Origin: a virus
Reading direction: 5' to 3' (one strand)
DNA length: 27,059 bases
Virus record (IMG/VR): IMGVR_UViG_3300042554_000588
Span: 1 to 27,059 of that record
Positions 1 through 27,059 of this stretch are shown here, one piece after another. Under the pieces are notes generated by a model. The model ran no database searches. It was not told the DNA's origin and saw only the letters and a list, made by a program, of their open reading frames with translations. The position numbers were made by a program, and so were the translations under genes. Numbering within the stretch: the first letter of the stretch is position 1; every line of letters begins with the position of its first letter.

Positions 1-1
1 T

Positions 2-40
2 GACCCATCTGCTACAGAGTTTGGACGTGGGTCTAAGTAA
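2..40 (+). CDS. C-terminal end of an unidentified rightward gene (partial)
   Basis: Frame 2 reads DPSATEFGRGSK and then TAA at 38-40, followed 18 bases later by a strong rightward terminator. Only 12 residues are in the window, so the product cannot be named. The other open frame (frame 3) would run through the terminator stem and is less likely. Confidence 0.5.
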   Translation, partial: DPSATEFGRGSK

Positions 41-58
41 CCCACCAGTGCGAGGCAG

Positions 59-95
59 AAGAGGCTCACCCCGAAAGGGGTGGGCTTCTTTTTTT
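59..95 (+). terminator. Rho-independent terminator, rightward
   Basis: A 14-bp stem (59-72 with 77-90, two G-T wobbles) closes a GAAA tetraloop at 73-76 and runs into seven T residues (89-95). It ends transcription of the gene stopping at 40 and shields the leftward genes that follow. Confidence 0.9.
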
Positions 96-106
96 ATGCC
101 ATAAAA

Positions 107-457
107 CTAATTGATACCTGAGTTGCTATCCCCTGACAGGTGGGTCTTGAGCCTATGGCAGTTAGCACAAAGGGTCTGTAGATTGTGGGGTACATTATTA
201 AAACGGTCACCGTCTATATGGTCCACATCTAGTTGACTGATATGTACTGGCTTGAAGTTACACTGCTCGCAGTAGTCCTTACGGTATGCGTGGTAAGGGG
301 ACCGCAGTTTCATCTGGTTGATTTTGTATATGGTATTGCACCTGTATCTACCAGACAAAGGCTTAGACTTATCCCGCATCTTTAATCTGGTAGGACCACA
401 AACCGAGCACATTCCTGTGCGTTCTTCTTCTTTGATCTCAGAGAGTCTGTGTTTCAT
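107..457 (-). CDS. HNH endonuclease
   Basis: 116 residues. Visible: CSVC near residue 17, CEQC near residue 63, then an HNH core LDVDHIDGDRFNN...HNLQ...CANCH near residues 76-101. The D-H pair, the central N and H, and the paired cysteines of a beta-beta-alpha metal finger are all present. The family nicks or cuts DNA using one divalent metal; in phages such enzymes are either free-standing homing nucleases or take part in DNA packaging. It overlaps the upstream leftward gene by 20 bases and has no obvious ribosome site of its own, so it is probably translationally coupled. Leftward placement between two rightward terminators, away from the terminase, makes a homing or accessory role more likely than packaging; that is inference. 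Confidence 0.88.
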   Translation of the reverse strand: MKHRLSEIKEEERTGMCSVCGPTRLKMRDKSKPLSGRYRCNTIYKINQMKLRSPYHAYRKDYCEQCNFKPVHISQLDVDHIDGDRFNNVPHNLQTLCANCHRLKTHLSGDSNSGIN

Positions 458-692
458 CTTTGTCTACTGGACAAGGGACAGTGACGATGTTGCCACAACT
501 AACACAGGTACCATCAAGAAAGTACCAGACAAGTTCGTGTTCTTCAAAGGATGCCATTATAGAAAAGACTTGTGAGCCACAGGGACAGACGTGTACTGGA
601 CCCAGACCTCGCAGGTCAGTACCAAATTTATCTGGTAGTTTAGATCTGAATTTCGGCAGCCTTGGTAGACGGAGCCGCAAAGTCAGTACCAT
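438..692 (-). CDS. Small zinc-ribbon protein of unknown function
   Basis: 84 residues from the ATG at 692. Two paired-cysteine knuckles, CPC near residues 36-38 and CVSC near 63-66, with a further C at 74, suggest one structural zinc. The N-terminus is basic (repeated R, K and P), which could contact nucleic acid. A frame-compatible GTG at 734 would add 14 residues, but that extension runs through a terminator hairpin (699-715). The ATG at 692 has GAGGGG nine bases upstream on the minus strand, so I chose it. It precedes the HNH gene and overlaps it by 20 bases. I do not recognise a specific function. Confidence 0.6.
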   Translation of the reverse strand: MVLTLRLRLPRLPKFRSKLPDKFGTDLRGLGPVHVCPCGSQVFSIMASFEEHELVWYFLDGTCVSCGNIVTVPCPVDKDETQTL

Positions 693-698
693 ACCATC

Positions 699-723
699 GT
701 GCCCCTCTGGGGCACCCTTTTTT
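699..723 (+). terminator. Rho-independent terminator, rightward, overlapping the 5' end of a leftward gene
   Basis: Perfect 7-bp stem GTGCCCC (699-705) / GGGGCAC (709-715), 3-base loop, then CC and six T residues (718-723). The T tract exists only on the plus strand. No rightward gene lies in 96-698, so it probably stops antisense readthrough before the promoter at 788-796. On the minus strand the same bases carry the GAGGGG ribosome-site candidate of the gene starting at 692. Confidence 0.75.
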
Positions 724-758
724 ATTCGCCTCACGGCTCATATTGTAGTAACTAGTAG

Positions 759-774
759 CGTTGCTAACGCAACG
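759..774. promoter_or_regulatory. Inverted repeat, candidate operator
   Basis: CGTTGC-TAAC-GCAACG, perfect 6-bp arms around a 4-base centre, lies in the divergent spacer between the leftward gene at 692 and the rightward gene at 803. It sits about 29-44 bases before the inferred transcription start, over the -35 position, where a repressor or activator dimer would act. The binding protein is unknown; the WhiB, HTH and sigma-like proteins encoded downstream are candidates. Confidence 0.45.
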
Positions 775-787
775 ACACGCCGATCAC

Positions 788-796
788 TGATATGAT
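788..796 (+). promoter_or_regulatory. Extended -10 promoter giving a probable leaderless mRNA
   Basis: TG at 788-789, one base, then TATGAT at 791-796 is an extended -10 element one base away from TATAAT. No good -35 is present, as is usual for extended -10 promoters. Transcription would start about seven bases later, at or next to the A of the ATG at 803, and there is no ribosome site before that ATG. Leaderless translation is common in actinobacteria. Confidence 0.55.
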
Positions 797-802
797 TCCA
801 GT

Positions 803-1360
803 ATGACAACAATCGCAGCGATAGAAGGAATTGACTACGCAGTTCTAGTAGCAGATTCACAGATCACCGAAGACAATCTCGTGACTCTTGCAACTAGTAC
901 ACCTAAGATCGTTGAGGTTGGCAAGTTTCTAGTAGGTATCTCAGGGGACACACGACCAGGTGACATCCTCGCCTACAACTGGAAGCCACCCGTATACCGT
1001 GGCGAAGATCCAGCACAGTTTATGGGTAAGAAAGTTATACCCAGTATCAATCAGGCATTTAACGACAACAACTACGACTACAACAAGGTGGACAAAGATG
1101 GTGGCTTCGATTATCTCATTGCTTTTAACGGCAACATCTTTCGGATTGCTTGTGATCTCTCTTTTTTCCAAGCAAATCACGGAACGTACGGCATTGGTAG
1201 TGGGGGTCAACTTGCTCTTGGCTACCTGTATTCAATTGTCAAGCCTGATATGGACTTAGCCTACGCTAAACGCCACGCCCGTAAAGCAGTAGAGATTGCG
1301 TCGGTCCTTGACTCCAATACTGGTAAGCCCATACAGTTAGTAGTCCAAGAACGACTATAG
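803..1360 (+). CDS. HslV/proteasome-beta-like Ntn-hydrolase peptidase
   Basis: 185 residues, about the size of HslV. It opens MTTIAAIEG: removing Met would expose Thr1, the nucleophile of HslV and proteasome beta subunits. ADSQ follows at the position of HslV Asp17 (AGDGQ), a Lys follows at about mature residue 34 (PKIVEVGKFLVGISG), and the conserved IGSGG turn precedes a long helix with KRHARKAVEIA. Family members form stacked rings that degrade proteins fed by an unfolding ATPase. No HslU or other AAA unfoldase is encoded in the window, so it would need a host ATPase, act alone, or degrade small substrates. First gene of the rightward early operon, with its own leaderless-type promoter and no ribosome site. 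The fold call is strong; the biological target is unknown. Confidence 0.85.
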   Translation: MTTIAAIEGIDYAVLVADSQITEDNLVTLATSTPKIVEVGKFLVGISGDTRPGDILAYNWKPPVYRGEDPAQFMGKKVIPSINQAFNDNNYDYNKVDKDGGFDYLIAFNGNIFRIACDLSFFQANHGTYGIGSGGQLALGYLYSIVKPDMDLAYAKRHARKAVEIASVLDSNTGKPIQLVVQERL

Positions 1361-1369
1361 GAGGAAGCA

Positions 1370-1561
1370 ATGGATACACAAAAAGAGCGTTGGATAAAGA
1401 CAGAAGAAGCAGCAGAATACTTATCTGTAAGTTCAAGTTACTTATATCAAAAGGGACCTGCTGCTGGAATACCACGAGTTAAGTTAGGCAGTGGATTTAG
1501 ATATCGTATGTCAGATCTTGATGCTTGGTTACTAGGTAAATTAGATGAGCAATCAAATTAA
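1370..1561 (+). CDS. Small helix-turn-helix DNA-binding protein (excisionase/MerR-like)
   Basis: 63 residues. The pattern WIKTEEAAEYLSVSSSYLYQ, then IPRVKLG, then FRYRMSDLDAWL is the winged-helix HTH_17 fold: helix-turn-helix at residues 9-28, then a wing (GSGFRYR) and a final helix. Such proteins act as excisionases or small transcription regulators. No integrase is encoded in this window, so a regulator is as likely as a directionality factor. AGGAGG lies just upstream with good spacing (1360-1365). It follows the HslV-like gene by 9 bases and overlaps the next small gene. Confidence 0.85.
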   Translation: MDTQKERWIKTEEAAEYLSVSSSYLYQKGPAAGIPRVKLGSGFRYRMSDLDAWLLGKLDEQSN

Positions 1562-1682
1562 TTCAATACCAATGACAGATGAATATGCTGCTCATTACTT
1601 TTATGAGATGGGTTGGAAGGCTTGCAGATTAGCCTACAAGTTATACGAAGAAGCAGAAGAGGCTGGGGCATTTAGAGTATGA
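1545..1682 (+). CDS. Hypothetical 45-residue protein
   Basis: Open frame from ATG 1545 to TGA 1680-1682. It overlaps the preceding HTH gene by 17 bases and the next gene by 4 (ATGA at 1679-1682), which is the arrangement used throughout this operon. The protein is helical and amphipathic: YAAHYFYEMGWKACRLAYK, then YEEAEEAGAF. An internal ATG at 1572 is an alternative start. No recognised family; possibly a small adaptor or regulator. Confidence 0.65.
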   Translation: MSNQINSIPMTDEYAAHYFYEMGWKACRLAYKLYEEAEEAGAFRV

Positions 1683-2620
1683 CAGATCCTAAAGAACTAC
1701 TACTTACTGCACTACGTGCAGGTGATGCAAAGCGTTCACGTTCTACACAGGTGCAGATTGGTCCATCAGAGTTAGGTGGCTGTCGTCGCAAGGTCTGGTA
1801 CAGATTAAACGATCAACCTGAAACCAATGAGAACGAGATGAAACTTGCTGCGATTATGGGTACTGCTATCCACGCTGAGATTGAGCGATCACTAGCAGAT
1901 AACCCTGACGTGATGATTGAAACATCTGTTGAGTACAACGGTATGAAAGCACACATCGACTGCTATGTACCTGATACTGGAGATGTCATTGACTGGAAGA
2001 CAAGCAAGGTGAAGAACCTTTCTTACTTCCCATCAACGCAACAGCGTTGGCAGGTACAGACATACGGTTACCTACTGGCAAAGAATGGTCACGATGTAAA
2101 GCGTGTGTCACTAGTTGCCATTGCACGTGATGGTGATGAGCGAGATGTTAAGGTGCACACAGAAGATTATGATGAGACAGTTGCACTGCAAGCATTGAAC
2201 TGGTTAGCAGCAATCAAGACTGCAACAGAGGCACCAGATCCAGAACGAGATAGTAGTTACTGTAAGTTCTATTGCAAGTTCTACGATGCATCAGGTGAGA
2301 TGGGATGCGTTGGTATAAAAAAAGAACATACGGCAGTCAGTGATGTAGTCATTGATGATGCTGATATTGACAGGAATGCACTGCTGTACTTACAATTAGC
2401 AGCGCAGATTAAAGAGTTAGAAAAGCACCAAGATTCTTTGAAGACTTCTTTCGAGGGACTACTAGGTACAACACCTAGTGGAGTAGAAGTCAGTTGGACA
2501 ACTGTCAAGGGACGTGAAAGTGTTGACAGTGAAGAGGTAGAAAAACTACTTGGGTTTGTACCTAAGAAGTTTGGTAGTGAATCACAGCGGTTACAAATCA
2601 AACAAACTGGAGGAAAGTAA
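1679..2620 (+). CDS. Cas4/RecB-like PD-(D/E)XK exonuclease with a probable iron-sulfur cluster
   Basis: 313 residues. C35 (GGCRRKVWY) together with C195, C199 and C210 gives the one-plus-three cysteine layout that holds a 4Fe-4S cluster in Cas4/AddB-type nucleases. Core nuclease motifs follow: GTAIHAEIE (61-69, with the conserved H65), D94 in HIDCY, DVIDWK (102-107, the D/E-x-K triad) and QVQTYGYLL (125-133, the Q-Y motif). Residues after about 225 form a helical extension with a GTTPSGVEVSW segment, as seen in YqaJ-type phage exonucleases. The expected role is DNA end resection in recombination or replication. Coupled to the preceding gene by a 4-base overlap; the next start follows its stop directly. 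No CRISPR array or Cas1 is present, so this is not a CRISPR adaptation gene. Confidence 0.85.
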   Translation: MTDPKELLLTALRAGDAKRSRSTQVQIGPSELGGCRRKVWYRLNDQPETNENEMKLAAIMGTAIHAEIERSLADNPDVMIETSVEYNGMKAHIDCYVPDTGDVIDWKTSKVKNLSYFPSTQQRWQVQTYGYLLAKNGHDVKRVSLVAIARDGDERDVKVHTEDYDETVALQALNWLAAIKTATEAPDPERDSSYCKFYCKFYDASGEMGCVGIKKEHTAVSDVVIDDADIDRNALLYLQLAAQIKELEKHQDSLKTSFEGLLGTTPSGVEVSWTTVKGRESVDSEEVEKLLGFVPKKFGSESQRLQIKQTGGK

Positions 2621-3004
2621 ATGGCTACAGAGGGAACTAAGTACCAGATCAACTATAAGTTGCACGACGGTACACTCATCAATCTTTACGCAGCAGATGT
2701 AAAGGAATTAGAGACAGGTCTTACAGATCTATCTATGGTTGCAACACTTATTAAGTCAACGGGAAAAGAACTTGGCGGCGTCCCAACACAACCGTCCCCA
2801 AGCGTAGAGGCAATCGCTCAGTCATTTAATGCAACTCCAGTAGCAGCACCTGCTCCAGTAGTTACTGAAGGACAGGCACCAACCTGTAAGCACGGCAATA
2901 TGGTGCACCGTACTGGTACTTCAGCACGAGGACCTTGGAGAGCGTGGATGTGTTCTGCACCAAAGGGTGCAACAGATAAGTGCGACCCTATCTTCTTGAG
3001 ATAA
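2621..3004 (+). CDS. Hypothetical protein with C-terminal zinc-knuckle domain, possibly nucleic-acid binding
   Basis: 127 residues. Three parts are visible: an N-terminal alpha/beta segment (1-45), a low-complexity Pro/Ala/Val linker (about 55-87), and a cysteine-rich tail CKHGNM...WMCSAPKG...KCDPIFLR. The CxHG...C...C pattern looks like a single zinc ribbon and recurs in actinophage DNA-metabolism genes, but I cannot give it a proven function. It starts on the base after the nuclease stop, using GGAGG in the end of that gene. Its place between the exonuclease and WhiB suggests a DNA-binding or recombination accessory; an SSB-like role is speculative. Confidence 0.75.
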   Translation: MATEGTKYQINYKLHDGTLINLYAADVKELETGLTDLSMVATLIKSTGKELGGVPTQPSPSVEAIAQSFNATPVAAPAPVVTEGQAPTCKHGNMVHRTGTSARGPWRAWMCSAPKGATDKCDPIFLR

Positions 3005-3008
3005 TACG

Positions 3009-3275
3009 ATGCGGGAACCTCGTGAGTACGAGAACCCGCTATGTGCACAGATAGGTGGAGACTTCTGGTTCCCTGACAAAGAGGGAACAGTAAGTTTCAG
3101 TGAGAGTCAGTATGCGAAATCAATCTGCAAAAGTTGTACTCATAAGATCGAATGCGCTGAGTGGGGAATCCACAAGGAACACTTTGGTATATGGGGTGGG
3201 CTTGCACCACGTGAACGCCTAGCAGTAAGAAGAGTTCGCAGAATAAATCTTGGAGGGGATGAGGAAGTTGCTTGA
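3009..3275 (+). CDS. WhiB-family iron-sulfur transcription regulator
   Basis: 88 residues with C12, C40, C43 and C49 in the Cx(27)CxxCx(5)C layout that binds a 4Fe-4S cluster, then GIWGG (60-64) and a basic tail (RERLAVRRVRR, about 68-78). These are the defining features of Wbl proteins, which bind the host sigma factor and redirect transcription; the family is confined to actinobacteria and their phages. Phage WhiB proteins can interfere with host WhiB regulation and superinfection. It lies 4 bases after the previous gene and overlaps the helicase gene by 17 bases. The main clue to the host phylum. Confidence 0.93.
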   Translation: MREPREYENPLCAQIGGDFWFPDKEGTVSFSESQYAKSICKSCTHKIECAEWGIHKEHFGIWGGLAPRERLAVRRVRRINLGGDEEVA

Positions 3276-4089
3276 TCTAAAGAGGGCACTAGGCACCAGC
3301 ACTACTAAGGCTGTGCCATTGCCCGATGTATGGACTGGGTTGGCTAGTGAGTCCATCAAGTTTAGACGAGGGCAAGTATGTATGGTTGCTGCTGCACCGA
3401 ATGCTGGTAAGAGTATGTTTTCTCTTGTCTATGCAATCAAGGCAAAGGTACCAACACTTTTCTTTTCCGCAGATACTGATACTGCTACCGTGCTAATGCG
3501 ATCTGCAGCCCAGATCTCAGGGCATACACAGTTGACAGTTGAAACCAATATGGATTACAAACCTGACTACTACGCTGAACATCTCAACAAGATGTCACAT
3601 ATACAGTGGGTCTTTGATTCAAGTCCATCATTAGATGACATTGAATTAGAAATTAAAGCCTACGTTGAACTGTATGGAATAGCACCTGAGTTGATTATCA
3701 TAGATAACCTAATGAATGTTGCTGCCGAAACAGACAACGAATGGGCAGGGCTACGTGCAATTATGATGGAGTTGCACGATATGGCACGCAAGACAGAGGC
3801 TTGTGTCTTAGTACTTCATCACGTATCAGAACAGTCCGAGTACGGTTCGCCAATGATGCCACCACCACGTCGTGCTATCCACGGTAAGGTCAGTCAGTTA
3901 CCTGCACTGATACTTACACTGGGTTATGAGCCAGGTCAGGGTGGAGGTATGTTGCGTGTGGCTGCAGTGAAGAATCGCTTCGGTCCACATACAGCAGATG
4001 CTTCTAAATGGGCTACACTATTTGTTAACTTTGCTTCCTGTCAGATTGGAGATCAAGATGCACAAGGCAGAGCATACTTGCGAGTCTGA
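3259..4089 (+). CDS. DnaB-like replicative helicase (RecA-fold ATPase, no N-terminal domain)
   Basis: About 276 residues. Walker A AAPNAGKS near residues 45-52, Walker B LIIIDN near 144-149, a VLHH motif near 184-187 and KNRFGP near 237-242 (the likely arginine-finger region) fit the DnaB C-terminal ATPase. The N-terminal DnaG-interaction domain of full-length DnaB is absent, as in several small phage helicases. The start is uncertain: an in-frame TTG at 3250, ATG at 3259 and TTG at 3268 are possible. GGAGGGG at 3252-3258 touches the ATG, so 3268 has the better spacing. It probably unwinds the fork with the split primase encoded downstream. It overlaps WhiB and shares one base with the next gene (TGATG). 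Confidence 0.85.
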   Translation: MRKLLDLKRALGTSTTKAVPLPDVWTGLASESIKFRRGQVCMVAAAPNAGKSMFSLVYAIKAKVPTLFFSADTDTATVLMRSAAQISGHTQLTVETNMDYKPDYYAEHLNKMSHIQWVFDSSPSLDDIELEIKAYVELYGIAPELIIIDNLMNVAAETDNEWAGLRAIMMELHDMARKTEACVLVLHHVSEQSEYGSPMMPPPRRAIHGKVSQLPALILTLGYEPGQGGGMLRVAAVKNRFGPHTADASKWATLFVNFASCQIGDQDAQGRAYLRV

Positions 4090-4439
4090 TGGCTAACAAG
4101 AACGGACGTAAAGGTTCTCAGTTTGAGACAGATGTAATGAAATGGTTACGCAGTAAAAGCGTAATAGCAGAGCGTCTGACTAAGGCTGGGGCAAAGGATG
4201 AGGGAGATATGGTTGTTATCATATCTGGAGAAACCTACATCCTTGAACTCAAGAACAGGCAGACCCTTTCCCTGCCTGAGTTCTGGAGAGAAGCACAAGT
4301 TGAGGCGCTTAACTATGCAAAGGCACGAGGTATCGGGGAAGTACCTATGTCTTACGTTGTAGTTAAGCGTCGCAACGCATCAATAGATCAGGCTTGGGTA
4401 ATCCAAGACTTAACTCAATGGTTAAAGGAGAAACAATAA
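4089..4439 (+). CDS. PD-(D/E)XK nuclease, probable Holliday-junction resolvase type
   Basis: 116 residues. GSQFETDVMKWLR (9-21, catalytic E13), then GAKDEGDMVV (34-43, acidic residue) and YILELKNR (50-57, the E-x-K) match the small Hjc-like resolvase core. Such enzymes cut branched DNA made during replication and recombination, clearing it for packaging. It starts inside the stop codon of the helicase gene (TGATG at 4087-4091) and is followed with one-base overlap by a small acidic gene. The fold is well supported; junction specificity is inferred. Confidence 0.8.
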   Translation: MANKNGRKGSQFETDVMKWLRSKSVIAERLTKAGAKDEGDMVVIISGETYILELKNRQTLSLPEFWREAQVEALNYAKARGIGEVPMSYVVVKRRNASIDQAWVIQDLTQWLKEKQ

Positions 4440-4564
4440 TGCCAGTACCAGAAGGCGTAATCACAAGCACAGATAACTGGGCAGAACCAACAGCAAACGA
4501 AGAAGTGGTTGAAGATTCAACTACTGAAGAAGAGGACGATGATAGTACGACTGAGCAAGGATGA
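4439..4564 (+). CDS. Highly acidic 41-residue microprotein
   Basis: ATG at 4439 overlaps the previous stop by one base, and AAAGGAG lies eight bases upstream, a strong ribosome site. The product opens MPVPEGVITSTDNWAEP and ends in a run rich in E, D, S and T (EEEDDDSTTEQG). Such acidic tails can mimic DNA or bind basic proteins, but no homolog is recognised. It overlaps the next gene by 26 bases. Confidence 0.7.
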   Translation: MPVPEGVITSTDNWAEPTANEEVVEDSTTEEEDDDSTTEQG

Positions 4565-5024
4565 AGTAAGAGTCTGTACGCTGCTTGCTACAGAGCGTTG
4601 GCTTGCAAAGTATGGTTCAGTAGACAGACCTAACTATGCAGATGGTAAGAAGAACGGCTACTTAGAGCACGAACTTCTTGCCAATGTCCGAGCCAACGTC
4701 TCTGAGTGGGCGGTTGCATCTCTTACTGATACCTCTTGGAATGTACCGTGGTATCCCAATGAACTGCACCCACGTCGGGCTAAGTTGCCTGATGTGGGTA
4801 ATAACTTTGAGGTACGTACGGTACGCACACGTGATTCAATTCCATTTTGGAATAAGGATAACGGCAAGATCATAGTAGGCACAAAGATTCTTGATGAAGA
4901 TTACTACTCGCAGGTTGAAGTCTATGGTTGGTGTAACCCTGAAGAGTATGCAACATCCCAGTATAGGGATGAGGCCATCAGCGGATGGCGTGTACCAGTA
5001 ACAGAACTGAAGGAGTTCAAATGA
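4539..5024 (+). CDS. Hypothetical phage protein with a possible nuclease-like C-terminal core
   Basis: 161 residues from the ATG at 4539; an in-frame TTG at 4509 would add ten residues inside the previous gene. Residues 1-60 are helical (KDEVRVCTLLATERWLAKYG). The second half, FEVRTVRT, then GKIIVGTKILDEDYY, then QVEVYGWC, resembles a small phage family with an E-V-R...strand-turn-strand...V-x-G-W core that I associate with restriction-endonuclease-like folds; the match is weak. It ends in a 4-base ATGA overlap with the next gene, so it is part of the same operon. Confidence 0.72.
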   Translation: MIVRLSKDEVRVCTLLATERWLAKYGSVDRPNYADGKKNGYLEHELLANVRANVSEWAVASLTDTSWNVPWYPNELHPRRAKLPDVGNNFEVRTVRTRDSIPFWNKDNGKIIVGTKILDEDYYSQVEVYGWCNPEEYATSQYRDEAISGWRVPVTELKEFK

Positions 5025-5230
5025 AGATAGTGAGAGAGCCAGTAGATTTTCATAATGAACGTGGCTTTAGTGTTAAATTAATGGAATGGGATACGTGTGA
5101 CTATATGTTTAACATCCAAGCATTCGGAAGAGATTTTGGATGGAGAATATATAAAGGTAACCCAACCCCATTGGAGATACTTGAGTGGGAATCACTCTAC
5201 GATGATGAGATTATTGAGGAAGCAATATGA
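5021..5230 (+). CDS. Hypothetical 69-residue protein
   Basis: Starts at ATG 5021 with AAGGAG five bases upstream and overlaps the previous stop (ATGA). An upstream in-frame start near 4985 lies inside the previous gene and lacks such a site. The protein is acidic and aromatic-rich (MEWDTCDYMFNIQAFGRDFGW), likely a small alpha/beta fold. No family recognised. Confidence 0.7.
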   Translation: MKIVREPVDFHNERGFSVKLMEWDTCDYMFNIQAFGRDFGWRIYKGNPTPLEILEWESLYDDEIIEEAI

Positions 5231-5406
5231 TTTGTAATAACTGTATGGATGCAGGTGTACAAAATTCTGTAGCCCACTACAAACGTGCTGCTAAGTATCA
5301 CGATAAGTGCAATGACAAGGGGTGTGTATGCCAGCACAAGACTGGTCCAGGGTACGTAAAGCGGGAGGGTTCAAAGGTCCCGTTGATGCAAACACAATCC
5401 CCATAG
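5227..5406 (+). CDS. Small cysteine-rich (zinc-knuckle) protein
   Basis: 59 residues from ATG 5227, overlapping the previous stop by four bases, with GAGGAAG upstream. CNNC at residues 3-6 and CNDKGCVCQH at 28-37 give two metal-binding knuckles, then a basic KTGPGYVKREG tail. This N-terminal CxxC plus CxCQH layout resembles small actinophage proteins of unknown role. It overlaps the primase zinc-finger gene by 79 bases in another frame. Confidence 0.7.
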   Translation: MICNNCMDAGVQNSVAHYKRAAKYHDKCNDKGCVCQHKTGPGYVKREGSKVPLMQTQSP

Positions 5407-5705
5407 GAGCAATTGTTCTTCACTATGGTGGGGAAGTAAGAGAGGGTAGAAGCGCATCTGTTAGGTGCTGCATCCACCCAGACAAGAGGCGTAGTGCTGT
5501 CATCAATACATATGACAACCTATTCTTTTGTCACACCTGTGGAAAGGGTGGCAACGCAGTAAATGTTGTCGGGATAATAGAGAACTTGGAGTTTAAGGAT
5601 GCACTCAAAAGAGCAATTGAAATCGTTGCTGGAAGCGGTCACACATTACAGCAAAAACCTGGACGAAAAGGCGCTGGCCTACCTCGAAGGACGTGGGATC
5701 TCTGA
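5328..5705 (+). CDS. DNA primase, CHC2 zinc-finger part
   Basis: 125 residues from ATG 5328, with AAGGGG six bases upstream (an in-frame GTG at 5322 is less likely). C48, H50, C68 and C71 in RCCIHPDKRRS...NLFFCHTCGKGGN form the CHC2 zinc ribbon of DnaG-type primases, which recognises the template. The primase-typical sequence continues to about EIVAGSG (residue 104). After that the frame turns into arginine- and proline-rich residues that do not resemble a primase, and it stops at 5705. The catalytic TOPRIM part continues in the +1 frame in the next ORF, so the primase is split. Confidence 0.85.
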   Translation: MPAQDWSRVRKAGGFKGPVDANTIPIGAIVLHYGGEVREGRSASVRCCIHPDKRRSAVINTYDNLFFCHTCGKGGNAVNVVGIIENLEFKDALKRAIEIVAGSGHTLQQKPGRKGAGLPRRTWDL

Positions 5706-6240
5706 AGATGTTGCCGAACAGTTTTCGTTGGGTGTAGTAACAGACCCAATCAATGGTCACGAAACCCACGCGGGCTGGCTTTCTATCCCCTATCTGACCG
5801 CACTTGGTATATGTGTCGGAGTAAAGTTTCGTAGGCTAGATGATGGCAAGCCTAAGTATGGTGCACCAGCAGGACAGAAGGGCCACCTCTATAACGTCGC
5901 TGACATAACTATTGATTCACCTGTTGTAGTTGTATGTGAAGGTGAACTAGATGCGATAGTTGTATCAGGTATCTTGAACCTACCAGCGGTAGGTGTACCT
6001 GGAGTACAGGCTTGGAAGCCACACTTTAATAAGTTATTCACAGGCTATGAGACCGTGTACATAGTAGGTGACAATGATATTAAGGAAGATGGCACCAACC
6101 CTGGGGCTGAGTTCTCACGCCGTGTTTCACAAGAGATAATGAACTCACGTATAGTATCCTTACCTCCATCAATGGACATCAATGACTTCTACCTTACACA
6201 CGGTAAAGATGAGGCGTTGAAATTATTTGGAGGTGCGTGA
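5599..6240 (+). CDS. DNA primase, TOPRIM catalytic part
   Basis: 213 residues from ATG 5599, with GGAG eight bases upstream. From about residue 20 it resembles the DnaG core: ALAYLEGRGISEDVAEQFSLG, then KFRRLDDGKPKY, the TOPRIM glutamate in VVVVCEGELDA (E114) and the DxD in YIVGDND (D158, D160). It makes RNA primers for lagging-strand synthesis with the helicase. It lacks the zinc ribbon, which is in the previous ORF, one frame away and overlapping by 107 bases. It may be made as a separate subunit or by ribosomal frameshifting (see findings). Its stop overlaps the next start. Confidence 0.87.
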   Translation: MHSKEQLKSLLEAVTHYSKNLDEKALAYLEGRGISEDVAEQFSLGVVTDPINGHETHAGWLSIPYLTALGICVGVKFRRLDDGKPKYGAPAGQKGHLYNVADITIDSPVVVVCEGELDAIVVSGILNLPAVGVPGVQAWKPHFNKLFTGYETVYIVGDNDIKEDGTNPGAEFSRRVSQEIMNSRIVSLPPSMDINDFYLTHGKDEALKLFGGA

Positions 6241-6656
6241 TGTATGACAATGACCGAGAGCGAATGGGTCACGATGCTACAGACTTTGGAGCATATGGGC
6301 TTCAGGGTCCTGAGTTACGATACATCAACGGAAGTAGTATTGATAAAGCCGATAGCGACAAGATAGATTACAAGCACGTCAAGTTTGTTGCTGATATGTG
6401 GGAAGTCTTAGATGGTGCAGGCAACCTGCTCATCAAGAAGCACAAAGACTACGGCCCAACTAACATAAGCCTGTCACCTGGTGGACCTCTCAATGGTTTG
6501 CGTGTGCGTATGCACGACAAGACAGCACGCATCAATCACTTGATTGATAGCGGTGCAACACCAGAGAACGAATCGTTGCGTGATTCCTTTATTGATCTAC
6601 TTAACTACAGTGCTATTGCATTGATGGTGCTAGATGGTAAGTGGCCTCGTGACTGA
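6240..6656 (+). CDS. DUF1599-like protein (possible nucleotide-modification or MazG-like role)
   Basis: 138 residues from ATG 6240, which overlaps the primase stop; GGAGG lies seven bases upstream. A GTG at 6237 directly before it is an alternative start. The conserved-looking core is LIKKHKDYGPTNI, then GLRVRMHDKTARINHLI, then ESLRDSFIDLLNYSAIALM, an all-helical pattern matching what I recall of DUF1599 (linked with nucleotide modification) and akin to MazG-type pyrophosphatases. A role in the nucleotide pool or modified bases is possible; the exact reaction is unknown. The family call is from memory of the pattern. Confidence 0.65.
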   Translation: MYDNDRERMGHDATDFGAYGLQGPELRYINGSSIDKADSDKIDYKHVKFVADMWEVLDGAGNLLIKKHKDYGPTNISLSPGGPLNGLRVRMHDKTARINHLIDSGATPENESLRDSFIDLLNYSAIALMVLDGKWPRD

Positions 6657-7281
6657 TCCACATCCAGTACTCAATGACCTTGTACCTAGCGTGGTGACTA
6701 TTGTCCACCGTCGCTATCGTAAGTATGTAGATCGTGCTGACCTATCGCAAGAAGCATACGCCTGGTTGATGACACGTGTGTCCTACTTCAATGGGTTACT
6801 AGGTGATGAGGATGATACTAAGCGCCTGATTAATCAGAAGCGCATAGCATTTCAGATGCGTCGTGCACTTGAACGCTATGCCCGCAAGGAGAAGGCGGTC
6901 AGGTCTGGATATCAAACCAATGATGAGTCCTTCTATGACGTTACCACTATTGCACAGTTGTTACCATACGTTATCGCAAGCGTGGTCAATGAGACTGCGA
7001 TTGAACAGGCACAGAACTTAGTTAATGATGGCACACCACGCAAACCTGCAGCCCCTGCTGAAGGTGGCAACCTATTAGCCACACTGATTGACATCAAGAA
7101 GTCTTATGAGTTACTAGATGAGGATGAGAAGAACATCTTGCGTCTTCGATACCACGAGAACTACACACTGCAACAATTAAGCGAAGCAACTGAGTGTGCT
7201 ATCTCTACTGCAGATCGTAGATGTTCTAATGCACTGCGTAAGATACTTAATTTTATGGGAGGGGAATCACCTTATCAATGA
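6649..7281 (+). CDS. Sigma-70-like (ECF-type) RNA polymerase sigma factor
   Basis: About 210 residues. The N-terminal half (IVHRRYRKYVDRADLSQEAYAWL) fits sigma region 2, including the conserved aspartate-rich D-L-x-Q-E. The C-terminal half has a region 4 helix-turn-helix: LDEDEKNILRLRYHENYTLQ, then LSEATECAISTADRRCSNAL. The middle is a linker. I chose the GTG at 6649 because the protein then begins VTDPHPVLNDLVP; an ATG at 6634 would add five residues, and neither has a clear ribosome site. It overlaps the DUF1599-like gene by 8 bases. It could direct host polymerase to phage late promoters. Confidence 0.72.
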   Translation: MTDPHPVLNDLVPSVVTIVHRRYRKYVDRADLSQEAYAWLMTRVSYFNGLLGDEDDTKRLINQKRIAFQMRRALERYARKEKAVRSGYQTNDESFYDVTTIAQLLPYVIASVVNETAIEQAQNLVNDGTPRKPAAPAEGGNLLATLIDIKKSYELLDEDEKNILRLRYHENYTLQQLSEATECAISTADRRCSNALRKILNFMGGESPYQ

Positions 7282-7451
7282 TGTATGACTATCGTTGCCC
7301 TGATTGCAATACCGAACTTACTATTGAACGTAGTATCCACGATGAACCACGTGAACCATCTTGCTTTGATTGCCACATCCCAATGATACGTAAGTGGGAC
7401 TCGCCCTCTATCACCTTCAAAGGTAAAGGCTTCTACTCCACGGACAAGTGA
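7281..7451 (+). CDS. FmdB-type zinc-ribbon protein
   Basis: 56 residues starting MYDYRCPDC, with a second pair CFDCH, and ending ITFKGKGFYSTDK. CxxC...CxxC plus the F-K-G-x-G-F-Y-S-T-D tail is the FmdB-family signature, a small putative regulatory zinc ribbon found in many bacteria and actinophages. The start is ATG 7281 (TGATG with the sigma-like gene) or ATG 7278. Last gene of the rightward early operon; a strong hairpin follows at 7450-7487. Confidence 0.85.
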   Translation: MYDYRCPDCNTELTIERSIHDEPREPSCFDCHIPMIRKWDSPSITFKGKGFYSTDK

Positions 7452-7487
7452 AGAACCCCACTACGGAAGGGTGTAGTGAGGTTCTTC
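7450..7487 (+). terminator. Strong hairpin between convergent operons
   Basis: 15-base arms 7450-7464 and 7473-7487 pair except for one C-A mismatch, around an 8-base loop. It starts within the last codon region of the FmdB-like gene and lies before the ends of the leftward operon. Neither strand has a T tract, so it would be a non-canonical, possibly bidirectional terminator or an RNA-protecting hairpin. Confidence 0.65.
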
Positions 7488-7508
7488 GTGCCCGAAAGGA
7501 GGATGCAC

Positions 7509-7793
7509 TTATAGTGTATCAGTACCATCCGCGTCTGTTGCTATGTTGGAGAGCGCGACACGCAGATTTTCCGTAGCGATGACCAATGTATCGTAGACCG
7601 TGAAGGATTTGTAGTTCAGGTTGTCCACTACGTTCTCTAAGGAGTTGAGCAATTCCGTAAGCCGTGCTTCTGGGGTTATCTGCGAGGTGGTCAAACCTGC
7701 TTTCACGGGTCCATAAGGTGACAAGGCACCTGATCTGTTGTTGGTTGTAACCGAGTGCTCGTGCGTAACTAACTGCAAGTGCCTTGTTCTCAC
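7509..7793 (-). CDS. Possible overlapping gene nested in the transglycosylase gene
   Basis: 94 residues from GTG 7793. For: GGAGG lies seven bases upstream, and the GTG forms a GTGA overlap with the stop of the gene at 7790-8095, exactly like other junctions in this operon; the last 55 residues (EARLTELLNSLENVVDNLNY and following) look like a sound helical protein. Against: the same DNA encodes the SLT domain in another frame. It may be a true dual-coding gene or a chance shadow. Confidence 0.3.
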   Translation of the reverse strand: MRTRHLQLVTHEHSVTTNNRSGALSPYGPVKAGLTTSQITPEARLTELLNSLENVVDNLNYKSFTVYDTLVIATENLRVALSNIATDADGTDTL

Positions 7794-7944
7794 GCTTTTC
7801 CTCCATCGTTGCCTTCGTCCGTGCTTCTATGAATGTTTTCTTTGAGGATAGGTGCACCTCGTCCGTCTGCTGTGCGGATACGAACACCAACAACAGGGAT
7901 AGTATTGCCACTAAGGTCAAGCCACGTTTTGCCTTCTTGTTCAT
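7519..7944 (-). CDS. Secreted lytic transglycosylase-like (SLT/lysozyme-fold) protein
   Basis: 141 residues. The N-terminus is a clear signal peptide: MNKKAKR, then hydrophobic GLTLVAILSLLLVFVSA, probable cut before QQTD. The C-terminal domain has LVTLWTRESRFDHLADNP (catalytic E in RES), STAYGIAQLL and QILHGLRYIGHRYG...GWY, as in compact phage/actinobacterial SLT domains. It would cleave peptidoglycan after export, in lysis or wall remodelling. The start at 7944 has GGAG ten bases upstream; an internal ATG at 7806 with GAAGG would give a cytoplasmic 95-residue form. The first 155 bases overlap the previous gene in another frame, and the rest overlaps a third open frame. Last part of the leftward operon. 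Confidence 0.8.
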   Translation of the reverse strand: MNKKAKRGLTLVAILSLLLVFVSAQQTDEVHLSSKKTFIEARTKATMEEKRENKALAVSYARALGYNQQQIRCLVTLWTRESRFDHLADNPRSTAYGIAQLLRERSGQPELQILHGLRYIGHRYGKSACRALQHSNRRGWY

Positions 7945-8095
7945 CTGTCTTCTTCTCCATTTCGAGCAACTGCTTATAGGTATCAGGGTATAGATGAGCA
8001 AGGCGCACTAGCGCACGATCTCTTGCCCTTCTGTAGTTACGTTGGCGCACTGCTTGATTAGCAGCACCACGCAATCTCTTATTCTCTGCCTCCAT
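7790..8095 (-). CDS. Hypothetical basic helical protein
   Basis: 101 residues from ATG 8095 (GGAGG about 12 bases upstream; an in-frame TTG at 8119 is possible). It is strongly basic and helical at the N-terminus (NKRLRGAANQAVRQRNYRRA, then RDRALVRLAHLYPDTYKQL), then EQEGKTWLDLSGNT. The R-x-R-x-Y-R-R-x-R-D-R-A-L pattern with a following YPDTYK resembles small actinophage proteins of unknown function and suggests nucleic-acid contact. Its last 155 bases overlap the transglycosylase signal-peptide region in a different frame; its start overlaps the 30-residue membrane protein by 17 bases. Confidence 0.65.
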   Translation of the reverse strand: MEAENKRLRGAANQAVRQRNYRRARDRALVRLAHLYPDTYKQLLEMEKKTDEQEGKTWLDLSGNTIPVVGVRIRTADGRGAPILKENIHRSTDEGNDGGKA

Positions 8096-8171
8096 TATTT
8101 GTCTTGTCCTCCCATACAATTAAGGCGTAGGCTATCAGCATTACTACCGCTATCCCTATCCAATAGTTCAT
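8079..8171 (-). CDS. 30-residue single-pass membrane protein
   Basis: ATG at 8171 with AGGTG six bases upstream and a 4-base overlap (ATGA) with the previous leftward gene. MNYW precedes a hydrophobic stretch IGIAVVMLIAYALIVW (about 5-20), then a charged tail EDKTNNGGRE: one membrane segment with a cytoplasmic or outside tail. Being next to a secreted wall-cleaving enzyme, a holin-like or lysis-regulating role is conceivable but unproven. Confidence 0.6.
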   Translation of the reverse strand: MNYWIGIAVVMLIAYALIVWEDKTNNGGRE

Positions 8172-8422
8172 TGAACACCTGCCATTACTGCAAAGACAAT
8201 CTTTGTGATGTCGATTGGTTCAATGATAAGGCGTGCGTCCTCTTCCCCTGCCTCCCAGCAGGACACCAACAGGCGTGAGTTCAAGGGTGATTGGCGTAGC
8301 CAGGCCACCGCACTGTGCGGGTCCTCTCCTCCCCACACTGCGTTGCCCTCTTCGGTTGCTATCTCATAAAAGTTTACGAGTTTATTCTTTGGGTGGAATC
8401 CCACCACATTATCAGTTGTCAT
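8168..8422 (-). CDS. Hypothetical 84-residue protein
   Basis: ATG at 8422 with GGGAGAG upstream; the start overlaps the previous stop (TAATG). The sequence has a basic, mixed alpha/beta N-terminus (MTTDNVVGFHPKNKL), a WGGEDPHSAVAWLRQSP helix and an acidic stretch (CWEAGEEDARLIIEPID). The ending ITKIVFAVMAGVQ is mildly hydrophobic but short for a membrane helix. No family recognised. Confidence 0.7.
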   Translation of the reverse strand: MTTDNVVGFHPKNKLVNFYEIATEEGNAVWGGEDPHSAVAWLRQSPLNSRLLVSCWEAGEEDARLIIEPIDITKIVFAVMAGVQ

Positions 8423-8508
8423 TACTCTCCCTCATAACTGTCGTCGCAAGCCTTACAGGATTTAGAATTGTCCAAACACCACGTGCAAATAATCTCTTCA
8501 GTTGTCAT
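8422..8508 (-). CDS. 28-residue zinc-knuckle microprotein
   Basis: ATG at 8508 preceded by GGGAGGGCAAG, a strong ribosome site. Product MTTEEIICTWCLDNSKSCKA, then CDDSYEGE: CTWC and CKAC knuckles ten residues apart can hold one zinc. It overlaps the previous gene by 11 bases and shares one base with the next start. The strong site and tight fit favour a real gene in spite of its size. Confidence 0.6.
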   Translation of the reverse strand: MTTEEIICTWCLDNSKSCKACDDSYEGE

Positions 8509-8614
8509 CTTGCCCTCCCTCATTGTCTAAATCTATGATCTCTACATCTATCCCTGCTGGTGCGCTTACTAGGTGTGCGACACCACCAATCACTTCAATA
8601 ATTACTTTACTCAT
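8498..8614 (-). CDS. Hypothetical 38-residue protein
   Basis: ATG at 8614, overlapping the previous gene by 8 bases. MSKVIIEVIGGVAHLVSAPA, then GIDVEIIDLDNEGG: alternating beta pattern with G-G-V and P-x-G-x-x-V-x-I-x-D-x-D, a motif I have seen in many short phage proteins without a known role. The end overlaps the zinc-knuckle gene by 11 bases. Confidence 0.65.
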   Translation of the reverse strand: MSKVIIEVIGGVAHLVSAPAGIDVEIIDLDNEGGQDDN

Positions 8615-8780
8615 TGTCTGTCCCTTCGTTGTATGCATCTACCATAGACAGGGCGTGAACCATACGCATTAGGTTCATCCCTGCTTCCTTCTCTGTCTCT
8701 TCATCTTCAATCTGTATTAGCGCAAGGTCACGACATAGGTCAGCCTTAGCACGCCAGTACTCTACCGTAGGTTCAGACAT
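8607..8780 (-). CDS. Hypothetical 57-residue helical protein
   Basis: Start at ATG 8780, with GAGGTG seven bases upstream (an in-frame extension to 8792 lacks this). MSEPTVEYWRAKADLCRDLA, then acidic IEDEETEKEAG and a helical tail NLMRMVHALSMVDAY. Amphipathic helices and overall negative charge suggest a helical hairpin. Overlaps both neighbours by 8 bases. Confidence 0.65.
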   Translation of the reverse strand: MSEPTVEYWRAKADLCRDLALIQIEDEETEKEAGMNLMRMVHALSMVDAYNEGTDNE

Positions 8781-8946
8781 TAGACACCTCATCTACTTCG
8801 AAGAAGTACTCCACCGCATTGTCATCTATCAGTTCACGCAAGATGTCGCGCTTCCCTCTCGCCCACATCCTGGCCTCTTCCTCAGTCTTGAATTCGTCAG
8901 TCGTACGGTATACAACTTTGGCAATTCTTATCTCAAACTCCTTCAT
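8773..8946 (-). CDS. Hypothetical 57-residue protein
   Basis: ATG at 8946 with AAGGAG about ten bases upstream; a GTG at 8955 is an alternative but touches that site. MKEFEIRIAKVVYRTTDEFK, then TEEEARMWARGKRDIL and NAVEYFFEVDEV: beta-strands framing a charged helix, a small alpha/beta fold. No family recognised. Overlaps the previous gene by 14 bases and the next by 8. Confidence 0.65.
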   Translation of the reverse strand: MKEFEIRIAKVVYRTTDEFKTEEEARMWARGKRDILRELIDDNAVEYFFEVDEVSNV

Positions 8947-9178
8947 CTTCTGCACTCTCCTTCACTAGGTCATTGATAGTTTTCTCTTGCTTGTCAGTGG
9001 GTAATTCGATCTTAGATAGTGCCTCCCCTAGCGCGGTGCGCCAGTTCGTGCCCTCCCCTGTTGCCAGTTGCTTAGGCTCAGTGCCCGCAAAATCCCACAG
9101 TTCCACGTCGTAACGCTTGTTCGCGGGTGCAATCACCACAGTGAAAACAAATTGCGCGGTGCTCTCTTCCTCAGTCAT
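8933..9178 (-). CDS. Hypothetical 81-residue protein
   Basis: Two tandem ATGs (9181 and 9178) follow AAAGGAG; the second has better spacing. Acidic N-terminus MTEEEST, a beta-rich part (FVFTVVIAP, then RYDVELWDF), an NWRTALGEALSKI helix and an acidic tail. The pattern resembles small single-domain phage proteins of unknown role. Overlaps the membrane protein gene by 8 bases. Confidence 0.68.
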   Translation of the reverse strand: MTEEESTAQFVFTVVIAPANKRYDVELWDFAGTEPKQLATGEGTNWRTALGEALSKIELPTDKQEKTINDLVKESAEDEGV

Positions 9179-9281
9179 CATCTTCTCCTTTGCTCATCAT
9201 CTTTTCCATCCAATATGCCACGGTGACTATTGGAATTCCATATACTAACAGTAAGCCCCACAGGACTATTGCATCATCCAT
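9171..9281 (-). CDS. 36-residue single-pass membrane protein
   Basis: ATG at 9281 with AGAGGAG six bases upstream. MDDA is followed by a hydrophobic stretch IVLWGLLLVYGIPIVTVAYW (about 5-24), then MEKMMSKGEDDD: one membrane segment with an acidic tail. Upstream in-frame codons to 9353 lie inside the previous gene and lack a ribosome site. Second tiny membrane protein of this operon. Confidence 0.65.
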   Translation of the reverse strand: MDDAIVLWGLLLVYGIPIVTVAYWMEKMMSKGEDDD

Positions 9282-9463
9282 CACGCACTCCTCTTCTTGG
9301 CCACCGTTGCACACTCCATTGAAATGTACGTAGTCTTTGACCCGCAAGGGCACTTGGTCTTCACTTCCCCGTTAGGGAATCCGAATCCATCCTTGAACGT
9401 GAACTCCAATAGCCCGTCACAATCTCCATTACATACGAAAGTGTACCTAGTCCACTCGCTCAC
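9281..9463 (-). CDS. Small zinc-ribbon protein
   Basis: 60 residues from a GTG at 9463 with GGAGG seven bases upstream. FVCNGDC and KTKCPCGSKT knuckles flank a beta-rich LLEFTFKDGFGFPNGEV; C11, C15, C38 and C40 can form one zinc site. Function unknown. The start forms a GTGA overlap with the preceding gene; its stop shares one base with the membrane-protein start. Confidence 0.72.
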   Translation of the reverse strand: MSEWTRYTFVCNGDCDGLLEFTFKDGFGFPNGEVKTKCPCGSKTTYISMECATVAKKRSA

Positions 9464-9618
9464 GCCACGTCCTCCTTCTTTGCCTTGCTAATCTCTCTTT
9501 GTAGTTTGTCTGCTAACTTTGCCAGTCTTTGGCTTCTCTCGTCTCCGTGAATGCCTTGCGTGTCATACCAAACCGCGCTTAATAAGTCGCGCATCTCTTC
9601 AAGGGTAAAGGTGCTCAC
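9460..9618 (-). CDS. Hypothetical 52-residue helical protein
   Basis: GTG at 9618 with GGAGGT six bases upstream. MSTFTLEEMRDLLSAVWYDT, then HGDERSQRLAKLADKLQREI and a basic KAKKEDVA tail: two helices. Strong ribosome site and 4-base overlaps at both ends support it. No family recognised. Confidence 0.68.
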   Translation of the reverse strand: MSTFTLEEMRDLLSAVWYDTQGIHGDERSQRLAKLADKLQREISKAKKEDVA

Positions 9619-9947
9619 GCCTTGACCTCCTTCTTCTCCGCAATTAATAGCCCCGTATGTATGCCCGCAATCAACTTGCGTAGGCTTTGGGCTGCTTCTG
9701 CCTTGCTTCCTCCCAGATAGTCGCTGAATCCGCGTGGCTCACAGTGTCCTGAGCCATACTTGCTCCCTCCTGTGAAGAAGACACGATAGGCGCGTCCGTA
9801 AGTCTTGCTTCCCTCCTGTAACACTAGGTGAGGGCGCTTCATAGACTCATAAGGCGCATCTTCTACCACATCACCCTCGAATAAGGGTTGAATCAACTTC
9901 TCTAGTGCTACCACTAGGTTGCGTACTTCTTCCATTGTTGTTTGCAT
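9615..9947 (-). CDS. Hypothetical 110-residue protein
   Basis: ATG at 9947 shares a base with the previous stop; a second ATG at 9935 is possible. Helix EEVRNLVVALEKLIQPLF, then a glycine/aromatic beta region (TYGRAYRVFFTGGSKYGSG), then a helix SKAEAAQSLRKLIAGIHTG. A weak AGTGGA precedes it. No family recognised; one of the larger products of this operon. Confidence 0.7.
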   Translation of the reverse strand: MQTTMEEVRNLVVALEKLIQPLFEGDVVEDAPYESMKRPHLVLQEGSKTYGRAYRVFFTGGSKYGSGHCEPRGFSDYLGGSKAEAAQSLRKLIAGIHTGLLIAEKKEVKA

Positions 9948-10165
9948 TATTCCACTTCCACATCTTGCGCGGTGCCGCGCTCGCGGATTATGCGGTCTAA
10001 CTTGTCAATCGAATTTACATCTATTTCAACCTCATCGGGATACTCTTCTGCAACTGCTCGCGCTAAGGCTTCCTCCTTGATGATGAATAGGGTCTGCCCT
10101 TCTGTGTTATCGGTGTCAATCGTCCACCAGTCGCCATTCTCATTTGATACATAGTAAATTGCCAT
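9947..10165 (-). CDS. Hypothetical 72-residue acidic protein
   Basis: ATG at 10165 with AAGGGG seven bases upstream. MAIYYVSNENGDWWTIDTDN suggests a beta hairpin, followed by a helix KEEALARAVAEEYPDEVE and an acidic end. The 101-base gap upstream holds imperfect direct repeats rather than a gene. No family recognised. Confidence 0.7.
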   Translation of the reverse strand: MAIYYVSNENGDWWTIDTDNTEGQTLFIIKEEALARAVAEEYPDEVEIDVNSIDKLDRIIRERGTAQDVEVE

Positions 10166-10181
10166 TCTAAGCCCCTTCCTG

Positions 10182-10266
10182 AGCCTAAGGCGGGGCGGTC
10201 TTGCCCCTTACCTTGTGCCCCCGTGAGGTTGTGAGCCTCTAGCCTATAGCGCGGGGGCGGTCTTGC
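10182..10266. repeat. Pair of imperfect direct repeats in the only sizeable gap of the leftward operon
   Basis: AGCCTAAGGCGGGGCGGTCT(TGC) at 10182-10204 recurs as AGCCTATAGCG... ending in the same GGGGCGGTCTTGC at 10254-10266. The 13-base core is identical and the copies are about 60 bases apart. The first copy also contains GCCTAAGGC, a short palindrome, and GGGGC/GCCCC arms that can form a hairpin. This spacer is free of start codons. It may bind a regulator or slow RNA polymerase; its GC richness differs from the flanks. Confidence 0.55.
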
Positions 10267-10377
10267 TTAGACTTCGCAATCGTGCCCGTAATACCATTCT
10301 CCCGCGTCGTCCTCATCCATTAGATTGAAGACTCTCGCGCATTCGACGCATTTCGCCTTGGTTTGAATCGTAATCAT
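10267..10377 (-). CDS. 36-residue zinc-knuckle microprotein
   Basis: ATG at 10377 preceded by AAAGGAGGGGAA, nearly the full anti-ribosome complement. MITIQTKAKCVECARVFNLM, then GEWYYGHDCEV: CVEC plus H-D-C supply four metal ligands. Very similar short proteins with C-x-x-C...W-x-Y-G-H-D-C occur in actinophages as far as I recall. Four-base overlap with the previous gene. Confidence 0.7.
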   Translation of the reverse strand: MITIQTKAKCVECARVFNLMDEDDAGEWYYGHDCEV

Positions 10378-10496
10378 TTCCCCTCCTTTCCTACATACTG
10401 TAAACAGGTGTCGCAGATATTGCGCCCCTCGTGATAATTAGCCGTGCAGATATCGCAACCGCTCACGCAGTCGCCTAGGTGAATCGTCGTCGCCAT
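10374..10496 (-). CDS. 40-residue cysteine-rich microprotein
   Basis: ATG at 10496 with AAGGAGGAGAAG upstream (an in-frame GTG lies just before). MATTIHLGDCVSGCDICTAN, then CDTCLQYVGKEGK: C10, C14, C17, and C28/C31 with an H between form one or two zinc sites. It starts within the stop of the previous gene (TGATG) and overlaps the next start by four bases. Confidence 0.68.
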   Translation of the reverse strand: MATTIHLGDCVSGCDICTANYHEGRNICDTCLQYVGKEGK

Positions 10497-10603
10497 CACT
10501 TCTCCTCCTTCTTCTTCTCGTTTGCTTCCCAAAATTCGCGCCACTCTTGCGCCTTCTCCTCTTGAATCTTCTTCAACAATTCTTGCGTGAATAGTGGCTT
10601 CAT
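10496..10603 (-). CDS. 35-residue charged helical microprotein
   Basis: ATG at 10603. MKPLFTQELLKKIQEEKAQE, then WREFWEANEKKKEEK: a single amphipathic, highly charged helix. The coding end also supplies the AAGGAGGAG ribosome site of the next gene. Start shares one base with the previous stop. Could be a real coupled gene or a leader that carries that site. Confidence 0.55.
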   Translation of the reverse strand: MKPLFTQELLKKIQEEKAQEWREFWEANEKKKEEK

Positions 10604-10776
10604 TACTTCACCCCGCAGGCGGTAAGGAAGCGGGCGCGGTCGAATCGTGGGTTATCCTCTTGAAATGCCGTTCCCAAATCGCGGGCTATATCTGCCCCTA
10701 TCGTCTCTTCTAAATCGCAAATGCGTGAGAAGTATGCAAATACTTCTGCTACCATTACATAATCTTTACGGGTCAT
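10603..10776 (-). CDS. Hypothetical 57-residue protein, first gene of the leftward operon
   Basis: ATG at 10776 with AGAGGAG about ten bases upstream. MTRKDYVMVAEVFAYFSRIC, then ADIARDLGTAFQEDNPRFDR and ARFLTACG: a three-helix protein whose N-P-R-F-D-R-A-R-F-L ending recurs in many actinophage early proteins of unknown function. It lies about 45 bases downstream of the inferred start site of the promoter at 10827-10855. Confidence 0.78.
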   Translation of the reverse strand: MTRKDYVMVAEVFAYFSRICDLEETIGADIARDLGTAFQEDNPRFDRARFLTACGVK

Positions 10777-10826
10777 TCTTCTATCTCCTCTTAGGCTAAT
10801 TCAAACCGTTTGGCTTGATAAGTAGA

Positions 10827-10855
10827 ACTATATGCGGTTGTCTACCGTATGTCAA
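10827..10855 (-). promoter_or_regulatory. Strong sigma-70-type promoter of the leftward operon, with an overlapping inverted repeat
   Basis: Read on the minus strand: TTGACA (10855-10850), a 17-base spacer, TATAGT (10832-10827). This is a full -35 consensus and a near-consensus -10 at ideal spacing; transcription would start near 10820 and run into the gene at 10776. The spacer contains an inverted repeat: on the plus strand ATGCGGT (10832-10838) and ACCGTAT (10844-10850), one mismatch. A protein bound there would block polymerase. Confidence 0.85.
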
Positions 10856-10870
10856 GCGATAACAAGGGAT

Positions 10871-10892
10871 ATTTGGTAACGATTTGGTAACG
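10871..10892. repeat. Two tandem 11-bp direct repeats upstream of the leftward promoter
   Basis: ATTTGGTAACG at 10871-10881 is repeated exactly at 10882-10892, and ATTT follows at 10893-10896. Eleven bases is one helical turn, so both copies face the same side of the DNA. They lie just beyond the -35 box, where an activator would bind, and about 200 bases from the DnaA boxes. Confidence 0.7.
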
Positions 10893-10909
10893 ATTTCAAG
10901 GGTGTGTTG

Positions 10910-10925
10910 TGTCGATATGTCGACA
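10910..10925. promoter_or_regulatory. Inverted repeat TGTCGA-TATG-TCGACA
   Basis: Perfect 6-bp arms around TATG in the non-coding region between the leftward promoter and the DnaA boxes. Candidate binding site for a dimeric regulator. Confidence 0.4.
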
Positions 10926-10953
10926 ATTGAAAGACAGTTGCAAGGGTTAAATG

Positions 10954-10967
10954 GTTGAATGTTCAAC
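10954..10967. promoter_or_regulatory. Palindrome GTTGAA-TG-TTCAAC
   Basis: Perfect 14-base palindrome near the start of the non-coding region, with arms of six bases. A candidate operator or replication-protein site; no partner is known. Confidence 0.4.
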
Positions 10968-11093
10968 TATCTAATGGGTGGACAATTAAGTCTTGAGTGT
11001 CTAAGTCTATGGAAAGAGTTTATTAATGGACATATATTGAGAGAATGTAAAGGTGCCAGAAGTGGAGCAGGCCAACTCTTTTGCGTTAAATAC

Positions 11094-11153
11094 TTATCCA
11101 CAGGCCAGCAAAGTTATCCACAAGCAAGAGGTTATCCACAGAAGTTATCCACA
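11094..11153 (+). other. Cluster of four DnaA boxes; putative replication origin
   Basis: TTATCCACA, the consensus DnaA box, occurs four times in the same orientation at 11094-11102, 11114-11122, 11132-11140 and 11145-11153, all identical. The cluster lies in an 836-base gene-free region and is followed by a G-rich run (11158-11173) and then an A/T-rich stretch (about 11221-11293) that could be the unwinding element. The phage encodes a DnaB-like helicase and primase but no initiator is seen, so host DnaA loading is the simple model. DnaA titration or transcription control is the alternative. Confidence 0.8.
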
Positions 11154-11612
11154 GGCTGGGGGTGGGGTGGGGTCGTCCTCCCACGCCAGAAAACGGAACC
11201 CCCGTGTGTTAAGCGCAGCCCGTATATGTATAATACTCCCCAACAAAAAATATACGCTAAAGTGAAATGTCCTATTTTGTACACATATTTCTAGTGACCT
11301 TAGTCACAAACCGTAAATAAAATCTACCGTAGACGGGAAATCGGTTATTTTTTCTGCCTTATATATAGTAGGGAGTAAAACGATCCACTACTAGTTTTAC
11401 GACCGATACTCGCTACGTTGGCACTACGCGAGTCCCCCTAGGACGAGCACCAACTTACCCCTCGCTGCGCTGTGGCTTGCTCGGGCGCTAAGCCCGACTG
11501 TGCGGTGCACGGCACCGCTTTTAGTGGGGATAGTTCTATCTCCAGTACAGATACACTTCCCCTAGTATAAAAATTTTTTACGCGCCTTCGGCGCTCTATT
11601 AGAGGAGACTAC
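11154..11612. other. Non-coding region between origin and terminase: G-rich run, A/T-rich segment, many palindromes
   Basis: No convincing gene. In order: G runs of 5, 4 and 4 bases separated by single T (11158-11173); an A/T-rich stretch from about 11221 with TATAAT at 11229-11234 but no fitting -35; TCTACCGTAGA palindrome at 11323-11333; TATAGT at 11364-11369; competing hairpins at 11366-11393 (TAGTAG/CTACTA) and 11375-11400 (GTAAAAC/GTTTTAC); ACTCGC/GCGAGT at 11408-11433; TCGGGC/GCCCGA at 11481-11497; a terminator-like hairpin at 11502-11522; AAAAATTTTTT at about 11569-11579; and GCGCC/GGCGC at 11582-11594 just before the terminase ribosome site. This could be a long 5' leader or include the packaging start site. 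Confidence 0.6.
11502..11522 (+). terminator. Terminator-like hairpin upstream of the terminase gene
   Basis: GCGGTGC (11502-11508), loop ACG, GCACCGC (11512-11518), then TTTT (11519-11522) and AG. The stem is strong but the T run is short. If it works, it would attenuate transcription from the origin region into the virion genes. Confidence 0.45.
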
Positions 11613-13472
11613 GTGGCAGAGAAGTCCAGTGACATCGCCAAGCGTCTGATCCTTTCAGGTGTAGCAGAAGGTCTAACCATCGAGGCAGCCACGGCTGCAT
11701 CTGGTAAATCCTACAAGACCTACGAGTATTACCGCAGGACCGATAAGGTCTTTGCAGACAAGATGGACCGAACTCGTCTTGGTCTCAAAGATAAGAACTT
11801 TGCCTCCTCCGATGTCCACGACTTAACCTTTGCAGAGTTCCGCCAGAGGTACTTACACTCTCGGACCTTTCCACACCAGCAAAACCTTATCGATGTAATC
11901 GAGGGTAGGGAACCTGGTTGGTTACATCCCAGTATGAAGTATGAAAAGGGTCTGGCTAATAACCGTATCCTTTTGAATATCCCACCAAACCACGCCAAGT
12001 CTATGACGGTCACCGTCGACTACGTTACCTGGCAGGTTTGTCAAAACCCTAACTTTCGTGTGCTGATTGTCTCTCAGACTCAGCAACTAGCAGCCGACTT
12101 TCTCTACGCCATTAAGCAACGCCTGACACATCCTAACTATGAAGCACTGCAACAGGCTTACGCTGCTGGCGTAGGGTTTAACTCTAAGACCGCCTCTTGG
12201 CAGGCAACCCGCGTTACCTTCGGTGATGAACTCAGAGAATCCTCAGAAAAGGATCCAAACATTGAGGCCGTCGGTATCGGTGGACAGATCTACGGTAAGC
12301 GTGCAGATATGATTATCGTAGACGATGCGGTGACATTAAAGAACGCCAACGAGTTTGAGAAGCAGATCCGCTGGTTAACCCAGGATGTGCGCTCCCGTTT
12401 GAACCCTACTGGTAAATTGATTATCGTAGGTACCCGCGTTACTGCAGTTGACCTATACCGTGAACTGCGCTCCGAGGACCGCTACCCTGGTGGCTTGGTA
12501 CCTTGGACATATCTAGCAATGCCAGCATTACTCAAGACAGATGAGGATCCTGATAAGTGGGAAACTCTCTGGCCTGCAAGTGATGCTCCATTTGATGGAC
12601 AGACAGAATCAGATTTGAATGAGGACGGACTATACCCACGCTGGAATGGTCGTAACCTTTACAATGAACGACAAGCAATGGATGCCAGCACCTGGGCTTT
12701 GGTTTACCAGCAGCAAGATATCTCAGATGATGCTATCTTTGATCCAGTATGCGTGAGGGGTTCTATAGATGGTATGCGTAAAGCAGGTCGTTTGGTTCCT
12801 GGTCACCCAGGGCATCCGCGTGATCTTAGCGGTTTTTCAATTATTTGTGGCCTTGATCCCGCTATGGTTGGTGATACAGCCGCCATTTGCTACGCTGTTG
12901 ATAGGACTAGCCATAAACGCTATATCGTTGATGCTATTAAAATCACTAGGCCAACGCCTGCTGCGATCCGTCAACTAATCTTTGACTGGACTTCCCTGTA
13001 TCAACCTGGCGAGTGGATTGTAGAAAAGAATGCGTTCCAGTCTTTCCTTACTCAAGACGAAGGCATCAGGCAAAACCTGGCCTCACGAGGAGTGCTACTG
13101 CGGGAACACCATACTGGAACCAACAAGTGGGACTCAGGCTTTGGTGTTGCATCAATGTCAACTTTGTTTGGGACTAAGCAACACGACGGTAAGCACCACC
13201 GCGACAATCTTATGCATCTTCCGTCAGATCAAACTGAAAATGTTAAGGCACTGATAGAACAGTTAATTACCTGGTCACCCACTACAAAGGGTAAGACCGA
13301 TATGGTGATGGCTCTATGGTTCTGTGAGATCCGCGCACGCGAGATGCTCAACCAAGGTATGCACAAGACGCACCATATGAAAAATCCATTCCTGTCTCGA
13401 CACGAGGTAGGCAAACGAACAGTTATCAACATAGATGAACTGCTCGCAGAAAAAGATCGTACATTCATCTAA
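11613..13472 (+). CDS. terL: Terminase large subunit (with N-terminal HTH-like segment)
   Basis: 619 residues from GTG 11613, with GAGGAG six bases upstream. ATPase: Walker A-like PPNHAKS (124-130), Walker B MIIVDD (233-238), coupling motif LIIVGTR (269-275). Nuclease: GLDPAMVG (413-420, D415), WIVEKNA (468-474, E471) and KTDMVMALWF (561-570, D563), the RNase-H-like metal triad. It pumps DNA into the head and cuts the concatemer. Residues 5-58 (LTIEAATAASGKSYKTYEYY, then DKMDRTRLG) look like a helix-turn-helix of the kind found in small terminases; no separate small subunit gene is visible, so this segment may take its place. First gene of the virion module. Confidence 0.95.
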   Translation: MAEKSSDIAKRLILSGVAEGLTIEAATAASGKSYKTYEYYRRTDKVFADKMDRTRLGLKDKNFASSDVHDLTFAEFRQRYLHSRTFPHQQNLIDVIEGREPGWLHPSMKYEKGLANNRILLNIPPNHAKSMTVTVDYVTWQVCQNPNFRVLIVSQTQQLAADFLYAIKQRLTHPNYEALQQAYAAGVGFNSKTASWQATRVTFGDELRESSEKDPNIEAVGIGGQIYGKRADMIIVDDAVTLKNANEFEKQIRWLTQDVRSRLNPTGKLIIVGTRVTAVDLYRELRSEDRYPGGLVPWTYLAMPALLKTDEDPDKWETLWPASDAPFDGQTESDLNEDGLYPRWNGRNLYNERQAMDASTWALVYQQQDISDDAIFDPVCVRGSIDGMRKAGRLVPGHPGHPRDLSGFSIICGLDPAMVGDTAAICYAVDRTSHKRYIVDAIKITRPTPAAIRQLIFDWTSLYQPGEWIVEKNAFQSFLTQDEGIRQNLASRGVLLREHHTGTNKWDSGFGVASMSTLFGTKQHDGKHHRDNLMHLPSDQTENVKALIEQLITWSPTTKGKTDMVMALWFCEIRAREMLNQGMHKTHHMKNPFLSRHEVGKRTVINIDELLAEKDRTFI

Positions 13473-13482
13473 GGAGATAACA

Positions 13483-13926
13483 ATGGCAAAGAAAGAAGAA
13501 ATGAGCACTGCTGCAAAAGCAAAGGCTGCTCGTGCTAAAGCATCAGGCAAGGTTGAAATTGATACTATTAAAAAAGAAGGTTTCTTTAGTGGGAAAAAGC
13601 CTTCTGATGCAAAGTACACTAGAAAAGCAAATGTTCTAGCCAGCAATAAAAAACTCACTCCAACTAAAGCCAAAGATCTTTATAGTGGTGGGCCAACTAT
13701 GGTTACAAAAGCATCTGTTAAAAAAGTAGATTCAGATGCGTACAATCTTTTAGCAAAGAAGGCTAAGGCTGCAGGACTTAAGGGTGCGGATGCAACTGCT
13801 GCAATTAACAAAGCACTTAAGGCTGTATCTACTCGTATGACTAATGATCGTCAGCGCACAGCATCACGTGGTGAGGCTATTGCTCGTCGTGAAAGCAAGA
13901 AGCGCAAGAATACGGATCTAGGCTAA
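13483..13926 (+). CDS. Hypothetical Lys/Ala-rich basic protein
   Basis: 147 residues from ATG 13483, with AAGGAG directly upstream. Strongly basic and Ala/Lys/Thr-rich (AAKAKAARAKASGKV; SRGEAIARRESKKRKN), with a helical segment AYNLLAKKAKAAGLKGADAT near residues 87-106. It may be a DNA-binding or head-internal protein. Its place between terminase and portal is where small packaging or head accessory proteins sit, but I know no family. Its stop overlaps the next start by one base. Confidence 0.8.
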   Translation: MAKKEEMSTAAKAKAARAKASGKVEIDTIKKEGFFSGKKPSDAKYTRKANVLASNKKLTPTKAKDLYSGGPTMVTKASVKKVDSDAYNLLAKKAKAAGLKGADATAAINKALKAVSTRMTNDRQRTASRGEAIARRESKKRKNTDLG

Positions 13927-14129
13927 TGGCACAAATGAAAAAACCTGCACCCCTAAAACCTAAGACACAAATTATTGCAGAACGTGCTGCAGCAGCAAAA
14001 AAGAAACCAGTACCTATTAAGCCTAAAGTTAGTACAACACCAGCGCCTAGGACAACACCAAAGATGACTCCACAGGATGCAGCAATGAAGAAACTTCTTG
14101 AAAAGAAGTACGGCAAGATCTACGGATAA
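13926..14129 (+). CDS. Hypothetical Pro/Lys-rich small protein
   Basis: 67 residues from ATG 13926 (TAATG overlap with the previous gene). Low complexity: MKKPAPLKPKTQIIAERAAA, KKKPVPIKPKV, then a short helix DAAMKKLLEKKYGK. Probably disordered and nucleic-acid or portal binding; function unknown. The next gene starts ten bases on. Confidence 0.75.
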   Translation: MAQMKKPAPLKPKTQIIAERAAAAKKKPVPIKPKVSTTPAPRTTPKMTPQDAAMKKLLEKKYGKIYG

Positions 14130-14138
14130 GGAAAACAA

Positions 14139-15890
14139 TTGTTATCAACTAAAGAGGTAGTAGCAAAGGTAGCACGTCTACAAACACGCTACTCCGCACG
14201 TGACCAGAGAATGCGTGATGTGCTCTCTGTACGTCAGGGAGACATTAGCAAGGTTTACCCTGCAATGTTTTCAGAGGAATACCCAAAGCCTCTAGTTGCT
14301 AACTTCATTGACGTAGCAGCACGTGACCTTGCAGAAGCAATGGCACCGCTACCATCATTTAACTGCGCTGCAACTAATATGGTTTCAGACTCAGCACGCA
14401 AGGCTGCAGATACTCGTACTCGTATTGTCAATCATTACGTCAGTGCATCTGAACTACAAATTCAAATGTACACTGGTGCTGATTGGTTTAACACCTACGG
14501 TATGTTGCCAGCGATTGTAGAGATGGACTATGAAACCAATAATCCGAGAATACGTTTGCTTAATCCTTTTGGTACTTATCCTGAAATTGATAGATTTGGT
14601 CGTACCGTCTCGCTCACGCAGGTAATGGCATCTGATGCTGAGACACTTGCAATGCAGTACCCAGAGTTCTATGACCAGATTATGCCAAAGAATGTTTACT
14701 CTCCTGGCTCACCTTATGTGTCTCTAGTTCGCTATCACGACAAAGACCAAGACTTAATCTTTATCCCAGAGCGCAAGAACCTAGTACTCTCAAACATTCC
14801 AAACCCTATCGGTAAGTGTATGGCATACGTTGCTATGCGCTCATCTATCGATGGTGAAGCACGTGGACAGTTTGACGATGTTCTATCAGTTCAACTTGCT
14901 CGTGCTCGCTTTGCAGTATTGCAGATCCAAGCAGCAGAAAAATCTATCCAAGCACCTATTGCTATTCCACAAGATGTGCAAGAACTTGCGTTGGGTCCTG
15001 ATGCGATTATGCGTTCTGCTAATCCTCAAGGTATCCGCCGTGTTCCTTTGGAACTACCACCTGGAGTCTTCACAGAGTCAGGTGTACTAGAGCGTGAACT
15101 ACGTTTAGGTTCTCGTTACCCAGAGGTTCGCTCAGGTAACATCGATGCATCTATCGTTACAGGTCGCGGTGTACAAGCGCTACAAGCAGGCTTTGATACA
15201 CAGATCAAATCAGCACAAGCACAGTTTGCTCGTATGTTTACAGACCTTGCTTCTCTTTGCTTTGAAGTAGATGAGAAGATCTTTGGCAATATGCAAAAGG
15301 AAATCAAGGGCGTAGACGACGGTACTCCATTCAATATGAAGTACATCCCATCAAAGCAGATTGATGGCAACTACGGCGTAGATGTCCGTTACGGCATTAT
15401 GTCTGGTATGGATCCAAACCGTGCAATCGTTGCATTGCTACAAATGCGTTCTGACAAGTTGGTATCACGTGACTATGTACGTCGTGAGATTCCAATGGAG
15501 TTAAACGTAACTCAGGAGGAACAGCGTGTTGACATTGAAGAAATGCGCGACTCTTTGCGCGTTGCTGTTGCTCAATACGCTCAGGCAATACCAGCCCTTG
15601 CAGCGCAAGGTCAAGATCCATCTCAGATCATTACCCGTATTGCAGAAGTTATTCAAGGCCGTCAAAAGGGTCTTCAGTTAGAAACTATTATTGGTAAGGC
15701 ATTTGCGCCACCACCTGCGCCAGAGATGCCACAAGCCCCAGAGATGATGGGTGCACCTCAAGTTCCAGCAGCGGGGGCACCATCTGCACCTGCCTCGCAG
15801 CCAACTCCAGAACAACCAGGAGGCGCACCCGCTGCTGCTCAACGTCCAGATATAGGAAACCTACTAGCCGCCATTGGCGGAGCAGCATAA
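14139..15890 (+). CDS. Portal protein
   Basis: 583 residues from TTG 14139, with AAGGA seven bases upstream. Length, gene order after the terminase, and segments such as KPLVANFIDVAARDLAEAMA (near 50-69), LLNPFGTYPEIDRFGR and RYPEVRSGNIDASIVTGRGV (near 325-344) followed by a long helical part match the portal fold. It forms the dodecameric ring at one head vertex through which DNA passes. Residues after about 523 (APPPAPEMPQAPEMMGAPQV) are a Pro/Ala/Gln-rich disordered tail, presumably inside the head. The TTG start and the strong ribosome site suggest tuned translation. Confidence 0.9.
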   Translation: MLSTKEVVAKVARLQTRYSARDQRMRDVLSVRQGDISKVYPAMFSEEYPKPLVANFIDVAARDLAEAMAPLPSFNCAATNMVSDSARKAADTRTRIVNHYVSASELQIQMYTGADWFNTYGMLPAIVEMDYETNNPRIRLLNPFGTYPEIDRFGRTVSLTQVMASDAETLAMQYPEFYDQIMPKNVYSPGSPYVSLVRYHDKDQDLIFIPERKNLVLSNIPNPIGKCMAYVAMRSSIDGEARGQFDDVLSVQLARARFAVLQIQAAEKSIQAPIAIPQDVQELALGPDAIMRSANPQGIRRVPLELPPGVFTESGVLERELRLGSRYPEVRSGNIDASIVTGRGVQALQAGFDTQIKSAQAQFARMFTDLASLCFEVDEKIFGNMQKEIKGVDDGTPFNMKYIPSKQIDGNYGVDVRYGIMSGMDPNRAIVALLQMRSDKLVSRDYVRREIPMELNVTQEEQRVDIEEMRDSLRVAVAQYAQAIPALAAQGQDPSQIITRIAEVIQGRQKGLQLETIIGKAFAPPPAPEMPQAPEMMGAPQVPAAGAPSAPASQPTPEQPGGAPAAAQRPDIGNLLAAIGGAA

Positions 15891-15907
15891 ATGAGGGAGG
15901 TGTAAAT

Positions 15908-16048
15908 ATGAACAAGGGATCACGTGCAGCAGCACCAATGGCTAAGCCAAAGGAAGGCAAGATGGATCACTCAAAGCCAGCAGGCGGCAAGGTAGTACCA
16001 TCAATGATGCCAGCAGGTCGTCGCGGCAACGCGGTAAAAAAGGGATAA
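15908..16048 (+). CDS. 46-residue basic, glycine/proline-rich protein
   Basis: ATG at 15908 with GGAGGT six bases upstream. MNKGSRAAAPMAKPKEGKMD, then HSKPAGGKVVPSMM and a basic GRRGNAVKKG end. Low complexity, likely disordered; it may bind DNA or the head interior. It lies between portal and the following small gene. Function unknown. Confidence 0.72.
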   Translation: MNKGSRAAAPMAKPKEGKMDHSKPAGGKVVPSMMPAGRRGNAVKKG

Positions 16049-16077
16049 AGTAATTCTAATTAACGGAGGTACTGGGC

Positions 16078-16299
16078 GTGGAAAATAATAACGATGTTCC
16101 GCGTCCAGTACACTTCGCTGATTTTTTAGTAGCACTATCAGGGCTTGTACATAATGTTACAAGTTCTGTACATACATTTACAGAAGAGTTAATGGAGATA
16201 GCGATCTATAACGCTAACCGTAACTCTAAAGTAAACAAAGTATGGGAACAATTTGCAAACGATTTAGAAACGATAGAGGAGGAAACCGATGGCAGATAA
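16078..16299 (+). CDS. Hypothetical 73-residue protein
   Basis: GTG at 16078 with GGAGGT seven bases upstream. MENNNDVPRPVHFADFLVAL, then SGLVHNVTSSVHTFTEELME and an acidic end (NDLETIEEETDGR). Helical; no family recognised. Overlaps the next gene by 11 bases, so it belongs to the virion operon. Confidence 0.75.
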   Translation: MENNNDVPRPVHFADFLVALSGLVHNVTSSVHTFTEELMEIAIYNANRNSKVNKVWEQFANDLETIEEETDGR

Positions 16300-16702
16300 C
16301 CCAATCAAAGGTGTATCAGGTCCTAGTAAATTCTCTGTACGTACAGATTTACCACCATCAGAAAATTACGGTGACCGTAAGGCTATGCAAGAAATTATAG
16401 CAGGAGCACCTACCGCTAGAACACCAGATGTTCGCGGATTACCTACAGGTCAAGTTCAGGCTGTAGCACGTGCTGGTATGCCACAAGGCGAACTGACACC
16501 ATTATTTGCACCATCACAACGCCCTGGTGAAGAAATCACTACAGGAGTTGCAATGGGTCCAGGAGCAGGTCCAGAAGTCCTAGGTATGCAGTCACAGTTT
16601 GCACAAGTCAAACTATCTGACACATTGGCAAAGATGATTCCATATGACACTACAGGCGAAATTATTATCCTTTATCAGGATGCTCTAGCAAGAGGAAATT
16701 AA
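16289..16702 (+). CDS. Hypothetical virion-module protein
   Basis: 137 residues from ATG 16289, with AGGAGG upstream. Pro/Gly/Thr-rich and mostly extended (RTPDVRGLPTGQVQAVARAG; PSQRPGEEITTGVAMGPGAG), ending in a helix KLSDTLAKMIPYD and EIIILYQDALARGN. Possibly a head or neck accessory. Its stop shares one base with the giant gene's start. Confidence 0.75.
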   Translation: MADNPIKGVSGPSKFSVRTDLPPSENYGDRKAMQEIIAGAPTARTPDVRGLPTGQVQAVARAGMPQGELTPLFAPSQRPGEEITTGVAMGPGAGPEVLGMQSQFAQVKLSDTLAKMIPYDTTGEIIILYQDALARGN

Positions 16703-19700
16703 TGGCTGACAATCTAAAAGCAGCCGCAGCAGCAGCAGGTCTTTCTGAGAAGGAACTTAAAGTTCTTGAGTCTTTTGGCAAAGCACAATCTGCACACAGA
16801 CAACTTTCTAACCTGCCTTCTAATGTGGCTAACAAAGTGTTTACCACTAGGTATACACCAGAACAACAGGCAGATCTTGTTGCCAAGTATGGTACTGAAG
16901 ACCCAATAAGCAAGCCCAATCGTGGCTGGCTTGGTACTGCTTGGCACTACACAGGTGGTGCAGTTGCTTCTGGTTTTGGTAAGACACTTGCTGGCTTGCA
17001 GAATGTTTCAGACTTATCTACACGTGTTTACCGTACTGGCGCTATTGCTGCTTTTGAAAACAAAAGCATTGGCGATGCTTGGGACAAAGCAAACGATAAA
17101 GGCGACAAAGCATTTAACGATGACCGTATTAACAAGGTCAAGGCTAAGTATGGTGATGCACAGGTACGAGTAGCAATGAAACTTGCTGCTGGTGAAGACA
17201 TCTTTGCATACGCAGCACAGGCATCACCTGATGAACTTCCTTATATTCGTCTTGCACAAAAGACTCAGGGCACAAAACGTGGTGCAACTGAAGAAATTGT
17301 CAGTGCAGAACAAGCAAACTTTAATGATGCACTTGCTGAAGTAAATGCATCTAAGTACTCACCTGGTCGTCAGTTTGCAAACTTTATTGATGCAATCACA
17401 CCTGGTGATTTAGTTAAAAATGGTCTTGCATACAGGGCTGTGTCTGGAACTATTGACGCTGCGTATCGTGTATTTGCAGATCCACTACTAATTGCTGGCA
17501 GAGTAAAGCGTCTAATAGATGTTAAGAACTACGCACTAGATGTAATCACTGGATCTAGTAAAAATGTTGATAACTACTTTTCACAGCCTAATAACGTTGC
17601 CTTCTGGGATCAGTACGGCAATTTACTTAAAGGTTTTTCTAAGGCAAAAGAAACCAGAAATACTGCAGAGCAGGTTGCTTATCTTAATCAGATGAAGGTA
17701 CTGGCTCCAGAGTTTGGTCCAACGGTTATCAAGTCTTTTCTGAACACATCTGATAATGCTATTCCTATTACAGATGCACTCAGTGCTAAGGCTTTCTTTA
17801 AGAACACCAAGCAAACAGATGAAATGATGTCTGGTCAAATTGGTCGTCGTCGTGTGTTGATGCCTACACTTAATGCTCAGCGCAAAGCACGTATTGGTTT
17901 TGTAACTACAGCCAACAAGTTTTTTGACATTGATCGTATTGGTCCTAGATTTGTAGAAGATACATTCTTTGGTGCACCAGCAACAGATGATGGAATCGCT
18001 AAAGCAATTGTCGACAATCAAGAAAAGATTGTTGCAGATCTTAAGGCTAATGCTAATCCTAAAGATGCTGCATACTTTTCAACAGCAATGGTTTCAAAGC
18101 GTATAGACAATTACAAGCAAAGATCTCTTGACAAGTTAAAGCAGAAGTTTACTCCTATCCCATACGCTGCTATGGAAGGTCTAGATGTACTAGCAAAAGA
18201 TGCAGATGTACAGATATACCGCCTAGCACGTTTGGTTATGCCACAACGTGACTCTAAGTTGTTTGCTCAAGCATTTGATAATGCTGATGAAGGTACACGC
18301 AAGGCTATGTACTCTGGAATCTGGGGAACTATTGCAGACTTCCGTGGCATTAACCTTGGTAAGACTGGTCAAACCGTTGAACGTCTTGCAACTGGTAAGC
18401 AAAAGCCATCATTTGCTCTTGAAGTAAATGGGCGCAACCCGTCTGTACCAGCAGGATCTGACGAGTCCATTGCACTTGTTGCAACGGATCTATCATCGTG
18501 GGTATCTGCACCTACTCTTGTAGATGTAGATCGTCTTGCTGCTAAGAATACACTTGTTCAAAAGTTAATGGGTTTTTCACACTCAGAGTTTGTAGAAAAG
18601 ACAACATCTGCTTGGGTATTCCTTACACTTGCAGGACCACGTTACGCCCTACGTAACGCAACAGAAGATTTAATGGTTAACCTTGCTATTGGTAAAAACC
18701 CTTGGGGTATTCCAGTAGCAAAGCACCTATCAACACGTTCTCGTACATTCCTACAACCTACTAAAGGTTTAACTAAGTGGGAAGGTCGCGCTGAAGATCC
18801 ACTAGGTGTGATTATGCGTATGGTTAATAAGAGCGAGTCTCAAAAGTACGCACAAAAAGCAGCAGAGATCCGCGAACGCGGTGGAGATATCGAAGAGATT
18901 CGTGAGTTATACGCTCAGGCTCTTGGCGAAGGCAAGATGAATCGCTTCTACAAGGCCATTGGTCTTGGTAAGATGATTGAGCGTGACACTGCAATCCTTG
19001 CAAAGCAGATTAAGTTTGGCAATCTTGATAATGCTCTTGAAGATGTAGTCGAAGGCGGTAAGAATCTTAACACTGGACTTGATTACACAGAGCGATCAAT
19101 TGCCTATCAAAAGCAAAGCGGTACTCGTGTTGCAGCCCTTGAGGTAGCCATACCTAAAGAATTAAAAAAGGCTAGAGTCAAAAAAGATTTTGGTCGCATA
19201 GACCCATTTGCAGATGATTCAGCAAAGACAAGTTGGCTTCTTCGTATTGGTTACTACGCCAATGATGAGATTGCTACTTCAGTTCTGGCAAACCTTGACA
19301 ATCCAGAGGTTGCTATTGCATCTGCACGTGAGTGGCTTAAGAATAACCCAGAGGTTTCTAAGCGTTTCCGTTGGAAAGACTATGATACGGATGAACAAGG
19401 CCACGCAGAAAACATTTATGAAGCAGTCAAGCAGATAATGGTCAAGCAAGACGGTACTACTATCAATACCGACCTGCTTAATCAGTTCCGTTCTTATGAC
19501 CCAGTACGTGGAAGATACTTTATCTCTGGCAAACTTACCTTAGATGATCTACCAACCAACCGTGCCGATGTTCCTGACTACATTAACGGTCCTAAGTTGA
19601 TTGCTGTTTCTGAAACAGGTAACTACACAGCATCTATTATGGAACTTGGCTACAAGTGGCTTGGTGAATCCAATGCACGTATGTCACGTGAGCCTATTGT

Positions 19701-21489
19701 TCTCTATAATATGATTCAGTTCCGTAAGCAGTTGGAAGATACTGGTTATGAGAAGGCATTTAAGGATTCTTTTACTCGCGGTATTGATCCTGCGAATACA
19801 AAGGCCATTGAAAAGGCTACGTTACAGGCTGAATACAGACTGGCAGAGATCGTAGAAGATCGTGCACGTTTACAAACACTGGCGTATGTGGATAACCCAA
19901 TGGTCCAAAGCCAGATGGCTTTCTCAATTCGTAACTTTGCACGCTTCTATCGCGCATCTGAGGACTTTGCACGACGTATTACACGTGTTGTTAAGTACAA
20001 TCCAGAGGCAATCGTCAAGGCAAGCCTTACATACGAGGGAATTACACACTCTGGTTGGATTCAAGAAGACGATAAGGGTGAACCATACTTCGTTTATCCA
20101 GGAATGACACAGGTTTACCGTGTTGTTCAGGGCGTAATGCAAGCATTAGGCGTACCAGCAGAGTTTAAGGTACCGTTCCCAGTGGAATTTGGTGCAAAGG
20201 TTAAGATGTTAACACCATCTTTGAACCCAGACTCACTGATGCCTACATTTGCAGGTCCATTATCAGGCATATCTATCAAGACTATCTCTAATCTAGTGGG
20301 AATCTTTAGCCCAGGATCGGCAGATACACTTACTCGCCTAACACTTGGACCTTATGCTGAAGATCAATCAATGGTTTCAGCATTCTTGCCAGCACACGTT
20401 AACCGTATCTACTCAGCAATGAATCAAGATGAGCGTGATGGACAATACGCATCAGCGATACGTAAGTCTATGACCTATCTTGAGTCTGCAGGCCACGGCC
20501 TAGAGCAGAAATACGAGATGATTGATGGAGTAAAAACTCCTATTGCATTTACACCACAGGAACTTGAAGAGTATCGTGTGCGTTTGAAGAACACAACGCT
20601 AGGTGTTCTAGGTCTACGTGTGTTCTTTGGTTTCTTTGCACCAGCATCACCGCAGGTACAACTACGCTCAGACATTACTGAATGGGCACGTGATAATGGT
20701 AAGGCTAACTTCAAGCAGGCTTGGTACAGTTTATTAAACCAGTACCCAGGAGACTACGACGGTGCGATGAAGCGCTGGGTAGAACTATACCCAGACCAGA
20801 TTCCATTTACTGTCTCTGAGTCAGATCGTACAACTGTTGCATACTTCCGCTACGCAGAAGAATCAAATGCTTTCGTTGAGAACAACGAGGATCTATTCAA
20901 TGAGTACCGTCAAGGTGCAGCATTCCTTATCCCTCACAAGGCTGGATACTCTTGGGATGCTTACAAGACTATGACTGATATGGGTCTTCGTAAGAACAAG
21001 ACTGTTACAGATTACCTACGTGAGGTACAGACAGCAGCAGATCTACAGACTTACTATGATCGCAAGAATACATTTGACAAGTCATTAACTGAGGTAGGAA
21101 CAGACTTTGAACGCAGTCGCCTACGTCAGGAATGGACTGATTGGTCGACAACCTTCAAGGCTGGTCGTCCATTAGTACAGGAAGAGATCAACCAAGGTGG
21201 CAAGCGAGCCATCGAACGTGTTGCTGCTCTTAATGACCTACGCAATATGCTTGATGATGAGAGGTCTTTTAAGGCTGCGCCTAAGACTGCATCTACTCTT
21301 AAGCAAATGCTTGCTCTTTACGACAAGTTCCAGGACACGAAGAAATCTCTAAAGAAAATTTCTGGCAGTTCATATTTAGTAGATGTTGAAGAGACAGATA
21401 CGCTTGCTAAGTTGCAACAATTATCTAAGACGAATGAGAATACATTAAGTGCGTACAACGTACTATTCTCAAAATTGATGGGAGCATAA
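16702..21489 (+). CDS. Giant 1595-residue virion-type protein, candidate internal (ejected) protein
   Basis: ATG at 16702, TAATG-coupled to the previous gene; AGAGG lies upstream. Almost entirely helical with no enzymatic motif that I can identify. Recognisable stretches: AWVFLTLAGPRYALRNATED near residues 635-655 and RNFARFYRASEDFARRITRV near 1074-1093 with YEGITHSGW and GEPYFVYPGMTQVYRVVQGV following, which resemble very large minor structural proteins next to portal genes in other actinophages. The C-terminus (about 1440-1595) is rich in helices with coiled-coil character. Position between portal and scaffold suggests a head-internal protein injected with DNA, but MuF-type or tail roles are not excluded. 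Confidence 0.8.
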   Translation: MADNLKAAAAAAGLSEKELKVLESFGKAQSAHRQLSNLPSNVANKVFTTRYTPEQQADLVAKYGTEDPISKPNRGWLGTAWHYTGGAVASGFGKTLAGLQNVSDLSTRVYRTGAIAAFENKSIGDAWDKANDKGDKAFNDDRINKVKAKYGDAQVRVAMKLAAGEDIFAYAAQASPDELPYIRLAQKTQGTKRGATEEIVSAEQANFNDALAEVNASKYSPGRQFANFIDAITPGDLVKNGLAYRAVSGTIDAAYRVFADPLLIAGRVKRLIDVKNYALDVITGSSKNVDNYFSQPNNVAFWDQYGNLLKGFSKAKETRNTAEQVAYLNQMKVLAPEFGPTVIKSFLNTSDNAIPITDALSAKAFFKNTKQTDEMMSGQIGRRRVLMPTLNAQRKARIGFVTTANKFFDIDRIGPRFVEDTFFGAPATDDGIAKAIVDNQEKIVADLKANANPKDAAYFSTAMVSKRIDNYKQRSLDKLKQKFTPIPYAAMEGLDVLAKDADVQIYRLARLVMPQRDSKLFAQAFDNADEGTRKAMYSGIWGTIADFRGINLGKTGQTVERLATGKQKPSFALEVNGRNPSVPAGSDESIALVATDLSSWVSAPTLVDVDRLAAKNTLVQKLMGFSHSEFVEKTTSAWVFLTLAGPRYALRNATEDLMVNLAIGKNPWGIPVAKHLSTRSRTFLQPTKGLTKWEGRAEDPLGVIMRMVNKSESQKYAQKAAEIRERGGDIEEIRELYAQALGEGKMNRFYKAIGLGKMIERDTAILAKQIKFGNLDNALEDVVEGGKNLNTGLDYTERSIAYQKQSGTRVAALEVAIPKELKKARVKKDFGRIDPFADDSAKTSWLLRIGYYANDEIATSVLANLDNPEVAIASAREWLKNNPEVSKRFRWKDYDTDEQGHAENIYEAVKQIMVKQDGTTINTDLLNQFRSYDPVRGRYFISGKLTLDDLPTNRADVPDYINGPKLIAVSETGNYTASIMELGYKWLGESNARMSREPIVLYNMIQFRKQLEDTGYEKAFKDSFTRGIDPANTKAIEKATLQAEYRLAEIVEDRARLQTLAYVDNPMVQSQMAFSIRNFARFYRASEDFARRITRVVKYNPEAIVKASLTYEGITHSGWIQEDDKGEPYFVYPGMTQVYRVVQGVMQALGVPAEFKVPFPVEFGAKVKMLTPSLNPDSLMPTFAGPLSGISIKTISNLVGIFSPGSADTLTRLTLGPYAEDQSMVSAFLPAHVNRIYSAMNQDERDGQYASAIRKSMTYLESAGHGLEQKYEMIDGVKTPIAFTPQELEEYRVRLKNTTLGVLGLRVFFGFFAPASPQVQLRSDITEWARDNGKANFKQAWYSLLNQYPGDYDGAMKRWVELYPDQIPFTVSESDRTTVAYFRYAEESNAFVENNEDLFNEYRQGAAFLIPHKAGYSWDAYKTMTDMGLRKNKTVTDYLREVQTAADLQTYYDRKNTFDKSLTEVGTDFERSRLRQEWTDWSTTFKAGRPLVQEEINQGGKRAIERVAALNDLRNMLDDERSFKAAPKTASTLKQMLALYDKFQDTKKSLKKISGSSYLVDVEETDTLAKLQQLSKTNENTLSAYNVLFSKLMGA

Positions 21490-21490
21490 T

Positions 21491-22141
21491 ATGGGTCCAA
21501 TGTTTGGTTCGCCAGACGCAGCACGTGCTGCAGCAACGGCACCACGTGCCCCTCAAGGACAGTCAACACCAGAGGTTGGTCTAAAGGAATACATCACAAG
21601 TATTGCTAATAGTGGCCCAGAAGGAATTAAGATTCTTTCAACTCGTCTTGCACAAACTCCTTACTATCGTGGCAAGCCAGTTACAAAGTTAACTCCCAAG
21701 TTAATTAAGGCTCTTTCGGATATGGAAGAAGCCCGTATAATGTTACGCGATTATCGCGGAGATATTTCACGTAGTGAGTTTATTGTAGAATCTATTAGTG
21801 AAGGTACTGGTACTGCTAAAGGTCCAACCTCTACAGTGCAGACACGTGTATCTACGCCATTAGAAGGTCGCACACTTATTAACAAGATCTTTGAAGATCT
21901 ACTAGGTCGCGGTCCTACTAAGGCTGAGTTTGATAAGTACTATTCACAGGTAACCAAGCGTCAGAAGGCTATGCCTACTACCACTACATACTCTGGTGGC
22001 AAGACAAACGTCGTTACTCAAACTGGTGGTCCAGATGTTGAAGAGTTTTTGTTCCAAAGAATTGCAGGAACAGATGAAGCAAAGTCCAGAAAAGTCTTCG
22101 GCTTTTATGATATTTTCAAGCAAGCGTTAGGTGTAGACTAA
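21491..22141 (+). CDS. Hypothetical virion-module protein
   Basis: 216 residues from ATG 21491, one base after the giant gene's stop, with GGGAG upstream. A flexible Ala/Pro start (AARAAATAPRAPQGQSTPEV) leads to a helical region (EGIKILSTRLAQTPYYRGKP; LTPKLIKALSDMEEARIMLR), then LINKIFEDLLGRGPTKAEFD and a helical end. The LLGRGPTKAEFDKYY segment resembles short repeats in phage virion proteins that carry DNA-ejection or tape functions; unproven. Confidence 0.78.
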   Translation: MGPMFGSPDAARAAATAPRAPQGQSTPEVGLKEYITSIANSGPEGIKILSTRLAQTPYYRGKPVTKLTPKLIKALSDMEEARIMLRDYRGDISRSEFIVESISEGTGTAKGPTSTVQTRVSTPLEGRTLINKIFEDLLGRGPTKAEFDKYYSQVTKRQKAMPTTTTYSGGKTNVVTQTGGPDVEEFLFQRIAGTDEAKSRKVFGFYDIFKQALGVD

Positions 22142-22142
22142 T

Positions 22143-24836
22143 ATGGCGAAATCGTTAGAGCAAGAAATCCAAGCAGCCAAAGACGCAATAGCAAAGACTA
22201 AGGCTGCAGAGGCCAAGGCTAAAGCAGAAAAAGAAGCAACTGCAAAGAAAGAAGCAGCAGGACGCGCCAAAGCGGAAGCAGAGGCTAGAACTGCAGCACA
22301 GCGCAAGAAAGATGAAGCGCTACTTAATAGTATGATTGCAACTCGCAAAAAGTTGATTCAGTATATTGCTGATCCTAAAACTTCTGCACGTGATCGTGCT
22401 GCAGCAGAGACAAACCTTAAGGGACGCAAAGGTAGTCCTTCTCTTGATGAGAGTATTTCTAAACTTAGTAAGTCACTCAACATTGCTGTTGAGGGTAGCA
22501 AGATTATTAAGCGCCCAATGAGTGTACCTGCTTCTGCTACCTATGATGAGAAGACTAAGACTTGGACTCGTGGTAGCGAGAACTGGGATTCAACAGGCAA
22601 AAGCATCACACCTACCAAGACTGCCACGCCTACTAAAACTGCTACTTCTAGTGGTACAGATACAGGATTAAAAGCAGATCGTACAGCCGCATCTGCTGCT
22701 GCTAAAGCAAAGGCAGACAAGATCAAAGCAGAAGCAGATGCGAAGGCTGCAGCAGATCTTAAAGCCAAACAAGAAGCAGAGGCCAAGGCTGCAGGTGCTG
22801 AGGTTCCATCTGGCTTTAATGTTGGATCTTTCCGTATGGCAGAAGAAGCATCTATGGGTGCTGCAGGATCGAAAACTGCTACAGATGACAAACAACTAAC
22901 TCCATTTGATGAAATCTTAGCCAAGGCAAAAGCAACCTATGGTGATATTGATAGTGTTTTTGATGAAGACCCAGAATTAAAAACACTTCTTCGTGCCGCT
23001 ATTGGTAACGTAGCAGATCCAAATGACGATATGAAGGATTCTGAGTTCCTTAATCGTCTTAAGAATACAACCTGGTGGGCAACTTCAGCAGGTCCTGTAC
23101 GTCAACGTGCATTTGAAAAGCGCCAGTACGAAAGACTTAAGGCTGAGATAGAGAAGAACCCAACTGCTCCTGACTATCAGAAAAAACTTGATAAGTTAAA
23201 TAACGAAAATGCTTATGCTCGTGGTTTGGCTGAGGCTAAGGGTGAGTTGCAACTTGTTGTCAATCAAGAAGGTCTTAATGTAACCGATCAAGAGTTAACC
23301 AATATCGCTGGAGGTCTATATGACCTTGCTAACGAGAAGAGTACTCTTGGTAGATTAGATGCTCTAACACGTTTTGTTACAGCCAATGGACTATCAGAAG
23401 GTCCTACTGGTAAGAACCTGCGTTTGCTTCGTGCTACAGCACGTGCAAATGGTGTGGATCTTAATGAGTTAGCAGGCAAGAACCTTGACTCCTGGCTACA
23501 AAAGATGTTTAAGGGTAAGGATCCTGCAGACTACGAACAGATTATTCGTGATGCAGCAGGACGAGACCAGTCTAAGTATGTAAAAGATTTACTTGCTGCT
23601 GGTACTGATCTACGTGATATCTATGCTCCATTCCTCAGAGAAATGGCTGGTTCGCTTGGCATTACTGACATTAACAGTATTGATCTTAATGACCCATTAC
23701 TTAAGAGTGCTTTTACTGATAAGGGTGCAATCAATACCACTCAGTTCAGAAACCTATTAAGAACTGATACTCGCTTTAAGGGTACACCTGTTGCTATCGA
23801 AGAAGGCAATGTCGAAGCACAGGCACGTCAGCAACTTGCACGTATTGCACAAGACAACGGCTATAACCTTGATGTAGATTTCAAAGATCAGGTCAATGGC
23901 TGGTTAGCACGTATCAGAAACGGTGAGTCTGTTGACCTAGTAGGTCAGGCTATTCGTGATAAGGCTGGAGAAGGCCGTGGAGAGTACGTAGCGGGACTAC
24001 TTAAGAGTGGCTATAACCTTAACGGAATCTACGGCAACTACATCAAACTTATGTCTCAATACTTTAACATTGATCCAGAGACAATTAGTGAGAATGACCC
24101 GCTACTTCAGAAAGTATTTAATGACAAAGGTGGATTAAAGTTTTCTGACTTTGAAGCCTTGCTACGTAGCGATGCTCGTTACAAGGGAACCCAAGCAGAA
24201 GGTCAGCAAAAGGACTTTAGTCAGGCAGTTGCAGATCGTGCCGTTGCATTAGGTGTGGCACTTGCACAAAAGGATGTTGACGAGATTGTCAACAATGCCT
24301 TGGCTATGGGCATCAGTGCAAGTTCATCTCTAGTAGACGGACTTATCCGCGCCAAGTTAACTTACTCTCCAACTGTAGCGCTAGGCGGAGCAGCAGGCGG
24401 CGCACTTGCTCAACTCAAGAAGACTGCTGCTGCTAATGGTCTTGACTTTGATACTCAGTTTGGAACACAAGCACAAACTTGGCTTTCAAAGATTCTTCAA
24501 GGTGAATCACCTGATACGTTTGAGAACGTCATCCGTGAGGCTGCTTCTGCAGGACTACCAGACAACGTTAAGTCGCTATTAAAACTTGGCGTTAACTTAG
24601 ATACAGTCTATGCACCATACAAAAACATTATGGCATCTGTTCTTGAAGTCAATCCAGAAACTATCGGTCTTAACGATAAGACTCTACGTTCTGCTATTGG
24701 CCAGAAAGAAATGACTCTTTACGATTGGGAGCGTTCACTACGCAAAGACCCACGCTGGCAATACACTAATAATGCCCGTCAAGAGGTATCAGGTATCGGG
24801 CTTAATGTTCTACAACAGTTAGGATTCCAGGGATAA
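22143..24836 (+). CDS. Large 897-residue virion-type protein with triplicated helical domain
   Basis: ATG at 22143. Residues 5-65 and 178-220 are Ala/Lys/Glu coiled coils (KAAEAKAKAEKEATAKKEAA), joined by a Thr-rich linker (TPTKTATPTKTATSSGTDTG). The C-terminal half holds three copies of a domain of about 120 residues at 426-548, 562-683 and 755-875, each reading roughly A..NG..L..........WL..I..G......-..IR..A.......V..LL..G..L..IY......M.....I....I..NDP.L...........F...LR.D.R.KGT. A helical module of about 50 residues precedes the first and the third (near 366 and 690). Likely a structural or ejection protein. Function unknown. Confidence 0.8.
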   Translation: MAKSLEQEIQAAKDAIAKTKAAEAKAKAEKEATAKKEAAGRAKAEAEARTAAQRKKDEALLNSMIATRKKLIQYIADPKTSARDRAAAETNLKGRKGSPSLDESISKLSKSLNIAVEGSKIIKRPMSVPASATYDEKTKTWTRGSENWDSTGKSITPTKTATPTKTATSSGTDTGLKADRTAASAAAKAKADKIKAEADAKAAADLKAKQEAEAKAAGAEVPSGFNVGSFRMAEEASMGAAGSKTATDDKQLTPFDEILAKAKATYGDIDSVFDEDPELKTLLRAAIGNVADPNDDMKDSEFLNRLKNTTWWATSAGPVRQRAFEKRQYERLKAEIEKNPTAPDYQKKLDKLNNENAYARGLAEAKGELQLVVNQEGLNVTDQELTNIAGGLYDLANEKSTLGRLDALTRFVTANGLSEGPTGKNLRLLRATARANGVDLNELAGKNLDSWLQKMFKGKDPADYEQIIRDAAGRDQSKYVKDLLAAGTDLRDIYAPFLREMAGSLGITDINSIDLNDPLLKSAFTDKGAINTTQFRNLLRTDTRFKGTPVAIEEGNVEAQARQQLARIAQDNGYNLDVDFKDQVNGWLARIRNGESVDLVGQAIRDKAGEGRGEYVAGLLKSGYNLNGIYGNYIKLMSQYFNIDPETISENDPLLQKVFNDKGGLKFSDFEALLRSDARYKGTQAEGQQKDFSQAVADRAVALGVALAQKDVDEIVNNALAMGISASSSLVDGLIRAKLTYSPTVALGGAAGGALAQLKKTAAANGLDFDTQFGTQAQTWLSKILQGESPDTFENVIREAASAGLPDNVKSLLKLGVNLDTVYAPYKNIMASVLEVNPETIGLNDKTLRSAIGQKEMTLYDWERSLRKDPRWQYTNNARQEVSGIGLNVLQQLGFQG

Positions 24837-26209
24837 TGGCAATAGAAGAAGAAGATTTCTATATCAATGCTGCAGGTAATGTTCCCGCAAAAGACTTTGC
24901 CTACACAATGTCAGAACGCGGTGCTGGTGCTGCTGGTTCAATAGCAGTTCCTTGGGTAAAAACTGGCACAGGTTCAATGAATCTTCCAGAAGATATTCGT
25001 AAATTACTTTACGGTCCTAATGGAGATCCAAGTAAGGCTGCATACGACCCATTTGCAAATGCAACTGGTTATGCAATTGACCCAAAGACTGGCCAAGTAA
25101 TTATTCGTCAAGGCGAAGGTGGAGCATCTTATGTAAGTGCATTCGCTCCAGGTGTTGGAACTGGTACTGCAACAGAAGTTGATTTCAAACTAATAGGTGG
25201 CAAAAAACTTAGTACCAGTACAACTAATACAGCAGGTGGTGGACTAAATTTACCTCCAGGTGTGACGGTTGTTAGCACCTTTTCGGATCCAACAACTGGC
25301 GATGTAACTGCAACACTTTCAGATGGAACCACTAGAATTCTTGCAAAAAGTGGAGCAGATTCTGCAGCAAAAAAGTCTGCCTATGATTTGCTATACCAGC
25401 AATTTAATGACTTAGGTATCGGTGGTCTAGTACCAGAACTTAAGACCTTTATTGAAGAAGGTATCTCTCCATCTGAGTTTACGCTTCGTTTGCGTGGAAC
25501 AGAGGCATATAAGAAGCGCTTTGCTGGCAATGCTCAACGTATTGCTAAAGGTCTTCGTGCCTTGTCAGAGGCAGAGTACATTGGACTAGAAGACCAGTAC
25601 CAGAATGTTATGCGTCAATATGGAATGCCAGAGACTTACTACTCACGTGGTGAGATGGGCCGTCAAGAAGGATTTGAAAAGTTTATTGCTGGAGATGTAA
25701 GTCCAGCAGAACTAGAAGACCGCATCTCAACAGCACAAAAGCGTGTTATGAATGCCAACCCAGAGGTGGCACAAGCGCTCAAGACGTTCTATCCAGGAAT
25801 CTCTAACGGAGATATCTTGGCTTATACACTTGATCCATCAAAGGGTATTGAAGATATCAAGCGCAAGGTAACAGCAGCAGAAATTGGTGGAGCAGCGGCA
25901 CGCTTTGGTTTAACCACTAACGTTGCAAATGCTGAATATCTACGAAACTATGGTGTGACAAAGGAACAAGCAGACCAAGGTTACGCAACTATTTCAGGTG
26001 GACTGCAACGTGGTTCGCAACTTGCCTCAATGTATGGAGAGAGTCCATATACTCAAGCAACTGCAGAGCAAGAAATCTTTAGTGTACCTGGAGCAGCAGA
26101 AGCACGTAAGCAGCGCCAAAAGATTACTGGACTAGAAAAGGCCACATTTGCTGGTCAATCTGGTTTAAGTCAAGGAGCCTTAGTGCGAGATCGCGCTGGC
26201 GCTTACTAA
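24836..26209 (+). CDS. Large 457-residue virion-type protein
   Basis: ATG at 24836, sharing one base with the previous stop. N-terminal 180 residues are Gly/Thr-rich and beta-like (DFKLIGGKKLSTSTTNTAGG; GDVTATLSDGTTRILAKSGA); the rest is helical (LRALSEAEYIGLEDQYQNVM; QYGMPETYYSRGEMGRQEGF; ISTAQKRVMNANPEVAQAL). The E-x-x-Y-...-M-R-Q-Y-G-(M/L)-P-E-x-Y-Y segment recurs in virion proteins of related phages as far as I recall. It is the last large gene before a 127-base spacer with a structured RNA. Function unknown; a partner of the two larger proteins in the virion is likely. Confidence 0.78.
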   Translation: MAIEEEDFYINAAGNVPAKDFAYTMSERGAGAAGSIAVPWVKTGTGSMNLPEDIRKLLYGPNGDPSKAAYDPFANATGYAIDPKTGQVIIRQGEGGASYVSAFAPGVGTGTATEVDFKLIGGKKLSTSTTNTAGGGLNLPPGVTVVSTFSDPTTGDVTATLSDGTTRILAKSGADSAAKKSAYDLLYQQFNDLGIGGLVPELKTFIEEGISPSEFTLRLRGTEAYKKRFAGNAQRIAKGLRALSEAEYIGLEDQYQNVMRQYGMPETYYSRGEMGRQEGFEKFIAGDVSPAELEDRISTAQKRVMNANPEVAQALKTFYPGISNGDILAYTLDPSKGIEDIKRKVTAAEIGGAAARFGLTTNVANAEYLRNYGVTKEQADQGYATISGGLQRGSQLASMYGESPYTQATAEQEIFSVPGAAEARKQRQKITGLEKATFAGQSGLSQGALVRDRAGAY

Positions 26210-26220
26210 ATAAAAGCCTG

Positions 26221-26306
26221 CCAATGGGATGACTGGTCCATTGGAGTGATAACAAAACCAGTAGCAAGAGCCACACTACCTCCCCCAAGGTTACTGTGAG
26301 GCTTGC
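26221..26306 (+). ncRNA. Candidate structured RNA: H-type pseudoknot plus long hairpin upstream of the scaffold gene
   Basis: Stem 1 CCAATGG (26221-26227) / CCATTGG (26238-26244), 7 bp. Its loop is GATG then ACTGGT (26232-26237), which pairs with ACCAGT (26257-26262), 6 bp, across an A-rich 12-base loop (AGTGATAACAAA). This is the H-type pseudoknot layout with no base between the two stems. A second element follows: GCAAG (26264-26268) / CTTGC (26302-26306), then CC/GG, CAC/GTG and CCT/AGG inside, with loop CCCCCA. Together they fill the spacer from 11 bases after the previous stop to 30 bases before the scaffold ATG at 26337. Probably a cis-acting RNA that controls scaffold/capsid synthesis or RNA processing. 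Confidence 0.6.
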
Positions 26307-26336
26307 GTCAATCTAACAAGAATGGGAGAAGGACCT

Positions 26337-26804
26337 ATGTCCAACTATGACTACGAGGATGATGATTTCGACTTGGACTCATCAAGCAATGACCTTGTAA
26401 AACAACTGCGTAAACAACTAAAAGCAAAAGAAAGAGAACTGAGCGAAAAAGAATCTGCTCTAACAAATCTTTCATTAGCGCAACGTGAACGAGCAATCAA
26501 AGACACCCTCGCAAGTCGCGGGGTAAATAGCAAAATTGCTTCATTTATCCCACAGGATATAGACCCAACTGAAGAGTCTGTATCTAAATGGCTAGAAGAT
26601 AATGCCGATGTATTCGGTATCGAACTTAGCCAAAACCAGGCAAGACCTAATGTTAATCCAGCCGATGCTGCTGCATATAAGCGTATGACTAATACTGTCG
26701 AATCAGGATCATCTCCTGAACACAACGACAACATTATGCAGAAACTTATGAACGCTAACAGCAAAGAAGAATTGGATGAAGTTATCAGAATGTCTGGACT
26801 CTAA
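26337..26804 (+). CDS. Scaffold-like protein
   Basis: 155 residues. I chose ATG 26337, with AAGG five bases and GGAG nine bases upstream, over ATG 26322, which lies within that ribosome site. Acidic N-terminus (SNYDYEDDDFDLD), then a charged coiled coil LVKQLRKQLKAKERELSEKE (about 20-39) and a helical C-terminal part (DEVIRMSGL). Length, acidic head, coiled coil and position just before the capsid gene are typical of capsid scaffolds, which guide prohead assembly and are then removed. The HslV-like peptidase at 803 is far away and its link to scaffold removal would be speculation. Confidence 0.8.
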   Translation: MSNYDYEDDDFDLDSSSNDLVKQLRKQLKAKERELSEKESALTNLSLAQRERAIKDTLASRGVNSKIASFIPQDIDPTEESVSKWLEDNADVFGIELSQNQARPNVNPADAAAYKRMTNTVESGSSPEHNDNIMQKLMNANSKEELDEVIRMSGL

Positions 26805-26836
26805 TCCGATCCTAAAACAGAAAGGCTAGACCACAA

Positions 26837-27059
26837 ATGGCTATCCCAACAGGTACCCCTACCAGTACTGGAAACATCACCGCACTTGTGCAGGCAGCAT
26901 ACGATCAGTATGTAAGAATGGCGCTTCGCTCTATTCCTGTTATGCGTTCACTTGCAGATGTTAAGCCCGTGCAACAGGCTATGCCAGGATCATCAGTTGT
27001 TTTCTCAATCTATTCAGATTTGGCTCAGGCTACATCTACATTGACAGAAACTTCAGATG
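26837..27059 (+). CDS. Major capsid protein, N-terminal 74 codons (partial)
   Basis: ATG at 26837, 32 bases after the scaffold stop; GAAAGG lies about 13 bases upstream. The start MAIPTGTPTSTGNITALVQA, then AYDQYVRMALRSIPVMRSLA, VKPVQQAMPGSSVVFSIYSD and TSTLTETSD matches the N-arm and first strands of HK97-fold capsid proteins of the N4-gp56-like type. The gene runs off the window. Confidence 0.85.
   Translation, partial: MAIPTGTPTSTGNITALVQAAYDQYVRMALRSIPVMRSLADVKPVQQAMPGSSVVFSIYSDLAQATSTLTETSD

Follow-up and report, generated by a model that had tools for sequence, protein, structure and literature searches.

Does the spacer in front of a phage scaffold gene carry an RNA with a role of its own? 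The question is raised by the IMG/VR virus record IMGVR_UViG_3300042554_000588, whose 27,059 nucleotides, analyzed here as a whole, are referred to as the window. Between the upstream gene p5 and a scaffold-like gene, a domain consisting of an H-type pseudoknot and a hairpin (P3) lies at positions 26217-26307. We regard it as virtually certain that this spacer is a real structured RNA, and as very likely that it acts in cis to control expression of the scaffold gene. On balance, comparison of related sequences favors a cis-acting leader RNA, a gate on the initiation of translation at the capsid scaffold gene.

Anatomy of the scaffold leader

An earlier note on this DNA had described an H-type pseudoknot with stems of 7 bp and 6 bp, an L1 of 4 bases, no base between the stems and an A-rich L3 of 12 bases, and every part was found where it had been placed. 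The hairpin of about 13 pairs that it set beside the knot also exists, though not as a plain stem: it is built of 4 bp, a 2-nt GA bulge, GCC/GGC, an opposite 2-nt bulge, 3 bp and a variable apical stem. Likewise, the proposed extent of 26221-26306 holds for the core, while the conserved unit is wider and takes in the CCUG at 26217-26220 on the 5' side and, on the 3' side, the Shine-Dalgarno (SD) sequence at 26324-26328 and the start-codon hairpin at 26331-26342. The features are as follows.

24836-26209, + strand: p5, upstream virion-module gene (phrog_8424); stop codon 11 nt ahead of S1
26217-26220, + strand: CCUG directly 5' of S1; CCU invariant in clade A, not retained in that form in clade B
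26221-26227, + strand: S1 5' arm, CCAATGG; two-sided changes in 5 of 7 S1 pairs in clade A
26228-26231, + strand: L1, GATG
26232-26237, + strand: S2 (pseudoknot) 5' arm, ACTGGT; core CYGG/CCRG with compensatory changes
26238-26244, + strand: S1 3' arm, CCATTGG; no base between it and the S2 5' arm
26245-26256, + strand: L3, AGTGATAACAAA, A-rich, 12 nt, crosses S1
26257-26262, + strand: S2 (pseudoknot) 3' arm, ACCAGT
26264-26306, + strand: P3 hairpin; GCAA/TTGC, GCC/GGC, ACA/TGT, variable apical stem
26268-26269 and 26298-26299, + strand: P3 bulges, 5' GA and 3' GA
26281-26288, + strand: P3 apical loop, TCCCCCAA, C-rich, complementary to GGG in the SD
26307-26323, + strand: A-rich single-stranded linker ahead of the ribosome-binding site
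26324-26328, + strand: SD, GGGAG; GGGAG or GGGTG in 229 of 229 relatives
26331-26342, + strand: predicted start-codon hairpin, GGAC-CTAT-GTCC, surrounding the ATG at 26337-26339
26337-26804, + strand: scaffold-like gene (phrog_7813), constant downstream partner of the RNA
26837 onward: major capsid gene (phrog_1357), after the scaffold-like gene

The scaffold start is at 26337; an ATG at 26322 is not conserved. The two outermost pairs of S2 are present in the window and not conserved across the family. When the spacer was shuffled 20,000 times with dinucleotides approximately preserved, 8 shuffles contained a perfect H-type knot (7+6 bp) with this geometry. The knot at 26221-26262 is the only perfect one found when both strands of the 27-kb window were scanned. 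The best candidate for a second copy of the element within the window was a 9.6-bit chance match. Single-sequence minimum free energy folding of the spacer gave no signal (z = -0.36); such folding misses the pseudoknot because a nested fold cannot hold one. The evidence for the pseudoknot is comparative, drawn from aligned relatives, rather than from single-sequence folding.

Conservation and distribution of the RNA

Two protein scans of IMG/VR yielded 160 loci, with both flanking genes present in 155 records, the window included, and 123 distinct spacers among them. The layout is kept in all 123. Their common plan begins with (G/A)CCURC, S1, a short L1, the S2 5' arm, the S1 3' arm, an A-rich loop and the S2 3' arm, and continues with AG, the bulged hairpin P3, an A-rich linker, GGGAG and the start codon. 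Covariation was counted on MAFFT alignments that had not been fitted to the structure. For 42 diverse members of the window's clade (clade A), 92.8% of cells pair, compared with 80.9% in shuffles and 27-38% when partners are slid, and two-sided changes occur in 16 of 24 pairs, including four in the pseudoknot helix S2. P3 contributes 96.8% paired cells and two-sided changes in 7 of 11 pairs. The replacements are visible by eye in S1, which reads CCAATGG/CCATTGG, CCACTAG/CTAGTGG, CTAACGG/CCGTTAG or CCTTGAG/CTCAAGG in different clade A phages. A covariance model built from clade A with the S2 pairs left out (R1) matches 27 of 27 further clade A elements, each directly upstream of the scaffold gene.

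The RNA occurs at the same place in a second group of phages, clade B, in which the scaffold is about 36% identical. R1 detects it upstream of the scaffold at all 38 clade B loci (E of about 1e-13 to 3e-8), and in this clade's own alignment 95.4% of cells pair, with two-sided changes in 15 of 27 pairs. Ahead of S1, clade B has AGAAUC in place of the CCUG conserved in clade A. The cultivated Planktophila phage E7 (OX376640; PMC10202952) belongs to this RNA-bearing clade, and its complete 39-kb record holds one confident copy.

Some observations concern the hosts. The window encodes a WhiB-like protein at 3009-3275, which marks the virus as an actinophage and agrees with its Planktophila phage relatives. 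A contig listed under an Actinomycetota metagenome-assembled genome (L563; RHAS01000055.1) is a clade B phage fragment, to judge from its scaffold gene and leader RNA. A search for a host origin in 248 genomes of that assembly's order returned only the same phage contig and two weak, short matches at chance level.

A third group, clade C, consists of Streptomyces phages (Beephvirinae) whose capsid protein is 54-57% identical across roughly 70% of its length and whose scaffold is a remote homologue (97.3% hhalign probability, 23% identity). Where p5 would end, these phages have an array of 14-21 tRNA genes, followed by a spacer of about 115 nt before the scaffold. This spacer runs S1, S2, A-rich loop, S2' and a P3 with the GA bulge and GC/GGC. 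Across 22 sequences 98.4% of cells pair, S2 reaches 100%, and two-sided changes are found in 18 of 28 pairs. Paired substitutions, which the earlier note had asked to be sought in related spacers, are therefore found in three clades, and the pseudoknot and P3 can be taken as established by comparison of these sequences. The RNAs of clades A/B and C are probably, though not certainly, homologous. Because R1 misses clade C and the clade C model, R2, misses clades A and B, common ancestry rests on layout, position, the GA-bulge and GC/GGC motif, and protein homology.

The tRNA arrays span 257-2328 in L564 and 79-1324 in L565, with the last tRNA abutting the pseudoknot. Freshwater relatives have no tRNAs at the gap between p5 and the scaffold gene, and the window has none.

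In pattern scans made without regard to genes, 240 loci were recovered, of which 228 have the scaffold gene, p5 or both beside the match; the remaining 12 are chance matches rich in GC. The RNA goes with the scaffold gene and not with the gene upstream, as clade C exchanges its upstream neighbor for a tRNA array and the RNA stays. Comparison thus shows the RNA to be linked exclusively to the scaffold gene and to occur once in the complete phage record that was searched. Residence at the scaffold leader alone is a feature expected of a P22-like autogenous scaffold operator.

Among more distant capsid-gene relatives, the element was not shown in Bacillus phage Pony or podovirus MW202801. The latter has a terminator-like hairpin at the corresponding spot. 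In the spacer ahead of Pony's putative scaffold gene (L604, 806-925), CGAC/GTCG and TGAG/CTCA might form a short H-type knot, and a TTTTCC/GGAAAA hairpin adjoins the SD; this weak knot-like pattern may be due to chance.

Proposed contacts with the ribosome-binding site

Two further features link the RNA to the start of the scaffold gene. The start codon is enclosed by complementary arms, which are GGAC/GUCC with 3-7 bases between them in clade A, GUUGCU-AUG-AGCAAC in clade B and GUUGC-UAUG-GCAAC in L300 and L360. A stem of at least 4 bp surrounds the scaffold start in 45 of 47 unique contexts of clade A and 12 of 12 of clade B, compared with 13-15% when the upstream bases are shuffled, with the caveat that equally stable predicted hairpins overlap the starts of a few other genes in the window. 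Comparison establishes this hairpin too, and to judge from its arms it is re-made with different sequences in different clades; in clade C none was seen by eye. As its second codon the scaffold gene has TCC (clade A) or AGC (clade B), each a minority serine codon in the gene. At the major capsid start, considered as a second gated gene, a stem was found in 6 of 104 cases, no more than expected by chance.

The second feature is the loop of P3, which contains CCCC in 229 of 229 parsed relatives. In clade C the loop is CCUA(G/A) and is complementary to the (C/U)UAGG of the SD in 40 of 40 sequences; one pair varies and is seen as G-C, G-U and A-U. In clades A and B the match between loop and SD averages 3.77 bp and is not longer than the 3.42 bp obtained with shuffled loops of the same C-rich composition; in clade B it amounts to 3 bp only. 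A kissing contact between loop and SD is a hypothesis suggested by these complementarities.

The start-codon hairpin and the SD-complementary loop lend independent support to one of the roles the earlier note had offered, control of scaffold translation, in the form of control at initiation, and we judge it somewhat probable that control acts at this step. In the proposed mechanism, the compact domain formed by the pseudoknot and P3 directly upstream would set the opening of the ribosome-binding site. In the closed state, the C-rich P3 loop would kiss the SD and the start codon would be held in its own small hairpin; together, these two contacts would give the ribosome-binding site its closed state. 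We infer the kiss, the switching between states and the direction of control from this arrangement. The likeliest purpose would be to match the output of scaffold, and perhaps capsid, to assembly, and a gate on the scaffold gene may also be felt by the capsid gene behind it. A candidate trigger is binding of the domain by free scaffold or coat protein, in the manner in which the P22 scaffold is said to repress its own synthesis. That either protein is the ligand is a tentative guess. Annotation and the predicted model of the scaffold protein revealed no known RNA-binding domain and no obvious RNA-binding fold. The model shows one long helix (15-60) and, after it, small helices, with a mean pLDDT of 69, a predicted fold that is typical of phage scaffolds.

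A nucleotide-level signal of another kind lies inside the scaffold gene (26337-26804), where codons of about 70-80 show very strong synonymous conservation across 294 relatives; the most fixed are Gln73 CAG (1.0), Pro77 CCA (0.98) and Thr78 ACT (0.99). This block is perhaps an internal promoter or an RNA element for the capsid gene.

The main rival to a translational gate is an element that forms or protects an mRNA 5' end, the knot blocking 5'-to-3' decay (RNase J) or marking a cleavage site, with the result that the scaffold-capsid segment of a long late transcript outlasts the segment upstream. Such an element would be well placed, since output should step up between the minor virion genes and scaffold plus capsid. 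In clade C the 3' end of the final tRNA in the array of 14-21 is where the knot starts, and maturation of that end would place the knot close to the 5' end of the scaffold mRNA. At the 3' end of p5 no promoter-like site was found, nor did its last 150 codons show synonymous conservation of a kind that would suggest a promoter. We nevertheless consider this explanation unlikely, as it does not account for the start-codon hairpin, the loop-SD complementarity or the strict tie to one gene. The same two contacts bear on the more doubtful idea of a translation enhancer or ribosome standby site, in which the domain would hold the A-rich linker and the SD accessible and attract ribosomes for abundant scaffold production: the conserved single-stranded linker between P3 and the SD and the need for many scaffold copies would suit it, whereas a hairpinned start codon and an SD-complementary loop are features of repression rather than enhancement.

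A structured RNA within a long late gene module could also promote transcription antitermination, like HK022 put, with RNA polymerase running through the late operon. This seems improbable for an RNA that is fixed to one internal gene rather than to the operon start and whose conserved candidate contacts are with the ribosome-binding site. The earlier note's further suggestion of readthrough regulation, to which pseudoknot-stimulated frameshifting of the upstream gene may be added, is rejected, even though the pseudoknot lies 5-14 nt past the stop codon in clade A. Spacer lengths are spread evenly modulo 3 (43/42/38), the frame after the p5 stop ends at 0-42 codons and is not conserved, and clade C has tRNAs where the upstream gene would be.

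Relation to known systems and significance

Searches of Rfam (Rfam 15) with clades A, B and C gave no match at the gathering threshold or at E <= 10 other than tRNAs, and no earlier description of the element was found in the open literature searched. These results agree with the earlier note, which knew of no named phage RNA of this layout. The RNA is a family absent from Rfam, of a known kind, the phage leader operator. For example, in phages T4 and RB69 the gene 32 operator consists of an H-type pseudoknot that lies in the leader ahead of the SD, serves autogenous repression and is followed by an unstructured UUAAA-rich stretch (PMC535899). Both it and the scaffold leader place an H-type pseudoknot in a phage leader 5' of the ribosome-binding site of a heavily used gene. 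The T4 knot is about 28 nt and its ligand is gp32, while the scaffold leader has a larger knot, a bulged hairpin between knot and ribosome-binding site, and a start-codon hairpin. Positions 26263-26336 lack the UUAAA/UAAA repeats of the T4 operator and hold a structured hairpin instead. The T4 operator controls the single-strand-binding protein that binds it, whereas the downstream gene here is scaffold-like. The missing UUAAA repeats and the different ligand weigh against membership in the gene 32 type, not against a similar way of working.

Other RNAs share single traits. H-type topology with an A-rich loop is also found in preQ1 and SAM-II riboswitches and in pistol and HDV-like ribozymes, pistol also having a following hairpin; the scaffold leader differs in being phage-only, tied to the scaffold gene and without an Rfam match at E <= 10. 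The coat-protein operator of MS2/R17 likewise holds a phage start codon within a small hairpin. It is a single hairpin, whereas the start hairpin here is accessory to a domain of 85-90 nt and a protein ligand is only a candidate. Closest in the gene concerned is P22, whose scaffolding protein reportedly autoregulates its own synthesis (the work of Wyckoff and Casjens in 1985). The likeness is that, in a tailed phage, control of scaffold synthesis is exerted at the scaffold's own gene; for the present RNA, regulation is a proposal only. To our knowledge, no covarying RNA operator has been defined for the P22 scaffold, and we know of no defined RNA operator for scaffold autoregulation.

How tailed phages set the proportion of scaffold to coat is a long-standing question, and a covarying RNA fixed to the scaffold gene bears on it. 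Its carriers infect bacteria that rank among the most abundant in fresh water, the lake Actinobacteria, and apparently also include related soil phages of Streptomyces. Cultivated members are available for direct testing, among them Planktophila phages E7 and F5 and Streptomyces phages such as Manuel, FlowerPower and JXY1. It is possible, though we hold it with little confidence, that the domain serves as a sensor of assembly. Free scaffold or coat protein would then bind the pseudoknot and P3 and lock the ribosome-binding site through the kiss and the start hairpin, so that scaffold synthesis would track procapsid assembly. If this reading is true, tailed phages would have a defined RNA operator for capsid scaffolding, one old enough to be common to freshwater Nanopelagicales phages and Streptomyces phages alike.
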